Shown one piece after another: positions 1 through 64,000 of a stretch of DNA of 64,000 nt. The notes under the pieces were generated by a model. It was not told the DNA's origin. It made no database searches and saw only the letters and a program-made list of their open reading frames with translations. Position 1 is the first letter of the stretch. Each line of letters starts with the position of its first letter. The DNA is from Brevibacillus laterosporus DSM 25. Lineage in GTDB: Bacteria; Bacillota; Bacilli; Brevibacillales; Brevibacillaceae. The stretch lies in contig NZ_CP017705.1 of NCBI RefSeq assembly GCF_002706795.1, positions 310,001 through 374,000 of the forward strand. Reading direction: 5' to 3'. The position numbers and the translations under genes are program-made.

Positions 1-152
1 TGATGAATTGGTATGTATTTCGTTACTTGGCTGATTACCCCACTCCCACAGTCAATTAATATATTCATTGATTCTGTTTGTAGTAAATAACCAGGGGTAG
101 CTCCTCCAGGTCCTGGATATGGTGATTGAAAGCCTAACACAGTGATACGCAT
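1..152 (-). CDS. MBL-fold metallo-hydrolase, N-terminal fragment (YhfI-like)
   Basis: The first 50 codons of a minus-strand gene that runs off the left edge. It starts at ATG 152-150 with a GGAGAG-type ribosome binding site just upstream. The N-terminus MRITVLGFQSPYPG, followed by GGATPGYLLQ and ILIDCGSGVI, is the typical opening beta-hairpin of the metallo-beta-lactamase fold, closest in pattern to B. subtilis YhfI and RNase Z-like hydrolases. The metal-binding HxHxDH motif would lie outside the window, so activity cannot be judged. It diverges from the YkvI-like gene, and the two start codons are about 50 bp apart. Confidence 0.75.
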   Translation of the reverse strand, partial: MRITVLGFQSPYPGPGGATPGYLLQTESMNILIDCGSGVISQVTKYIPIH

Positions 153-203
153 GTTTTCACTCTCCATTTCATAGGATGTAGTATGGTGGACAGGAGGTAC
201 TCG

Positions 204-1262
204 ATGCAAAAGTCATGGAAAGCTATTTTGCAGATCGCCTTTACTTATATCGGAACGGTTGTAGGTGCTGGATTTGCTTCAGGTCGAGAGATTCTTGAAT
301 TTTTTGTACGTTTTGGACCGTACGGTTTACTTGGAATTGGCATCGCTAGTCTATTATTTGTCTGGTCTGCTATACAGGTCATGCTGGTAGCACAGCGCAT
401 ACAGGCCAAATCCTATCAGGAAGTTAGCTTCTACCTATTTGGCAAAACGATCGGCACTTTTTTTAATACAATATTACTTCTGGTCTTAATCGGGACAACT
501 TCAGTTATGCTTGCCTTTACTGGTTCCCTTTTTAAAGAATCGTTCCATTTACCAGCTCAGATAGGAATTTGGGCAAGTATGATACTTATTTTCCTGGTAA
601 CGGCTAGAGGTATGGGAGCTATCCACACGGTAAATAGTATTTTTGTTCCGATCCTTATTGGATTTACACTGCTTGTCTTCTTTTACACGAAGCCATGGGA
701 TAGTACTGCCACCGTAACCGGCTTGCCTCTTGATGAACTAGAGAGTGACGGATGGCTCCAATCCCCCATCTATTATGTATCGCTTAATGTTGCATTAGCA
801 CAAGCAGTCCTAATCCCTATAGGGCGAGAGTGCTCTTCTAGGCGTACTTTAGTTTACGGAGGCTTAGTTGGTGGATTAGGTATTGGCTTCCTTCTCTTTC
901 TCGCGTATGCATCACTACTCGACAATATGCCCCACGTTCAATTTGTAGATACTCCTACGATTTTCATTTTGTCTGGGCTAGGCAAAACGATTACCTTCCT
1001 GTTTGCGTTATTGGTCTATGCAGAGGTTTTCTCCTCGCTTGTTGCCAATCTGTTTGGCTTAGTTGAACAGGTAAAAAGCTATATTAATCTGCACTTTTCA
1101 CTAATCCTATTGATCATACTGCTAATCTGCTATGGGGTTAGTTTTGTAGGGTTTAGTTCTTTGCTTACTATATTGTACCCGCTTTTTGGACAGATTGTCG
1201 TGTTCTTTTTAGTGATGCTATTTTATCGCCAACTGATGGATCGATCCAGACGATGGAACTGA
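204..1262 (+). CDS. ykvI: YkvI-like multi-pass membrane protein
   Basis: A 352-residue integral membrane protein with about ten hydrophobic segments. The N-terminal signature GTVVGAGFASGRE (residues 17-29) is that of the YkvI family, which belongs to the amino acid/polyamine/organocation (APC) fold superfamily. The substrate is not known. I chose ATG 204 rather than the in-frame ATG at 183, because AGGAGG at 192-197 lies six bases before 204. It is transcribed away from the MBL-fold gene and followed by a hairpin at 1278-1310. It is one of only two substantial plus-strand genes here. The family call is firm; the function is unknown. Confidence 0.82.
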   Translation: MQKSWKAILQIAFTYIGTVVGAGFASGREILEFFVRFGPYGLLGIGIASLLFVWSAIQVMLVAQRIQAKSYQEVSFYLFGKTIGTFFNTILLLVLIGTTSVMLAFTGSLFKESFHLPAQIGIWASMILIFLVTARGMGAIHTVNSIFVPILIGFTLLVFFYTKPWDSTATVTGLPLDELESDGWLQSPIYYVSLNVALAQAVLIPIGRECSSRRTLVYGGLVGGLGIGFLLFLAYASLLDNMPHVQFVDTPTIFILSGLGKTITFLFALLVYAEVFSSLVANLFGLVEQVKSYINLHFSLILLIILLICYGVSFVGFSSLLTILYPLFGQIVVFFLVMLFYRQLMDRSRRWN

Positions 1263-1277
1263 TATTTGCAGGTGCAA

Positions 1278-1316
1278 AAGCTGATTCTGTGTTTTTTCTA
1301 GAATCAGCTTGTTTTC
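1278..1316 (+). terminator. Terminator after ykvI-like gene
   Basis: Perfect 11-bp arms AAGCTGATTCT (1278-1288) and AGAATCAGCTT (1300-1310), then GTTTTC. It sits 16 bp after the stop codon of the YkvI-like gene. The U tract is short, so efficiency may be moderate. Confidence 0.7.
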
Positions 1317-1337
1317 GTTATCTGCTTATTTGCCAAC

Positions 1338-1408
1338 AAAAAAATCATCCCCTCATAAACACTAGTTTAGCAAAAGAAATCCTTGCTTTCAGTGTAGATG
1401 AAGGGATG
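1338..1408 (-). terminator. Long hairpin terminator of korB
   Basis: On the minus strand, about 40 bp after the korB stop, the arms CATCCC..TCAT..ACACT (1346-1365) pair with AGTGT..ATGA..GGGATG (1391-1408). The inner arms AGCAA and TTGCT extend the stem. Seven T residues follow on the transcript side (1338-1344). This is an unusually long intrinsic terminator for the korAB transcript. Confidence 0.75.
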
Positions 1409-1447
1409 TATTGTTATGAGGTAAGAATAGTTATTCTAGCATTTGAC

Positions 1448-2314
1448 TTACGCAAATTCCGCTTGTAATTGATTAAAGAGTTCTTCACCAAGATGCAAAT
1501 CTTTTTTCACAAGAGCTTCTTGATCAAATCCTTTTACCAAATCCTCGTAGCGCTGTTGCTCTGTATTTTGGTACACAATGCCCGTTAGCAAGCCTTTGTT
1601 CGCCATCGAGTGGGACATTGCCATAATCTTATTGTGTTTGTCATAGCCTTCAATACTATCAACTGGTACGATATTTTGTTTGAACCAGTCATATGTGTTC
1701 ACTTTATTAAAGGTTACACAGGGGCTAAATACGTTAATTAACGAGAAGCCTTTATGTTGTATCCCCTTTTCAATAACATCCGTCAGCCCTTTTAAATCAC
1801 TAGATACGGACTGTGCGACAAAAGTAGCTCCCGCTGACAAGGCTAATTCGATAGGAGAAATAGCTTGTTCAATCGCACCAGCAGGGGTAGATTTAGTTAC
1901 AAAACCTGCCGCAGAGCGAGGCGAAGTTTGACCTTTAGTAAGTCCATAGATCTGGTTATCCATAACAATATACGTAATATCCATATTACGTCGAATCGCA
2001 TGAACAGTATGCCCCATCCCAATGGCGAAACCATCTCCGTCTCCACCAGATGCAATGACAGTTAATTCACGGTTTGCCATTTTTAGACCTTGGGCGATTG
2101 GTAAAGCTCGACCATGTACACCGTGGAAACCATAGCAATTGATATAACCAGAAATACGTCCTGAACAACCAATACCAGACACGACGGCTAAGTTTTCTGG
2201 TTCCAATCCCACGTTTGCTGCTGCCCGTTGAATTGCAGCTTGTACGGAGAAGTCACCACACCCTGGACACCAGTTTGGCTTGGTACTATTGCGAAACTCT
2301 TTGAACGTCGCCAT
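1448..2314 (-). CDS. korB: 2-oxoacid:ferredoxin oxidoreductase, beta subunit
   Basis: The thiamine-diphosphate-binding subunit of a two-subunit 2-oxoacid:ferredoxin (flavodoxin) oxidoreductase. The enzyme oxidatively decarboxylates a 2-oxoacid, probably 2-oxoglutarate or pyruvate, to the acyl-CoA. At 288 residues it has the usual length. CPGCGDF at 16-22 and GDGDG at 91-95 form the ThDP/Mg site. There is no cysteine set for extra FeS clusters. ATG 2314 has AAGGGG upstream. The start lies inside the 3' end of korA (29-bp overlap), so the two subunits are translationally coupled. The substrate cannot be told from sequence alone. Placement downstream of spoVS is common in Bacilli that lack tdh/kbl at this spot. 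Confidence 0.93.
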   Translation of the reverse strand: MATFKEFRNSTKPNWCPGCGDFSVQAAIQRAAANVGLEPENLAVVSGIGCSGRISGYINCYGFHGVHGRALPIAQGLKMANRELTVIASGGDGDGFAIGMGHTVHAIRRNMDITYIVMDNQIYGLTKGQTSPRSAAGFVTKSTPAGAIEQAISPIELALSAGATFVAQSVSSDLKGLTDVIEKGIQHKGFSLINVFSPCVTFNKVNTYDWFKQNIVPVDSIEGYDKHNKIMAMSHSMANKGLLTGIVYQNTEQQRYEDLVKGFDQEALVKKDLHLGEELFNQLQAEFA

Positions 2315-4064
2315 CTTTTATCAGCCCCTTGACTTGTGTATAAATTTCGTTCGGTAAGAACGGATTTCCATCGTATTTTAACACGTTCTCCAGTCTATCA
2401 GCACAGCCTACATTCAATTTAACTAGATTGGCGATTTGACCAGTCGCGTTATTTTCAACCACAATAATCTTTTTAGCTTGATCTACGTAAGGTTTGATGG
2501 CTTCTACAGGGAATGGGTGAAGCAATCTGATTTGAGCATGATTTACCTTTAGTCCATCTGCTTCTAAACGTGTACGCGCTTCTTCTACTGTACCCCCGAC
2601 AGAGTTAATAGAAACCAATAGTACATCAGACTCTACACCCTCACCATTAATGCGAACCGGAGTTGGGAATTTAGCAGGAAGTACATCTAATTTGCGTAAG
2701 CGTTTATCCATTTGGGCTTTACGGTTCGTTGGACTTTCTGATGGTTTACCTGTTTGGTCATGCTCTACCCCTGTTACGTGGTGAAGACCAAATTTTTGAC
2801 CTGGAATGACGCGTGGAGATACGCCATCCTCTGTTACCTGATAACGCTGGAACATCGTACCAGCCTCTGTTTCTGGGAGCTCCTGACCCGCAAGTAGCTT
2901 TCCTCGACGAATCTCAACACGATTATAATCAAGCGGTTCGACGGTTTGTTTACCAAGTGATAATGCCAAATCGGTAATCAGAATAACCGGTACTTGATAT
3001 TCTTCCGCAATATTAAAAGCTTCTACTGCATCATAGAAGCATTCTTCAACCGATGTAGGTGCCATTACTACCTTAGGAATTTCACCATGTGTACCATTGA
3101 TCATGGCATTAACATCTGATTGTTCTTGTTTTGTAGGTAGACCTGTAGAAGGACCGCCACGTTGTGTATCTACAATCACGACAGGCATCTCGGTCATTCC
3201 TGCTAAACCGATCGCTTCCATCATGAGAGACAGACCAGGACCAGCTGATGCGGTCAATGCACGCACACCACCGTAGCTAGCTCCAATTGCCATTGTAATA
3301 GCTGCAATTTCATCCTCTGTTTGTATAACTGTACCGCCAAATTTCGGTAATTTTTTAATAAGATATTCCATGATCTCAGACGCTGGTGTGATTGGGTATG
3401 CAGGCATAAAGCGGACTCCGGCCGTCAAACACCCTAGAGCTATCGCATCATTACCGATCATGAAAAGACGTTTGTTTCCATCTGCCGGCTCTAGTTGGAA
3501 TTCTGGAAGTTGTCCACCTGTTAATTCATTTACAAATTGTGCTCCACGAGTAATCGCTTGCATGTTTAATTCGACTACTTTTTCACCTTTACGCAAGAAC
3601 ATGTCCTCTACAATGTTTCGGTATCCTTCAACTGGAATACCAAGGATTGCACTGGTTGCCCCAATGGACACCATGTTCTTCATTAAGGAAGTACCCAATT
3701 CATCAGCAATTTCAGTTAGTGGAACAGCTAATAGGCGAACAGACTGTAATCCTTCTGGCAACACTGGGTTGAATTTAGCATCTGCTATGATGACTCCGCC
3801 TTCACGTAACTCTGGAGCATTAACATCAATCGTTTCCTGGTCAAACGCTACCAGCATATCTAGGACATCCGAAATGGCCTGAACAGGCTTCGTGCTTACA
3901 CGAATTTTGTTATTGGTATGTCCTCCTTTAATACGCGAGGAGAAATGACGGTAACCATACAGATAATAACCCATGCGGTTCATGGCAATAGAGAAGATTT
4001 CACCCGTACTTTCAATACCTTCCCCTTGTTGTCCTCCAACTTTCCAAGAAAGTTGACTAATCAT
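2286..4064 (-). CDS. korA: 2-oxoacid:ferredoxin oxidoreductase, fused gamma-alpha subunit
   Basis: A 592-residue partner of KorB. Residues 1 to about 190 are the gamma (2-oxoacid:acceptor, CoA-side) domain, with GGQQGEG at 10-16. From about 200 on comes the alpha (pyrimidine-binding) domain with the YPITPASE motif, and then the transketolase C-terminal-like domain. ATG 4064 follows GGGGTGG. Upstream lies a 575-bp region with a candidate promoter and a dyad (separate entries). The gamma-alpha fusion is the normal form of this enzyme in aerobic Bacillota. It feeds reduced ferredoxin or a similar carrier. The choice of 2-oxoglutarate over pyruvate is by family custom and is not proven here. Confidence 0.93.
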   Translation of the reverse strand: MISQLSWKVGGQQGEGIESTGEIFSIAMNRMGYYLYGYRHFSSRIKGGHTNNKIRVSTKPVQAISDVLDMLVAFDQETIDVNAPELREGGVIIADAKFNPVLPEGLQSVRLLAVPLTEIADELGTSLMKNMVSIGATSAILGIPVEGYRNIVEDMFLRKGEKVVELNMQAITRGAQFVNELTGGQLPEFQLEPADGNKRLFMIGNDAIALGCLTAGVRFMPAYPITPASEIMEYLIKKLPKFGGTVIQTEDEIAAITMAIGASYGGVRALTASAGPGLSLMMEAIGLAGMTEMPVVIVDTQRGGPSTGLPTKQEQSDVNAMINGTHGEIPKVVMAPTSVEECFYDAVEAFNIAEEYQVPVILITDLALSLGKQTVEPLDYNRVEIRRGKLLAGQELPETEAGTMFQRYQVTEDGVSPRVIPGQKFGLHHVTGVEHDQTGKPSESPTNRKAQMDKRLRKLDVLPAKFPTPVRINGEGVESDVLLVSINSVGGTVEEARTRLEADGLKVNHAQIRLLHPFPVEAIKPYVDQAKKIIVVENNATGQIANLVKLNVGCADRLENVLKYDGNPFLPNEIYTQVKGLIKDGDVQRVSQ

Positions 4065-4142
4065 GAAATTCCACCCCTTCAGCGACTGTGAGAAAATCTA
4101 CAATCATCATTCAATCCGAACTGCACACAGCTGTCATTCAGC

Positions 4143-4170
4143 ATTTGTCTATGTAATATAGTAGACAAAT
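4143..4170. promoter_or_regulatory. Operator-like dyad upstream of korA
   Basis: ATTTGTCTA (4143-4151) and TAGACAAAT (4162-4170) are perfect 9-bp arms around a 10-bp AT-rich centre. No T tract follows on either strand, so a DNA operator or an mRNA leader structure fits better than a terminator. It lies about 80 bp before the korA start. No regulator can be named. Confidence 0.55.
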
Positions 4171-4581
4171 TGTGAAGAATTTGTGTATAAGCAAGACCAA
4201 TTTTAGACCTAGCTTATTCAAATTGCAAGTACTTTTCCTAAAGATGGTTGCATTGTGTAAATAAATGTACTCGGTATATTAATGATCTTCTGAAGTAATT
4301 GTAACATGTTCCCATAAAGTCGCAACTATTTTTACTAAAAATTTAGAAGGTTTTGTCCTTCCATTGAAGCTGATTCATTAGCTATTCTTTATATCTTCGT
4401 CGATTTTAGCGCTGAAAGCAAGTCATGTTTATTTTTTTGTTTTCTGACTGCTTGGACATCTTTTTTACGATGTAATTTTGAGGATAATTATATGTAAATA
4501 CTATAAGAAAGCCAAGCCAATCGACTGATAGGCTTGGCATCTAACTCTCTTTGTTAGCAGGCTTGTTTCTTACCCTGCAAA

Positions 4582-4616
4582 TAAAAAACCTGTTTATTCC
4601 CAAGAGGACAAACAGG
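4582..4616 (-). terminator. Terminator of spoVS
   Basis: CCTGTTT (4589-4595) pairs with AAACAGG (4610-4616). On the minus strand the stem is followed by six T residues (4583-4588). It lies 24 bp beyond the spoVS stop. Confidence 0.75.
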
Positions 4617-4639
4617 TGAATAGGTAGGTTAGTTCTCTA

Positions 4640-4900
4640 TCATCTGGGTTCCACAATCAATTTTATGGCTGTACGCTCTTCTCCATCAATTATAATGTCT
4701 GTAAAGGCTGGGATACAAATCAAATCAACACCACTAGGCGCTACGAATCCACGTGCGATAGCTACTGCCTTCACAGCTTGATTGAGCGCCCCCGCTCCAA
4801 TAGCTTGAATCTCAGCGGCCCCGCGCTCACGGAGTACGCCTGCAAGAGCACCAGCAACAGAGTTGGGGTTAGACTTTGCTGAAACTTTTAATACGTCCAT
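4640..4900 (-). CDS. spoVS: Stage V sporulation protein S
   Basis: An 86-residue Alba-like protein, very strongly conserved. MDVLKVSAKSNPNSVAGALA, GAGALNQAVKAVAIARG and the IKLIVEPR end are hallmark stretches. In B. subtilis it acts at septation and engulfment and is needed for later stages of sporulation. ATG 4900 has GGGAGG upstream. A good sigma-H promoter lies at 4948-4973, matching known regulation of this gene. A terminator follows directly, so it is probably transcribed alone or by read-through from ymdB. Confidence 0.97.
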   Translation of the reverse strand: MDVLKVSAKSNPNSVAGALAGVLRERGAAEIQAIGAGALNQAVKAVAIARGFVAPSGVDLICIPAFTDIIIDGEERTAIKLIVEPR

Positions 4901-4947
4901 CCTTTGTACCTCCCGTCAGATAGAATAACTCTTATCTCTAGAATGAT

Positions 4948-4973
4948 ATTCGCATAACCCCTAAAAATTCCTG
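4948..4973 (-). promoter_or_regulatory. Sigma-H-type promoter of spoVS
   Basis: On the minus strand, AGGAATT (4972-4966), 13 bp, then CGAAT (4952-4948). This fits the sigma-H pattern RnAGGAnnT with HGAAT at 11-14 bp, and lies about 50 bp before the spoVS start. B. subtilis spoVS is known to be sigma-H controlled; the site here is read from sequence. Confidence 0.7.
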
Positions 4974-5015
4974 CCTTTTACGATTAATATTCGCAAAATT
5001 CGAATCTACCTTGTA

Positions 5016-5810
5016 TTATTCCATAAAAGGACAAGTGGCGTCAATTCGAATTCGATCTATCTTTGTAGTTTTTCCTGTTGACTTATCAAGGGTAAAGAGA
5101 ACACCATTTAGTTGTGTCGGTCCTTCTGCTACTTCAAATCTAACAGGTAATTGTGTTAAAAACTTCATAATAACTGCGCTACGCTCCATACCCAGAATCC
5201 CATCTGTTGGACCGCACATCCCTGCATCAGTAATATAGCCTGTACCATTAGGTAAGATTCGTTCATCTCCTGTTTGTACATGGGTATGTGTTCCAACCAT
5301 TGCGCTAATTTTGCCATCGAGATACCAGCCTAGTGCCTGTTTTTCTGATGTAGCCTCAGCATGCACATCTACAAAAATATATTTGGTACGCTTTCTTGCT
5401 TCTTCTACTAGTTGCTCTGCCGTTTCAAACGGACACATCAATGGTGGTAAAAAGGTTCTCCCTTGTACATTAATGATAGCTACCTCTCCCAGATGTGTTT
5501 GAACATAGGTAAGACCTCTACCTGGAGTTCCCTCAGGAAAATTTGCCGGTCGAACGATACGTGAGTCCTCATCTATAAAATCAAAAATTTCTCGATTATC
5601 CCACGTGTGATTCCCCATCGTGATCGCCTGAACACCCACCTGAAAAAACTCATTAGCAATTTTTCGCGTAATTCCACGTCCATGTGCTGCATTTTCACCG
5701 TTTACTACAATCAGATCAGGAGTATATTTACGTTTCAGACGTGGTACATATTCTTTCACAATTTCTCTTCCTGGAGAACCTACAATATCCCCAATAAATA
5801 ATAATTTCAT
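5016..5810 (-). CDS. ymdB: YmdB, 2',3'-cAMP/cGMP phosphodiesterase
   Basis: A calcineurin-like metallophosphoesterase of 264 residues, the same length as B. subtilis YmdB. Metal ligands are seen in GDIVGS near the N-terminus, NGEN, GNHTWD, the HAEAT motif and GTHTHVQT. In B. subtilis the enzyme hydrolyses 2',3'-cyclic nucleotides and is needed for switching to biofilm and nanotube states. A GTG nine bases upstream (5819) is in frame but forms part of the ribosome binding site GAGGTGAT, so ATG 5810 is the start. It lies between rny and spoVS, as in B. subtilis. Confidence 0.95.
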   Translation of the reverse strand: MKLLFIGDIVGSPGREIVKEYVPRLKRKYTPDLIVVNGENAAHGRGITRKIANEFFQVGVQAITMGNHTWDNREIFDFIDEDSRIVRPANFPEGTPGRGLTYVQTHLGEVAIINVQGRTFLPPLMCPFETAEQLVEEARKRTKYIFVDVHAEATSEKQALGWYLDGKISAMVGTHTHVQTGDERILPNGTGYITDAGMCGPTDGILGMERSAVIMKFLTQLPVRFEVAEGPTQLNGVLFTLDKSTGKTTKIDRIRIDATCPFME

Positions 5811-5932
5811 TCTAATCACCTCTACTATTCGTTCTTTAAAGAAAATGGGCGATGACCAAGTCTCTATTGCCAGCAGAAGCTTGATTGTACATATAGAGAT
5901 GAGAATTTAGATAAATTCCTATCTTGTCAAAA

Positions 5933-5961
5933 AAATAAAGTGGCATCTCGCCACTTTATTT
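5933..5961 (-). terminator. Terminator of rny
   Basis: A perfect 12-bp stem, AAATAAAGTGGC (5933-5944) and GCCACTTTATTT (5950-5961), with a 5-nt loop. Seven T residues follow on the minus strand. The upper arm touches the rny stop codon. Confidence 0.85.
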
Positions 5962-7512
5962 TTACTTCGCGTATTCAACAGCGCGGGTTTCCCGAATCAC
6001 TGTTACGCGTATATGTCCTGGATAATCCAGCTCATTTTCAATACGTTTCGTAATTTCCCGAGCTAACCTCATTGCCTCAGCATCATCAATTTTTTCTGGC
6101 TGTACCATCACTCGCACTTCTCGGCCTGCCTGGATTGCATATGATTTTTCTACGCCATCGAAGGATTCGGAGATTTCCTCCAGTTTCTCCAAGCGTTTAA
6201 TATATGTTTCCAAGGTTTCACGGCGAGCGCCTGGACGTGCAGCAGAAAGGGCATCAGCTGCAGCTACTAACATTGCAATAACAGAGGTAGGTTCTGTATC
6301 ACCATGGTGAGAAGCAATACTGTTGATAACAACAGGGTGCTCATTGTACTTCTTCGCTAGTTCCACGCCAATCTCTACATGAGAACCCTCTACTTCATGA
6401 TCAATTGCTTTACCGATATCATGTAACAAACCTGATCTTTTTGCCAGTTTAACGTCTTCTTTCAATTCCGCAGCCATAAGACCAGCAAGATGAGCTACTT
6501 CCATTGAATGTTTCAAGACATTTTGTCCATAACTTGTACGGTAACGCAAGCGTCCTAAAATCTTTATTAAATCAGGATGTAATCCGTGTACATCTGTCTC
6601 AAATGTTGCTTGTTCCCCGTACTCACGAATACGTTCATCTACTTCACGTCGTGATTTCTCTACCATTTCCTCAATACGAGCCGGGTGAATACGTCCGTCT
6701 GCCACCAGCTTATCGAGGGCGGTTTTAGCAATTTCACGTCGAATCGGGTCAAAGCCTGAAAGAATAACTGCCTCAGGAGTATCATCAATAATAAGATCAA
6801 TACCAGTTAATGTCTCTAGTGCTCGAATGTTACGACCTTCACGACCGATAATTCGACCTTTCATTTCATCATTGGGAAGAGTAACAACTGAAACGGTCGT
6901 CTCTGCCACATGATCTGCCGCGCAGCGTTGGATAGCTGTTGTGATAATCTCACGAGCTTTTTTGTCAGCGTCCTCTTTAGCATGCGTTTCAATATCCTTG
7001 ATCATAATTGCCATGTCATGGCGTACTTCGTTTTCTACGTTTGTTAAAATAATCGTTTTTGCTTCATCTTGAGTTAGTCCTGAAATGCGTTCGAGTTCAG
7101 CAACTTGATCTTTATATAATTGCTCAACCTTGGCTTGCAACTCAGTAATTGATTTTTCACGGTCGCTCTGCTCTACTTCTTTACGTTCCAATTGGTCCAG
7201 CTTTCGGTCAAGAGACTCCTCTTTTTGAAGGATACGTCTCTCTTGACGCTGAATTTCGTTCCGACGCTCTTTGATTTCATGATCAGCATCTGTACGCAGC
7301 TTAAACACTTCGTCTTTGGCTTCTAAGACTTTTTCCTTTTTCACTGCCTCCGCATCGCGTTTTGCTTCTTCGACGATTTGCTTCGCCGCCTCTTCTGCGC
7401 TTGAAATTTTGGCTTCTGCAATGGATTTACGTAAGAAGTATCCGACCCCAAAACCAATTGCTAGTGCTACCAACAATAGCAAAACTAACAATAGTGGGTT
7501 AGATAGATCCAT
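5962..7512 (-). CDS. rny: Ribonuclease Y
   Basis: A 516-residue membrane-anchored endoribonuclease that starts decay of many mRNAs in Bacillota. The order is: one membrane helix (residues 6-25), a long coiled coil (about 30-180), a KH domain with GREGRNIR (223-230), and an HD domain whose HD pair is in LLHDIGKA (362-369). ATG 7512 gives MDLSNPLL and the family length; further in-frame codons upstream encode no membrane-anchor sequence and are leader. The AGGAGGTG site lies 13 bases before the start, longer than usual. A sigma-A promoter (7781-7810) and a terminator-like hairpin (7663-7689) lie in the leader. Confidence 0.96.
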
Positions 7513-7662
7513 ACGTGTTCTCTTACACCTCCTTTGTCTATGACTTTTACATTTCTCATACAAATCATTTTTTTCTTGGTGATTCCTATCATCTTCATAT
7601 CTTGGTACACCAAATGAAAACCAAGTAAGAGCGAGGAAGGAAACATTTGGCATCCATAGCCT

Positions 7663-7689
7663 AAAAAACAAGACCGATGCGACTCGGTC
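7663..7689 (-). terminator. Terminator-like hairpin in the rny leader
   Basis: On the minus strand GACCGA (7689-7684), loop GTCGCA, TCGGTC (7677-7672), then TTG and six T residues (7668-7663). It lies between the predicted rny promoter and the rny start, so it could act as an attenuator. The stem is only 6 bp. Confidence 0.5.
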
Positions 7690-7780
7690 GACTGCAATCA
7701 TGATAGACATAGGTCTCATGGATGTTCAGTTATGGATTGCTAATCGCAAAAAGTTATCAAACACCAAGTAATACAAACCT

Positions 7781-7810
7781 ATTTTATTATTTGCGAACAA
7801 GCCTTGTCAA
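7781..7810 (-). promoter_or_regulatory. Sigma-A promoter of rny
   Basis: Minus strand TTGACA (7810-7805), 18 bp, TAAAAT (7786-7781). A near-consensus housekeeping promoter between recX and rny. Confidence 0.72.
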
Positions 7811-7872
7811 GGAGTAGACCTTGTGGGGAGTAGGATTGCTTCGAATAGGGAAGGATTATACAGTATACGCCC

Positions 7873-8535
7873 TCACTGCTCATCTTCTTCCTCAGTCCAG
7901 TTTTTTGTTCTCCATTCATTTCTTACCTGTTGAACAATAGAATGCGAAAAACCTTTCCGTAACAAAAATTGTAAGAGCTTATGCTCTGTTTTTTGATCGA
8001 TTGGGGCTGTTTTCCTTGCCAATTTTCCTCGTAATAAAGAACGAGCTGCATCTAGCTCCTGTTCATATTCTATTCTTCCCAATACTTTTTCTATCAAACT
8101 TGGGGCAATTCCCTTCTGCTTCAATTCCATCTTTAGCATATAAGCTCCCCGAGGTTTCAAACGTAGTCTCTCTTCTACCCATTTTTTAGCAAACAACTCA
8201 TCATTTACATACCCTTCTCGCGTACACTTCTCTACTATTCGTTCCGCTAGTTCTAGTGAAAACTCCTTACCCATTAGATATCTTTCCACTTCTCTGGAAC
8301 TCCGTGGACGATAGCTAAGATAATTGATAGCAGCCAAATAGGCTCTGTTCTCTTGATCCGCTCGTAATACCTCTGCGAAAAAATTACTATCTACCTCTGT
8401 CCCTTTCATCAAGTGATACTTAATGAAGACTTCCTCGTGCACTTCAAATGCAAATTCATTGTCCAGATCAATCAAATATACCTGTTTTCGTTTAGAATCC
8501 CTATGAACGGCCGTGATTACCCCTGAGGTTTTCAT
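7873..8535 (-). CDS. recX: Regulatory protein RecX
   Basis: A 220-residue modulator of RecA filaments. It contains the RecX three-helix repeats, including the AINYLSYRPRSSREVERYL stretch near residues 94-112 and KWVEERLRLKPRGAYMLKMEL near the middle. The C-terminus is acidic. ATG 8535 follows GGAGG. It lies just downstream of recA past the recA terminator, the usual recA-recX arrangement, so expression may depend on read-through. Confidence 0.93.
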   Translation of the reverse strand: MKTSGVITAVHRDSKRKQVYLIDLDNEFAFEVHEEVFIKYHLMKGTEVDSNFFAEVLRADQENRAYLAAINYLSYRPRSSREVERYLMGKEFSLELAERIVEKCTREGYVNDELFAKKWVEERLRLKPRGAYMLKMELKQKGIAPSLIEKVLGRIEYEQELDAARSLLRGKLARKTAPIDQKTEHKLLQFLLRKGFSHSIVQQVRNEWRTKNWTEEEDEQ

Positions 8536-8575
8536 ATTTCCTCCTACTCTTATCGAAACTGCCTTCTCTTTACAT

Positions 8576-8607
8576 AAAAAGCCTGTCGCACAGAATACGA
8601 CAGGCTT
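8576..8607 (-). terminator. Terminator between recA and recX
   Basis: AAGCCTGTCG (8579-8588) and CGACAGGCTT (8598-8607), a perfect 10-bp stem, with a T5 run on the minus strand. Read-through would set the RecX to RecA ratio. Confidence 0.85.
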
Positions 8608-8616
8608 ACATCTCTT

Positions 8617-9675
8617 CTACTCTAAATCAAAAGTTGGTTCTTCCTCCTGCTCTGGATCGAGAACCGCTTCTCCCTCTGGGATGGAATTAGGATTCAGGCT
8701 GTAATATTCTCGAATTTTTTGGTCAATCTGAGCCGCAATAGCTGGGTTCTCTTTCAAGAACTGTTTTGCATTTTCACGACCTTGACCTAATCGTTCATCA
8801 TTAAATGCATACCAAGCACCGCTTTTTGCAACAATGTCCAGCTCAGCTCCAATATCCAGAATACTTCCTTCTCTAGAAATACCTTCTCCATACATAATAT
8901 CTACTTCGGCTACTTTAAACGGAGGAGCCACTTTATTTTTTACAACTTTAATTTTAGTCTTCGTACCTACTACATCATTGCCTTGTTTAATACCCTCTGC
9001 TTTACGTACATCTAGACGTACACTAGCATAGAACTTCAAAGCTCGTCCACCAGGAGTAGTTTCTGGGTTACCAAACATAACACCCACTTTTTCACGCAAC
9101 TGGTTAATGAAGATCGTAATCGTTTTGGATTTGTTGATAGCTCCAGAAAGCTTACGTAAAGCTTGAGACATCAAACGAGCTTGTAGACCAACGTGAGAGT
9201 CTCCCATTTCTCCTTCAATCTCAGCTTTTGGAACCAAAGCCGCTACGGAGTCTACTACGATAATATCTACAGCGCCAGAGCGTACGAGAGCTTCCGCAAT
9301 TTCTAATGCTTGTTCTCCTGTATCTGGTTGGGATAAAAGTAATTCTTCTATGTTAACACCCAATTTAGCAGCATAAACAGGGTCTAAGGCATGCTCTGCA
9401 TCAATAAAGGCTGCTTGTCCACCTTGCTTCTGTACCTCTGCAATGGCATGAAGCGCAACCGTCGTTTTACCAGAGGATTCTGGTCCATAAATCTCAATAA
9501 TACGACCACGTGGGAAACCGCCGACACCAAGTGCGATATCAAGAGCTAAGGCTCCTGTTGAAACAGTAGAAACCTGTGAATGTGCCATTTCCCCCATCTT
9601 CATGATGGAGCCTTTCCCGAACTGTTTTTCTATTTGTCTTAAAGCACTCTCTAGCGCAGCGCGACGATCTGACAA
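8617..9675 (-). CDS. recA: Recombinase RecA
   Basis: A DNA recombinase and LexA co-protease of 352 residues. Walker A is GPESSGKT (64-71). The [14 protein letters not shown] and [13 protein letters not shown] loops (L1/L2) are present. The C-terminal tail is acidic ([13 protein letters not shown]). The start is most likely TTG 9675: it gives [10 protein letters not shown], matching the B. subtilis N-terminus, and it lies eight bases after GGGAG. A GTG at 9684 overlaps the ribosome binding site itself and is unlikely. A LexA-type box (9762-9775) and a promoter (9722-9751) lie upstream. Confidence 0.97.
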
Positions 9676-9721
9676 TAGTGACACTCCCTTTCTCGTTCCA
9701 CTAACTTTTTCTTATGTATGT

Positions 9722-9751
9722 ATCATACATCGAGATAGAGGGGTTTGCCAA
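9722..9751 (-). promoter_or_regulatory. Predicted recA promoter
   Basis: Minus strand TTGGCA (9751-9746), 18 bp, TATGAT (9727-9722), about 45 bp before the recA start. The LexA box is immediately upstream, ten bases from the -35. Confidence 0.65.
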
Positions 9752-9761
9752 GTATTTTTTG

Positions 9762-9775
9762 CGAACAAATATTCG
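9762..9775. promoter_or_regulatory. LexA (SOS) box upstream of recA
   Basis: CGAACAAATATTCG fits the Bacillota SOS box CGAACRNRYGTTYG with one mismatch (A for the first G of GTTYG). It lies between the helicase terminator and the recA promoter. SOS control of recA by LexA is established in B. subtilis; this site is read from sequence. Confidence 0.8.
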
Positions 9776-9784
9776 TATGTAAAT

Positions 9785-9838
9785 TATATAGAAAAAAGAA
9801 GGCATTTTCACTCAACCTCCGGGTGAAAAAACCTTCTA
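9785..9838 (-). terminator. Terminator of the DEAD-box helicase gene
   Basis: Minus strand stem AGAAGG..TTTTCAC (upper arm near 9838-9824) with GTGAAAA..CCTTCT (near 9812-9796), followed by a T6 run. It separates helicase transcription from recA. Confidence 0.75.
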
Positions 9839-9848
9839 TACGGCCAAA

Positions 9849-11438
9849 TTATGATTTTCGTGTTCGCGGTTTAGCAGGCTCCAGATTAATACGTTTACCG
9901 TTGATGCGCGTCTGTCTTAACGCTTCATAAACAAACGGAGCAACATCTTCTGGAACTTCTACAAAGGTGAAGTTTTCAAAAATATCAATCCGTCCGACTG
10001 ATTTTCCCGGAATGCCCACCGATTCGGAAATCTCCCGTACAAGATCTTGAGGCTTCATGTTAACATTTCGTCCTACATTTAGGAAGAAACGCACCATTCC
10101 TCTAGCTGCACCCGTCTCACCAAAGTTGTACCCTTCTTCCTCATCATTTCCACTTGGATCAGTATGAAATGCAAGATGTAGGGCTGCCGCGGCAACTTTA
10201 GCCGGTTCATGCTTCTGCATTAACTCTTCAACAATTTCTTGATACATACTGTTCGTAGAATCACTTACAATCAACGAACCTAGTTGTTCACGTAATTGGG
10301 TACGTTTACGCTCAGCAATCTCTTCCAAGGTAGGCACAGTGCGAGTAACCAGAGATGCTTTAGTCTGTTTTTGAATTACCATCAGTTGACGCATCTCTCG
10401 TGGAGTAACTAGTGTCATGGCAATTCCCTTACGTCCAGCCCGTCCTGTACGACCAATTCGATGCACGTAGCTTTCCGGATCTTGTGGAATATCATAATTA
10501 ATAACATGTGATACGTTACCTACATCAATACCACGAGCTGCTACATCTGTAGCAATCAAGAACTCAATAGTACCTTCCCGGAAAGCCTTCATCACTTTAT
10601 CGCGCTGTGCTTGCGATAAGTCACCATGTAATCCATCTGCCAAATAACCTCGTGCTTGCAAGGCTTCGCTTAATTCGTCTACTCCACGCTTTGTCCTACA
10701 GAAAATGATACCAAGCTCTACATCCTGACTATCGAGAATCCGGCATAAGCTCTCCCGTTTATTACGTTCAAAAACTTTATAATACACTTGTTCAATAGAA
10801 GGTGCTGTGACTTCTTCACGACTGACAGCCACAATCTCGGGATTTTTCATGTAGCGATGAGCTAATCGCTTGATTTCAGGAGGCATCGTTGCTGAGAAAA
10901 GCAAGGTTTGACGTTCAGCTTTCATGTGACTAAGAATGGTCTCGATATCTTCAATAAAACCCATATCCAGCATTTCATCTGCTTCATCGAGAACAAGCAT
11001 TTTTACATTTTCAAGATGGAGCGTTTTACGACGCAAATGGTCCAAAACACGCCCAGGAGTACCGATCACCACATGCACGCCTTGTCGAAGCGCACGAATC
11101 TGATGACTAATCGATTGACCACCATAGATGGGAAGGGTGCGAATTTTTTTGTATTTACATATTCTCACCAATTCTCCTGCCACCTGTATGGCAAGTTCAC
11201 GAGTTGGAGTCAACACAATCGCCTGTATCCGATTGTTAGTAGGGTTTAAGGCCTCGGCTAGTGGAATCCCAAACGCAGCAGTTTTCCCTGTTCCTGTTTG
11301 AGCCTGTCCGATCAGGTCGCCACCCTCTAATATCTTGGGGATGCAAGCCGCTTGAATTGGTGATGGTTCTTCAAAGCCCATATCATGAATAGCTTGCAAC
11401 ACATTTTTATGTAAAGCTAAATCTGAAAAAATCGTCAT
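9849..11438 (-). CDS. DEAD-box RNA helicase with DbpA-type RNA-binding domain
   Basis: An ATP-dependent RNA helicase of 529 residues. The core motifs are in order: SPIQAACIP (Q motif), AQTGTGKT (46-53), PTRELA, VLDEADEML, SATMP, and HRIGRTGRAGR. The last roughly 80 residues (VRFFLNVGRNVNMKPQDLV to INLEPAK) look like the DbpA/CsdA RNA-binding fold, followed by a basic tail. It is CshA/DeaD-like and probably acts in ribosome assembly or mRNA decay. ATG 11438 has AAAGGTGA upstream. It sits 16 bp after cinA, so it is probably in the same transcript. In B. subtilis cinA is directly followed by recA, so the position is unusual. Confidence 0.92.
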   Translation of the reverse strand: MTIFSDLALHKNVLQAIHDMGFEEPSPIQAACIPKILEGGDLIGQAQTGTGKTAAFGIPLAEALNPTNNRIQAIVLTPTRELAIQVAGELVRICKYKKIRTLPIYGGQSISHQIRALRQGVHVVIGTPGRVLDHLRRKTLHLENVKMLVLDEADEMLDMGFIEDIETILSHMKAERQTLLFSATMPPEIKRLAHRYMKNPEIVAVSREEVTAPSIEQVYYKVFERNKRESLCRILDSQDVELGIIFCRTKRGVDELSEALQARGYLADGLHGDLSQAQRDKVMKAFREGTIEFLIATDVAARGIDVGNVSHVINYDIPQDPESYVHRIGRTGRAGRKGIAMTLVTPREMRQLMVIQKQTKASLVTRTVPTLEEIAERKRTQLREQLGSLIVSDSTNSMYQEIVEELMQKHEPAKVAAAALHLAFHTDPSGNDEEEGYNFGETGAARGMVRFFLNVGRNVNMKPQDLVREISESVGIPGKSVGRIDIFENFTFVEVPEDVAPFVYEALRQTRINGKRINLEPAKPRTRKS

Positions 11439-11454
11439 GATAGTCACCTTTCTT

Positions 11455-12699
11455 TTAGTCATTACAGTGCAGCTGCTGGAGGGTGTGATATAGAGCATAC
11501 TTGGCAACACGTCCAATTATAGCTCTGCGCTGTCCCGCAACCTGCACCTTTTTTACCAAAGTAGGCTGCTTCTCACTGGCGATTCCGATATAGACCAGTC
11601 CTACAGGTTTTCCCTCGGAAGATTCAGGTCCTGCTACACCGGTAACAGAAACGCCATAGGTTGTGCCCATCTTTTGGCGAATATTCTCAGCTAAAAGCCG
11701 AGCCGTTGTTTCACTGACAGCTCCTTCTGTCTCTAGGACGTCAAGAGGCACATCCAGCCATTGATGTTTCATTTCGTTAGAATAACAAACAATACCCCCT
11801 CGATATACTTGCGACGCGCCAGGAACCGAGGTAAGCAGTTGTGAAACAGTGCCCCCTGTACAGCTTTCAGCAAAAGAGATCGTCTGCTGTTTTAATAGCA
11901 GTTGCTCATAGAGTACCTGATGCAACGGAGATTCCCCTACTGCATATATAAACTCACCTACGCGATTGCGAATCTCTTCTTCGACAGGAAGTAACAAACT
12001 CTCGGCTTCCTCCACAGAAGTAGCGCGAGCCGTTATGCGCAACGTCACCTCAAACTCCTTGGCATATGGGGCAATTGTCGGGTTGGATTGCCCTGCAATT
12101 AAGTCAATCAGCTTTGCTTCTAACAAAGATTCTCCGATACCAAAAAAGCGAAAGACACGAGAATGAAAGATTTGATGCTCATTCCCTAAAGAAGCCAAAA
12201 ATGGCATCAAATAATTTTCCACCATCGGATACATTTCGCTTGGGGGACCAGGCAACAAGACATACGTTACGCCCTCTTGGGTAATCCCCATTCCTGGTGC
12301 CATTCCGTGATCATTGTCAAAGACCGTCGATCCCTCAATTACAAGGGCTTGCTTACGATTGTTGTCTGTCATGTCAATACCGCGTCGCTCAAAAAAATCA
12401 CGAATATTCGCCATTGCTTTTCCATCCGTGACCAGCTTGTGACCAAGATGGTCGGCCACTACGTCTTTGGTCAAATCATCCTGCGTAGGGCCCAACCCTC
12501 CGGTAAAAATGATGAGATCGGAACGCGATTTCGCACGTTCTATCACTTGTAGCATTCGTTCATAATTATCGCCAACTGTTATGTGATAATAAACATTAAT
12601 TCCTACTTCAGCTAACTTTTGCGATAAGTATTGTGCGTTTGTATTAGCAATTTGTCCAAGTAATAACTCAGTTCCAACCGCGATAATTTCCGCTTTCAT
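11455..12699 (-). CDS. cinA: CinA, competence/damage-inducible protein
   Basis: 414 residues. The N-terminal MoeA/MogA-like domain (MKAEIIAVGTELLLGQ, FTGGLGPTQDDLTKD) is followed by the C-terminal CinA amidase domain (FAESCTGGTVSQLLTS, GGIVCYSNEMK). In related enzymes these domains hydrolyse ADP-ribose and deamidate nicotinamide mononucleotide. In naturally competent bacteria the protein helps RecA. ATG 12699 is preferred to the GTG directly before it; the ribosome binding site (GGGATGAAGAG) is mediocre. It lies 19 bp after pgsA. Confidence 0.94.
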   Translation of the reverse strand: MKAEIIAVGTELLLGQIANTNAQYLSQKLAEVGINVYYHITVGDNYERMLQVIERAKSRSDLIIFTGGLGPTQDDLTKDVVADHLGHKLVTDGKAMANIRDFFERRGIDMTDNNRKQALVIEGSTVFDNDHGMAPGMGITQEGVTYVLLPGPPSEMYPMVENYLMPFLASLGNEHQIFHSRVFRFFGIGESLLEAKLIDLIAGQSNPTIAPYAKEFEVTLRITARATSVEEAESLLLPVEEEIRNRVGEFIYAVGESPLHQVLYEQLLLKQQTISFAESCTGGTVSQLLTSVPGASQVYRGGIVCYSNEMKHQWLDVPLDVLETEGAVSETTARLLAENIRQKMGTTYGVSVTGVAGPESSEGKPVGLVYIGIASEKQPTLVKKVQVAGQRRAIIGRVAKYALYHTLQQLHCND

Positions 12700-12718
12700 C
12701 ACTCTTCATCCCAATCTT

Positions 12719-13294
12719 TTACGAATATTGAATGACATTGCGATTCTTAGAAAAATAGTCATACCCTGACCAAAGGGTAATTAAAACCATTGCCCAAATC
12801 GCGATTTTGTCAAAAGGTATACCAATAAACTCAAACGGGAAATTATTCATCATTAATACAGCAATCGCTACGATTTGCACCCAGGTCTTAATTTTTCCCC
12901 AAGCGCTTGCAGCAATGACCTTTCCTTCTGCCGCTGCAATCATTCGAAGTCCTGTCACTGCAAATTCACGACTAATAATCACTATAACGACCCACGCCTC
13001 GATTCGTTGCATCTCAACAAGAGAAATAAGCGAAGCCGATACCAACAATTTGTCCGCTAATGGATCTAAAAATTTGCCCAGATTCGTAACAATCTTCCGC
13101 TTACGGGCAATGTACCCATCTAGACCATCTGTGCTGGCTGCCAAGATGAATACCAAAGCCGCTATCAGCTCATTGTACGTCATAGTTAGAGTCCCGATGG
13201 TAAACGTGCCAAATTTGTATTCTACTAGTAGAAAAAACATGACGACAGGAACCAGAAAAATTCTGGCAAGCGTGATGCGGTTGGCAAGATTCAA
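12719..13294 (-). CDS. pgsA: CDP-diacylglycerol-glycerol-3-phosphate 3-phosphatidyltransferase
   Basis: Makes phosphatidylglycerophosphate, the first committed step to phosphatidylglycerol and cardiolipin, in the membrane. 191 residues with four to five hydrophobic helices. The CDP-alcohol phosphotransferase motif is complete: D56, D59-G60, A63-R64, G73, D77, D81. The start is TTG 13294, which directly follows the rimO stop codon, with GGGGAGG eight bases upstream inside rimO. The two genes are therefore probably translationally coupled. Confidence 0.96.
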   Translation of the reverse strand: MNLANRITLARIFLVPVVMFFLLVEYKFGTFTIGTLTMTYNELIAALVFILAASTDGLDGYIARKRKIVTNLGKFLDPLADKLLVSASLISLVEMQRIEAWVVIVIISREFAVTGLRMIAAAEGKVIAASAWGKIKTWVQIVAIAVLMMNNFPFEFIGIPFDKIAIWAMVLITLWSGYDYFSKNRNVIQYS

Positions 13295-14638
13295 CTAAAT
13301 AACCTCCCCAGCTAGATCATAATCGTATGAGTGGGTAATTCTCACCTTTACAATCTTACCTAGTTCTCCTTGATAATTTGAAATAAAGACTTCCCCATCG
13401 ATTTCTGGAGCATCGTATTGGGTACGGCCTACGTAAATGTTGTTTCTGCCTTCGTATCTCTCTACTAGGACATCCAATACCTTACCCACGTATTGACCAT
13501 TCTTCTCGTTAGCAATCTCACGTTGAATTTCCATCAATATGTTAGCGCGTTTTTCTTTGACATCTTCATCAATCTGATCAGGCAGGCGTGTCGCAGGAGT
13601 ATCATCTTCATTTGAATACGTAAACACACCTAGACGATCAAACTTAATGTCTTTCACAAAATCACACAGCTTCAAGAAGTCCTCCTCTGTTTCACCTGGG
13701 AAACCAACAATTAAAGAGGTCCTCAAAGCTACATCCGGTACTTCAGCGCGGATTTTGGCAACAAGCTTACGAATATCAGTTTGACGTCCCGGACGGCGCA
13801 TTCGTTTCAGAATACCGTCCTCTGAGTGTTGCAAAGGCATATCAATATACTTACAAACTTTCGGGTTTTTAGCAAACGTTTCAATTAGCTCATCTGTAAA
13901 GAACCCTGGATATGCATAGTGTAGTCGAACCCACTCAATACCGTCTATTTCAGACAGTCTGTTCAAAAGCTCAGGCAACATTAGCTTGCCATATAAATCC
14001 ATACCGTAGTTGGTTGAGTCCTGGGCAATCAACGAAATTTCTACAATGCCTTTCGTTGCCAGATATGTCGCTTCCTCTACGATAGATTCTATTGAACGAC
14101 TGCGAAATTTACCGCGCATGAGTGGGATACTACAGAATGTGCAATTGTTATCGCAGCCTTCTGCAATTTTGGTATATGTCGTATAAGTTCCCTCTTTTAC
14201 CTTCCGTTTAACAACTTGCTCGTAGTTAAACACCGGATTTCCGATCAGGCTTGTACGCTTACCAATTAGTGTATCTTCAATCACGTTAATAATGGACATG
14301 AAATCGCCGGTTCCAACAATACCATCCACTTCAGGGATCTCATGTAATAAATCTTCTTTATAGCGTTGGGTTAAACAGCCAGCTACTACCAACGACTTTA
14401 ATTTTCCGCTCTCTTTTAACTCGGCCATGTCTAAAATCTTGTTCACGGATTCTTCTTTTGCAGCATCGATGAATCCACAGGTATTCACGATAACGACTGT
14501 TGCGTCATCTGGATTATCAACTAGCTCATAACCCTTCTCATCAATCAGATGTGCCATCATATCTGAATCAACCAAGTTCTTCTCACAACCCAAGGTCACT
14601 ATGGCAACCTTTTCACGGGGTGTTGTCTTTTCGGTCAT
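13295..14638 (-). CDS. rimO: Ribosomal protein S12 methylthiotransferase RimO
   Basis: A radical-SAM enzyme that adds a methylthio group to an aspartate of ribosomal protein S12. 447 residues. The UPF0004 domain has C18, C54 and C88 for the auxiliary cluster. The radical-SAM motif is CDNNCTFC (C162, C166, C169). A TRAM domain is at the C-terminus. ATG 14638 has GGAGGAAG upstream and gives MTEKTTPREKVAIV. In B. subtilis no rimO lies between ymfM and pgsA, so this is a difference from that gene order. The promoter is at 14684-14712. Confidence 0.95.
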   Translation of the reverse strand: MTEKTTPREKVAIVTLGCEKNLVDSDMMAHLIDEKGYELVDNPDDATVVIVNTCGFIDAAKEESVNKILDMAELKESGKLKSLVVAGCLTQRYKEDLLHEIPEVDGIVGTGDFMSIINVIEDTLIGKRTSLIGNPVFNYEQVVKRKVKEGTYTTYTKIAEGCDNNCTFCSIPLMRGKFRSRSIESIVEEATYLATKGIVEISLIAQDSTNYGMDLYGKLMLPELLNRLSEIDGIEWVRLHYAYPGFFTDELIETFAKNPKVCKYIDMPLQHSEDGILKRMRRPGRQTDIRKLVAKIRAEVPDVALRTSLIVGFPGETEEDFLKLCDFVKDIKFDRLGVFTYSNEDDTPATRLPDQIDEDVKEKRANILMEIQREIANEKNGQYVGKVLDVLVERYEGRNNIYVGRTQYDAPEIDGEVFISNYQGELGKIVKVRITHSYDYDLAGEVI

Positions 14639-14683
14639 TTTTCTTCCTCCAATTGCATATTCCAGCCCAAATTCACCTAACCA

Positions 14684-14712
14684 GTATAATATAAGCAAAG
14701 GCGAGTAGTCAA
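14684..14712 (-). promoter_or_regulatory. Predicted promoter of rimO-pgsA-cinA
   Basis: Minus strand TTGACT (14712-14707), 17 bp, TTATAC (14689-14684). It lies downstream of the rodZ terminator and about 45 bp before the rimO start. Confidence 0.55.
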
Positions 14713-14776
14713 AAAGAGTAGCACTTAAAATCAACTGTTTTCAGGCATTCAAAGCCTTTATTCTATACGAGCCACT

Positions 14777-14796
14777 TTAATTGTATATACAATTAA
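14777..14796. promoter_or_regulatory. 20-bp perfect palindrome upstream of rimO
   Basis: TTAATTGTATATACAATTAA is identical to its reverse complement. It lies between the rodZ terminator and the rimO promoter. No loop is possible without breaking pairs and no T tract follows, so a protein-binding operator is more likely than a terminator. The core TGTATATACA resembles GntR-family operators. Confidence 0.6.
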
Positions 14797-14823
14797 CGAA
14801 AGATAGAAACCTGACTCCCAGAT

Positions 14824-14863
14824 AAAAAACTCCCGCCTCACTTTTACTAGTGAAACGGGAGTT
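14824..14863 (-). terminator. Terminator of rodZ-like gene
   Basis: AACTCCCG (14828-14835) and CGGGAGTT (14856-14863), with the inner pair CACT/AGTG. Six T residues follow on the minus strand. Confidence 0.88.
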
Positions 14864-14880
14864 GAAAACCTTTTAAAAAG

Positions 14881-15801
14881 CTATTGTACCGGCACTTCTT
14901 CCTTTTGCAAAGTGAAATTAAACTTAGCCGTTTGTGCTTTAATATCACTCATCGTAATTGGAACCTGATTAACTATTATTTCAACTGCAGGTGAGAAACC
15001 TACATGTAGAAAAGCAGTATCTTGTGCCTCTATGGTTTTTTCTTCACCTTTTTTAAGGGTAGACTCAAATAGTTTTTTACCTTGATCTTTATCTCGGACC
15101 TGTACCCAACAAGCACCATGGGTTGCTTTAATCGTCACTGAGATTTTATCCGTATTACCAACCTTATAATTGTAATACTTTCCTTGTTGGGATTCAAAAG
15201 TAAGTGTACCAGCAGCCCCATCAGTCTCAGGCATATTCACATCAGGCATAGTAACATCTGGTGGTGTTGTAGTTGCTGGCGGAGTAGCTGTTTCAGGAGT
15301 AGTTGGAACCTGTCCCTGACCCGGTGTTTGATTCGGAGTAGGAACTCCTCCTCCACCTTGTGTGGTATCAATGATACCTTCAGCAGGCTTTTGAACAATA
15401 GGTGGTGTGCTATCCCGATTCACTAGTGCCATGTAAGCAACACCAAGAACTAAGATGATAAATAGAGTTAACAAAGTAGGAGCTACCCAGCTACCGGTTT
15501 GAAAAGGTGATCGCCTTTGAACCACATGACGTCGTTGTAGTCGTTCCACCTGTTCTTGTGGAGGTTGGGATGGCAAGTCGGCCTGGTAATGCTCTACGAT
15601 CTGATTAGGATCCAATCCTACCGCTTCCGCATAGCTTTTGATAAAAGCTCTTGCATAAAAGTGGCCGGGCAACATGTGAAAATCTCCCCGCTCAATCGCT
15701 TCTAAATATCTGGTTTGGATTTTTGTCATTTTTTGTATATCATTGAGCGAGATTCCTTTTTCTTCTCTTGCTCTCTTCAATACTTGGCCGAGCTCAGACA
15801 C
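14881..15801 (-). CDS. ymfM: RodZ-like cell-shape protein (YmfM)
   Basis: A 306-residue membrane protein. An N-terminal Xre-type helix-turn-helix domain (residues 1-70, VLKRAREEKGISLNDIQ) precedes a basic segment (RLQRRHVVQRR), one membrane helix (about 103-125), a Pro/Thr-rich linker with MPDVNMPET-like repeats, and a C-terminal DUF4115 beta domain. This is the RodZ architecture, in which the protein links MreB filaments to the wall synthesis machinery. The start is GTG 15801 with AAGGAGG upstream. It follows ymfK by 12 bp. Confidence 0.92.
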   Translation of the reverse strand: MSELGQVLKRAREEKGISLNDIQKMTKIQTRYLEAIERGDFHMLPGHFYARAFIKSYAEAVGLDPNQIVEHYQADLPSQPPQEQVERLQRRHVVQRRSPFQTGSWVAPTLLTLFIILVLGVAYMALVNRDSTPPIVQKPAEGIIDTTQGGGGVPTPNQTPGQGQVPTTPETATPPATTTPPDVTMPDVNMPETDGAAGTLTFESQQGKYYNYKVGNTDKISVTIKATHGACWVQVRDKDQGKKLFESTLKKGEEKTIEAQDTAFLHVGFSPAVEIIVNQVPITMSDIKAQTAKFNFTLQKEEVPVQ

Positions 15802-15813
15802 AATGTAGCCTCC

Positions 15814-16608
15814 TTACGTCATCTCGAAGTCATTAAAACTTCTCGTGTTGATTAATTCATATGTAATCTCTTCATCAGGATGATGTCTCAACTCAATAAT
15901 GTAATGGAAGTCAGACAGCTTGTACTCTGTCTCTCTTGCAAAAATATCAGGGTGTTCAATGACTTTAGTAGCTGGGAAAGCCATAATCTCACGCAACAAG
16001 CTGTGGTGACGTTCCGTAGAGCGCATGGTTGAGACGATCCCATCAATCAAATATACATGATTGGCTGTCATTTCATCAACGGTCAAGGAACTACGAACTG
16101 TTTGTCTCAATAAAGTTGATGAAATAAACGTCCAACGCTTATTGGAGGATACACTGGCTGCGATCATAGACTCTGTTTTACCTACGCGAGGCATTCCGCG
16201 AATTCCAATTAATTGATGGCCCTCTTTTTTAAATAGCTCGCCCAGAAAATCAACCAGAATCCCCAATTCGTCACGGATAAAGCGAAATGTTTTTTTATCT
16301 TCCGCATCACGTTCAATATAACGTCCATGACGAACAGCTAGACGGTCAAGCATGGTAGGCGGACGCAACTTGTTAATTTCAATATTGCTTACTTTTAACA
16401 ACAAGCTACGTAAGGCTTCAATCTTATCATTGTCATCCGTGGATAATAACATTCCTCGCGTGTTGGTTTGTACACCATTAATTGTACGAATGTTGATGTT
16501 AAGCATCCCCAGAATAGAAGCTAAGTCTCCTAGCAGACCAGGACGATCCTTAATTAAGCGATATTCTAGATACCACTCAAAAAATTCTTTCTCCTCCGTG
16601 AGCATCAT
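15814..16608 (-). CDS. ymfK: DUF3388 protein with ACT-like N-terminus (YmfK)
   Basis: 264 residues. The N-terminus (EYRLIKDRPGLLGDLASILGMLNINIRTING) has the pattern of an ACT regulatory domain. The rest is the DUF3388 region and contains GIRGMPRVGKTES near residue 135, which resembles a P-loop. The function is unknown. It always lies near ymfM/pgsA in Bacilli. ATG 16608 has AAGGGG upstream. It probably shares a transcript with the RodZ-like gene. Confidence 0.88.
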   Translation of the reverse strand: MMLTEEKEFFEWYLEYRLIKDRPGLLGDLASILGMLNINIRTINGVQTNTRGMLLSTDDNDKIEALRSLLLKVSNIEINKLRPPTMLDRLAVRHGRYIERDAEDKKTFRFIRDELGILVDFLGELFKKEGHQLIGIRGMPRVGKTESMIAASVSSNKRWTFISSTLLRQTVRSSLTVDEMTANHVYLIDGIVSTMRSTERHHSLLREIMAFPATKVIEHPDIFARETEYKLSDFHYIIELRHHPDEEITYELINTRSFNDFEMT

Positions 16609-16674
16609 GTATCCCCTTTTTCTGTAAGAACAATCCTATTGTTCTTCCCCCGTGATAGATGGCTTTTCAACAAT

Positions 16675-16702
16675 AGTATACCATTTGCATGTAGAAGGAC
16701 AA
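16675..16702 (-). promoter_or_regulatory. Predicted promoter of ymfK-rodZ
   Basis: Minus strand TTGTCC (16702-16697), 16 bp, TATACT (16680-16675), about 65 bp before the ymfK start. Confidence 0.5.
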
Positions 16703-16880
16703 AGGAAAAATGCAGAAAACATGCCAATCAACCTAATAAAAATTCTTTTATTACATTTTATCAATAAGTCTCTTCTTTTGTTTATCAATAATCATTTCTA
16801 TGCTATGTTCTACTTTTTATGCCATTATAAGAAAATGTGCTTCTTACAATCTGTCTGTGACCTTACATTTCCCTCTTATA

Positions 16881-16913
16881 AAAAAACAGCCCTTACGTTT
16901 TTAACGTAAGAGC
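16881..16913 (-). terminator. Terminator of ymfJ
   Basis: CTTACGTT and AACGTAAG around a TTT loop, extended by AGC/GCT across one mismatch. Six to seven T residues follow on the minus strand. It lies about 30 bp after the ymfJ stop. Confidence 0.8.
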
Positions 16914-16940
16914 TACTTTTCTGTCAAGAGAAATAAATAT

Positions 16941-17198
16941 CTATTCTGCTTTACCATCGCTTACAATTTTAACCATAACACTAGCGATCGCACGACGCTG
17001 CTCGTCATCTCCAGCATCCCATAGTTGTTTAAGTAAACGCTCTTGTTCGTTTTTCGGATCTACCTGTTCAGCAAGGTATCCACCGATTTGATATGCTACA
17101 TTGTGGATGGTATCGGAGTTCATACCAGCTTGTGTAGCTTGTTGGACGCGTTCAGATAAAAACCCTTTCCAATCACTAAAGTTATCAAGTACTGACAT
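16941..17198 (-). CDS. ymfJ: DUF3243 family protein (YmfJ)
   Basis: A small, soluble, mostly helical 85-residue protein of the DUF3243 family (LDNFSDWKGFLSERV near the N-terminus, YQIGGYLAEQVDPKN in the middle). No catalytic motif is seen and the function is unknown. ATG 17198 has AAGGAGG upstream. Position between ymfI and ymfK matches B. subtilis. Confidence 0.9.
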   Translation of the reverse strand: MSVLDNFSDWKGFLSERVQQATQAGMNSDTIHNVAYQIGGYLAEQVDPKNEQERLLKQLWDAGDDEQRRAIASVMVKIVSDGKAE

Positions 17199-17325
17199 CC
17201 AAATCCCTCCTTAGCACTCTTCGGACGATTTCTCATGTCCGCTCAGAATTAGAATGTGTTTCAGTCCTGATTTTTATGCAAGTAGCAAGGAAAGTACTGA
17301 ACTCCAACGTTCATATTTTCATTTC

Positions 17326-18060
17326 TTAGGTATGCCATCCACCATTAACAGAGATGGTTTGGCCAGTAATATATTCGGCTTCTTTTTGTAATAAGAACGA
17401 AACTGCGACAGCTACTTCCTCTGGTCGTCCAAGTCGTCCCATCGGAATTTCTTCACATACAGCTTCCCTATCCTCTAAGGTAAATCGATCCATCATCCCA
17501 CCTGAAACAGCACCTGGTGATACTGCATTGACTGTAATATGGTTAAGGGCTACTTCTTTGGCCAAAGCTTTCGTAAAACTAAGAATGGCACCTTTTGTCA
17601 TAGAATACAGGACCTCACACGCTGCACCTGTCTCTCCCCAAATGGAGGAGATGGTAACAATTCGCCCAAATCTAGCCTGTAGCATCGCAGGTAATCCGTG
17701 CTGTGATACAAAAAAGCAAGAGCCCATGTTAACTCGAACCAATTCATCAAATAACTCTGGGCTAACCTCGCTTAGTAAGCCCACGTGATCAATCGAAGCA
17801 TTATTAATGATATAGAGTGGCTTCACTGGCATTTGAGTAAACATAGTGGTGACTGCATCTGGTTGAGATAAATCAGCCTGCAAAGCAATCGCTGGCACAT
17901 TTTTGCTTTCACAATACGATAACAGCAAATTTATTTTGTCTATCTGTGTGTTGTAATGAAGATATAGTGGGATTGATTCGTCTGCTAGCTTTCTGGCAAT
18001 AGCTTGCCCAATTTCACCGGAAGCTCCCGTAACCAACGCCCATACTTGCTTGTCTTCCAT
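17326..18060 (-). CDS. ymfI: SDR oxidoreductase YmfI (EF-P 5-aminopentanone reductase type)
   Basis: A short-chain dehydrogenase of 244 residues. The NAD(P)-binding motif is TGASGEIG (11-18), NNAS is in place, and the catalytic set is S139, Y152, K156. The C-terminus ITGQTISVNGG is typical. In B. subtilis YmfI reduces 5-aminopentanone on elongation factor P to 5-aminopentanol. ATG 18060 has GAGGAG upstream. Its neighbours are ymfH and ymfJ, the same order as in B. subtilis, which supports the ortholog call over a general FabG. Confidence 0.92.
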   Translation of the reverse strand: MEDKQVWALVTGASGEIGQAIARKLADESIPLYLHYNTQIDKINLLLSYCESKNVPAIALQADLSQPDAVTTMFTQMPVKPLYIINNASIDHVGLLSEVSPELFDELVRVNMGSCFFVSQHGLPAMLQARFGRIVTISSIWGETGAACEVLYSMTKGAILSFTKALAKEVALNHITVNAVSPGAVSGGMMDRFTLEDREAVCEEIPMGRLGRPEEVAVAVSFLLQKEAEYITGQTISVNGGWHT

Positions 18061-18085
18061 GTATTTCTCCTCTTCCCCACGTTGC

Positions 18086-19369
18086 CTAAGACTGTGAACG
18101 CACGATCGAAACAGCCATCTGACTTTCTTGCAGATGATCATGCATACGTTTCTGTACATCCTCTAATGTAATTTTTTCTAAAGTAGGTACGATCTCAAAC
18201 AAATCAATCCCATTAAATTTGTAACTAGTAAACTGATTGGCAATAAATTCAATGGAATTGAGCGAGCGTAGGAACAGCCCGATTCTTCTTCGTTTTTGCC
18301 GTTGGAACGATTCCTCATCAATTCCTCGCGATTTCGCCTCCTTAATTTCCTGTGTAATAACGCTAACTAGCTTTTCAGGATCAGGAGTATCTCCACCTAG
18401 AATGGTATAGCCGTAATCAGTCTCGTTGCTGTAATCAAAATCAAAGGCTTCAGTAATTAGTCCTTCATCATAATATTTTTGGTAAAAGCTAGAGCTGTTT
18501 CCAAAAAGTAAATCTAGCATCAATTTTGTGGTTAGTTCTCGTTTTAACAGCTCTTCACCAAATAATTGGTTTTTCGCTTCTTTAAACCCGATGTATATCT
18601 TCGGAATTGCCACGGAAAGATGGGCTTCCACAAGCTTTTCACCAACCTCAGCCGGTTCCTCTGGAAAAAAGCGTTCAATGATAGGGGCTGGTGGAAACTT
18701 TTTAGTTTGTTGATTACTGCGAATCAATTCACCTATCTGGTCTTTATCAAATCCCCCCACCACAAATAACACCATATTACTTGGATGGTAAAATGTCTCG
18801 TAGCATTGGTATAGCATGTCTTTCGTGATCGGAGTAATGGTTTCGATGGTTCCAGCAATCTCAATTCGTACCGGATATTTTTGATACATGGCTTTCAACA
18901 AATTAACGTATACTTTCCAATCCGGATTGTCATCATACATCTGAATTTCTTGACCAATAATTCCTTTTTCTTTTTCAACACTTGCTTCAGAAAAATATGG
19001 TTCCTGTACGAAATCAAGCAATATCTTCACATTCTCCTCTACTTTATCCGTAGAAGAAAAGAGGTACGCTGTTCGGTTAAAGCTGGTAAATGCATTATAA
19101 GAAGCACCGTTACGTGAAAAATCCTGAAAAACATCGCGGTCTTCTTTTTCAAATAGCTTATGCTCTAAAAAATGGGCGATGCCATCAGGTACATTGATGG
19201 TTTCCTGATTATTTAATCGGAAATGACTATCATTTGAACCATAACGGGTTGTAAAAACTGCATATGTCTTACTAAAGCCTTCTTTTGGTAACAAATAGAC
19301 GGACAAGCCATTTGGCAGTTTTTCATGATAGAGTGTTTCATTTAACTGATCAAATGTTACTGTTTTCAC
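18086..19369 (-). CDS. ymfH: M16-family zinc protease YmfH
   Basis: 427 residues. The inverted zinc motif HFLEH (H66, E69, H70) is intact, and the downstream acidic ligand region is plausible. It pairs with the catalytically empty YmfF encoded upstream, like two-chain M16B peptidases. The natural substrate is unknown. The start is GTG 19369 with GGGTGG inside the ymfF tail; this start lies one base after the ymfF stop codon, and gives VKTVTFDQLNETLYHEKL, matching B. subtilis YmfH. Confidence 0.93.
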   Translation of the reverse strand: MKTVTFDQLNETLYHEKLPNGLSVYLLPKEGFSKTYAVFTTRYGSNDSHFRLNNQETINVPDGIAHFLEHKLFEKEDRDVFQDFSRNGASYNAFTSFNRTAYLFSSTDKVEENVKILLDFVQEPYFSEASVEKEKGIIGQEIQMYDDNPDWKVYVNLLKAMYQKYPVRIEIAGTIETITPITKDMLYQCYETFYHPSNMVLFVVGGFDKDQIGELIRSNQQTKKFPPAPIIERFFPEEPAEVGEKLVEAHLSVAIPKIYIGFKEAKNQLFGEELLKRELTTKLMLDLLFGNSSSFYQKYYDEGLITEAFDFDYSNETDYGYTILGGDTPDPEKLVSVITQEIKEAKSRGIDEESFQRQKRRRIGLFLRSLNSIEFIANQFTSYKFNGIDLFEIVPTLEKITLEDVQKRMHDHLQESQMAVSIVRSQS

Positions 19370-19370
19370 T

Positions 19371-20666
19371 CTATTCCCCACCCTTCTTATCGCGTAATAG
19401 ATAAATTGTATCCAGTTCAATCTTTTGAGCTACGTTAACGACATCTTGTACCTTCACTTTTTCAATCTCGGACAGCAGGGTTTGTAAATCACGTGCTCTG
19501 CCACTTATGACCCCGTTATAAGCAAAGTCCACCATCATTCTACCGCTATCAAGCAATTCTTTAAATTGGTTATACAACGTAGCTTTCGTCATATCCATCT
19601 CTTCCTGACTGATCTCGCCATTTTCCATCATCGCCATCTGTTCTTTTATAATAGTGACAGCTTTTTCATAATTATTTACATCGATACCTGACATCATCAT
19701 AACTACGCCCTTATGGCTTTCCAAACGAGACACTGCATAGTAGGCCAAGCTAGCCTTTTCACGTACATTTAAAAAGAGTTTGGAGTGTGGGAAACCACCC
19801 AGAATTCCGTTATACACCAGCAAAGCAGGATAATCGTCGTCTTTGTAAACAATATTTGAACGACATCCTATGTTTAATTTAGCCTGATTTACATCCATAC
19901 GATCTACAATTGCTTTTTGTTCCGTGACTTTCTTGGAAACCTGTTGAATGTCTAGATTACTCTTACGTTGGGAAGGTAGCTGAAGATGCTTCTTACATAA
20001 AGAGGTAATCTCATCCTCCTTCACATCACCCACTACAAAGATTTCAAGAGGGTTATTCTCTACGAATTGACGATAATAATCGGTAAGCGAAGCGGCATCT
20101 ATCTTCGTTACATGGGCTATAGTACCAATTGCAGAAGTAGCATATGGTTCCCCTTTAAACATTTCTTCCGTAATCCGTTGATTTGCGTACCTCATTTTAT
20201 CATTTACGATGCTTTCAATTTTTTTCGTTAAAGATTTTTTCTCTGCTTCCACATACGTACTATCAAACTGGTCATTAACCAAATAAGGACGAGTAAGAAT
20301 ATCACCAACAAACTCTATAGCGTCTTCAACCAGAGACTGGTTTCCACTTAAATACTTTTCATTAGGAACCTCCATATAAAGCTGTAGAATTTGGCGTTCC
20401 CCTTTTTTTGCTACATCTACGTCAAAAATAGCTCCATACAAATAATCAAGATGCTGACGAAGCTTTTGGGGTTCAGGAAAACGAGCTGTAGCACGCTTTA
20501 ACACCATGGCAAGCAAAGCGGTTTTCGACGCATATTCCTCAGTTAATTCCTGTTCAATATTTACGATCATCGTAATTGATTTAAACTTTTCGGTCTGTAA
20601 AATATGTAGATTCATGCCATTTACCTGAGATTTCGTAAAAGCAATTTCCTGTGCTTTTTCAGCCAT
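19371..20666 (-). CDS. ymfF: M16-family peptidase-like protein YmfF (inactive partner)
   Basis: 431 residues with the M16 fold but no HxxEH motif. The equivalent place reads LRQHLDYLYGAIFDVD, so it cannot bind zinc in the usual way. The arginine/tyrosine pair of the non-catalytic M16B chain may be in the C-terminal half. ATG 20666 has GGAGGGAG upstream. It is the first gene of ymfF-ymfH-ymfI-ymfJ, with a promoter at 20705-20734. Confidence 0.92.
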   Translation of the reverse strand: MAEKAQEIAFTKSQVNGMNLHILQTEKFKSITMIVNIEQELTEEYASKTALLAMVLKRATARFPEPQKLRQHLDYLYGAIFDVDVAKKGERQILQLYMEVPNEKYLSGNQSLVEDAIEFVGDILTRPYLVNDQFDSTYVEAEKKSLTKKIESIVNDKMRYANQRITEEMFKGEPYATSAIGTIAHVTKIDAASLTDYYRQFVENNPLEIFVVGDVKEDEITSLCKKHLQLPSQRKSNLDIQQVSKKVTEQKAIVDRMDVNQAKLNIGCRSNIVYKDDDYPALLVYNGILGGFPHSKLFLNVREKASLAYYAVSRLESHKGVVMMMSGIDVNNYEKAVTIIKEQMAMMENGEISQEEMDMTKATLYNQFKELLDSGRMMVDFAYNGVISGRARDLQTLLSEIEKVKVQDVVNVAQKIELDTIYLLRDKKGGE

Positions 20667-20702
20667 ATAATTCGTCTCCCTCCTTATTTACGTACCTATC
20701 TT

Positions 20703-20734
20703 CTATTTTACCCAAAATAGGTAGCTTTCAGCAA
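20703..20734 (-). promoter_or_regulatory. Promoter of the ymfFHIJ operon
   Basis: Minus strand TTGCTG (20734-20729), 18 bp, TAAAAT (20710-20705). A CTATTTT-ACCC-AAAATAG dyad (20703-20720) covers the -10, and could be an operator. Confidence 0.6.
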
Positions 20735-20794
20735 AATGATTACATCAAATGTATGCCATTCAACTGTAAACTTATACATCGTAACTAATCCTAA

Positions 20795-20829
20795 TAAAAA
20801 AAGACTGATGAGCTGAACTCAACAGTCTT
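20795..20829 (-). terminator. Terminator of the zinc-ribbon gene
   Basis: AAGACTG (20801-20807) and CAGTCTT (20823-20829), with inner TGAG/CTCA-type pairs. Six T residues follow on the minus strand. Confidence 0.85.
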
Positions 20830-20849
20830 CTTTCTGACAATAACATTCA

Positions 20850-21005
20850 TTAAAAATCACTTGTATCCCAATCCCCAAGCATTTCTACACTAGTATCGCT
20901 AGAGTCAAAGCGACCACAGTCCGGATTTAAGCATAGAATGCCATGTAATTGACTGTCCAAAAACACATGACCATTTGCAAAACCACAGTATGGACATTCC
21001 CACAT
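20850..21005 (-). CDS. Small zinc-ribbon protein
   Basis: A 51-residue protein beginning MWECPYCGFANGH. C4, C7, C25 and C30 form a CxxC-x17-CxxxxC set that would hold one zinc ion. The C-terminus is acidic (SSDTSVEMLGDWDTSDF). ATG 21005 has AAGGAG nine bases upstream; an in-frame start 45 bases further up has no such site. A separate terminator follows. I do not recognise a named family. It could be a small nucleic-acid or protein-binding adaptor. Confidence 0.75.
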   Translation of the reverse strand: MWECPYCGFANGHVFLDSQLHGILCLNPDCGRFDSSDTSVEMLGDWDTSDF

Positions 21006-21085
21006 TTTTATACACTCCTTATGCTCCTTATCGCAGATTAGTGTGCCCATTACATGCTTGGGATATGAGTATAACCAACAGCTTT

Positions 21086-22249
21086 TTACTTAATCGATTC
21101 CATTTCTATCGTTTCAAGATATTTAAGGAAAGGATAAGGATTAACAGCTTCGCCTGTCTGATTGCTGTACAGTCCAAAATGCAAATGAGGCGCAAACATA
21201 CCTGAAGTTCCACTAGATCCATAGCCAGTATCGCCTACGAAACCAATTAATTGGCCCGTTTTAACCGAACTCCCCACTTTTAATCCTGGAGCAAAAGCAC
21301 TTAAATGGGCATAGTACACTCGATACTTACCAGAGGAATGTGTAATATTTACTCTCCACCCCCCCATGTTATTCCATCCTAAGCGATTAATGACTCCATT
21401 CGTCGACGAAAAGACAGGTACTCCATGAAAAGCCATAATATCAATACCTTCATGATTTCTACCTTGAGCGTCTGCTCCCCATGTCCGTCCATCCCCATAT
21501 GTATCGTAAACCTGTTCATACCAAGTACCCTTTTTTAATGGGAAAACACTTTGTTTAGGATTTAAAGCTTGGTCAATGTTCTCTATGTATTGCTGTTTCG
21601 TTTTTGTATCTAATGGGCTCCATGTCTGTTTATACATAGTAACCACTGGAATGGTTAGCTTCATTCCCTGCCATATCTCATCCTTTGTTAAACCAGACTC
21701 TTTCTTTATCGACAAAATGGGAACACCGAATTTTTGACTAATGGACCACAGCGAGTCCCCTGTTTGTACTGTATAAGTTGCTGAGGTTGTTTTAGTAGCA
21801 ACCACAGCTACCTTCGATTGTTCATTATAATCTACCTGATAACCTAATAACTCACTTATCGAACGTAGGGGAACTAAAATGCGACCTTCTTTTACTATTG
21901 GAGAAACATCGAGATTATACTTTTTCCCGTTGCCCCAAGCTGTTTTTTGGTTCACCCTATAAGTAAATTCTTCTGTTTCCGTACTAATAAGTACTTGCTT
22001 GGTAGATGCCTGATAGGTAACCTCCGCCTGAGTAGCTTCTGACACAGCTCGAATCGGTACCAACATACGATTATTCACAATTTGTGGTTCTACATCCGTT
22101 TTTATACCTTTTCCATCTACCATTAGGAAAATGCGTGGCACAGAAGCAGCCTGTACTTGCATAGGGTTAATCCAAGAAATTGATAACAAGGCAGTTCCCA
22201 CCATACTGCTTACTATCCAACGGCTCATACTCCTTCGTAATCTCATCAT
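21086..22249 (-). CDS. Secreted LysM/M23 peptidase with stalk domains
   Basis: A 387-residue exported cell-wall hydrolase. It has a signal peptide (residues 1 to about 34, ending VQA-A), two halves of a 'copper amine oxidase N-terminal' stalk domain (about 40-150, with LVPIRAVSEATQAEV and LVPLRSISELLGYQV), a LysM wall-binding motif (YTVQTGDSLWSISQKFGVP, about 158-176), and a LytM/M23 zinc peptidase domain. The zinc ligands are in GRNHEGIDI and HLHFGLY. It probably cleaves peptidoglycan cross-links. ATG 22249 has AAGGAGG upstream. The stalk domain is named for homology and implies no copper. Confidence 0.9.
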   Translation of the reverse strand: MMRLRRSMSRWIVSSMVGTALLSISWINPMQVQAASVPRIFLMVDGKGIKTDVEPQIVNNRMLVPIRAVSEATQAEVTYQASTKQVLISTETEEFTYRVNQKTAWGNGKKYNLDVSPIVKEGRILVPLRSISELLGYQVDYNEQSKVAVVATKTTSATYTVQTGDSLWSISQKFGVPILSIKKESGLTKDEIWQGMKLTIPVVTMYKQTWSPLDTKTKQQYIENIDQALNPKQSVFPLKKGTWYEQVYDTYGDGRTWGADAQGRNHEGIDIMAFHGVPVFSSTNGVINRLGWNNMGGWRVNITHSSGKYRVYYAHLSAFAPGLKVGSSVKTGQLIGFVGDTGYGSSGTSGMFAPHLHFGLYSNQTGEAVNPYPFLKYLETIEMESIK

Positions 22250-22346
22250 GTAAATAGCCTCCTTGTCCAGGTCAAACTTGTCCCATTATCCCATAGGTAA
22301 TAAAAAGGTATCTATGCATAATTACTGGTAAAAAGTAGACTAACAA

Positions 22347-22376
22347 GAAAAACCACCCTTCCAAATGGAAAGGTGG
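22347..22376 (-). terminator. Terminator of the nup operon
   Basis: CCACCCTTCC (22353-22362) with GGAAAGGTGG (22367-22376) and a short AAAT loop, followed by T5 on the minus strand. Confidence 0.8.
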
Positions 22377-22449
22377 CCATCTATCTTCTCGCTATCATCA
22401 CATATTACACGCGTGTATATTATGATTAGAAATATATAAATAACGTTTA

Positions 22450-23403
22450 CTAACGAGAACCTGTTTCATATGGTTCACCACTTGCTTTTGGAGCACGTGA
22501 TTTACCAACGAGACCAGCAAGCACCAAAATTGTCAATACGTATGGTAGCATATAGATAAATTCAACTGGAATGTACTTCGTAAGCCCGAATACTTGTACA
22601 AGCGTCTTAACAGCTTGAGCTAATCCGAAGAAAAGAGCTGCTCCCATTGCACCTACTGGATGCCACTTACCAAAAATCATCGCAGCAAGTGCAATAAAAC
22701 CTTGACCAGAAATCGTGTTGTGAGAGAAGTTTGAGGTTGTTGTTAAAGCAACGGTTGCTCCACCCAACGCTGCTAAAGCTCCACTCAGCATAACGGCAAT
22801 GTAACGAACACGAAATACATTAATACCAGCTGTATCAGCGGCACGTGGATGTTCCCCAACAGAGCGAAGTCTCAACCCAAACTGAGTTTTAAACAGCATG
22901 AACCAAACGATTGCAACTGTGATGAATGCCAAATAACTTGTTGGATATGCTTGGAACAAAGCACGACCAAGGAAAGGAATATCACTTAAAAATGGGATGT
23001 CCCATTTGGAAAATACAACACTCAACGTTTTTGTTTGTCCAGCACCATCAAAAATGATTTTGGTAAGATATACAGCCAAACCTGTTGCCAAGAAGTTAAG
23101 AGCAACACCACTTACTACCTGATTTGATTTAAAAGTAATCGATGCTGCTGCATGCGGTAGGGAGAAAATAATACCAGCAACACCTGCTGCGATTAAACCA
23201 ATCCAAGGTGCGTACGGCGCAGGCTCCATAAAGTAAGTAACAACTGCTCCAACGAAAGCTCCCATCACCATGAGACCCTCCAGTGCAATGTTAACTACCC
23301 CGGAACGTTCAGAAATAACACCGCCTAGTGCCGCGAAAATGAGGGCTGTGGAAAATACGATCGTGTCATGTAATAGATCGCCACCAATGGTTAGCCATTG
23401 CAT
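22450..23403 (-). CDS. nupQ: Nucleoside ABC transporter permease (NupQ-like)
   Basis: 317 residues, eight to ten membrane segments, of the BPD_transp_2 (branched-chain amino acid/ribose type) family. GVNVFRVRYIAVMLSGALAAL-type and GQGFIALAAMIFGKWHP motifs match the YufQ/NupQ subunit. With NupP it forms the membrane channel for guanosine or related nucleosides. ATG 23403 has AGGAGG upstream within the nupP tail; the gap to nupP is only 2 bp. It is the last gene of the operon. Confidence 0.9.
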   Translation of the reverse strand: MQWLTIGGDLLHDTIVFSTALIFAALGGVISERSGVVNIALEGLMVMGAFVGAVVTYFMEPAPYAPWIGLIAAGVAGIIFSLPHAAASITFKSNQVVSGVALNFLATGLAVYLTKIIFDGAGQTKTLSVVFSKWDIPFLSDIPFLGRALFQAYPTSYLAFITVAIVWFMLFKTQFGLRLRSVGEHPRAADTAGINVFRVRYIAVMLSGALAALGGATVALTTTSNFSHNTISGQGFIALAAMIFGKWHPVGAMGAALFFGLAQAVKTLVQVFGLTKYIPVEFIYMLPYVLTILVLAGLVGKSRAPKASGEPYETGSR

Positions 23404-23405
23404 CT

Positions 23406-24482
23406 TTACAGCACCTCCTTCTTATTCTTCTTAGATAAAACAGGTTTTAATATAAATCTAACAATTCCATGAGCTGCAACGAAGAAGATTACCGAAGCAA
23501 TTACCACACGAATTAACTCTACTGGTACGCCCGCTCCCATCTTCATTCCATTTGCTCCAAAGGACAATATTCCAAATAAAATAGCTCCTAATACTACCCC
23601 AATTGGAGTATTACCACCAATTAAAGCTACCGCGATTCCATCAAAACCATACCCAGGTTGAGCGGCCATAATAGCTTGATAATGGAACACTCCAAGAATT
23701 TCAGCCGCTCCACCCATACCTGCCATACAACCTGAAATAAACATAGCTTTTACAACGTTGTTATTTACATTCATACCAGCATATTGAGCTGCATGCGGGT
23801 TAAAGCCTGTCGCACGAAGTTCAAAGCCCGTTTTTGTTTTCCAGAGGACAGCAAAGAAAAGAACAGCTAAAACAAGAGCAAGTAACGTACCCCAGTGCAT
23901 ACGTGCACTTTCAAACATTTGAGACAGCCAGCCAATTGCAATGGACGCTGATTCCTTAATTTCTGGGGAACGCTGTTGACCTTCTGGAACCAACGTGGTA
24001 ACCAGAATAAAGTTTACCAAATACAAAGCAATCCAGTTCATCATGATTGTCGTAATAACCTCATGGACACCACGTGCAGCTTTTAGCCAACCTGCAAAAG
24101 CCGCCCACAGTCCACCGACAATTGTACTAACAATAATGGTTAGTGGAGCATGAATATAGACAGGTAAGTCCAGCTTTACACCAAGGTAAACAGCTGTAAT
24201 CATTCCCATCATAAATTGACCCTCTACTCCGATGTTAAATAGTCCTGTACGGAAAGCAAAGGCAACAGCCAAACCACTAAAAATCAAAGGAGTGATCTGA
24301 CGGATCGTTTCACCAAAATTATAAGCGTCACCAAATACTTTCTTTACCAAAGAACCATACGCTAACAGTGGATCAAATCCACCTGCCAGCATCGCAATTG
24401 CCCCGACGATGAGTCCAAGCAGAATCGCAACAACAGGAACGATGAAAGAATCCTTTGTAAAAATCTTAAATACATTATTCAT
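23406..24482 (-). CDS. nupP: Nucleoside ABC transporter permease (NupP-like)
   Basis: 358 residues, multi-pass, the second permease. NIGVEGQFMMG, GFNPHAAQYAGMNV and PGYGFDGIAVALIGGN are typical of the YufP/NupP family. ATG 24482 gives MNNVFKIFTKD and has GGAGG seven bases upstream. The start overlaps the end of nupO by 8 bp, so coupling is likely. Confidence 0.9.
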   Translation of the reverse strand: MNNVFKIFTKDSFIVPVVAILLGLIVGAIAMLAGGFDPLLAYGSLVKKVFGDAYNFGETIRQITPLIFSGLAVAFAFRTGLFNIGVEGQFMMGMITAVYLGVKLDLPVYIHAPLTIIVSTIVGGLWAAFAGWLKAARGVHEVITTIMMNWIALYLVNFILVTTLVPEGQQRSPEIKESASIAIGWLSQMFESARMHWGTLLALVLAVLFFAVLWKTKTGFELRATGFNPHAAQYAGMNVNNNVVKAMFISGCMAGMGGAAEILGVFHYQAIMAAQPGYGFDGIAVALIGGNTPIGVVLGAILFGILSFGANGMKMGAGVPVELIRVVIASVIFFVAAHGIVRFILKPVLSKKNKKEVL

Positions 24483-26016
24483 CCTGTTCGCCTCCTTGCA
24501 TGCGTTTTCCACCTGACATCATCAACCCGAGCTCTTGTTCATTCGTTGTTTTCGGATCAACAATACCAACGATTTCACCTTCATAAATAACTGCGATGCG
24601 ATCGGAAACGTTGCGAATTTCATCCAGCTCAAACGAAATAAGTAAAACCGCTTTTCCATTATCGCGTTGTTCAATTAGGCGCTTATGAATAAATTCAATC
24701 GCACCTACATCCAGCCCACGTGTCGGCTGAGCTGCAATCAACAGATCAGGATTCTTGTCCACTTCACGAGCAATAATCGCTTTCTGTTGGTTACCACCTG
24801 ACAGAGCGCGTGCTAGGGTATGTATCCCTGGTGTACGTACATCGAATTCTTCAATTAGCTTTTCGGCATGCTTGTTGATTGCCTCATAGTTCAAGAATCC
24901 ATTTTTATTAAACTCAGGGTGGAAATACGTCTCAAGAACAATGTTTTCAGCCATGCTAAAATCAAGAACTAAACCATGCTTATGTCGATCTTCCGGTATA
25001 TTAGAAAGTCCTGATTCGGAAATAAAACGCGGAGTTTTATTTGTTAGATCCTTACCATTTAAAGTAACTGAGCCTTCTTGACATTTGCGTAGCCCTGTTA
25101 ACACTTCAATCAATTCAGACTGACCGTTACCGTCAACACCAGCAATTCCAAGAATTTCTCCAGCCTTCACATCAAAGCTGATTTTATTTAAGGCATTAAC
25201 TCCTCGATTGCCAATTGCTGTTACATTTTTCACAGATAGAATCGACTCTTTAGGATCAGCAGGCTTTTTATCTACGGTAAACGTTACATCACGCCCCACC
25301 ATTTTAGATGCCAATTCATCTGGATTCGTATCTTTAATAGCTAGAGAATCGATAGTCTTACCACGGCGAATAATGGTGACACTATCACAAATCGCCATAA
25401 TCTCTTTTAGCTTATGGGTAATCAGGATAATCGTTTTGCCTTCTTTAACCAAATTACGCATAATCTCAATTAACTCGGAAATTTCTTGCGGTGTAAGAAC
25501 AGCCGTTGGTTCGTCAAAAATGAGGATATTTGCTCCACGGTACAAGGTTTTTAGAATCTCAACACGTTGTTGCATCCCTACTGAGATGTCTTCAATTTTT
25601 GCATAAGGGTCAACCTTGAGCCCATACTGTTCAGAAAGTGCTTGTACCTTTTTAGCCGCTGAATTGATATCTATCTTCAAACCATTTTTTGGTTCTTTTC
25701 CTAGAATAATATTTTCCGTAACGGTAAACGGTTCGACAAGCATAAAGTGTTGGTGAACCATTCCAATACCCATTTCGTTAGCAACGTTTGGACTGGTGAT
25801 TTTCACCGGTGTTTCATTAAGTAAAATCTCACCCTCATCAGGTTGATACAACCCAAATAGAATATTCATTAGAGTCGATTTACCCGCACCATTTTCACCT
25901 AAGAGCGCGTGAATCTCGCCCTTTTTTACTTTAAGTTGAATATTATCATTTGCAATAATTCCTGGAAAGCGCTTCGTAATTCCACGCATTTCTACAACAG
26001 TTTTTACATCTTTCAT
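24475..26016 (-). CDS. nupO: Nucleoside ABC transporter ATP-binding protein (NupO-like)
   Basis: 513 residues with two ABC domains in tandem, as in ribose and nucleoside importers. Domain 1 has Walker A GENGAGKST, the signature ISVGMQQRVEILK and Walker B ILIFDEPTAVL. Domain 2 has a degenerate Walker A (GVDGNGQSE) but a good signature LSGGNQQKAIIAREV. So only one site may be fully active, which is usual for the class. ATG 26016 follows GGGGTGA; a GTG nine bases upstream is part of that site. Confidence 0.92.
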   Translation of the reverse strand: MKDVKTVVEMRGITKRFPGIIANDNIQLKVKKGEIHALLGENGAGKSTLMNILFGLYQPDEGEILLNETPVKITSPNVANEMGIGMVHQHFMLVEPFTVTENIILGKEPKNGLKIDINSAAKKVQALSEQYGLKVDPYAKIEDISVGMQQRVEILKTLYRGANILIFDEPTAVLTPQEISELIEIMRNLVKEGKTIILITHKLKEIMAICDSVTIIRRGKTIDSLAIKDTNPDELASKMVGRDVTFTVDKKPADPKESILSVKNVTAIGNRGVNALNKISFDVKAGEILGIAGVDGNGQSELIEVLTGLRKCQEGSVTLNGKDLTNKTPRFISESGLSNIPEDRHKHGLVLDFSMAENIVLETYFHPEFNKNGFLNYEAINKHAEKLIEEFDVRTPGIHTLARALSGGNQQKAIIAREVDKNPDLLIAAQPTRGLDVGAIEFIHKRLIEQRDNGKAVLLISFELDEIRNVSDRIAVIYEGEIVGIVDPKTTNEQELGLMMSGGKRMQGGEQDE

Positions 26017-26071
26017 TTCACTCACCCCGTTTTTCTGGGTAATAATTCACAAGTAACTCTGCACAAGGCAA

Positions 26072-26103
26072 CAACAAGGCTAGTCATGAAACTAGCCTTG
26101 TTG
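26072..26103. other. Perfect hairpin between nupN and nupO
   Basis: CAACAAGGCTAGT (26072-26084) and ACTAGCCTTGTTG (26091-26103), a 13-bp perfect stem with a 6-nt loop. On the minus (coding) strand it is followed by TTGCC, not by a T run, so it is a weak terminator at most. It may protect the 3' end of nupN mRNA, giving more binding protein than transporter. On the plus strand it is followed by a T-rich tract. Confidence 0.75.
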
Positions 26104-26138
26104 CTTATTTTCTTTAACAAATAAAATAACTAGATCAA

Positions 26139-27185
26139 TTACTTTTCAGCTTTTTCTGGAACTTTAATTTCGCCACTAACGATTTTTGCTTTAAATTCAT
26201 CAACTTTTTTCAGAACTTCAGCTGGTACATTGATAGAAGAAGTAGAAGCTAAACCTACGCCGTCTTCAGCGATACCTAGGTTAACAACTTTTCCACCTTC
26301 CCATTTGCCTTCAGCCATGTCTTTGGATACTTTGTAAACAGCTTCGTCTACTTTTTTCACCATAGAAGTCAAAGTGATTTCGTTACCAAAGTTAAGAGAT
26401 TGGTCTTTGTCTACACCGATAACCCAAACGTTTTCGCCTTTTTTCTTACGGTCAGCAGCCTCGTTGAATACACCGTCTCCAGTAGCACCAGAAGCATGGA
26501 AGATGATATCTACACCTTGAGCGTACATACCAGAAGCAGTAGATTTACCTTGGTCAGGTTTATCAAAAGCACCTGTGTAAATAGATATTACTTGAGCTTC
26601 CGGATTAGCGGCTTTTACACCAGCAAGGAAACCAGCTTCAAAACGTTCAATAACCGGAATTTTAACACCGCCTACGAAGCCCACCTTTTTGGTTTTGGAC
26701 ATTTCAGCAGCAACAACACCCGCGAGGTAAGCTCCCTCTTGCTCTTTGAACAATACGGATGCTACGTTTGGAGCATCAACTTGCGCGTCGATGATCGCTA
26801 GTTTCGATTCTGGGTTTTGGTCAGCAATTTTTTTGATTGGTTCAGCCATCATGAAACCAATACCCCATGTCAGATCCCATTTTTCCTTAACAAAGTTGTT
26901 CAAGTTTGGTACGTAGTCAGCATCGCCATTACTTTGAGCATAGTTTGTTTCAATGCCTGTGTCTTTGTTTAGCTTCTGTAGAGCTTCCCATGCACTTTGG
27001 TTAAAGGAGTTGTCGTTAACACCACCAACGTCAGTAACCATACCAACTTTTGCAGAAAGTTTCTTTTCTGCCCCTGGAGAAGCGCTTTCTTTACTAGGCT
27101 CAGTTGGTTGAGCTTTACCGCAACCAGTTAGCACCAGTGAAAGACTTAGGGTTGCCACGGAAAGAACAGATAGGATCTTTTTCAT
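26139..27185 (-). CDS. nupN: BMP-family nucleoside-binding lipoprotein (NupN-like)
   Basis: The substrate-binding lipoprotein of the ABC importer, 348 residues. The signal peptide ends in the lipobox LTGC (Cys22), so it is anchored to the outer face of the membrane. KVGMVTDVGGVNDNSFNQSA is the entry motif of the BMP (PnrA/NupN) family, which binds purine nucleosides; guanosine is the B. subtilis substrate. ATG 27185 has GGGGG upstream. The promoter is at 27387-27416, leaving a leader of about 190 nt. Confidence 0.92.
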   Translation of the reverse strand: MKKILSVLSVATLSLSLVLTGCGKAQPTEPSKESASPGAEKKLSAKVGMVTDVGGVNDNSFNQSAWEALQKLNKDTGIETNYAQSNGDADYVPNLNNFVKEKWDLTWGIGFMMAEPIKKIADQNPESKLAIIDAQVDAPNVASVLFKEQEGAYLAGVVAAEMSKTKKVGFVGGVKIPVIERFEAGFLAGVKAANPEAQVISIYTGAFDKPDQGKSTASGMYAQGVDIIFHASGATGDGVFNEAADRKKKGENVWVIGVDKDQSLNFGNEITLTSMVKKVDEAVYKVSKDMAEGKWEGGKVVNLGIAEDGVGLASTSSINVPAEVLKKVDEFKAKIVSGEIKVPEKAEK

Positions 27186-27386
27186 GCTTGTGATACCCCC
27201 AATTATCAGTTTTTATGTAGACAAGAAAATATCAGACTATCAGATCTGGGTGTTAATCCAAGAGCTTGGAGAGAGCAAATTAATAATAAAAAACAATAAC
27301 TTGTTTATTCTGTTCTCTACCAATTCCTTTTAAGGAAAAAACCACCATTTTCGACATGAATCCAATATTTTCGCCAGCCCGTAGAA

Positions 27387-27416
27387 ATTTTACCCCATGT
27401 AAGAAGCGATATGCAA
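27387..27416 (-). promoter_or_regulatory. Promoter of the nup operon
   Basis: Minus strand TTGCAT (27416-27411), 18 bp, TAAAAT (27392-27387). The leader contains CCAAGAGCTTGG-type short dyads. I see neither a purine riboswitch core nor a PurR box. Confidence 0.55.
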
Positions 27417-27482
27417 GCGAATTTTTTATTCTATCATTCGGAATATGTTAGTTTTCTTAATGTTTAACATAAAAAACCTTTT

Positions 27483-29864
27483 TTAAGAGATTTGTGTTTC
27501 GGTGGATGGGCGTGGAATTCGTACCTCACGTGGCTTACTTCCCTCGTACGGACCAACAATTCCCTGAGCCTCCATCATATCTATTAATCGAGCAGCTCTC
27601 GTATAGCCAACACGTAGCCTTCTTTGCAATAGAGAGGCGGATGCCGTCTGAGCTTCTGCAACAACCTGAACGGCTTGTTCATACATTTCGTCGTCCATAA
27701 CCATTTGTGGTTCCTCGCTTATTTCCTCGGGAATCATCTCTTCACTGTATTTTGCTTCCTGTTGTTCTTTCACAAATGATACAACCTCTTCTACTTCCTT
27801 ATCTCCAACAAAAGCGCCTTGTACACGGGTTGGTTTGGAGGCACCCATAGGTAAGAACAACATGTCTCCTCGCCCAAGTAATTTTTCCGCTCCTCCCATA
27901 TCTAAAATAGTTCGTGAATCAGCCATAGACGAAACTCCGAAGGCAATTCTCGATGGAATGTTCGCTTTTATCACACCTGTAATGACGTCAACAGAAGGTC
28001 GTTGAGTCGCAATTAAAAGATGAATTCCAGCTGCTCGGGCCATCTGGGCTAGTCGACAAATGGCATCTTCTACCTCTCCTGGCGCTACCATCATCAAATC
28101 TGCTAACTCGTCTACTATCACAACTATATAAGGTAGGGGAGCCGTCTGTTGCCCTTGTTCTGCTGTTTTCACCATCTGGTTGTACATTTCTATGTTACGA
28201 CAATTAGATTTAGAGAACAAATTGTAACGTCTTTCCATTTCTACCACTACTTTTTTCAAAGCCACAGAAGCACGTTTGGGATCAGTTACAACAGGCGCTA
28301 GTAAATGTGGTATACCATTATAAACATTAAGTTCTACCATTTTCGGATCTATCATCATTAATTTCACTTCGTTCGGTTTTGCACGCAATAAAATACTCAT
28401 AATAATCCCATTAACACATACTGATTTACCGCTTCCCGTAGCTCCAGCCACCAATAAATGGGGCATTTTTGCTAAATCTGCAAAAATCGGCTCTCCTGAG
28501 ATATCACGTCCTAGAGCTACAGTTAATTTAGCTTCCGACTCTTTGCATTGTGGACTTTCTAATACCTCTCGTAGTGTTACCAACGAAATTTCACTATTAG
28601 GAACCTCAATACCTATGGCAGATTTGCCAGGTATAGGAGCCTCAATTCTAATGTCTTTTGCTGCTAATGCTAGGGCTAAATCATCGGTTAAGCTTACGAT
28701 ACGACTTACTTTTACCCCAGTTGCAGGTTGTACCTCATAACGTGTCACAGCGGGGCCACGATGGATCTCAGAGACAATAGCGTTTACACCAAAGCTTTTG
28801 AGCGTTTGCACAAGCTTAGCTGCATTTGAAGCATGATCTACGTCTTTTTGTTGAGCCGTGTTTTTCGGTCTTGAAAGCATAGACAAATCAGGGATTATAT
28901 AAGTGCTTTCAAGCTGACTATCCTCTGTATGAAAATTCACCGTCACGTCGGGCATATCTTCTCCTTGTGAATGAGCCTTTGTTTTAACCGTGATCTTGGC
29001 GGATGTTTCTACTTTTTGAGGTGGATTCACAATATCCTGTTCTGGAAGAGTATCCTCGACTCGTTCGGTAAAATCTCTTATCACGGGTGAAACAATTGCT
29101 TGTTCATTCTCGATTTTCTCTTCCCAAGGGGTATTATTATCTACAATCAATGGCGATGGTGCCTCTATTGCACTGGCATGCTCCAAGTTCGAGCCATTCC
29201 CGACCTTTTCTTCCGATTTCTTCTTTTCTTTTTCTTCTTGCAATAGCTGCATGGACTCTTTAACAGATTGTTTTGTTTTTATATAGCCAGCAGACAGCTT
29301 GCCTCGAATGACATTGAAAAGATCTACATAGGAAAGCTGGAAGATAAACATGATTCCTATCAAAAAGAAGAGGCCAACAACAAGCCCTGTCCCAACTTTG
29401 CCAATTAAAGCATTAGTTACTGTAAATAAGACAGCTCCTATCATTCCCCCACCAACGCTTACCGTCGATACTTTCTGCTTCTGGTCCTCTATAATACGCT
29501 CCCATGTTAGTTGAATGATATTTTGATCAAAACGTCCACTTCCAGACAAAAGCTCATATAACAGCAAATGGTCCCATAACAGAATTCCCATGAAAATGAT
29601 GAAAAAGCCGAACATTCTAGGACTCATTCTGGGGAGTTTTCGAACGAACATCATATATACAGAAATGACAATAAGGGCAACAGGTATCAGAAAATCCCAT
29701 GATCCTGCAAACATGCGAAATAAAAAGGAAAGGACTTTTTGACCTAACCAACCACTCTCCAAAAGACCGATCACACTGAGACAGATCATAATAAGACCAA
29801 TCAGTTCCAGCTTAATGATCGAGGCCCATGCCGATGGAGATGTTTTTCTCTTTCTTCTGCTCAT
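27483..29864 (-). CDS. spoIIIE: DNA translocase FtsK/SpoIIIE
   Basis: A septal DNA pump of 793 residues. Four membrane helices lie in the first 170 residues, then a long charged linker, then the RecA-like motor with Walker [10 protein letters not shown] and Walker [14 protein letters not shown], and a C-terminal winged-helix gamma domain ([21 protein letters not shown]) that reads orienting sequences. It clears DNA from division and sporulation septa. ATG 29864 gives [10 protein letters not shown], with AGGAGG ten bases upstream. Position between tepA-ylzJ and the nup genes fits the B. subtilis spoIIIE locus. Confidence 0.95.
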
Positions 29865-29955
29865 GGCACGCTTGCCTCCTTTACGTATGATTACTTTTCT
29901 TTTCCAGTCCCCTTGTAACATTCCCTTTTAACAGCGAAAATCCCTGCTTTATGGG

Positions 29956-29996
29956 AACAAAAACAGCCGGAGTTGGTGCGTCCGGCTGTTTTTGTT
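29956..29996 (-). terminator. Strong terminator of tepA-ylzJ
   Basis: A perfect 16-bp stem, AACAAAAACAGCCGGA (29956-29971) with TCCGGCTGTTTTTGTT (29981-29996). The A/T flanks make it bidirectional in principle. Confidence 0.9.
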
Positions 29997-30056
29997 ATCT
30001 TAATTAGTATACCACAGGAAATTGTTACAAATACAAACTACTAACAAAATTCCTTT

Positions 30057-30284
30057 TTAATCAAATGAAGGACGGAATTTAATTGTTTGCCCAGGTGTAT
30101 AGGCTGGATTGACATAGTCATGTGGGTTTGGGCTAATGAGACGTACAATTTTTCCCTCATATGAATTAATGGGTTCTACCAACATAACCGCCTCTCCCAT
30201 TTGAATTTCCTGAATCTGCTGTTTTTCTACCTGTTCCTGGTTAGCAAATATGAGCTCCATTGGCATAGCAGAGTAAATTATCAT
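30057..30284 (-). CDS. ylzJ: YlzJ-like protein
   Basis: A 75-residue protein of the YlzJ family ([17 protein letters not shown] at the start; [19 protein letters not shown] near the end). The function is unknown. It always follows tepA in Bacilli. Its ATG overlaps the tepA stop codon by 4 bp (ATGA), so translation is coupled. Confidence 0.9.
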
Positions 30285-31117
30285 TGAAACACACCTTCTT
30301 TATTCCGTCTTTCCTCAATAAGTTCATTCAGCTTCTTTAAAGCTTTACCAAGTCCGCCTACTTCATTAATTAAACCATATTTGACCGCATCTGAACCAAT
30401 TACATTGGTACCAATATCACGAGTTAATTCGCCTGTACGTAACATAAGATCACGGAATTTCTCCTCTGTAATATCAGAATTACGAGCAACAAATGAAACA
30501 ACACGATCCTGCATTTTATCAAGATACTCGAAGGTTTGCGGTACACCAATCACAAGACCTGTTAACCGAATTGGATGGATAGTCATTGTCGCCGTCTCAG
30601 CTATATAGGAGTAATTACCGGCAACAGATATTGGTACACCGATAGAATGCCCTCCGCCAAGCACGAGGGTAACCACAGGCTTGGATAATGATGAAATCAT
30701 CTCGGACAAAGCAAGACCTGCTTCAACATCTCCACCCACTGTATTTAGGATAACCATAACTCCCTCAACCTTTTGGTTCTGTTCTGCGGCCACCAATTGA
30801 GGAATGATATGTTCATATTTCGTTGTTTTATTTTGAGGTGGTAATTGAATATGGCCCTCTATTTGCCCGATAATAGTCAGGCAGTAAATATTGCTTTCCA
30901 ATTGGGGTATGTTAGTCTGACCAAGTTGAGTAATATTGTCTATTAGACGTTTTTTAGCCTCCTCTGAAGGCTCCTGCTGAGGTGCTGTTGTCTCTGGTTG
31001 CTCTTGTGACCGTGACCGTGATCGTTCTGGTTGTACCTGAGGTGTTTGTGGACTCTCCTCATTATTGATCCTATTCATTGTAAATGGCGGCTTACGTAAA
31101 TAATCTTTAGAATCCAT
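30281..31117 (-). CDS. tepA: ClpP-like translocation-enhancing protein TepA
   Basis: A 278-residue ClpP/SppA-fold protein. The core from residue about 85 includes [19 protein letters not shown], then [11 protein letters not shown] holding the likely nucleophile Ser, and [11 protein letters not shown] with the likely His. B. subtilis TepA was described as aiding protein export, and it also affects spore outgrowth. Ahead of the core is a low-complexity segment rich in Gln, Pro, Arg and Ser ([14 protein letters not shown]). ATG 31117 gives MDSKDYLRK with AGGAGG about 11 bases upstream; a Met 13 codons further in is an alternative. Confidence 0.9.
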
Positions 31118-31228
31118 CTGGCTAACGACCTCCTTTATGCTGGTTTTAGTATGGGTAAGCCATACCGAAATCATGCATTGATGGAAATGCTAGCCTGCTT
31201 ATAAGGTTGTTTCACATCGTTATTCATA

Positions 31229-31304
31229 TATTAAAAAAAACACTCCGATTCATATTGTTTGGCAAATTCGGAAGATCAGCCATCATTCATGAAGGGAGTG
31301 TTTT
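31229..31304 (-). terminator. Branched terminator of the YxeA-like gene
   Basis: AAAACACTCC (31237-31246) pairs with GGAGTGTTTT (31295-31304) across about 48 nt that fold further. The minus strand then has a T8 run. It lies 7 bp after the gene. Confidence 0.7.
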
Positions 31305-31310
31305 ATTAAT

Positions 31311-31664
31311 TTATTTACTGTCTACACCTTTATTTAAATTTTCACTTGCCTTAGCGGGAACCTCTGATTTCTGTACCTCAGTATAGGAAACTACTCCGTC
31401 AGGCTTAACATATACTTTAAGATACGCCTCTTGACGTAATTGTTTAAGGCCCTTAAATGTAATCGTCTTTTCCATACCATCTTGATCATATCCAGTTAAC
31501 GTATACTCGTACAAGTCCGAATCTGACACTTGTTTACCTTCTCCAATGATCTGGACATAATAAATATCTGCTCCTATTTTTTTGAATCGATTGTCTTCAA
31601 AAAGATAGTACAAACCGCCTAAAACTATCAAAAAAACTAAAATCCCAATAATTGCCTTCTTCAT
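31311..31664 (-). CDS. YxeA-family secreted/membrane-anchored protein
   Basis: 117 residues of the YxeA (DUF1093) family. An N-terminal hydrophobic segment (AIIGILVFLIVLGGLYYLF) acts as signal or anchor. It is followed by the OB-like YxeA domain (ADIYYVQIIGEGK, YEYTLTGYDQDGMEKTITF, LRQEAYLKVYVK). Related genes often accompany bacitracin or lantibiotic response modules, but there is none next to it here. I prefer ATG 31664 to the Met two codons upstream, because GAGGAG would be too close to the latter. It has its own terminator. Confidence 0.85.
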   Translation of the reverse strand: MKKAIIGILVFLIVLGGLYYLFEDNRFKKIGADIYYVQIIGEGKQVSDSDLYEYTLTGYDQDGMEKTITFKGLKQLRQEAYLKVYVKPDGVVSYTEVQKSEVPAKASENLNKGVDSK

Positions 31665-31779
31665 TTTCATTCTCCTCTATACGAATTCTATTGCGATCAG
31701 TATAAGGGAGTTTTACCCAATGTAACATTGAATATCCTTTCATCAATATTACATTTTTGTAAGATAAGGCATAAATCTG

Positions 31780-32822
31780 CTATCTAGAGACCATTGATCC
31801 TTTTAAAAGGGAAGCAAGCGGGAGAGCAAATTCAGGAATCCCCGCAGCATAAGGAGTATATTCATATAAGCCAAAATAAATGATTACGGAATCTCCTTTG
31901 ATATAAAACGCTTGTTGCTCATTAATCGTTTCAAATGGTGTTAGTAAATACCCATATTTTTGTTGAAATTGTTTCTTTATTTGTTGTGAAATCTCTGTTT
32001 TATAATCAGGGTTTTCTTTGAGAAGGTCTTGCAGTGAAAGAATTTTACCTGTTTTGATATCGATTGTGTAAGCAACCCGATCAACCATTCCGTGTGCTCC
32101 ACCCGTATATGTATACTGATCAAAAACGACGCTAATTAATCCGTTTTGATTATAGATAATCTCGTAATCAAGTGAGTAATCATAAGGATTTTCACCCTCT
32201 CTGATCTCCGTAGAAGCTTGAGAACCCATTTCAAAGGTTTCAAGTGCAACCTTTTCTAGCTGATCGTTTATTTTCCGTTGAATTTCTACATTGGAAGAAA
32301 GCCATTTTAATTGCGGATATTGTAGGATACGTTTGTATTATTTCTGTTGATTTTCAGTTCTTTATTCTCGAATTGTAGGTCATTTTCGGATACAAAATGG
32401 GTGCTTACAGCTTTCGTAACGGAATCCTGTGAAATAGAAAAACCCATATTTTCACAAATAACCCGCAATGGTACCAGTATGGAAGAGTCTTTGATTCGAG
32501 GGGCTTCCTCCATAAACAGCTTATGTCCATTTACGAGATAGGCATTATCTTCTACCTTCATTACTATTTCCTTTTTTGAAGATAGGATTGAAATACGTTT
32601 TGTTTGGGGCTCGTAGTATACATGAAATCGGAAATCGTTGCGTAACGTATCTAATGTTACAAATGTAGTTCCCTTGATGACTTCTCCGGCACTTCTAAGC
32701 AGTTTGGTGTCGACCAATACATCAACCTGCTTAGTAGTTTCTGCCCAGACGGAATTTGCACCGAACGTAACGCAATGAAGCATTGCTGCTACCATCAAAA
32801 TATACCCTCTTGCTTTTCTCAT
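31780..32822 (-). pseudogene. Frameshifted stalk-domain/DUF3298 secreted protein
   Basis: Two adjacent frames read as one broken gene. The 5' part (32822-32307, 171 codons, ATG with AAGGAG) has a signal peptide ending VWA-E, a 'copper amine oxidase N-terminal' stalk domain (VPLRVICENMGFSIS), and the start of a beta domain (NKELKINRNNTNVSY). It then stops at TAA 32309-32307. The 3' part continues in the -1 frame without a gap: YPQLKWLSSNVEIQRKINDQ (from about 32325), then GENPYDYSLDYEIIYNQNG and the DUF3298 (RsiV-like) domain with YTGGAHG, ending at 31780. A loss of one base near 32310-32345 explains it. No slippery heptamer is visible, so programmed frameshifting is unlikely. A sequencing error remains possible. 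Confidence 0.8.
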
Positions 32823-33310
32823 ACAAGTCTCTCCTTTATGTACAGAACCATTCCTTCTTTTTACCATGACGCGAAAAGGACAGTATATCACATGTGATGC
32901 TTGTTTGTACTCCTTCATTAGCATTTCACATACCTCGGTACAGCTTTTATTATTACTTTTCCAGGTTAACTTCTTATTCTAAAAACAACGACCCATCAAC
33001 GAAATCTTGACAGGTCGTTCATACTGTATCCCTGTTCCCACAGGCCATATATTTTATGCCTCTTTAAGAAGAAATGATTAGACTACCTGCCTGACTTCTA
33101 CATTTATTCACCCTTAACCACTTCTGTCGCCTCCAATGCTCGCATGTCATATTGCAGCCAAATCAACTGGCTAGATCGAAGCGATTTAATCAGCAGTTTG
33201 ATCAGTACGTCTTATTCGAGATGGAACTAAAAGACTAATTTATCAGACTTATATGGATCATTTTAAATTCATCCTGCCCAAAACTTTATTCCGCATCGGT
33301 TACAAATAAA
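32823..33310. other. Gap between the broken stalk gene and the glycosyltransferase
   Basis: About 490 bp. It holds the terminator-like dyad at 32987-33019, and otherwise only a 35-codon minus-strand run near 33110-33215 without a start codon (reads DVLIKLLIKSLRSSQLIWLQ). I do not recognise it. No convincing gene. Confidence 0.5.
32981..33019 (-). terminator. Probable terminator of the glycosyltransferase gene
   Basis: AACGACC (32987-32993) and GGTCGTT (33013-33019), with inner TCAA/TTGA pairing. On the minus strand GTTTTTAG follows. It lies about 290 bp beyond the glycosyltransferase stop. Confidence 0.6.
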
Positions 33311-34543
33311 TTACCTTTTTGTTATGGTACGAGTAAATTTGAACACTTCATCCGCTGCTCTTTGACGCCCTCCAGACTTATGAAATGACTGACTGATTTT
33401 TTTTGCCTTTTCCTGATAAATCGGATTTTCTAAAACCTCGTGAACAGCTTGTTTAATATCCTCTGATGATAGATTTTCAAAATCTAACAAAACCCCTGCT
33501 CCAAGCTCCTTCACCCGTTGTGCTATCATAGGTTGATCATTAACAATGGGCAGCATAACTAACGGTACTTCAAAATAAAGTGATTCACTTATGCTATTCA
33601 TACCACAATGGCTAATAAACACATTTGTGTGACGTAATACGTCTAATTGAGGGACATAATGACACACAATAAAGTTATCTGGTATATCCCCTAATTCTTC
33701 CATTGTTGTATTCTTTCCAATGCTAAGTACTACCTTACCATCTACGTCTTTTAAAGCCGTAAAGCATTTTTGATAAAGCTCTAGCTGTTGGTTTACGATC
33801 GTTCCCATAGAGATGAAGATGACTTGTTTTCCTTTTAACTCATCAATGGGAAAATCACCAAGGTGACTGCTATCTGGTATTGAAGGACCTACAAAAATAT
33901 AGTTGTCATTAAATTGCTCACTATTTCTCTGGAAATAAGAAGAAGTGAACACAATATTTAAATCAACTGGTCCAGGATTCGATAAAAAAAATCCCGCTAA
34001 TGAAACTTTATATTTGCTTTCTAATTGCTTATTACGTTCTTGTATTTTTTCCGATTGCAGAAAATTTTGAAGCGTAGTCAGCCTCTCTAGCTTCCTTTTT
34101 TCATCATCTGAGCCTGTTAGTGTCATATTTTCATGGGGATCATTTGAAAATGCAAATGTAGTCCAAGTAGCAATGGATAATAACTTACATTGGTGAGCAA
34201 TCCAGGTACCTACCATCGTTTGTGCATCGTATAAGAGATAGTCATATGTCTCATTCGTAATTTCGTTTTGTATGGTATCCGTTATCATTTCTATGGCATG
34301 TAGAAATTGCAGGAAAAACTCCACCGGCTGTGAATTCACCAAATTACTAATTTCTTGAAGTATTTCTTGCGCTCTTTGATCCACAGGCCGAAATATAGCT
34401 CCTGTTTGTTCAATTTTCTCTTGAAAATGATTGGACGAATAATAGACAATCTGCTCCCCGCGCTTTACTAAATCTGTTACTAGCCCTAACGTTGGATTTA
34501 CATGACCTTCTCCCAACATACTGATGTATAGTGCCTTTGCCAT
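33311..34543 (-). CDS. Macrolide-type (MGT/UGT) glycosyltransferase
   Basis: A 410-residue GT-B fold enzyme of the GT1/MGT group, like B. subtilis YjiC, YojK and YdhE. The N-terminal domain opens MAKALYISMLGEGHVNPTLGL. The C-terminal sugar-nucleotide motif is CHYVPQLDVL...FISHCGMNSISESL..VPLVMLPIVNDQP. Such enzymes move glucose or another sugar from UDP/TDP-sugar to macrolides, flavonoids or other hydrophobic acceptors, often for self-protection or natural-product tailoring. The acceptor cannot be predicted. ATG 34543 has GGGAGG upstream. The promoter with palindrome is at 34670-34707. It diverges from the glycolipid-binding gene. Confidence 0.9.
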   Translation of the reverse strand: MAKALYISMLGEGHVNPTLGLVTDLVKRGEQIVYYSSNHFQEKIEQTGAIFRPVDQRAQEILQEISNLVNSQPVEFFLQFLHAIEMITDTIQNEITNETYDYLLYDAQTMVGTWIAHQCKLLSIATWTTFAFSNDPHENMTLTGSDDEKRKLERLTTLQNFLQSEKIQERNKQLESKYKVSLAGFFLSNPGPVDLNIVFTSSYFQRNSEQFNDNYIFVGPSIPDSSHLGDFPIDELKGKQVIFISMGTIVNQQLELYQKCFTALKDVDGKVVLSIGKNTTMEELGDIPDNFIVCHYVPQLDVLRHTNVFISHCGMNSISESLYFEVPLVMLPIVNDQPMIAQRVKELGAGVLLDFENLSSEDIKQAVHEVLENPIYQEKAKKISQSFHKSGGRQRAADEVFKFTRTITKR

Positions 34544-34984
34544 TTGCTTCCCTCCCATAATAAAGGTTGTTCTACTCCCCATTCAGTTTTTTTACAGGAT
34601 GCCCACGGAAATCCGTTAGAACTGCTACTTGTGAATAAGGCACCCTACAAAACCAAACGAATTTATTATTTGTTTGGATTATAACAAACAATTTTATTTT
34701 TTGTCTACATTTTATTCACATCCCTTTCGTTCCGTATTCTTACGTATTAGCTATTTACAGTTTTGAATTTCTAATAAATTCAGTTCATGAAATTACACAG
34801 AAAATGAATTTGCGTAGATAAAAAAGAAATTAGGCTTACGTTTTTTTAAAAACACCATCTATTTAATGGTACAATTCTAAATAGATAGATAACTAAAGCT
34901 GAAGTATCAATCTCTACGATTTTCTCGTTTTACTTGCATTCTTATTAGGAAAAGGTAGTGAATCAGGTCATAGGAGGACGTATT
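34544..34984. other. Divergent intergenic region between glycosyltransferase and glycolipid-binding gene
   Basis: 441 bp, AT-rich, no gene. It contains the glycosyltransferase promoter and palindrome (34670-34707). On the plus side there is a TACAAT at 34870-34875 without a good -35. Both genes may be controlled from here. Confidence 0.55.
34670..34707 (-). promoter_or_regulatory. Glycosyltransferase promoter with palindromic operator over the -10
   Basis: Minus strand TAGACA (34707-34702), 18 bp, TATAAT (34683-34678). The -10 is embedded in TTGTTTG (34670-34676) / CAAACAA (34685-34691), 7-bp perfect arms with an 8-bp centre. A repressor bound there would block the promoter. The size fits a TetR- or MarR-type operator, but no regulator gene is next to it. 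Confidence 0.65.
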
Positions 34985-35557
34985 ATGGCAACAGCAACAG
35001 ATATTTTTTGGAGACCAATCGTCGGAAGCGGCTATGAACATTTGCGATTAGTAAAAGACGATTACAAGATAACGGTTGACAGTTTAGTAATTGGAAAGAC
35101 TGACGAAGGGGCAATTTTTCGTGTACAATATCAAATTATTCTTGACACGAATTGGATCGTCCGCAAAGTAACAATACAGTGTATTGGCAAAGAACATTCC
35201 CTGATACTGACCTCTAATGGGAGAGGAGAATGGCGGGATGCGCATGGAAAGGTCATCTCCGCTTTAGCAGGATGTATTGATATCGACATATCCTGTACCC
35301 CATTTACGAATACACTCCCTATCAATCGCTTAGAGCATACCCTCTCTACTCCACAGGAAATCTCTGTGGTTTACATATCAGTACCCGATCTATGTTATCG
35401 TCAGGTAAAACAGACCTATACTCTGATGAAAACAAACCATACTGAATCGATTTTTACCTATCAAAGTGGCAGTTTTACAGAAAATATCAAGGTAGATACT
35501 GACGGAATCGTCACAGAGTATCCGCAATTGTTTTTGCGCGAATATGCCCATACTTAA
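34985..35557 (+). CDS. Putative glycolipid-binding domain protein (PF06475-like)
   Basis: A 190-residue cytosolic protein that covers one domain. The pattern DIFWRPIVGSGYEHLRL at the start, NWIVRKVTIQ, GRGEWRD, ALAGCIDIDISCTPFTNTLPI near the middle and the DGIVTEYPQLFLREY end match the putative glycolipid-binding family, mostly seen in actinobacteria and scattered Bacillota. No signal peptide is seen. ATG 34985 has AGGAGG upstream, and the in-frame ATG at 34958 does not. It is the only long plus-strand gene in the middle of the window. Its divergent neighbour is a glycosyltransferase, which hints at a shared glycoside or glycolipid ligand; that is inference. Confidence 0.8.
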   Translation: MATATDIFWRPIVGSGYEHLRLVKDDYKITVDSLVIGKTDEGAIFRVQYQIILDTNWIVRKVTIQCIGKEHSLILTSNGRGEWRDAHGKVISALAGCIDIDISCTPFTNTLPINRLEHTLSTPQEISVVYISVPDLCYRQVKQTYTLMKTNHTESIFTYQSGSFTENIKVDTDGIVTEYPQLFLREYAHT

Positions 35558-35904
35558 AAATGTGATTGTCCTATATAAGGATGCGGCAAATCATATAGCT
35601 TTTGAATAGCTGCATTCAGCACAATACCTAGGCCTACTAATGAATTAGCATAAGTAGGCTTAGATTTTATGTTTTCAAATGCACGCAGGCACTCGTTAAT
35701 TTGCACTGAGTAAAAGGGGAAATAAGCTATTTTCCTTTCACTAGCAACAAATATTTTTTCAGCTAATACTGGATCATTTCATACCGACAAACCTCACAGT
35801 CCCCCTTGTTTGTTGTATTAAAAATCTTTTAAGCTGAGCTTGAGATCCTGATAGCCATACAATGAGCCTATTTTTACTGAATCGAAGCCAAATATTCCTT
35901 CCAT
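35554..35904 (-). pseudogene. Decayed minus-strand gene, unknown family
   Basis: One frame, from ATG 35904 to TAA 35554, encodes protein-like sequence broken by three stops. It begins MEGIFGFDSVKIGSLYGYQD and, after stops at 35818, 35782 and 35779, continues with 74 open codons (NDPVLAEKIFVASERKIAYF, NIKSKPTYANSLVGLGIV, AIQKLYDLPHPYIGQSHF). The composition is clearly protein-like, but I do not recognise the family. Its end overlaps the 3' end of the glycolipid-binding gene by a few bases on the other strand. No ribosome binding site precedes the ATG. It is either a decayed gene or a chance frame. Confidence 0.4.
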
Positions 35905-36082
35905 ATGCATGCAACATAAGTGCATTACTCAGGTCTGACTAGCTTAGTTGACGAAAGTTATTTTTGTAATATATTTACATTATATAAATTTTATGTATAT
36001 AATAAATCATTTAGAATGATCTGTCTACAGCGGCTTGATGATATATAGAGTCAGGTTAACTAGCAATCATAACAGTCATTTA

Positions 36083-36247
36083 TCATTTGCACCTATTAGT
36101 TGGGATGTTGACATTATCTAGTAAGATATCCCCTCCACTATCCGAAAATAGCTCGTGTGTTTTCGTAATCATGATTTCTCTCTGCTCATAGGAATTCATA
36201 CGATCATACCTACTCCCTACATCAAATCCGGTTTTAAACTCTTCCAT
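36083..36247 (-). CDS. Possible 54-residue hypothetical protein
   Basis: Minus-strand ORF MEEFKTGFDVGSRYDRMNSY to DNVNIPTNRCK. It is acidic and hydrophilic, with no membrane segment. ATG 36247 has only AAGGAA close by, while a strong site (AAAGGAG) sits 20 bases further up, ahead of an ATG in another frame that stops after eight codons. So either the start is weak or a frameshift has broken a longer gene. Family not recognised. Confidence 0.4.
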   Translation of the reverse strand: MEEFKTGFDVGSRYDRMNSYEQREIMITKTHELFSDSGGDILLDNVNIPTNRCK

Positions 36248-36311
36248 TTCCTTGTATCATGATCCACTCCTTTCTTTTTATTTATAGTTGAAGCTGTTAA
36301 AATACCTTTTT

Positions 36312-36356
36312 CAAAACAAAAAGCCAGAAACCCTTGCTGTACAAGGACTTCCGACT
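36312..36356 (-). terminator. Terminator of rnjB
   Basis: An imperfect stem around CCTTG/CAAGG, extended by GGAA/TTC and AGTC/GGCT-type pairs, with TTTTTGTTTTG on the minus strand. It lies just after the rnjB stop. Confidence 0.65.
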
Positions 36357-36376
36357 CTCTATAGCCATGTTTGGAA

Positions 36377-38056
36377 TTACACTTCCATGATGATAGGTAA
36401 AATCATTGGTCTTCTGCGTGTTTGTTCGTATAAATAACGACCAAGTGTATCTTTTACATTATTCTTAAGTGACGACCATTCATTTACTTTTTCATCCATA
36501 CATTTTTGCAGAGTTTGGGCTACGATACGATTTGCCTCTTCCATCAATTCTTCCGACTCACGTACATATACGAAGCCACGAGAGATAATATCAGGTCCAG
36601 ACACGATAGTACCATGTTGTTTACTGAGGGTAACGACAACAACCAGAATTCCATCTTGGGATAATAATTTGCGATCACGTAGAACGATGTTACCTACATC
36701 GCCTACGCCCAGTCCGTCAATAAGAACGTTGCCTGCATGCACTTTAGGACCGTATCTTGCCTGACCCTTTGCAATTTCCACGGTATCTCCATTATCAAGT
36801 AAGAAGATATTCTCAGATGCTACTCCCACCTGTTCAGCAAGTATTGCATGCATACGCTGCATACGATACTCCCCGTGAATCGGGATAAAGTATTTAGGTT
36901 TCATCAGGTTAAGCATTAAACGTAGCTCTTCCTGGCTCCCGTGTCCAGATACGTGAACGGTACCATTTGGCCCATGTCCTCCGTAAATTACTTCTGCACC
37001 TGCTCGGCATAGGTGATCGATGGTTCGGGAAACGTATTTCTCGTTCCCTGGAATTGGTGTTGCTGCTATGATTACTGTGTCTCCAGGCATCATGTCAATC
37101 TTCCGATGGGCGGATCGGGCAATACGGGTAAGCGCTGACATAGGCTCTCCCTGACTTCCTGTTGACAGAATAACTACTTGTTCTAACGGTAGTTTATTAC
37201 ATTCATCGATATCTACAATAATCCCTTCTGGAACATGTAAATATCCTAAATCCATACTTATGGTAATAACATTGATCATGCTGCGTCCTACTAAAGTTAC
37301 TTTACGATTGTATTGAACAGCAGCATCAAAAACTTGTTGGATACGATGAACATTTGATGCAAACGTGGAAACGATAATTCGCCCCTCCGCTTTATGAAAA
37401 ACTTCTTTTAATGCTTTCCCTACTGAACTTTCAGATCCAGTAAAGCCTGGACGTTCCGCGTTCGTACTGTCTGATAACAGACAGAGTACGCCTCGTTCCC
37501 CAATTTCCGCCATTTTTCCGAGATCAGCTCTTTGATTGTTTACGGGGGTTTGATCAAACTTAAAATCTCCGGTATGGACGACATAACCTTCAGGGGTTGC
37601 TAAGCATACACCGACTGAATCAGGAATACTATGATTTACTCTGAAAAACGTCGCTGTTAATGTACTGCCAAGATTTACTTCTGAATCGCTATTGATCAAG
37701 TGACGAGTGGTTGTATTTAGAATACCCGCTTCCTTCAATTTAACATCAATCAGACCTAACGTTAACTTTGTCGCATATACCGGCACATTAAGGTGACGCA
37801 ATACGTAACTTAGTCCTCCAATATGATCTTCATGTCCATGTGTAATAATAATTCCGCGTACTTTATCACGATTTTCTTCCAAATAGGTAATATCGGGGAT
37901 TACCATATCGATCCCCAGCATTTCTTCCTCTGGGAATTTGAGACCCGCGTCAATAACAACGATGTCATCATCGGTCTCTACTACGTACATGTTCTTACCA
38001 ATTTCGCCAACTCCGCCCAGGGCAAAGATAAGAACACTTTGATTCAACTTAGACAA
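36377..38056 (-). CDS. rnjB: Ribonuclease J (rnjB position)
   Basis: 559 residues: a beta-lactamase domain, an inserted beta-CASP domain and a C-terminal domain. It has endo- and 5'-exoribonuclease roles in mRNA turnover. The metal motif is intact: H73, H75, D77, H78 in ITHGHEDHIGG. Locus (between dapA and tepA) and C-terminus (RRRPMILPIIMEV) match B. subtilis RNase J2, yet B. subtilis J2 has HGHDENIGG there and is nearly inactive. This copy looks catalytically complete. The start is TTG 38056 with AGGAGG eight bases upstream. The promoter is at 38126-38155. Confidence 0.93.
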   Translation of the reverse strand: MSKLNQSVLIFALGGVGEIGKNMYVVETDDDIVVIDAGLKFPEEEMLGIDMVIPDITYLEENRDKVRGIIITHGHEDHIGGLSYVLRHLNVPVYATKLTLGLIDVKLKEAGILNTTTRHLINSDSEVNLGSTLTATFFRVNHSIPDSVGVCLATPEGYVVHTGDFKFDQTPVNNQRADLGKMAEIGERGVLCLLSDSTNAERPGFTGSESSVGKALKEVFHKAEGRIIVSTFASNVHRIQQVFDAAVQYNRKVTLVGRSMINVITISMDLGYLHVPEGIIVDIDECNKLPLEQVVILSTGSQGEPMSALTRIARSAHRKIDMMPGDTVIIAATPIPGNEKYVSRTIDHLCRAGAEVIYGGHGPNGTVHVSGHGSQEELRLMLNLMKPKYFIPIHGEYRMQRMHAILAEQVGVASENIFLLDNGDTVEIAKGQARYGPKVHAGNVLIDGLGVGDVGNIVLRDRKLLSQDGILVVVVTLSKQHGTIVSGPDIISRGFVYVRESEELMEEANRIVAQTLQKCMDEKVNEWSSLKNNVKDTLGRYLYEQTRRRPMILPIIMEV

Positions 38057-38125
38057 TGAATGTACCTCCTATATTTAGTTGTCAAATTACACCTCAAATT
38101 AAACCGCCCCAAATCGCTTATTTCT

Positions 38126-38155
38126 ATTATATCCGAATTAAAAACAGGAATACAA
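38126..38155 (-). promoter_or_regulatory. Promoter of rnjB
   Basis: Minus strand TTGTAT (38155-38150), 18 bp, TATAAT (38131-38126). It gives a leader of about 65 nt. Confidence 0.7.
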
Positions 38156-38361
38156 GTAAGAAAAGCATATATATAAATTTATCTAAGCATTATTACGCCC
38201 AGCAATGATAGGGGTTTGCACATTTCTCCTAGTATTCCCACTCGCAAATATTTGTAAAGATATGGGACAAATAGCGTAGCTAAGCATCTCCATCCATGTA
38301 CCGTGCTACCTTATAAAACAATTTGTAAACAGGAAAAGACAACCATTCTATCTATAAGCAT

Positions 38362-38409
38362 AAAAAAATCGCTGAGTAGTCACTTTGATATGACATACCC
38401 AACGATTTA
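38362..38409 (-). terminator. Terminator of the dpaAB-asd-dapG-dapA operon
   Basis: AAATCG/CGATTT outer pairs with an imperfect inner stem (GGGTATGTCA with TGACTACTC), and T7 on the minus strand (38362-38368). It lies about 60 bp after dapA. Confidence 0.75.
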
Positions 38410-38469
38410 TTAAAATGCTAGTAAAATAACGGATTTCATTCCCGGCATGAATGATTTCACAGCAACACT

Positions 38470-39333
38470 CTAAAGCCATTCATTTATATAGCTAGCTTCT
38501 TCGGCCGTCAAATTCACAAGCGGTAATCGAACACCGCCTACCTCAATCCCTTTTTTGTTTAATGCAGCCTTAATTGGTGTTGGATTGGGATATTTGAATG
38601 CTCCTTCAAATATCGGAACTAGCTGACGATGAAGAGCTGCTGCTCTTGACGTATCTCCCTTGAAGAACGCATCCATCATTTCTTTCATCTCTAGACCAAT
38701 TATGTGGCTCGTTACGCTCACTATTCCAACTCCACCAATGGAAAGTACAGGTATAGTTAAACCATCATCACCACTATATAACTCAAAGCCTTGAGGTGCA
38801 TGCTCAATGATCTGTGCCATTTGTGTAAGATTTCCAGATGCCTCTTTGATACACACTACGTTTGGTAGCTCAGCTAAACGCAAAGTGGTGTCAGCTGTCA
38901 TGTTAACTCCTGTGCGTCCAGGGACATTGTACAACATGATTGGTAGCTCTACCGCCTCACTAATAGCCTTAAAATGTTGGTACAGTCCTTCTTGTGATGT
39001 ACGACTATAATAAGGGGCCACTAGCATTATTGCATCTATACCCGTTTTTGCTGCTTCTCTGGAAAAGGTGATACTTTCTTCTGTGTCATTACAACCCGTA
39101 CCAGCAATTACTTTAACCCTACCCTTAGCTTTTTGTACACTAAAAGCAAATAAATCAAGCTTTTCCTGTCTAGAGAGAGTTGGTGATTCTCCCGTTGTAC
39201 CACTTACCACGAGTGCTTCTGAGCCTGTGTCTATTAGATAGTCGATAAGCTTTTCTGTGCGATCCCAATCAATCTGACCCTTGTCATTAAAAGGTGTTAC
39301 CATGGCAGTCACAATATGCCCGAAAATAGCCAT
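38470..39333 (-). CDS. dapA: 4-hydroxy-tetrahydrodipicolinate synthase
   Basis: Condenses pyruvate with aspartate semialdehyde, the branch point to lysine, diaminopimelate and dipicolinate. 287 residues, a TIM barrel. The Schiff-base lysine is K163 (CIKEASGN), the catalytic Tyr is Y135 (LYNVPGRTG), and GTTGES is at 45-50. ATG 39333 has GAGGAGAG upstream. It is the last gene of the dipicolinate/aspartate operon, as in B. subtilis. Confidence 0.96.
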   Translation of the reverse strand: MAIFGHIVTAMVTPFNDKGQIDWDRTEKLIDYLIDTGSEALVVSGTTGESPTLSRQEKLDLFAFSVQKAKGRVKVIAGTGCNDTEESITFSREAAKTGIDAIMLVAPYYSRTSQEGLYQHFKAISEAVELPIMLYNVPGRTGVNMTADTTLRLAELPNVVCIKEASGNLTQMAQIIEHAPQGFELYSGDDGLTIPVLSIGGVGIVSVTSHIIGLEMKEMMDAFFKGDTSRAAALHRQLVPIFEGAFKYPNPTPIKAALNKKGIEVGGVRLPLVNLTAEEASYINEWL

Positions 39334-39395
39334 GTTTCATCTCTCCTCTGTCTTCCACTTTCCTTATAGGCTCTCTAATTCCTATTTTTCTTATA

Positions 39396-40622
39396 TTACA
39401 AGCGAGCATTAGACAAATCAAACTTCTGATGCAATGCTCGCACAGCCCTAGCCATATCCTCGTCATGTACTAGTACCCAAATGGTTGTATGCGAGTCGGC
39501 AGATTGTAGTATCTGTATCTCCTCATTGGTGAGTGCTTCTACAATATAAGCCATAACACCAGGTACTCCTGCAATGCCAGCACCAATTACCGATACCTTT
39601 GCACAATGAGGCATTAGTTGAGGCTCATATCCCATGTCAGCTAAGATAGTCGCCGCCTTTTCAGCCATGTGATCGTGTACCGTATAAGCGACACCTAGTG
39701 GATTTACATTAATAAAATCAACACTGATGTTATGCTGTGCCATCGCTTTGAAAACCTGAAGCTGAGTATCATATTGTCCTTCTTTAGAGAATACCTTGAT
39801 CTGTGTAATATTAGGAACATGAGCAATCCCCACTACAAGTCGGTCACTAAATGATTCATTAAAACGACCTAACTCATGTAGACTAGTAACCAATGTTCCT
39901 GGATCGTCTGAGAACGTGGAGCGTACACGTATTGGGATATTTGTTTGCATAGCAATTTCTACAGCGCGTGGGTGAATAACCTTAGCACCTAAGTGTGCCA
40001 TGTTACAAATCTCAGTATACGTAACGGTATGAAGTGACTTAGCCTCATCTACTATTCGTGGATCGGCCGTCATAATGCCATTTACATCTGTAAAGATATC
40101 AACCATGTCAGCTTTTAAGGCAACGCCAAGTGCTGTTGCTGTCGTATCGCTTCCTCCACGACCTAAAGTGGTCACTTGCCAATCTTCCGTACGGCCCTGA
40201 AACCCCGGAACAATAACAACACGCCCTTGCTCAAGCTCTTGTTGAATACGATCAGGTTCAATTGTTAGGATTTGTGCGTTACTAAAATCATTAGTGGTTA
40301 TGATATTAGCTTGCCCACCCGTTAAAATTGTGGACTCGATGCCTCTCTCATTAAGCATGCTGGAGATGACGCAGGCGGAAATAATCTCCCCTGTATGCAA
40401 TAACAGGTCGTTTTCGCGCGCCCGTAGGCTGTCCCCATTTTGTCGGATCAATTGTAATAGCGTGTCAGTGGCGTAAGGATCACCCTTACGCCCCATTGCT
40501 GACACTACTATTATCAAGGAAAAGCCTTCCGCCAGTGCTTTTTCAATGTGGCCAATTGCCCGATTACGATGATCCTCCGTTGTTAAGGATGAACCCCCGA
40601 ACTTTTGGACAAGTATTTTCAT
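39396..40622 (-). CDS. dapG: Aspartate kinase I (diaminopimelate-sensitive type)
   Basis: Phosphorylates aspartate, the first step to lysine, methionine, threonine and diaminopimelate. 408 residues. KFGGSS lies at 7-12, GRGGSDTTA binds ATP/aspartate, and two ACT domains follow (about 270-400). Length and the ILQSADSHTTIWVLVHD segment match B. subtilis DapG rather than LysC. ATG 40622 has GAGAGG upstream. Gap to asd is 12 bp. Confidence 0.94.
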   Translation of the reverse strand: MKILVQKFGGSSLTTEDHRNRAIGHIEKALAEGFSLIIVVSAMGRKGDPYATDTLLQLIRQNGDSLRARENDLLLHTGEIISACVISSMLNERGIESTILTGGQANIITTNDFSNAQILTIEPDRIQQELEQGRVVIVPGFQGRTEDWQVTTLGRGGSDTTATALGVALKADMVDIFTDVNGIMTADPRIVDEAKSLHTVTYTEICNMAHLGAKVIHPRAVEIAMQTNIPIRVRSTFSDDPGTLVTSLHELGRFNESFSDRLVVGIAHVPNITQIKVFSKEGQYDTQLQVFKAMAQHNISVDFINVNPLGVAYTVHDHMAEKAATILADMGYEPQLMPHCAKVSVIGAGIAGVPGVMAYIVEALTNEEIQILQSADSHTTIWVLVHDEDMARAVRALHQKFDLSNARL

Positions 40623-40634
40623 GAAACCTCTCTC

Positions 40635-41675
40635 CTAGCTGTTGGCCTTGATAAGCTCCTCGGCAATTTGTACGGTGTTCCAAGCAGCACCCTTTAATAG
40701 ATTATCTGATACAACCCACATATGGATGCCTCGTGGATGCGTTAAATCTCGGCGAACACGACCGACAAAAACTTCAAGCTTATCCGCAGAATCGGTAGCC
40801 AATGGATATTTTTGTTCTTCAGGGGAATCGACAAGCACAATACCAGGTGCATGTGCTAGTATAGATTTCACTTCTTCCAGTTCATAGTCATTTTTAAATT
40901 CGATATAAACGGACTCACTGTGACCTTTTACTACTGGAATACGCACACAAGTAGCTGCAACTAAAACTTGATCGTCACCCAATATTTTCTTTGTTTCGTT
41001 TACCATCTTCATCTCTTCATACGTAAATCCATTGTCTGTGAAAACATCAATTTGCGGAATCGCATTAAAAGCAATCTGATGATGAACAGGAAGTTTAGAT
41101 ACCGGCAGTACATTTGCTTCCGGCTCTTTCCCATCTAGAATGTCTCTGGTTTGAGTCAACAGCTCATTGATCGCTTGAGCACCCGCACCAGATACAGCTT
41201 GATACGTAGAAACAATAATCCGATCTATTCCAAAACGGTCATAAAGAGGCTTTAATGCTGCAACCATCTGAATGGTAGAACAATTAGGGTTTGCAATGAT
41301 TCCTTTGTGTTTGCGTGCCGCATCCATGTTAACTTCGGGCACAACCAATGGAACTTCCGGATCCATTCGATAAGCACTGGTATTGTCAATGACAACTGCT
41401 CCGTGACGTACAGCGTGTGGAGCTAATTCCTTACTAATCGCCCCTCCTGCACTGAAAAGCGCAAAATCTACACCGATAAAGCTATCAGGTGTTGCTTCTT
41501 CAATTGTCACTTCCTTACCTTTAAACAGCACCTTTTTACCAGCCGATCTTTTTGAAGCTAATAACTTCAGTTGACCGATTGGAAAATTTCGTTTCTCCAA
41601 AAGCTGAATCATTTGCTGTCCTACTGCTCCTGTCGCTCCCACGACTGCGACATTTACCTTCAGTTGGTTCTCCAT
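40635..41675 (-). CDS. asd: Aspartate-semialdehyde dehydrogenase
   Basis: Reduces aspartyl phosphate to aspartate semialdehyde with NADPH. 346 residues. The nucleotide motif is GATGAVGQ (13-20) and the active-site cysteine is C132 in NPNCST. The C-terminal region has RVRRDLTHPRGIHMWVVSDN. ATG 41675 has AGGAGG upstream. It lies between dpaB and dapG. Confidence 0.96.
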   Translation of the reverse strand: MENQLKVNVAVVGATGAVGQQMIQLLEKRNFPIGQLKLLASKRSAGKKVLFKGKEVTIEEATPDSFIGVDFALFSAGGAISKELAPHAVRHGAVVIDNTSAYRMDPEVPLVVPEVNMDAARKHKGIIANPNCSTIQMVAALKPLYDRFGIDRIIVSTYQAVSGAGAQAINELLTQTRDILDGKEPEANVLPVSKLPVHHQIAFNAIPQIDVFTDNGFTYEEMKMVNETKKILGDDQVLVAATCVRIPVVKGHSESVYIEFKNDYELEEVKSILAHAPGIVLVDSPEEQKYPLATDSADKLEVFVGRVRRDLTHPRGIHMWVVSDNLLKGAAWNTVQIAEELIKANS

Positions 41676-41707
41676 CTTTTTCTCCTCCTAAGAGCCTGTT
41701 AGCTGCA

Positions 41708-42304
41708 TCAATAATGGAATCTTTCTATAAGCAAAGGTTGCAACTGACGATGTTGTATAGCTAGCTCGCACGTTTCTTTAATGAGGTCCATTCGTGCTAC
41801 CAGCGAGTTCGGTTTTTTGTCAGGCGCATCCTGCCCAAACGGAACAAAATAAATATTTTTGGTAGCTAGAAGTTTTGCAATATTAGCCGCATTTAAACCA
41901 AGTCCATCATTGGTTGAAATTGCCAAGACGACTGGGTGTAGGTTGCGCAAGGTTGCTTTTGCAGCCATTAAAACAGGGCTATCTGTGAGTGCGTTCGCCA
42001 ATCGGCTCGTGGTGTTACCTGTGCATGGAGCAATCACCATAACGTCAAATAGCTTGGAAGGTCCAAGCGGTTCTGCATCAGGAATAGTGGTGATAATCTC
42101 TTCGCCTGTAATCTGTTTTAATTGGTTTTGCCAATGGTTAGTCGTTCCAAAACGTGTATCAGTGGTCATCACGGTCTGGCTCGCTATGGGTACAACACGT
42201 GCTCCAGCATCTACTAAACGCTGAATTTGCGGCATGGTTTCTTCCAATGTACAATGGGAGCCCGTTAACCCAAATCCGACCGTTCTTCCCCTCAGATCGC
42301 TCAT
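41708..42304 (-). CDS. dpaB: Dipicolinate synthase subunit B
   Basis: A flavoprotein-fold subunit of dipicolinate synthase, 198 residues (GFGLTGSHCTLEETMPQI, PCTGNTTSRLANALTDSPVL). With DpaA it oxidises dihydrodipicolinate to dipicolinic acid in the mother cell for the spore core. The ATG overlaps the dpaA stop by 4 bp. Also named spoVFB. Confidence 0.95.
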   Translation of the reverse strand: MSDLRGRTVGFGLTGSHCTLEETMPQIQRLVDAGARVVPIASQTVMTTDTRFGTTNHWQNQLKQITGEEIITTIPDAEPLGPSKLFDVMVIAPCTGNTTSRLANALTDSPVLMAAKATLRNLHPVVLAISTNDGLGLNAANIAKLLATKNIYFVPFGQDAPDKKPNSLVARMDLIKETCELAIQHRQLQPLLIERFHY

Positions 42305-43200
42305 GATGTTCCCTCCTGATTGTCAGCTTGCTCCGATAGTAGTCGCGCTAAGGTATTGGCAATAATTTGCCCGGCTGTTTTCGGTGCAACGATTCCAGGA
42401 AGGCTTGGGGCAAGGATCGCTTTGATTCCACGACGTTCTGCATAACGAAAATCGGTTCCACCCGGCTTAGAAGCAATATCTAGGATAAAAGCAGTCTGTG
42501 GCATCTGTGCAATGATGTCTGATGTAATAATCAAATGTGGGATTGTGTTAAAAATAATGTCCACTTTTGATACATATAGTTTAAAATCATCAAGATCAAA
42601 AGCATCAATGCCCATCTCATTACTACGTGCTATGTGTTCTGGACGTTTTACCCCCACCTTAACATGTGCTCCCAATGCATGCAAAGCTCTAGCTAATGAC
42701 ATTCCTACTCGACCTAATCCGAGAACAATCACATCAGAGCTGTGAATCGTAATATCAGTGTTTTGGATCGCTACCATCAATGCTCCTTCCACAGTAGGAA
42801 TGGAATTATAGATAGCCACGTCGTCACGATTTAATAGCTCTTTTAGCGGAACGTTATACATTTTTAATAGCTCTCTCAGATAAGGCTTCGCCATCCCGGT
42901 ATAGACAACGCATTTTTCTGGTAAAGCTTCAAAATGCTCCTTAGAGAGTTGAATACTTTTTGTAGAAAAAATGCTTTCAATCATTCCTTTGTCATCCGTA
43001 CCGACGATAGGTAGGATCAGGGCATCAACATCTTTTAACACATCGCATGTTAATGGTTTCTTCGTTGCTCCTGTAAAGCTACTCTCCAAGTTATCAAATC
43101 CAATAAGAGTAACTGTGGCGTCCAACTGAATGCATTTTTTAATGACTTCCAGTTGACGAGCATCACCGCCAATAAAAGCAACATGTTTTCCCGTCAGCAT
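42301..43200 (-). CDS. dpaA: Dipicolinate synthase subunit A
   Basis: The NAD(P)-dependent subunit, 299 residues. The N-terminus has HVAFIGGDARQLEVI, and the Rossmann motif VLGLGRVGMSLARAL begins near residue 158. ATG 43200 has AAAGGGG upstream. In B. subtilis the operon is sigma-K dependent. I could not find a clear sigma-K -10 (CATAnnnTA) in the 163 bp upstream, so control here is uncertain. Also named spoVFA. Confidence 0.95.
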   Translation of the reverse strand: MLTGKHVAFIGGDARQLEVIKKCIQLDATVTLIGFDNLESSFTGATKKPLTCDVLKDVDALILPIVGTDDKGMIESIFSTKSIQLSKEHFEALPEKCVVYTGMAKPYLRELLKMYNVPLKELLNRDDVAIYNSIPTVEGALMVAIQNTDITIHSSDVIVLGLGRVGMSLARALHALGAHVKVGVKRPEHIARSNEMGIDAFDLDDFKLYVSKVDIIFNTIPHLIITSDIIAQMPQTAFILDIASKPGGTDFRYAERRGIKAILAPSLPGIVAPKTAGQIIANTLARLLSEQADNQEGTS

Positions 43201-43363
43201 GCCGTGTTCCCCTTTCCAAACATTTTACGCAAGATAACCTGGAAACGCAAAGAATTTTTCCAAGTCCTTTGGAAAATGTAAAATAGTTGACGAACCGTTT
43301 TTTGTTCACGGTCGAGTTACATTTCGTGCACTTCGTTAATCTACCGTCATCCTATTCGAACAC

Positions 43364-43642
43364 CTATCGTTTCGTTACTGGAGATTCCTTTGAAAATTGG
43401 TTTTGTATAGGCTGTAACTGTACAATTATCATATCAGGACCGATTTGTACAATAGACTTCCAAGGAATAATGATGTCTGCTTTTTTCTTCCCTATTCCAA
43501 ATAAAGAGTTATTTGAAACAACAATGGCAGTAATTTCTCCAGTTATCGGATTAATTTCCATATCGGATTGTGCTACTACTCCACGTTTTTCTCCATAATC
43601 AATATCAACGATCTCTTTGCCACTAAACTCGCTTAATCGCAT
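43364..43642 (-). CDS. ymxH: YlmC/YmxH-family sporulation protein
   Basis: A 92-residue PRC-barrel protein (MRLSELSGKEIVDI-type start, here MRLSEFSGKEIVDIDYGEKR; IIPWKSIVQIGPDMIIVQL near the end). B. subtilis has it next to spoVFA and mlpA. The role is unknown, and it is counted among sporulation genes. ATG 43642 has AAAGGAGG upstream. Confidence 0.92.
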   Translation of the reverse strand: MRLSEFSGKEIVDIDYGEKRGVVAQSDMEINPITGEITAIVVSNNSLFGIGKKKADIIIPWKSIVQIGPDMIIVQLQPIQNQFSKESPVTKR

Positions 43643-43756
43643 TTTATTTCCTCCTTTGTTTGTCCACTCACAGCAGAATATACGAAAAAGCTGAACAGTT
43701 TATACGTAAGAATGTAGCAAAAGAGAATTTTTTCTAAAATAATTATGAGATTACCA

Positions 43757-43803
43757 ATAAAAAAGAGGCTTCTCTCTAAGCCTATTACGACTTAGGAGAA
43801 GCC
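43757..43803 (-). terminator. Terminator of dut
   Basis: GGCTTCTC (43768-43775) and GAGAAGCC (43796-43803), with inner CTTA/TAAG pairs. TCTTTTTTATT follows on the minus strand. Confidence 0.85.
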
Positions 43804-43817
43804 CTTTCTCCACTCAC

Positions 43818-44270
43818 TTATTTACCAGTAGAACCGAATCCACCTGCACCACGCTCTGTTTTCTCCAACTCGTCAACAATTTCTAATCGTGCTTGAGTCA
43901 CTGGCATAAAGAGTAATTGGGCAACTCGATCTCCTTTTCTGACCACAAATGGTTCAGTTGTGTCTAAATTCTGCAACAGCACTTGAATCTCACCCGTATA
44001 ATCACTATCAATAACTCCGACGGCATTCGTTAATGATATACCGTGTTTAAACGCGTTGCCGCTACGTGGGAACACCAAACCTACCATACTCGCGTCAGGC
44101 ATTTGTACAGCAATCCCTGTAGGAATTTTGGCGCGTTCCCCAGGAGCAATCGTAATTTCCTGTTCAATGCATGCTGCTAGATCAAGTCCAGCAGAACCTG
44201 TTGTTGCATAATGCGGTAAAGGAATATCCGTTCCAATCATCGGAGACATTTTCTTAATGTTTACAAACAC
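43818..44270 (-). CDS. dut: dUTP diphosphatase (trimeric)
   Basis: Hydrolyses dUTP to dUMP, keeping uracil out of DNA. 150 residues with all five motifs: AGLDLAA, PRSGNAFKHGISL, GVIDSDYTGEI, KGDRVAQLLF and the C-terminal ERGAGGFGSTG. GTG 44270 fits the AGAGGTG site better than an upstream GTG, which is part of that site. It lies 16 bp after mlpA. B. subtilis 168 has only prophage-type dUTPases (YncF, YosS) elsewhere, so a chromosomal dut in this cluster is a difference. Confidence 0.95.
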   Translation of the reverse strand: MFVNIKKMSPMIGTDIPLPHYATTGSAGLDLAACIEQEITIAPGERAKIPTGIAVQMPDASMVGLVFPRSGNAFKHGISLTNAVGVIDSDYTGEIQVLLQNLDTTEPFVVRKGDRVAQLLFMPVTQARLEIVDELEKTERGAGGFGSTGK

Positions 44271-44286
44271 AAAAGACACCTCTTTT

Positions 44287-45543
44287 TTAAGTTAAGAATA
44301 CATTTGCATCAACATTTTCTGGGAATGCTTCCAACGGACTAACCATGGCCATCGCCATTTTGGAGTGGAATAATTCTTTAGCCACTGCTAAAACAGATTC
44401 CTGACTTACACGATCTACCTTCGCGATAATTTCGTCTAATGTAAGGTGTCTGCCATGTAACAGTTCATTTTTACCCAAACGATTCATACGACTGCTAGTG
44501 CTTTCTAAGCTTAGCATCAAGCTACCTTTAAGCTGTTCTTTTCCTTTGTTCAGTTCTTTTTCTGTAATTCCATTTGTACGAACGTCATGTAGAACATTAG
44601 ACACTATGTCGAATACTTTTCCTACATGCTCTGGTGCTGTTCCCGTATAAATATTAAATGTACCAGATTCCTTATATGAGGAGTGGTAAGAATAAACGGA
44701 ATAAGCTAGACCGCGTTCTTCACGAATCTCTTGAAACAAACGAGAACTCATGCTACCACCCAAAATATTGTTTAAAATAATTAAGGAATAAACATCGTCA
44801 TGTCCAACAGCATAGCCAGGCATAGACAGGCATAGATGAGCCTGCTCGGTCTGTTTTTGATGTACAATGCTTTGACCTGTAAAGGTTGGTGTAGCGATAT
44901 CCATTGTTTTACCTGTACGCTGGTACGTAGAAAATAATGATTGAACCAATGTAATTAACTCATCGTCAAAATTACCGGCCACTGTAATTACCGTGTTCTC
45001 TGGTAAGTATCGTTGCTCAATATATGTCAACAAATCCTCACGTTTCATGCCTTTTAGCACGTCTTCTTTTCCCAGTATCGTATACCCGAGCGAATGATCT
45101 GCATAGGAAGCGCGTGCAATCAGGTCGTGCACCAAATCATCTGGCGTATCCTCATACATACTGATTTCTTCTAGCACTACGTTCTTTTCTTTCTCCAATT
45201 CCTCTGCGTCAAACACGGAGTTAAAGTACATATCGGATAAAATATTGAGAGCAAGCGGTGCGTGACGATCAAGTACACGCGCATAATAGCAAGTATATTC
45301 TTTGGATGTAAAGGCGTTTACGTTCCCACCAATTTCGTCAAACGCTTCAGCTATCTCTTTCGCACTGCGAGTCGTAGTGCCTTTAAAAAACATGTGCTCT
45401 AGGAAATGTGAAATCCCGTTATTTTTCTCATTTTCATATTTTGAACCCGTTCCTACCCATATGCCTAAAGCAACGGATCGAACACTAGCTATTTTTTCGG
45501 TAACAATCCGGACACCATTTGCACACGTATATGTTTGAATCAA
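44287..45543 (-). CDS. mlpA: M16-family zinc protease MlpA (YmxG)
   Basis: A processing-peptidase-like zinc protease of 418 residues. Motif HFLEH (H46, E49, H50) is intact, followed by FTSKEYTCYYARVL. In B. subtilis MlpA lowers extracellular protease expression. The start is TTG 45543 with AGGGGG upstream, matching the B. subtilis MIKRYTCPNGVRIV start. It lies upstream of dut, and a hairpin separates it from ylxY. Confidence 0.94.
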   Translation of the reverse strand: MIQTYTCANGVRIVTEKIASVRSVALGIWVGTGSKYENEKNNGISHFLEHMFFKGTTTRSAKEIAEAFDEIGGNVNAFTSKEYTCYYARVLDRHAPLALNILSDMYFNSVFDAEELEKEKNVVLEEISMYEDTPDDLVHDLIARASYADHSLGYTILGKEDVLKGMKREDLLTYIEQRYLPENTVITVAGNFDDELITLVQSLFSTYQRTGKTMDIATPTFTGQSIVHQKQTEQAHLCLSMPGYAVGHDDVYSLIILNNILGGSMSSRLFQEIREERGLAYSVYSYHSSYKESGTFNIYTGTAPEHVGKVFDIVSNVLHDVRTNGITEKELNKGKEQLKGSLMLSLESTSSRMNRLGKNELLHGRHLTLDEIIAKVDRVSQESVLAVAKELFHSKMAMAMVSPLEAFPENVDANVFLT

Positions 45544-45587
45544 ATCTGATCCCCCTCTATCAATCTGCTATCTCTGGCTTATGCCAC

Positions 45588-45619
45588 ACAGGGAAGCGAT
45601 CATAAAGTCGCTTCCCTGT
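45588..45619 (-). terminator. Perfect hairpin between ylxY and mlpA
   Basis: ACAGGGAAGCGA (45588-45599) and TCGCTTCCCTGT (45608-45619), a perfect 12-bp stem with an 8-nt loop. There is no proper T tract on the minus strand (GTGTGGC follows), so it may be a Rho-independent terminator of low strength or an mRNA processing or stability element. Confidence 0.55.
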
Positions 45620-45713
45620 TGTACATGTTACTGATAAGCGTTTAGCTTTCAATTGAAAATAACATGTCTTACTATAGCAAAAAATAGCGTCCGGTACAAT
45701 ATTCCACAAGATT

Positions 45714-46694
45714 CTACGGTAAACGACGGCTAGAAATTACCTCTGAAACAGTCGTTGGTTTCAATCCTTTTTTCTCAGCCAGTGTCAACATTTGATCCAG
45801 TCCTTGAGCTGAAGGTTCAGTAGGGTGCATCAGTATGAGTACTCCTTTATCTAACTTCTTGCGAATACGCTCTACCATCGTTCCAACCGGTGGATTCTTC
45901 CAATCAACAGTATCTGCTGTCCAAAGAATTGTCTTCATTTGGTAATCCTGATGCGCAATTTCTACCACCCGTTGATTAAAGGAACCAGATGGTGGAGCAA
46001 ATAAAGTAGGTTTTAAGCCGATTGTCTGAGAAATGATGTCTTGCGTTTTACTGATCTCTTGGCGAATACGTGCCTCTCCCAGCTTGCTCATATCTGGATG
46101 AGAATACGCATGGTTGCCTATTTCATGACCTTTGTCATAAATTTTCTTCGCTAGCTCGGGGTTTCGTTTGACCCAAGATCCATCTAAGAAGAATGTGGTT
46201 TTTACTTTATGCCTATCTAATGTAGTAAGAATTTTATCAAGGTATTCATTACCCCAGGCCACATTAATCATGAAGCTTACTGCTTCTTTTTTGGGATTAC
46301 CTCTATAAATAGGATGAGCCCCTAGCTGTTCTACCTGTACCTTTGGCATCTGCTCTTTAAAAACAATTGCACTTTCATCCTGCTTGCCTGTTTTCTTCAT
46401 TTGGGCAATCGTTGCGTTAATATCGATTACTCGTCCGTTATATCCGGGAATCGCTTTCCAAACAGGATCAAGATAGGCGTCTTGTGGTGCTTCCTCTCGC
46501 TCCTTTTGCCACTGCTCTATTTTTTCTCTAAATGGCTCTTCAATTGTAATTTGACCTTGCACTGGAGTAACGCCAACTTTTAGTTGTGTAACATATGTGC
46601 TAACAGGAGATGAGGTTACTAAGCCAAACAGTAACGCTCCACAAACAGTTGCTACCGCCATATATTTTCTTGTTTTTTTGGAATGCTGTTTCAC
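45714..46694 (-). CDS. ylxY: Polysaccharide-deacetylase-like sporulation protein YlxY
   Basis: A 326-residue exported protein: N-terminal hydrophobic anchor (about 13-33), then a NodB-type deacetylase barrel (about 130-325). The metal HxxxH segment is present (GHEIGNHAYSHPDMS). But the first NodB motif, normally TFDDG with two Asp, reads MINVAWGN, so the usual catalytic base and a metal ligand are missing. B. subtilis YlxY shows the same. It is probably a non-classical or inactive deacetylase, linked to sporulation by family. The start is GTG 46694 with AAAGGTGA upstream. Confidence 0.9.
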   Translation of the reverse strand: MKQHSKKTRKYMAVATVCGALLFGLVTSSPVSTYVTQLKVGVTPVQGQITIEEPFREKIEQWQKEREEAPQDAYLDPVWKAIPGYNGRVIDINATIAQMKKTGKQDESAIVFKEQMPKVQVEQLGAHPIYRGNPKKEAVSFMINVAWGNEYLDKILTTLDRHKVKTTFFLDGSWVKRNPELAKKIYDKGHEIGNHAYSHPDMSKLGEARIRQEISKTQDIISQTIGLKPTLFAPPSGSFNQRVVEIAHQDYQMKTILWTADTVDWKNPPVGTMVERIRKKLDKGVLILMHPTEPSAQGLDQMLTLAEKKGLKPTTVSEVISSRRLP

Positions 46695-46787
46695 AATTTC
46701 ATCACCTTTGCTTTTATCTATCGAGTTCTTCTTCCTTATTCTCTATCCTCTTTGTCCAATCTATGTAGAGAAAGTTCTCGATAGAAG

Positions 46788-46835
46788 CAAAAAAAGCTTG
46801 CACCCACATAGTTTCCCATGATCGGCAAAGCTTTT
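46788..46835 (-). terminator. Terminator of pnp
   Basis: AAAAGCTT..GC with GC..AAGCTTTT arms around a structured loop. T7 follows on the minus strand. It lies 11 bp after the pnp stop. Confidence 0.75.
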
Positions 46836-46845
46836 TGGCTATCTA

Positions 46846-48966
46846 TTATTCAGTTGCTTCTGGTGCAGCTTGTGCTTGTTCTTTTAGAACAGCTTTACGC
46901 GAAATATTAACGCGACCTTGGTCATCAATCTCCGTTACTTTAACCAAGATTTTATCACCTACAGAAACTACATCTTCCGTTTTAGCAACGCGCTCTTCCG
47001 CTAGTTGTGAAATGTGGCAAAGTCCTTCTTTACCCGCAAACAACTCGATGAAAGCCCCGTATTTTTCAACACGTTTAACAGTTCCCAAGTAAGTTTGACC
47101 AACTTCTACTTCGCGTACCAAATCCTCGATGATTTGTTTTGCACGTAGGTTCGCTTCTGCATTCGTAGATGCGATAAAGATACGACCATCTTGCTCAATA
47201 TCGATTTTAACACCTGTTTCTTCGATGATCTTATTGATAATACGACCTTGTGGCCCAATAACGTCACGAATTTTTTCTGGGTTAATTGACATTGTCATGA
47301 TCTTTGGTGCGTAAGGAGACAAGTGATCACGCGGAGCATTGATCGTAGCTAGCATGCTTTCAAGGATATGCATTCTGCCTTCCTTCGCTTGCGTCAATGC
47401 TTGCTCTAGGATTTCACGGTTGATACCTTCAATCTTGATATCCATTTGAAGAGCTGTAACACCTTCAGCCGTACCTGCTACCTTAAAGTCCATATCTCCC
47501 AAGTGGTCTTCCATGCCTTGGATGTCTGTCAAGATGGAGAAATGTTCACCATCTGTATCCATGATCAAGCCCATTGCAATACCGGCAACTGGTGCTTTAA
47601 TTGGTACCCCGGCATCCATCAATGCAAGAACACTACCGCAAATAGACGCTTGAGAAGTAGAACCATTAGATTCGATTACCTCTGATACTAGACGAATTGT
47701 ATATGGGAATTCTACTTCACTAGGGATGATTGGTTCAATTGCTCTTTCACCCAATGCACCGTGACCGATTTCGCGACGACCTGGAGGACGAAGTGGACGT
47801 GCTTCCCCTACACTGTATGGCGGGAAATTGTAATGATGCATGAAGCGTTTTGTTTCTTCAAGACCAAGTCCATCCAAAATTTGTACATCACCGAGTGCTC
47901 CTAATGTACAAACGCTCAATGCTTGGGTTTGACCGCGAGTAAATAAACCAGAACCGTGTGTTCTAGGTAAAATACCCACTTCGCTCGACAATGGACGGAT
48001 TTCAGTAAGTGCACGACCATCTGGGCGAACTTTTTCATGCGTAATGAGACGACGAACTTCCTCTTTAACCATGTTGTAAAGAATTTCGCTAATTTCTCCC
48101 GCATGTTCTGGATATACCTCAGCAAAATGTGCTTGTGTATCTTCTTTAACAGCATCGATCGCTTCAGCACGAGCGTGTTTCTCTTCTACGCGAACTGCTT
48201 CACGTATTTTCGCATCAGCAAAAGCACGCACAGCTTGGTCAATTTCTTCGTCCACACTATGCAATACTACTTCCATTTTTTGTTTGCCAATTTCAGCTAC
48301 GATGTCATTTTGGAAAGCAACGATTTTCTTGATGTAATCGTGACCATGCATGATCGCTTCTAACATAATTTCTTCCGGTACTTCTTTTGCACCAGCCTCT
48401 ACCATGTTAATAGCGTCCATCGTACCTGCTACCACTAGATGAATATCACTTTTCTCTTGCTCAGCAATCGTAGGGTTGATAATAAATTTACCATCGATAC
48501 GACCTACAATAACACCTGCAATCGGACCATTAAATGGAATTTCAGATGTGCTTAATGCAGCAGAAGTACCAATCATTGCTGCGATTTCTGTTGAACAATC
48601 CTGATCAACGGAAAGAACAGTATTTACTACTTGTACATCATTACGGAAGCCTTCCAAGAATAGAGGGCGGATTGGACGGTCAATTAATCGGCTCGCCAAA
48701 ATAGCTCTCTCGCTTGGGCGACCTTCTCGCTTAATAAATCCACCTGGAATTTTACCTACTGCATATAAGCGTTCTTCATAGTTTACCGTTAATGGAAAGA
48801 AATCCAAGTCTTTTGGCTCTTTAGAAACGGTAACCGCAGATAGAATGGTGGTATCTCCGTAACGCACTAAGACCGAACCTTGTGCCTGTTTTGCAACTTT
48901 TCCAAACTCAAGCGTAAGTTTTCGGCCTGCTAAATCAAAGTCGAAAGTACGATATTGTTGCTCCAT
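46846..48966 (-). CDS. pnp: Polynucleotide phosphorylase
   Basis: A phosphorolytic 3'-5' exoribonuclease, 706 residues. Two RNase PH domains flank a helical domain. The active-site region includes [30 protein letters not shown] and later [23 protein letters not shown] domain ([23 protein letters not shown]) and an S1 domain follow. ATG 48966 gives [17 protein letters not shown] lies about 12 bases upstream, a long spacing. It follows rpsO, as is general in bacteria. Confidence 0.97.
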
Positions 48967-49069
48967 TCTTTTAGCAGTCCTCCTTAAATAGACCATAGTC
49001 TAACATGATTCTTTTCTATCTCTATGTATTATTTCCTGCTGTGGCAGAAATAAAATAGATATGATAATA

Positions 49070-49097
49070 GAAAAAGCGGGAATTCACCCGCTTTTTC
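49070..49097 (-). terminator. Terminator of rpsO
   Basis: GAAAAAGCGGG (49070-49080) and CCCGCTTTTTC (49087-49097), a perfect 11-bp stem whose lower part supplies the U run. Confidence 0.88.
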
Positions 49098-49108
49098 AGA
49101 CGTGCCGA

Positions 49109-49378
49109 TTAACGGCGAAGACCAAGTTTGTCAACCAATGTACGATAACGAGCAACGTCGCTGTCTCTTAGGTAACCTAAAAGGTTACGGCGTTGACCTA
49201 CCATTTTCAATAGACCACGACGGCTGTGGTGATCTTTCTTATGTGTGCGTAGGTGTTCGTTAAGATTGTTGATGTTTTCCGTAAGAATTGCGATTTGAAC
49301 CTCAGGAGATCCAGTATCGTTATCATGTGTACGGAATTCGTTGATCAATTGAGTTTTACGCTCTTGAGTAAGTGCCAT
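49109..49378 (-). CDS. rpsO: 30S ribosomal protein S15
   Basis: 89 residues, standard length. [20 protein letters not shown] and [19 protein letters not shown] are the conserved S15 sequences. It binds the 16S rRNA central domain early in assembly. ATG 49378 has GGAGGTGA upstream. A strong -10 lies in a leader that may bind S15 itself, as known in Geobacillus. Confidence 0.98.
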
Positions 49379-49505
49379 TCGTACTCACCTCCATTAAATT
49401 TCCCATTAGCTGAGCATGCCGTCGGTGAGAATCGGACAGCCAAGCTAGAGGGTCGTTCTGCTTAGAACAGTACAGATTATAGCATACTTTTTTTCAAAAA
49501 GTAAA
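49379..49505 (-). promoter_or_regulatory. rpsO promoter and leader
   Basis: Minus strand TTTACT (49505-49500), 18 bp, TATAAT (49481-49476). The leader of about 90 nt begins with a GTTCT-AAGC-AGAAC hairpin and may carry an S15 autoregulatory structure; the latter is inference from related bacteria. Confidence 0.6.
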
Positions 49506-49530
49506 GGAAATCATTCACTTAGCTAGCGAA

Positions 49531-50469
49531 TTAAGCCAACTTAGAAAATTTTTCTTTAGCAAAGTTCACGTCTTGTTGGATTTGGGACACAAGAGCTTCC
49601 ACGCCAGAGAATTTGATTTCATCACGGATCATGAAGAATAATTCTACTTCTACATTTTTACCATAAATCTCATCTTTAAAACCCATGATATGAACTTCCA
49701 GTGATTTTTCTCGCTTCTCCAATTCAAAAGTAGGCTTAATTCCAATATTCATCACGCCATCATAGGTTTGTTCATCCACGGTAATTCGAACGCCATATAC
49801 ACCATTTTTTCCAATTAAATAAGGCTCGTCCACCCCGACATTGGCAGTTGGGAACCCAATGGTTCTACCGCGCTTATCTCCATGAATCACTGTTCCCTTT
49901 ACCTTATAAGGACGTCCTAAAAGATGACGTACTTGCTCTACTTCGCCTTGGTGCAAGTATTCCCGAATAATGGTGCTACTCACCTTTTCGCCTAAACGAT
50001 TCACAGGGCCAATGATGTCTACAGTATATCGCTCTTTGCTTAGTTCTAATAGCGTCTGTGTTGTACCCATGCCTCGATAAGCAAATGTATTGTCAAAGCC
50101 AACCACAATATGCTTTACCTGAAGAGGCAGAATAACTTCCTCTACAAAATCCTCAGGGTAAATAGAGGAGAAGCCAATGTCAAATTGCATGACAAAAACG
50201 ATGTCTACTCCCATTTTTTCAAATTGCTCCAGCTTATCATCCAAGGGAGTGATATATTGAGAATAACCACTTCTACCTAGAACTTCACGTGGATGTGGAT
50301 CAAAGGTCAAGACACCACTTTTCATTCCGTGAGTTTGGGCATGATCAATCGCTCGTTGGATGACGCGACGATGCCCAATGTGAACACCATCGAAGTATCC
50401 CATGGCGACCGCGCATGGTTGTAATTCGATCTCAGATGAAAGCGGATAGGATAGTCGTATTATGTTCAA
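49531..50469 (-). CDS. ribF: Riboflavin kinase/FAD synthetase
   Basis: A bifunctional enzyme of 312 residues making FMN and then FAD. The N-terminal adenylyltransferase domain has GYFDGVHIGHRRVI. The C-terminal kinase domain has VIHGDKRGRTIGFPTANV and VYGVRITVDEQTYDGVMNIG. The start is TTG 50469 (LNIIRLSYP), with GAGGTG upstream, 10 bp after the truB stop. Longer in-frame extension upstream overlaps truB and is not family-like. No FMN riboswitch is seen. Confidence 0.95.
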   Translation of the reverse strand: MNIIRLSYPLSSEIELQPCAVAMGYFDGVHIGHRRVIQRAIDHAQTHGMKSGVLTFDPHPREVLGRSGYSQYITPLDDKLEQFEKMGVDIVFVMQFDIGFSSIYPEDFVEEVILPLQVKHIVVGFDNTFAYRGMGTTQTLLELSKERYTVDIIGPVNRLGEKVSSTIIREYLHQGEVEQVRHLLGRPYKVKGTVIHGDKRGRTIGFPTANVGVDEPYLIGKNGVYGVRITVDEQTYDGVMNIGIKPTFELEKREKSLEVHIMGFKDEIYGKNVEVELFFMIRDEIKFSGVEALVSQIQQDVNFAKEKFSKLA

Positions 50470-50479
50470 AGTCCCCACC

Positions 50480-51409
50480 TCATGTGCGAAAAACTTTTTC
50501 TGGTTTGGCATATAGACCTCGTTGGCTCTTATACACCTTGTGAATGCCAAGTAACTGACCATTACTATACAAACAAATGAGCTTTCCTTCCTCAACTTGA
50601 CAGCCTGGCAGACCTGTTTCCAAACCATTTAGTACAGCCTTAGCTCTGTCCGCTGTAATTTCATAGCGAGGCAAATAAGATAAGGCTTCTCCAATTGGAA
50701 TAACAAGTTGCTCAATGCTCTTCGTCGTTTGCTCCTTGTTCATGCATGCTTCCAATTCCTCAAACGTAAGGGCATGCTCCATTGTAAACGGTCCGCTTTT
50801 AACACGAACTAACTTGGCCATATGCGCAGGATACCCCAGTTTTTGTCCAAGGTCAACACATAACGTACGCATATACGTCCCTTTGGAGCAAAGACAATAA
50901 AACGACACATCTACGTACTCTTCGTTAGATTCAATCTGATGTAGTTGTAATTCATAAATAGTAACCTCGCGAGCCTTTCGCTCAATCGTAATACCTTCAC
51001 GAGCTAAATCATATAAACGCTGCCCATTTACCTTAATAGCAGAATACATTGGAGGAATTTGCTCGATTACCCCAAGCATTTCCTTCATTGCTTCCTCTAC
51101 TCGTTCTCTAGTAATGGTAGCAACGTCCACCGTAGCTGTCTCCAATACTTCACCAGAGGCATCCTCGGTCGTAGTGGTTGAACCAATACGCATGACAACT
51201 TCATAAGCTTTTGGAAGCTCCTGCAAATACTCCACAATTCGTGTCGCATTGTTTATACATATAGGTAACACACCCGTCACATCAGGGTCTAGTGTACCTG
51301 TATGCCCCACTTTTTTCGTTTGAAAAATACGACGAATTTTTGCAACACAATCATGTGAAGTCATTCCGGCAGGTTTATGTAAAACGAGAACTCCGTGTTG
51401 CTCACTCAT
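50480..51409 (-). CDS. truB: tRNA pseudouridine(55) synthase
   Basis: 309 residues. The catalytic Asp is in GHTGTLDPDVTGVLP. KPAGMTSHDCVAKIR and SKGTYMRTLCVDLG are typical, and a PUA domain follows. It makes pseudouridine 55 in the T loop of tRNA. ATG 51409 gives MSEQHGVLVL; it overlaps the end of nrnA by 8 bp. Confidence 0.96.
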   Translation of the reverse strand: MSEQHGVLVLHKPAGMTSHDCVAKIRRIFQTKKVGHTGTLDPDVTGVLPICINNATRIVEYLQELPKAYEVVMRIGSTTTTEDASGEVLETATVDVATITRERVEEAMKEMLGVIEQIPPMYSAIKVNGQRLYDLAREGITIERKAREVTIYELQLHQIESNEEYVDVSFYCLCSKGTYMRTLCVDLGQKLGYPAHMAKLVRVKSGPFTMEHALTFEELEACMNKEQTTKSIEQLVIPIGEALSYLPRYEITADRAKAVLNGLETGLPGCQVEEGKLICLYSNGQLLGIHKVYKSQRGLYAKPEKVFRT

Positions 51410-52400
51410 ATCTTTCCACTCCAAGCACTTGATCTACCAATCGCAAAACAGATTTCTTGGCTTCTTCCAGTGTTACACCCTTCATCGTGCATCCTGCTGC
51501 GCGGGCATGTCCACCGCCACCGATATTCTTAGCTAGTTGAGCCACATCTACCTTTGCACGTGAACGCAGGCTAATTTTGACAATGCCTTCTTCTACTTCT
51601 GTTAGCAATATTCCAACCTCGACACCTTCAATATTACGCCCGTAATTTACAATACCACCTGTATCATCATTTGTTGAATTGGTTTCTAAAAAATCCTGTT
51701 TTGATATCTGCATAGTAGCAACGAGCCCCTCATTGATAAGCTCCAGAGATGCTAAAGCACGTTTAAGAATCTGTACATGCTTTAACGTAATGCTCTCTAA
51801 ACAGCGTTCTGCAATCTCGGCTGAAGAAACTTCATACGTAAGTAGATGTGAAGCGATTTCCATCACATGCGGTGTCGTATTGGAATACCGGAAACCACCT
51901 GTATCCGTAAGTAATCCAGTATAAATACATGTAGCAATCTCTTTTGTTAATGAAAAGGAGGAAGCAACACACCAATCATACATAATCTCTGCTGTTGCAG
52001 CTGCATGAGGCAGGATAATATTGTACGTACCAAACGCATCATTGGTAGGATGATGGTCAATATTTAGAATTTGTGCATCTGGATTAAACAAATGAGTTAC
52101 TTCTCCCATCCGACTGCTATCTGCTGCGTCTACAGCGATAACGCAGGAGAATTTCTCATCCACAGTTTGGTCAGATAGATTGATGATGTGGTTGAAGCGC
52201 GGCAGGAAGGAGAACATATCAGGTGTAGATCCTTGGTTTACAATCACATAGCTTTTACCCATCTGTTCTAATAAAAGAGCCATAGCAAGAGCAGAGCCCG
52301 TCGTATCACCATCAGGGTTTACGTGGGAAATAATTAAGAAACGCTCGTTTTCACGAACAAAACGAGCGGCATCTAAGAAAACAGTTTGATCGATATTCAT
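51402..52400 (-). CDS. nrnA: Bifunctional oligoribonuclease/PAP phosphatase
   Basis: A DHH-DHHA1 phosphoesterase of 332 residues. HVNPDGDTTGSALA and NIDHHPTND are the metal motifs; the DHHA1 region has NIGGGGHARAAG. It degrades nano-RNAs and 3'-phosphoadenosine 5'-phosphate. ATG 52400 has AAGGAGAG upstream, 1 bp from the rbfA stop. In B. subtilis nrnA (ytqI) is elsewhere, but many Firmicutes keep it here. Confidence 0.94.
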   Translation of the reverse strand: MNIDQTVFLDAARFVRENERFLIISHVNPDGDTTGSALAMALLLEQMGKSYVIVNQGSTPDMFSFLPRFNHIINLSDQTVDEKFSCVIAVDAADSSRMGEVTHLFNPDAQILNIDHHPTNDAFGTYNIILPHAAATAEIMYDWCVASSFSLTKEIATCIYTGLLTDTGGFRYSNTTPHVMEIASHLLTYEVSSAEIAERCLESITLKHVQILKRALASLELINEGLVATMQISKQDFLETNSTNDDTGGIVNYGRNIEGVEVGILLTEVEEGIVKISLRSRAKVDVAQLAKNIGGGGHARAAGCTMKGVTLEEAKKSVLRLVDQVLGVERYE

Positions 52401-52401
52401 C

Positions 52402-52764
52402 CTATTTCTCTCCTTCATTTGGGGAGATTTCACGCAAAAGGTTATCGATTTTATTTCCGTAATCAATGGAAGCATCCAGTTTGAATAGAAGCTCAGGCAC
52501 ATGTCTTAATTTGATACGACGCCCCACTTCTGTGCGTAGAAAGCCTTTTGCTTTTTGCAAACCTTTCAGCGATTCCTCTCGTTTGCTTTCATCTCCGAAA
52601 ACGCTAATATACACTTTTGCTTGTTGAAGGTCACTAGTTACTTCCACATCTGTTACTGTTACAAAACCGATGCGTGGATCTTTCATTTCACGTTGCAAAA
52701 GAACGCTCAATTCTTTTTTGATCTCTTCACTTACGCGACTCATTCGGGTTTTATTCATGCTCAT
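52402..52764 (-). CDS. rbfA: Ribosome-binding factor A
   Basis: A KH-like 30S maturation factor of 120 residues ([51 protein letters not shown]). ATG 52764 is chosen, since the GTG nine bases upstream belongs to the GGAGGTGA site. Confidence 0.96.
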
Positions 52765-52793
52765 TTCATTCACCTCCGAACGTAAATCGTACC

Positions 52794-53075
52794 TCAGTCG
52801 TAGTATTCCGTATCCGCCCGAATTAACTCTACGTCGGAAAATGTTTCTACAAACCGCACGATGGTGGTAATTTCCTTTTGCAAAAAGGAGTATTCATTGG
52901 CAACGGCAGCTACCTCAAGTAAGGTACGCTGCCATTGCTCGTGAAAGTCTATTTCAGCAATTGATACATTGTACTTATTTCTAATTTGACTCATGACGCT
53001 TTTAATAATCGAACGTTTTTCCTTAAGAGAACTCGTATAGGGCATAAACAATTCTAACTGCGTCACAGCTACCAT
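52794..53075 (-). CDS. ylxP: DUF503 protein YlxP
   Basis: A 93-residue alpha/beta protein of the DUF503 family ([20 protein letters not shown]-like core). It sits between infB and rbfA in most Bacillota. A role in ribosome maturation is suspected but not shown. The ATG overlaps the infB stop by one base (TAATG). Confidence 0.92.
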
Positions 53076-55492
53076 TAGGCTTTAACTTCAACCATAATGA
53101 AGGCTTCAATAATGTCGCCTTCTTTAATGTCAGTGAAACGTTCTAGAGTAACACCGCACTCGTAGTTCGTTGCCACTTCTTTCACATCGTCTTTGAAACG
53201 TTTTAGCGTATCTAATTTACCTTCGTAAATAACTACACCATCACGGATCAATCGTGCCCCTGCATCACGGCTTAGCTTACCTTCCGTAACGTAGCAACCT
53301 GCGATTGTACCTACTTTAGATACTTTGAAGATCTGACGAGCTTCCGCTTGACCGATAATCTCCTCTTTATATACAGGATCAAGCATCCCTTTCAATGCGG
53401 ATTCAATCTCTTCAATAACAGTGTAAATAACACGGTGTAAACGAATGTCAATTTGCTCTTGCTCAGCCATACTGCGAGCATTCGGTTCAGGACGAACATT
53501 GAAACCAATGATAATTCCGTTAGATGCATTTGCTAAAGTAACATCAGACTCTGTAATCGCACCCGCACCTGTATGAATAACTTTCACACGAGTACCATTT
53601 ACTTCTATTTTCTCTAAAGAACCTCGAAGCGCTTCTACAGAACCTTGAACGTCCGCTTTAATGATTAGGTTTAATTCTTTAATATCGCCTTCTTGGATTT
53701 GAGTAAACAAGTCATCCAAGGAAACACGCGCACTTGCACGACGCTCAGAATCACGTTGTTTAACTGCACGAGACTCACCGATGGAACGAGCTTTCTTTTC
53801 ATCTTCAAATACCATGAATTGATCCCCAGCTTGAGGTACATCATTTAAACCGGTGATTTCAACTGGCATGGACGGTGGTGCTTCTTTCATACGACGACCT
53901 TTGTCGTTCACCATTGCGCGAATGCGGCCAAAAGCAGAGCCTACAACGATTGGATCACCAACACGCAACGTACCATGTTGAACCAAAACAGTTGCAACAG
54001 GGCCACGTCCTTTGTCCAACTCCGCCTCAACGACCGTACCACGAGCACGTTTATCAGGGTTGGCTTTCAATTCTTGTACTTCAGATACCAATAGAATGTA
54101 TTCTAAAAGTTCTTCAATACCAGTACGCTGTTTCGCAGATAGCGGGCAGAAAATAGTATCGCCGCCCCACTCTTCAGATACTAATTCGAATTGCATTAAT
54201 TCTTGTTTCACACGATCTAGATCAGCACTTGGTTTGTCAATTTTGTTGACAGCAACGATAATCGGAACATTTGCCGCTTTCGCATGGCTGATTGCTTCGA
54301 TTGTTTGTGGTTTAACACCATCATCAGCAGCTACAACAAGAATTGTAATATCCGTAACTTGAGCACCACGAGCACGCATTGTTGTAAACGCGGCGTGACC
54401 AGGTGTGTCTAAGAAAGTAATCTTCTTGCCTTTGATTTCAACTTGATACGCACCGATATGCTGTGTAATACCACCAGCTTCTCCTGCAACTACATTTGTA
54501 GAGCGAATCGCATCTAGTAACGTTGTTTTACCATGGTCAACGTGACCCATGATGGTAACAACTGGAGGGCGTTCACGTAGCTCTTCTTCTGCATCCACTT
54601 CAGCGATTGTTTCGAAGTTTGTTTCATCAATGATGATTTTCTCTTCTACTTCTACACCGTAGTCAGCACAAATTAATTCAATAGTATCTCGATCTAGATC
54701 CTGATTGATCGTAGCCATGATACCCAAAGCGAATAATTTTTTAATAATTTCTGCTGGTTCTCTTCTTAGCTTTTTACCCAATTCGTTGGCAGTAAGTGAC
54801 TCTGTAAACGTAATTTTGCTTGGCAATTCTAACACAGGACGTGGTGCAGGAGTATGTCCACCTTGACGTCCATTTGAACGTCTTTGGTTTTTGTTAAACT
54901 GCGGTCCTTTTCTGTTGTCTTCAAAGGTTTTTTTAGTTTGTGGAGCCTTCTTAATTTTTTCGCGTTTTTCCATTCCAACTTTTGCTGGAATTTTCGCTTT
55001 GTCCGCTAGAGTTTCTTCTTTACGTTCTGCCTCAATGTTGGTCGTTTGCTCTTTTACTTCATTTTGCTTTGCATCTTGTTTTTTGTTTTGACTCATAGTA
55101 TTTGCTCTTCGCTCCTGATTCTTCCCCTGATTTTGGTTTTGCGTCCCTCTGCTCTTTGCTTGAGCTGAGGTGTTACCAGCAGCATTTGCAATTTGCGGTT
55201 TTTGACCGTCTTGTTTGGGGGATTTTTCCGATTGGGATGTGGCTCGCGCCTCGCTGCTCGTTTTGGTTTGTGGCTTATCTTGCTTTGGTTGTTGCACTTG
55301 TTTTGCTTGGGTGTTACCACTGGCAGCATTTGCTCGTAAATTTGCCAAATGCTGTTCCAATTTTTGTACCGTTTCTTCGTCCATAATACTCATGTGATTG
55401 CTGACATCTATATTGATTCTCTTCAAGAGAGTAACAATTTCTTTACTGCTCATGTTATGTTTCTTTGCGTATTCGTATACGCGTGTCTTCAT
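53075..55492 (-). CDS. infB: Translation initiation factor IF-2
   Basis: 805 residues. An IF2N domain ([20 protein letters not shown]), a long Gln/Lys/Ala-rich linker (about 60-230), a second IF2N region, then the GTPase domain with [17 protein letters not shown] and NKID, and domains II-IV. It delivers initiator tRNA to the 30S subunit. ATG 55492 has AAGGGGTGA upstream. Confidence 0.98.
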
Positions 55493-55506
55493 GTAATCAC
55501 CCCTTG

Positions 55507-55815
55507 TTATGGATTAGGTGTGAGAAGGTTCTCCATGCTCTTCGCCATCTTACTATCAGTGATGGCGATCGAGACCCGAGCTTCTTTACCAATCGCACTT
55601 CCAAGTTCGTACCTGGTCGAAAGCGAATAACAAGGCACCTTATAATACAGGCATTTGTCGGACACTTTCTTGGTCGTGTTAGCTGATGCATCTGTAGCCA
55701 GAAGGACAAGCTTTGCCTGTCCGTTACGAACCCCATTGATCACGAGACCTTCACCCGTTATTACTTTGCCTGCACGCATGGCCAACCCTAGCAATTGCGC
55801 TACTCTTTGATTCAT
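55507..55815 (-). CDS. ylxQ: L7Ae-family RNA-binding protein YlxQ
   Basis: A 102-residue L7Ae/L30e-fold protein ([36 protein letters not shown]). It probably binds kink-turn RNA. The ATG at 55815 overlaps the rnpM stop by 4 bp. A longer frame upstream lies within rnpM and is rejected. Confidence 0.93.
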
Positions 55816-56102
55816 TTCCCCATCATCTCCAGCCATTTCTCGCGGAAGTTATCATATTGTTCCTGTGAAATGCTGGTGTTTAGCGCACGTTCCAAAACTT
55901 TTTTCCATTTTCCAGCAGTGAAAGTATCTGGTGTACGGCAACTCTCTTTTTGACAAACATAAGTGCCGCGTCCGGACGCCCTTCCGCTCGGATCGATCAA
56001 AATTTGTTCATCCGGCGTTCGAACGACGCGGAGCAATTCCTTCTTCGGGTACATTTCCTGACAAACAATGCATTTACGTAACGGAACTTTTTTTACTTTC
56101 AT
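55812..56102 (-). CDS. rnpM: RNase P modulator RnpM (YlxR)
   Basis: A 96-residue YlxR-family protein. RKCIVCQEMYPKKELLRVV and GRASGRGTYVC are hallmark. In B. subtilis YlxR/RnpM binds RNase P RNA and modulates its activity. The start overlaps the nusA stop by 4 bp (ATGA). Confidence 0.94.
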   Translation of the reverse strand: MKVKKVPLRKCIVCQEMYPKKELLRVVRTPDEQILIDPSGRASGRGTYVCQKESCRTPDTFTAGKWKKVLERALNTSISQEQYDNFREKWLEMMGK

Positions 56103-57193
56103 TCCATACCCACATCGCTAGCATCTTCATCGGAAGGCTTAGGATAGGAGATCCCCTCTTGTTCAGCTTGACTTTCACTCTTAATATCTATTTTCCATCC
56201 AGTAAGTTTGGCTGCCAAGCGTGCATTTTGTCCGCGTTTACCGATAGCTAGGGATAATTGATAATCAGGTACGATTACGCGCGTCATTTTCTCCTCTTCG
56301 TTCACTTCAACATGAACCACTTTAGATGGACTTAACGCGTTAGCCACGTATTCAGCCGGATCCTCAGACCAGCGAACAATGTCAATTTTTTCGCCCTTTA
56401 GTTCGTTTACGATAGTTTGTACGCGTAGACCTTTAGGACCTACACAGGCACCAACTGGATCGACTTCCTCGTTTGTGGAGTGAACAGCAATCTTAGATCG
56501 ATCTCCTGCTTCTCTCGCTACTGATTTAATTTCAACTACACCATCATAAATTTCAGGTACTTCCAGTTCAAATAAGCGTTTTAATAGTCCTGGATGCGTA
56601 CGGGAAATTACGATTTGTGGACCCTTTGTCGTTTTTTCCACTTTAATAATATATGCTTTGATACGGTCTTGTGGTTTAAAATCATCTGATGGCATTTTCT
56701 CAGTTAGAGGCATTACCGCTTCCACTTTACCTAAGTCAACAAAATAGGAGCGGGAATCCTGACGTTGAACAATACCATTAACGATATCTTCTTCACGATC
56801 AATAAATTCATTATAAATAAGTCCGCGTTCTGCTTCACGAATGCGTTGAGTAACGACTTGCTTCGCAGTTTGAGCCGCAATGCGTCCAAAATCACGAGGC
56901 GTTACCTCAATCTCAACGATGTCATCAATGCGGAAGTTTGGATCAATTTCATTAGCAGCCTCCAAAGAAATCTCCAAGCGAGCATCTAACACATCTTCTA
57001 CAACATTTTTACGTGCAAACACGCGAACTTGACCTGAATGGCGGTTTACATCAACACGGACGTTTTGTGCGGAATTAAAGTTGCGCTTGTAACCAGAGAT
57101 CAGCGCTGCCTCAATCGCCTCAATCAAAACTTCTTTGTCAATCCCCTTTTCCTTTTCCAGATCATGCAGTGCTGTAATAAACTCTGCATTCAT
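56099..57193 (-). CDS. nusA: Transcription termination/antitermination factor NusA
   Basis: 364 residues: an N-terminal RNA-polymerase-binding domain, S1 (about 135-200), KH1 and KH2 (VGACVGPKGLRVQTIV; LSLAIGKRGQNARLAAKLTG). There is no C-terminal acidic repeat, as in other Gram-positives. ATG 57193 has GGGGAGG upstream. It is the second gene of the rimP operon. Confidence 0.97.
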   Translation of the reverse strand: MNAEFITALHDLEKEKGIDKEVLIEAIEAALISGYKRNFNSAQNVRVDVNRHSGQVRVFARKNVVEDVLDARLEISLEAANEIDPNFRIDDIVEIEVTPRDFGRIAAQTAKQVVTQRIREAERGLIYNEFIDREEDIVNGIVQRQDSRSYFVDLGKVEAVMPLTEKMPSDDFKPQDRIKAYIIKVEKTTKGPQIVISRTHPGLLKRLFELEVPEIYDGVVEIKSVAREAGDRSKIAVHSTNEEVDPVGACVGPKGLRVQTIVNELKGEKIDIVRWSEDPAEYVANALSPSKVVHVEVNEEEKMTRVIVPDYQLSLAIGKRGQNARLAAKLTGWKIDIKSESQAEQEGISYPKPSDEDASDVGME

Positions 57194-57215
57194 TGTACTA
57201 ATGTCCTCCCCTCAA

Positions 57216-57674
57216 TTAAAAGACGATAGCCAATCGGGCTTCGCTTATTTGTTCCATTTTAATTGTATATTTGTTTTTTTGTTCAGAAATCGTTAACGTC
57301 TCACCGTCAAACGATTCTAATGTACCTTCAAACAACGTGTGACCGTCCACCGCTTCTTTGGTGGTGATATGTACGTGTTTGCCTACAGCCTTGTGATAAT
57401 CTTTTTCTTTACGTAAAGGACGCTCCGCTCCAGGCGAAGAAACCTCTAAGAAATATGCTGTTGGAATCGGGTCCAGTTCGTCCAGCTTTGCTCCTAGTTT
57501 TTCACTAACGGTACCACAATCTTCAATATCGATGTTGGACGAATCATTGTCGATAAAGATACGCAAAAACCAGTTGCTACCTTCCTTTTTGTATTCGATA
57601 TCCACCAGTTCCAATCCTGTTTCTTCAAGGATAGGAGTCAGTAGTTCCTCAACAATTTGCACTACCTTGCTCAA
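57216..57674 (-). CDS. rimP: Ribosome maturation factor RimP
   Basis: 152 residues. [20 protein letters not shown] and [14 protein letters not shown] match the RimP N-domain, and the C-terminal SH3-like domain follows. It assists early 30S assembly. The start is TTG 57674 with AGGAGG seven bases upstream. The longer upstream frame has no site and no family match. It is the first gene of the rimP-nusA-infB operon. Confidence 0.96.
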
Positions 57675-57804
57675 GCAAGTTCCTCCTTTAAGCATATCCA
57701 TACTGTTATAAATGTGTAACCGGCTACCAAGGTGGCACCGGGTGGTCACAAGTCTAATTCTTTGCCATAAGAAGCTTTCTATCAGGAAATCCCCTGTGGT
57801 CAAG

Positions 57805-57828
57805 AAGAAAGAGTGGGTTTCCCCACTC
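57805..57828 (-). terminator. Hairpin with T-rich tail in the rimP leader
   Basis: Minus strand GAGTGGG (57828-57822) and CCCACTC (57817-57811), extended by one A/T pair, then TTTCTTCTTG. It lies about 20-30 nt after the predicted start of transcription, so it may be an attenuator for the whole operon, or a stability hairpin. Confidence 0.5.
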
Positions 57829-57859
57829 TCGTACGTGTATAACCAGTATTTCCAAAAAA

Positions 57860-57889
57860 ATTATAGCATAATACCATGGGTCTTGACAA
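57860..57889 (-). promoter_or_regulatory. Promoter of the rimP-nusA-infB operon
   Basis: Minus strand TTGTCA (57889-57884), 18 bp, TATAAT (57865-57860). A near-consensus sigma-A promoter giving a leader of about 175-180 nt. Confidence 0.72.
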
Positions 57890-57966
57890 CCACTGCCTCT
57901 TTTGATCAGACTTACCAAAACTCTGCTGAATCCCCATTAAACCAATCATAGCACAGCCTGCATTGG

Positions 57967-58424
57967 TTACCCCGATACATTAACAGGGGATGCTTCCTTT
58001 TCTTTCCTCCCCGAAACACTGTGTAGAACCATTCCAAGCATGATAAGCAGAAGCCCCACCAACCAATGGTGTAGGCAAGCTAGCAGATAACCAAATAACC
58101 TCTCCTGCTGTAGTAAATAAGACTTCCATCGACTGTGTTGCTTCTACGGCCGCTAATTGACGCATGCTTCCTTTTACCATTTCAGTTACACGGAAAAATA
58201 AAGCAGTGGCACAAATCCTGAGAAAAGAGCAACTAGGGAGGTTTGGAAACTCTGACTCTGACTTGGCGCTCCATCTACGTAAAACAGCCCAAAACCAACC
58301 GTGCTCCACAACATCCATTCTTTTGGATGCTTTTTAATCTCTATCATAGCATTCCCAGATTTCCTCGCATAAACACAAGGAGCAGTAATAGAGGAAGCAT
58401 AAAGAAATAGCGAAGTGCTGCAAG
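57967..58424 (-). pseudogene. Decayed EmrE-type multidrug efflux transporter
   Basis: Four pieces of one transporter lie in changing frames. A (58424-58347): LAALRYFFMLPLLLLLVFMR. B (58347-58189): KKHPKEWMLWSTVGFGLFY, followed without the expected middle part by QSFQTSLVALFSGFVPLL. C (about 58197-58056): FRVTEMVKGSMRQLAAVEA, TQSMEVLFTTAGEVIWLS. D (58059-57967): VGLLLIMLGMVLHSVSGRK then stop. The order and motifs fit the multidrug resistance efflux transporter family (EmrE, PF13536-like, about 300 residues). The N-terminal helices and a large middle part are missing, and there are at least three frameshifts. A 112-codon frame (58318-57980) spans C but is not the true protein. Confidence 0.82.
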
Positions 58425-58460
58425 CTTTTGACCTATATTGCCTTATTTTTAAATATCAAG

Positions 58461-58537
58461 TAAGAAAAAGGCAACCTCAACAATACATCTATCAAAAGTA
58501 TAATGTAATGATAGATGTATATATCGTTAAAGTTGCC
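58461..58537 (-). terminator. Very long hairpin after polC
   Basis: GGCAAC (58470-58475) and ATACATCTATCA (58483-58494) pair with TGATAGATGTAT (58509-58520) and GTTGCC (58532-58537), with imperfect pairing between. The minus strand then reads TTTTTCTTA. It lies 46 bp after polC and serves as its terminator. The stem is unusually long for a terminator; an origin as a small palindromic insertion is possible. Confidence 0.7.
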
Positions 58538-58582
58538 ATTTCAAAAGTATTATCTAGTAAAATTTGCTATGCTCTCAAACCG

Positions 58583-61500
58583 CTAAAACAAGGACAATTG
58601 ATTTGATTCTGGCATACCTTGTAGTGCTCCCTGTTCGTCCAGATACTCCAAAATTGTTTTAGAAATCTTGGAACGACTAAGCAGGTCTTCTTTTGATAAA
58701 AATTCGCCCTGTTCACGTGCTTCTACAATACTGATTGCTGCGTTAGTTCCTAATCCTGGAATCGCATTAAACGGTGCGATTAGTTTATTTCCATCAATCA
58801 GGAATTTCTCAGCATCTGAACGATATAGATCCACATTGGTAAAGCTAAAGCCTCGCTCTACCATTTCCAATGCCATCTCTAGTACAGTCAGTAAGGATTT
58901 TTCTTTCGGTTGGGCATCGTGACCTTTTTCCTCAATCTCTTCAATCCGTTGACGAATAGCTGCCGATCCTTGTACCATCAATGGAATATCGAAATCATCA
59001 GCACGAACTGTGAAATACGTAGCGTAAAATTCCAATGGATAATGTACCTTACAATAAGCGATCCGAACCGCCATCATTACATAAGCAGTCGCATGCGCTT
59101 TTGGGAACATATACTTAATCCGTTGGCAAGAGCCTATGTACCATTCAGGCACATCATGATTTCGCATTTCCTCTTGGTCTTCCTCGCTTACACCTTTTCC
59201 TTTACGCACTGATTCCATTATTTTAAAGGCTTGTGATGGTTCCAATCCTTTATAAATCAGATATACCATGATATCGTCACGACAACCAATAACTTCAGAA
59301 AGCTTACATGTCTGATTACGTATCAATTCCTGGGCATTGTTTAGCCATACGTCAGTTCCATGAGAGAGACCAGAAATCTGTACTAATTCAGCAAAGGTGG
59401 TTGGTTTTGTATCTTCTAACATCTGACGAACGAATTTAGTACCAAATTCCGGAATCCCTAATGTGCCCATATTTGTACGGATTTGATCAGCCGTTACACC
59501 TATCGATTCTGTTGAGCTAAAGATAGACATCGTTTTTGGATCGTCCAACGGGATTTGTTTTGGGTCTAATCCCGTCAAATCCTGTAGCATCCGGATAACG
59601 GTCGGATCGTCGTGACCAAGAATATCTAGCTTTAATAAATTGTCATGGATGGAATGGAAGTCAAAATGCGTTGTTCGCCATTCAGATTTAACATCATCAG
59701 CAGGGAATTGAATAGGACAAAAATCCTCCATATCCATATAGTCAGGCAACACAATAATTCCCCCTGGATGCTGTCCAGTAGTCCGCTTTGCACCCGTACA
59801 ACCATTTACCAATCGTGCGATTTCTGCTCCGCGCAGCATTAGCTTGCGCTCTTCCGCCCATTTCCGAACATAGCCATACGCTGTCTTTTCCGCAACCGTA
59901 CCTATCGTCCCTGCACGAAAAACATTATCGACACCAAATAGATCTTGCGTATATTTATGAGCCCTTGGTTGATAGTCACCAGAGAAATTTAAATCGATAT
60001 CGGGAACCTTATCTCCTTTAAATCCAAGGAAGGTTTCGAACGGAATATCTTGGCCATCTTTCGTATATCTAGTACCACATTTCTCACAATCCTTGTCCTT
60101 TAAGTCGAACCCAGAACCAATGGAACCGTCCATAATAAACTCGCTATGCTGACAGCTCGGGCAAACATAGTGCGGTGGTAGTGGATTAACCTCTGTGATA
60201 TCGGACATAGTTGCTACAAAAGAAGAGCCTACCGATCCCCGGGAACCTACTAAATAGCCGTCGCTAAGTGATTTTGTCACCAAGCGCTGTGAAATAAGAT
60301 AAATAACGCCAAATCCGTGTTTAATGATACTTGTCAATTCTTTTTCTAAGCGTTTTTCAACGATCTCTGGTAACGGATCACCATAGATTCGCTTTGCTTT
60401 GTTATAGCACATATCACGTAGTTCTTCATCTGCCCCTTCGATGACAGGGGTATACAAACGGTCTGGGATCGGGCTAACTTCATCAATCATGTCAGCAATG
60501 GCATTTGTATTGTCTATAACAATTTCTTTAGCCTTTTGTTCACCCAAGTAAGAGAATGCCTCCAACATCTCCTCAGTGGTCATGAAATATAGTGGAGGTT
60601 GGTCGTTAGCATCTTGGTCTCCTTTTGATAACAAGAATACTTCACGGAACGTATGATCTCGAGGGTGCAGAAAATGAACATCACCCGTAGCTACAACAGG
60701 TCGCTCTAAATGGTCAGCAATACGTATCAATGTTTCATGATATGTCTTCACCACGTCCGTGTTTGGAATCGTCTCATTACGCAATAATGGTTTGTAATGC
60801 TCGAGGGGTTGCAACTCGATATAATCATAAAATCTAGCAATCTCTTCCAATTCCTGTTCTGGCTTACCACGTAGAATACCTTGGAACAGCTCTCCTTCTT
60901 TACACGCCGTTCCAATCAACAAGCCTTCCCGATATTTCGTAATCTGGCTACGCATAATACGTGGTACACGGAAAAAGGTTTCCGTATGCGAGATAGACAC
61001 CAGCTTATACAGATTTTTTAAGCCTTCCTTGTTCTTCACTAATATCGTAGCATGGAATGGACGAGTACTCTTATAATCTGCCTGAGCATTGCTTCGCTCA
61101 TTTAGTTCTGAAAGTGTTTTGATCTCAGCTTCCTTCACGTCTTTTAACATGAGCTGGAATACTTTTGCCAGTGCGACGGTGTCGTCCAATGCCCGGTGAG
61201 CATTGATCAATTCAACATTAAAACGTTTCGCTAAAGTTCCTAAACGATAATTACGCATGCCTGAATACATCATACGTGCGAGTGGCAAAGTGTCTAAGAA
61301 TGAATTTGTCCACGGTTCCATACCCACTCGAATGGCACATGCATTAATAAATGCTTGGTCAAATTCGGCATTGTGGGCAACAAGAATAGAATCTCCAGCA
61401 AATTCTTTAAAGCGGCGCAAGACAACGTCTAGCTTCTGTTTTCCCCGTAGCATCTCGTTTGTGATCCCTGTAATCTCCGTGGTTTTGGGGCCAACCAAAA

Positions 61501-62899
61501 TACCAGGATCAATTAATTCTGTCCATTCTTCAATGATTTCTGAACCTATCATTTTTACAGCTGCAATTTCAATAATAGTATGTTCATTCGCATTCAATCC
61601 CGTTGTCTCTGTATCAAATACGACATAGGGGGTCTTCTCATCGATAGCATAATTTGTTGCTCCACGATCCAAGTTATATACAATATTAATGCCATCTTCC
61701 ACTACATAGGCTTCTAAACCTAAGATACATTTGATACCGTTCTTTTTGGCTACGCCATAAGCCTCAGGGAATGCCTGTACGACACCATGGTCGGTTATTG
61801 TCACAGCTTTATGTCCCCATTTAGCAGCTTGCGTAATGTAAGATTTCACGGAAACGACTCCGTCCAACATGCTCATAGGAGTATGGGCGTGTAACTCAAC
61901 CCGTTTCTCCTCTGCTCGGTCCTTGCGTCCTTGCTGTTCAATCTGGTTGATATCATTTGCCATCATAACCAGCTCACGCATAAAGGTATCATGCTGGACG
62001 CTACCGCGTGCTTTAATCCACATACCGTCTTTAATCGCCTCTAGTACTTTAACATCTTCCTTATCACGCGAAAAGATTTTGACGGTCAGCGAATCAGTAT
62101 AATCTGTCATATGGAATGTTAAGATATGGCGTCCGCTTTTTAATTCTTTAATTTCTACATTAAAGACTGTACCCTGAATCGTAATTCGTCTCTCTTCCTC
62201 TTGAATCTCACAGATAGGTACAGGTTCCTCCTTAATGTCATATCCAATGGTAACAGTAGTAATCGCTTCAGCCTCTTGTCCATTCTGACGCTCTTTCTCA
62301 GCCTGAGCTTGCTGAGTCATTACATTTTTAACCAACGCTCGTTCCTCTTCTTTACGTTGCTCAATAAAAGCCTGCATAGCCTCATCGTTTTCTTCTGCTT
62401 GGAATAGAAAACGCGGGCGTACCTGAGCAATCTTCCAAAATGCTTCCGTCAGTTGTTCATCTGCTTTTTTCGATTTCATAATATCTACTGCCATTTCAGT
62501 TGGTAACAATAGCTTTACCTGGTCCCCCGCTGTCTCCATTCGTCCTGTTTTTAGGGTTCCTACCAATGTTTGCAAATGAGCATCTGGGTCGTTCAACAAG
62601 TAATCCCAGTATTCTTCCACCACAATATGTACGGGCGGCTGTAAGGAATAACGAAAAATCGCATCAACCTTGGCTAAGTGTGCAAATGTTTGTTGCAATC
62701 GTTTGGTAAACGCACGATATATATCAACTGGCATCATTTTTTCAAATGTGAAATGAAAAATCCATTCCTTAGTTTGTTTATATACTTCTAGCTTCTCAAT
62801 ATACCCCTCGGTAAAATACCGCTCAACCATCTCTTGGGGAACCTCTAATTGCTTGAGGAGCAGAGAAAATCTATGTTTTTGTTCTGTTAATAGATCCAA
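58583..62899 (-). CDS. polC: DNA polymerase III alpha subunit, Gram-positive type
   Basis: The replicative polymerase, 1438 residues (B. subtilis 1437). Order: N-terminal domain, OB fold (ITIQGTVFNVEIKELKSGRH), PHP domain (RVELHAHTPMSMLDGV) split by the DEDDh 3'-5' proofreading exonuclease (VFDTETTGLNANEHTIIE), then the polymerase palm with PDIDLNFSGDYQ, a zinc-binding CxxC set (YVCPSCQH; CEKCG) and a C-terminal helix-hairpin-helix region (NAIPGLGTNAA). The start is TTG 62899, with GAGAGGTGAG upstream. It lies between proS and rimP, as in B. subtilis. Confidence 0.98.
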   Translation of the reverse strand: MDLLTEQKHRFSLLLKQLEVPQEMVERYFTEGYIEKLEVYKQTKEWIFHFTFEKMMPVDIYRAFTKRLQQTFAHLAKVDAIFRYSLQPPVHIVVEEYWDYLLNDPDAHLQTLVGTLKTGRMETAGDQVKLLLPTEMAVDIMKSKKADEQLTEAFWKIAQVRPRFLFQAEENDEAMQAFIEQRKEEERALVKNVMTQQAQAEKERQNGQEAEAITTVTIGYDIKEEPVPICEIQEEERRITIQGTVFNVEIKELKSGRHILTFHMTDYTDSLTVKIFSRDKEDVKVLEAIKDGMWIKARGSVQHDTFMRELVMMANDINQIEQQGRKDRAEEKRVELHAHTPMSMLDGVVSVKSYITQAAKWGHKAVTITDHGVVQAFPEAYGVAKKNGIKCILGLEAYVVEDGINIVYNLDRGATNYAIDEKTPYVVFDTETTGLNANEHTIIEIAAVKMIGSEIIEEWTELIDPGILVGPKTTEITGITNEMLRGKQKLDVVLRRFKEFAGDSILVAHNAEFDQAFINACAIRVGMEPWTNSFLDTLPLARMMYSGMRNYRLGTLAKRFNVELINAHRALDDTVALAKVFQLMLKDVKEAEIKTLSELNERSNAQADYKSTRPFHATILVKNKEGLKNLYKLVSISHTETFFRVPRIMRSQITKYREGLLIGTACKEGELFQGILRGKPEQELEEIARFYDYIELQPLEHYKPLLRNETIPNTDVVKTYHETLIRIADHLERPVVATGDVHFLHPRDHTFREVFLLSKGDQDANDQPPLYFMTTEEMLEAFSYLGEQKAKEIVIDNTNAIADMIDEVSPIPDRLYTPVIEGADEELRDMCYNKAKRIYGDPLPEIVEKRLEKELTSIIKHGFGVIYLISQRLVTKSLSDGYLVGSRGSVGSSFVATMSDITEVNPLPPHYVCPSCQHSEFIMDGSIGSGFDLKDKDCEKCGTRYTKDGQDIPFETFLGFKGDKVPDIDLNFSGDYQPRAHKYTQDLFGVDNVFRAGTIGTVAEKTAYGYVRKWAEERKLMLRGAEIARLVNGCTGAKRTTGQHPGGIIVLPDYMDMEDFCPIQFPADDVKSEWRTTHFDFHSIHDNLLKLDILGHDDPTVIRMLQDLTGLDPKQIPLDDPKTMSIFSSTESIGVTADQIRTNMGTLGIPEFGTKFVRQMLEDTKPTTFAELVQISGLSHGTDVWLNNAQELIRNQTCKLSEVIGCRDDIMVYLIYKGLEPSQAFKIMESVRKGKGVSEEDQEEMRNHDVPEWYIGSCQRIKYMFPKAHATAYVMMAVRIAYCKVHYPLEFYATYFTVRADDFDIPLMVQGSAAIRQRIEEIEEKGHDAQPKEKSLLTVLEMALEMVERGFSFTNVDLYRSDAEKFLIDGNKLIAPFNAIPGLGTNAAISIVEAREQGEFLSKEDLLSRSKISKTILEYLDEQGALQGMPESNQLSLF

Positions 62900-62977
62900 C
62901 TTTTCTCACCTCTCGCTTTTCTCCTTCTCTACCTTACGATAAAATACTAGGCAGAACCAAAGGTAATATCTACATAG

Positions 62978-63010
62978 AAAAGGTACCCCTTGCTGATCTG
63001 GGGTACCTTT
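62978..63010 (-). terminator. Terminator of proS
   Basis: AAAGGTACCCC (62979-62989) and GGGGTACCTTT (63000-63010), a perfect 11-bp stem with T runs on both sides. It lies 54 bp after proS. Confidence 0.88.
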
Positions 63011-63063
63011 TTCTTTTCTACAAAATCCAAAGCAAATCCTGCATTCCTTTTGATATCTAACTC

Positions 63064-64000
63064 TTACAGATTTGCTAGCTGTTCTTTTACATAAGGGATA
63101 AGTTCGCTCACAGCTACCACAGTAGCTTCACCCGTACGTCTTACGCGAACTTCCACTGTACCTGGTTCTAATTTATCGGAAACCGTAATTCGAAGTGGTA
63201 AACCAAGTAAATCGGCATCCTTAAACTTCACACCGGCACGTTCCGTACGGTCATCGTACAACACTTCTACTCCTGCAGCTTGCAATGCTGCTGTAATCTC
63301 TTCACTCATTTCACGCTGTTGATCCGATTTTACATTAATCGGAATTACATGTGCATGATATGGAGCAACAGATACTGGCCAGATAATACCATTCTCGTCA
63401 TTGTTTTGTTCAATGACAGCAGCCAGTGTACGAGATACACCAATACCGTAACATCCCATGATCATCGTTTGTTCACGACCATTCTCATCTAGGAAGGTAG
63501 CTCCGATTGGCTCTGAGTATTTTGTACCCAACTTAAATACGTGACCTACTTCTACACCACGGGCGAAGGCGATTGGAGCTTGTGTACGTGGGCAAACATC
63601 ACCCTCCTGAATATTTCGCAGATCAGCAAAACGAGACACCTGATAATCGCGTCCATATTGCGCGTTCTTCAAATGGTAATCTACTTCGTTTGCTCCAACA
63701 ATAGCACTAGCTACCTCTTGAACGTAATTGTCTGCTACTACCTCAATCTTTTTCTCACCAGCACCAACAGGACCAATAAAACCGACTGGAGCACCTAGCT
63801 TCTCAGTGATTTCTGTTTCTGTCGCCATGCGTATATCAATCGCGTCAAACATATTTTTTAGCTTCACTTCATTCAATTCATGATCCCCACGAATCAAAAC
63901 GAGTACAAACTGATCATCCACCATGTAAGCTAAGCTTTTCACGATGTCTTTGCCTTCAATACCCAGACTTTCTTTTAATTGTTCAATGGTTCTGGTGTTT
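63064..64000 (-). CDS. proS: Prolyl-tRNA synthetase, C-terminal part
   Basis: The frame stays open to the right edge, so this is about the last 312 codons of a gene that begins outside the window. The first part seen belongs to the inserted editing domain ([23 protein letters not shown]), the middle holds class II motif 3 ([20 protein letters not shown]), and the end is the anticodon-binding domain ([21 protein letters not shown]). It charges tRNA-Pro. It is followed by a strong terminator and polC. Confidence 0.96.

Follow-up and report, generated by a model that had tools for sequence, protein, structure and literature searches.

What accounts for the block of genes that separates rnjB from tepA in Brevibacillus laterosporus DSM 25, and does it mark a point of repeated gain and loss inside an otherwise conserved block, as an earlier note on this DNA proposed? 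The window analysed, that is, the whole stretch of DNA under study, covers positions 310001-374000 (64 kb) of a single-contig genome of 5.4 Mb (G000 in what follows). In it, the rnjB-tepA interval measures 5202 bp, close to the 5 kb originally estimated, and is AT-rich as described, with a GC content of 36.2% compared to 41.0% for the window. The interval and its flanks are organized as follows (window coordinates, from rnjB to tepA):

36377..38056, minus strand: rnjB (RNase J family by Pfam/NCBIfam), fixed flank and host of the predicted attachment site; adjoins the interval in 39/39 family genomes.
36377..36388, minus strand: predicted attB core ATGGAAGTGTAA, the last rnjB codons M-E-V-stop, unoccupied here; core plus terminator recurs only at the far end of the G004 and G008 elements (see below).
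36316..36362, minus strand: rnjB intrinsic terminator, part of the repeated att segment; RNA fold of -24.9 kcal/mol, z -4.1; duplicated around the G004 element.
36282..36304, minus strand: possible decayed integrase arm repeats (weak), resembling the G004 attL arms; 23/1000 shuffles equal.
35558..36281, no strand: debris without the ~350 bp carrying a helix-hairpin-helix-like ORF in G003 and G004 (alignment, ORFs).
34958..35557, plus strand (opposite): Glycolipid_bind (PF06475) gene; Pfam E 3.5e-51.
33311..34582, minus strand: macrolide-family glycosyltransferase (TIGR01426, PF00201); NCBIfam score of 331 bits, cut-off 260.
33020..33310, no strand: second stretch of debris, non-coding, without long ORF; gapped alignment to G004.
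32987..33019, minus strand: intrinsic terminator with a 13-bp stem (terminator scan); fold z -3.1.
31780..32924, minus strand: stalk (Cu_amine_oxidN1) plus PdaC/DUF3298 pseudogene; one-base frameshift near 32325, leaving two ORFs, 32307-32924 and 31780-32229, both on the minus strand.
31311..31670, minus strand: YxeA/DUF1093 family gene (PF06486, TIGR01655).
31233..31307, no strand: hairpin closing the pocket before tepA; folds on both strands, z -5.6 and -4.7.
30281..31174, minus strand: tepA (Clp protease fold), fixed flank; adjoins the interval in 39/39 family genomes.

All of the genes named in the earlier note were thus recovered as ORFs or through Pfam/NCBIfam matches, and the stalk gene proved to be broken, as had been read from this sequence: its two ORFs correspond to one intact frame of 379-381 aa in the two closest species (G003 and G004), the frameshift being found only in G000. 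The claim of several separate terminators stands for three strong hairpins (z -4.1, -3.1 and -5.6 in the list above), although a simple scan of the 28-40 kb portion of the window found 8 terminators against 8.2 expected, hence no overall excess. A 60-bp segment of the second debris stretch (33024-33084) has 78-79% matches at C1:267205 and C1:1420654 and is possibly a small dispersed repeat. As to nomenclature, the best match of the RNase J gene in the window is the RNase J1 (RnjA) model, slightly below its cut-off; a second RNase J, 56% identical to this copy, maps at 2.525 Mb, and the name rnjB rests on gene order.

The alignment across relatives suggested in the earlier note was carried out on 39 Brevibacillaceae genomes, one per species, in each of which tepA and RNase J were located; the members of this family that carry a name in the public collection are Brevibacillus. 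Distances between adjacent genes were taken for eight genes around the pair. The flanks proved to be fixed: both genes were found in 39/39 genomes, on one contig and in the expected order in 38 of them, the contigs of G004 breaking between the two. The DNA between the flanks varies in length from ~0 to 41.8 kb; its median length is 103 bp, and most genomes have less than 160 bp. The gap reaches 2 kb in nine genomes: G000 (5.2 kb), G001 (13.2 kb), G003 (5.5 kb), G004 (at least 14.6 kb, given the contig break), G008 (41.8 kb), G032 (3.4 kb), G033 (9.3 kb), G035 (5.3 kb) and G038 (2.7 kb). For the six neighbouring intervals, the corresponding numbers are 0, 0, 3, 0, 0 and 0, the three (of 38) all concerning dapA-rnjB. 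Among 71 loci from other Bacilli in the named collection, the rnjB-tepA gap is at most 744 bp, none reaching 2 kb. When the 64 kb window was compared with four more distant genomes, no multi-gene block other than the pocket was missing from all of them.

The pockets of separate lineages have no genes in common, apart from the G000/G003/G004 trio and some short-domain similarity. In that of G001, a spore germination operon is accompanied by an aldo-keto reductase gene and by PTS/NanE genes. Genes of the acetoin-dehydrogenase type occupy the G033 pocket; a PLP-dependent enzyme and a LysR regulator are encoded in G032, an M28 peptidase together with AzlC in G035 and a cation efflux protein in G038, while G008 contains a prophage. 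Since the large-gap genomes are scattered on a five-protein tree, at least six separate gains can be counted, as judged from these sequences. The same order of the same genes in all relatives, the pattern that would speak for ancestral content, is confined to the two closest species and reflects common descent. The same two core flanks hence enclose unrelated contents, gained repeatedly and more often than in the adjacent intervals, and the proposal of repeated gain and loss inside a conserved block is supported. In our estimate, the probability is about 0.8 that the interval acts as a hotspot of recurrent insertion in Brevibacillaceae and that at least one of its drivers is an attB site in the last rnjB codons.

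Some further flexible points were seen in this block. On the other side of rnjB, between dapA and rnjB, a germination-type (GerA/permease/GerAC-like) block of 3.4-4.5 kb is found in three related species (L153, L140 and L129 from G008, G026 and G015, respectively); the rnjB-tepA pocket of G001 also begins with a ger operon. In G002, the gaps matching window positions 43287-43818 and 46694-46846 are ~2 kb and ~4 kb longer.

The comparison also extends the hotspot idea to the reason why the site is hot, by pointing to the rnjB 3' end as an integrase attachment site. In each of G004 and G008, which belong to different genera, an element begins precisely where rnjB ends, and its far end is marked by a second copy of the last codons, ATGGAAGTnTAA, together with a terminator. 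The G008 element is a prophage, with a tyrosine integrase gene 121 bp from the rnjB stop and prophage genes beside rnjB; its far end reads ATGGAAGTTTAA and then a terminator. The G004 element, in the genus of the window, is degenerate. It spans the contig break, its sole integrase trace being a fragment of the SAM-like domain, and includes a Cro/C1-type regulator as well as a radical SAM gene next to a gene for a short peptide. Here, a direct repeat of the rnjB end and terminator, consisting of 43 perfectly matching bp and a further 18 bp, is located ~8.7 kb into the tepA-side contig, and the same old pocket as in G000 lies beyond the repeat, i.e., on the tepA side. In G000 and G003 the site is uninterrupted. 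When 16 gaps were scanned for the core followed by a strong terminator, only the G004 and G008 places were returned. Paired TTGACA-like repeats occur inside both ends of the two elements; their position and repetition suggest that they are integrase arm sites. In all occupied sites, the rnjB frame is open to M-E-V-stop, leaving the target gene intact. The second core and terminator in G004 and G008, in flanking direct repeats that include the gene end, the integrase beside the site in G008 and the scars in two other genomes (see below) identify the rnjB end as a predicted attB.

Two observations concern the contents of these genomes. The radical SAM gene of G004 and the 66-aa peptide gene that follows it (L118:12708-14011) look like a small RiPP cluster. 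In G008, a gene for a 421-aa exported protein (L155:10013-11278) is found between attR and tepA, which suggests that cargo was already present at this site when the prophage arrived. The best integrase relatives among sequenced phages are ~43% identical, for which reason attP was not read from a phage. Searches of viral contigs gave five matches to the rnjB-end pattern, none with RNase J homology, and 35 to the arm pattern, none with rnjB, tepA or integrase.

Traces of the same kind were found in G030, where the gap is 263 bp, and in G035, a member of another genus with a gap of 5.3 kb. In both, the ~100 bp directly following the rnjB stop resemble the attL of G008 and comprise an element-type terminator and paired TTGACA arm repeats. 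Similarity to the G008 left end scores 107 for G030 and 95 for G035, shuffled sequences reaching 44 at most; the species that are sisters to G035 have a different terminator and no such resemblance. The simplest reading would be past integration followed by deletion. A search of 399 genomes of the class for the core-spacer-arm pattern gave six matches, of which four lie at rnjB. The other two matches (G026 and G355) were attributed to chance, as they do not lie at rnjB and a reversed control also gave one.

These data can be accommodated by a model in which elements with tyrosine integrases (prophages or prophage-like) use an attB in the last rnjB codons. An incoming element would recombine at ATGGAAGT.TAA and bring a new rnjB stop and terminator, so that RNase J would stay intact, while the old rnjB end and terminator would be displaced outward as attR. 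The rnjB-proximal copy could then act again as attB, allowing elements to stack, decay by deletion and leave cargo beside tepA. Tyrosine-type integrases presumably made the insertions, and stacking may be the rule. It is conceivable, though we consider it unlikely, that in Brevibacillaceae a lineage of elements with tyrosine integrases has specialised on the rnjB 3' end, carrying its own rnjB end and terminator and restoring attB with each insertion; the interval would then be a layered record, newest by rnjB and oldest by tepA, and swapped terminators would alter read-through from rnjB into tepA.

Did the pocket of the window itself come through this site? It sits on the tepA side of the site, like the older pocket in G004, and the first bases after the rnjB terminator weakly resemble decayed arms (23 of 1000 shuffles were as good). 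However, no second core, no direct repeat beyond chance and no attL/attR pair were detected around the 5.2 kb, and the pocket is accordingly not called an element. We put its arrival through attB at about even odds; homologous recombination at the flanking genes would be the main alternative. A wider form of this alternative, in which recombination between conserved flanks mainly drives the hotspot by swapping in contents, with attB elements in a minor role, appears to us possible but rather doubtful. It would suit the G001, G032, G033 and G038 pockets, whose genes are of ordinary chromosomal types, the listed or annotated ORFs including no mobility gene, and in which neither integrase nor att copy was found (in G033, a 13-bp match to the core lies within a coding gene of the pocket and has no terminator, and was judged a chance occurrence). 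It would also agree with a survey of 80 species in which half of the hotspots were without mobile-element evidence and flanking core genes recombined more (PMC5635113). Flank recombination would not, however, account for the exact att-like duplications of G004 and G008, for the scars of G030 and G035 or for the restriction to Brevibacillaceae.

Whichever way it arrived, the G000 pocket is an old layer in decay. The same genes in the same order make up the pocket in G003 and G004, by descent. Beyond the frameshift in the stalk gene, the rnjB-side debris of G000 lacks ~350 bp present in both G003 and G004 and containing an ORF of 72-84 aa, whose G004 copy gives a weak HHH_5 / RNA_pol_A_CTD match; with three genomes compared, this difference could represent either a loss in G000 or a gain in the sister species. 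The Glycolipid_bind protein is 89-97% identical in G003/G004, and the glycosyltransferase 92-96%. The latter scores above the macrolide-family cut-off, and its relatives in other family members reach at most 39% identity; it may plausibly have a detoxifying or natural-product role. A function common to the cargo genes is not apparent, strands and terminators being separate and one member broken.

The conservation of gene order in the trio, and the existence of Glycolipid_bind homologues in other family members, might be taken to mean that the pocket is ancestral content lost from other relatives rather than a gain. This we regard as highly improbable: the gap is short in the outgroup loci and in most members of the family, the next relatives (G001 and G002) are both without the pocket genes, and homologues elsewhere lie at other loci and are only ~50% (Glycolipid_bind) or 39% (glycosyltransferase) identical, none of the 39 family genomes outside the trio having the same cargo between rnjB and tepA. 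The idea that the large gaps result from misassembly or contamination hardly deserves credit, for although G004 and G008 are draft genomes and G032 and G033 show 7-9% contamination, G000 is a single contig, the interval lies inside contigs of ~4-5 Mb in G003 and G035, and both flanks are on one contig in G001, G033 and G038.

Insertion at an attB in rnjB has well-studied counterparts. Streptococcal ICEs and IMEs integrate at the 3' end of the housekeeping genes rplL, rpsI, lysS, rpmG and guaA, and share with the present case a tyrosine integrase, restoration of the gene end by direct repeats, the presence of decayed elements and the accretion of elements in tandem at a single site (PMC4701971, PMC5704250). 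They differ in that integration here targets an RNase J gene, with a prophage rather than a conjugative element as the clear occupant, and the repeat at rnjB spans the stop codon and terminator. Islands and prophages associated with dusA likewise comprise many dissimilar elements that target one conserved gene and replace its end with element sequence, but in Proteobacteria these target the 5' end of dusA, unlike the Brevibacillaceae elements, which target the 3' end of rnjB (PMC4482086). Core-gene transfer hotspots have fixed core flanks, unrelated contents and many occupants without visible mobility genes, but are defined within species, whereas the one described here is seen between species of one family (PMC5635113). 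In the literature searched, no paper linked RNase J with attB or an attachment site, an absence that is no proof of novelty. The rnjB 3' end is a new site for a kind of integration already known, and involves no new principle. What had been an accessory pocket becomes a defined integration site for which a core, arm repeats and an empty-site sequence are predicted, adding rnjB to the conserved genes whose ends are used by integrases and providing a landmark by which prophages and cargo islands may be located in a genus that serves in protein production and biocontrol.
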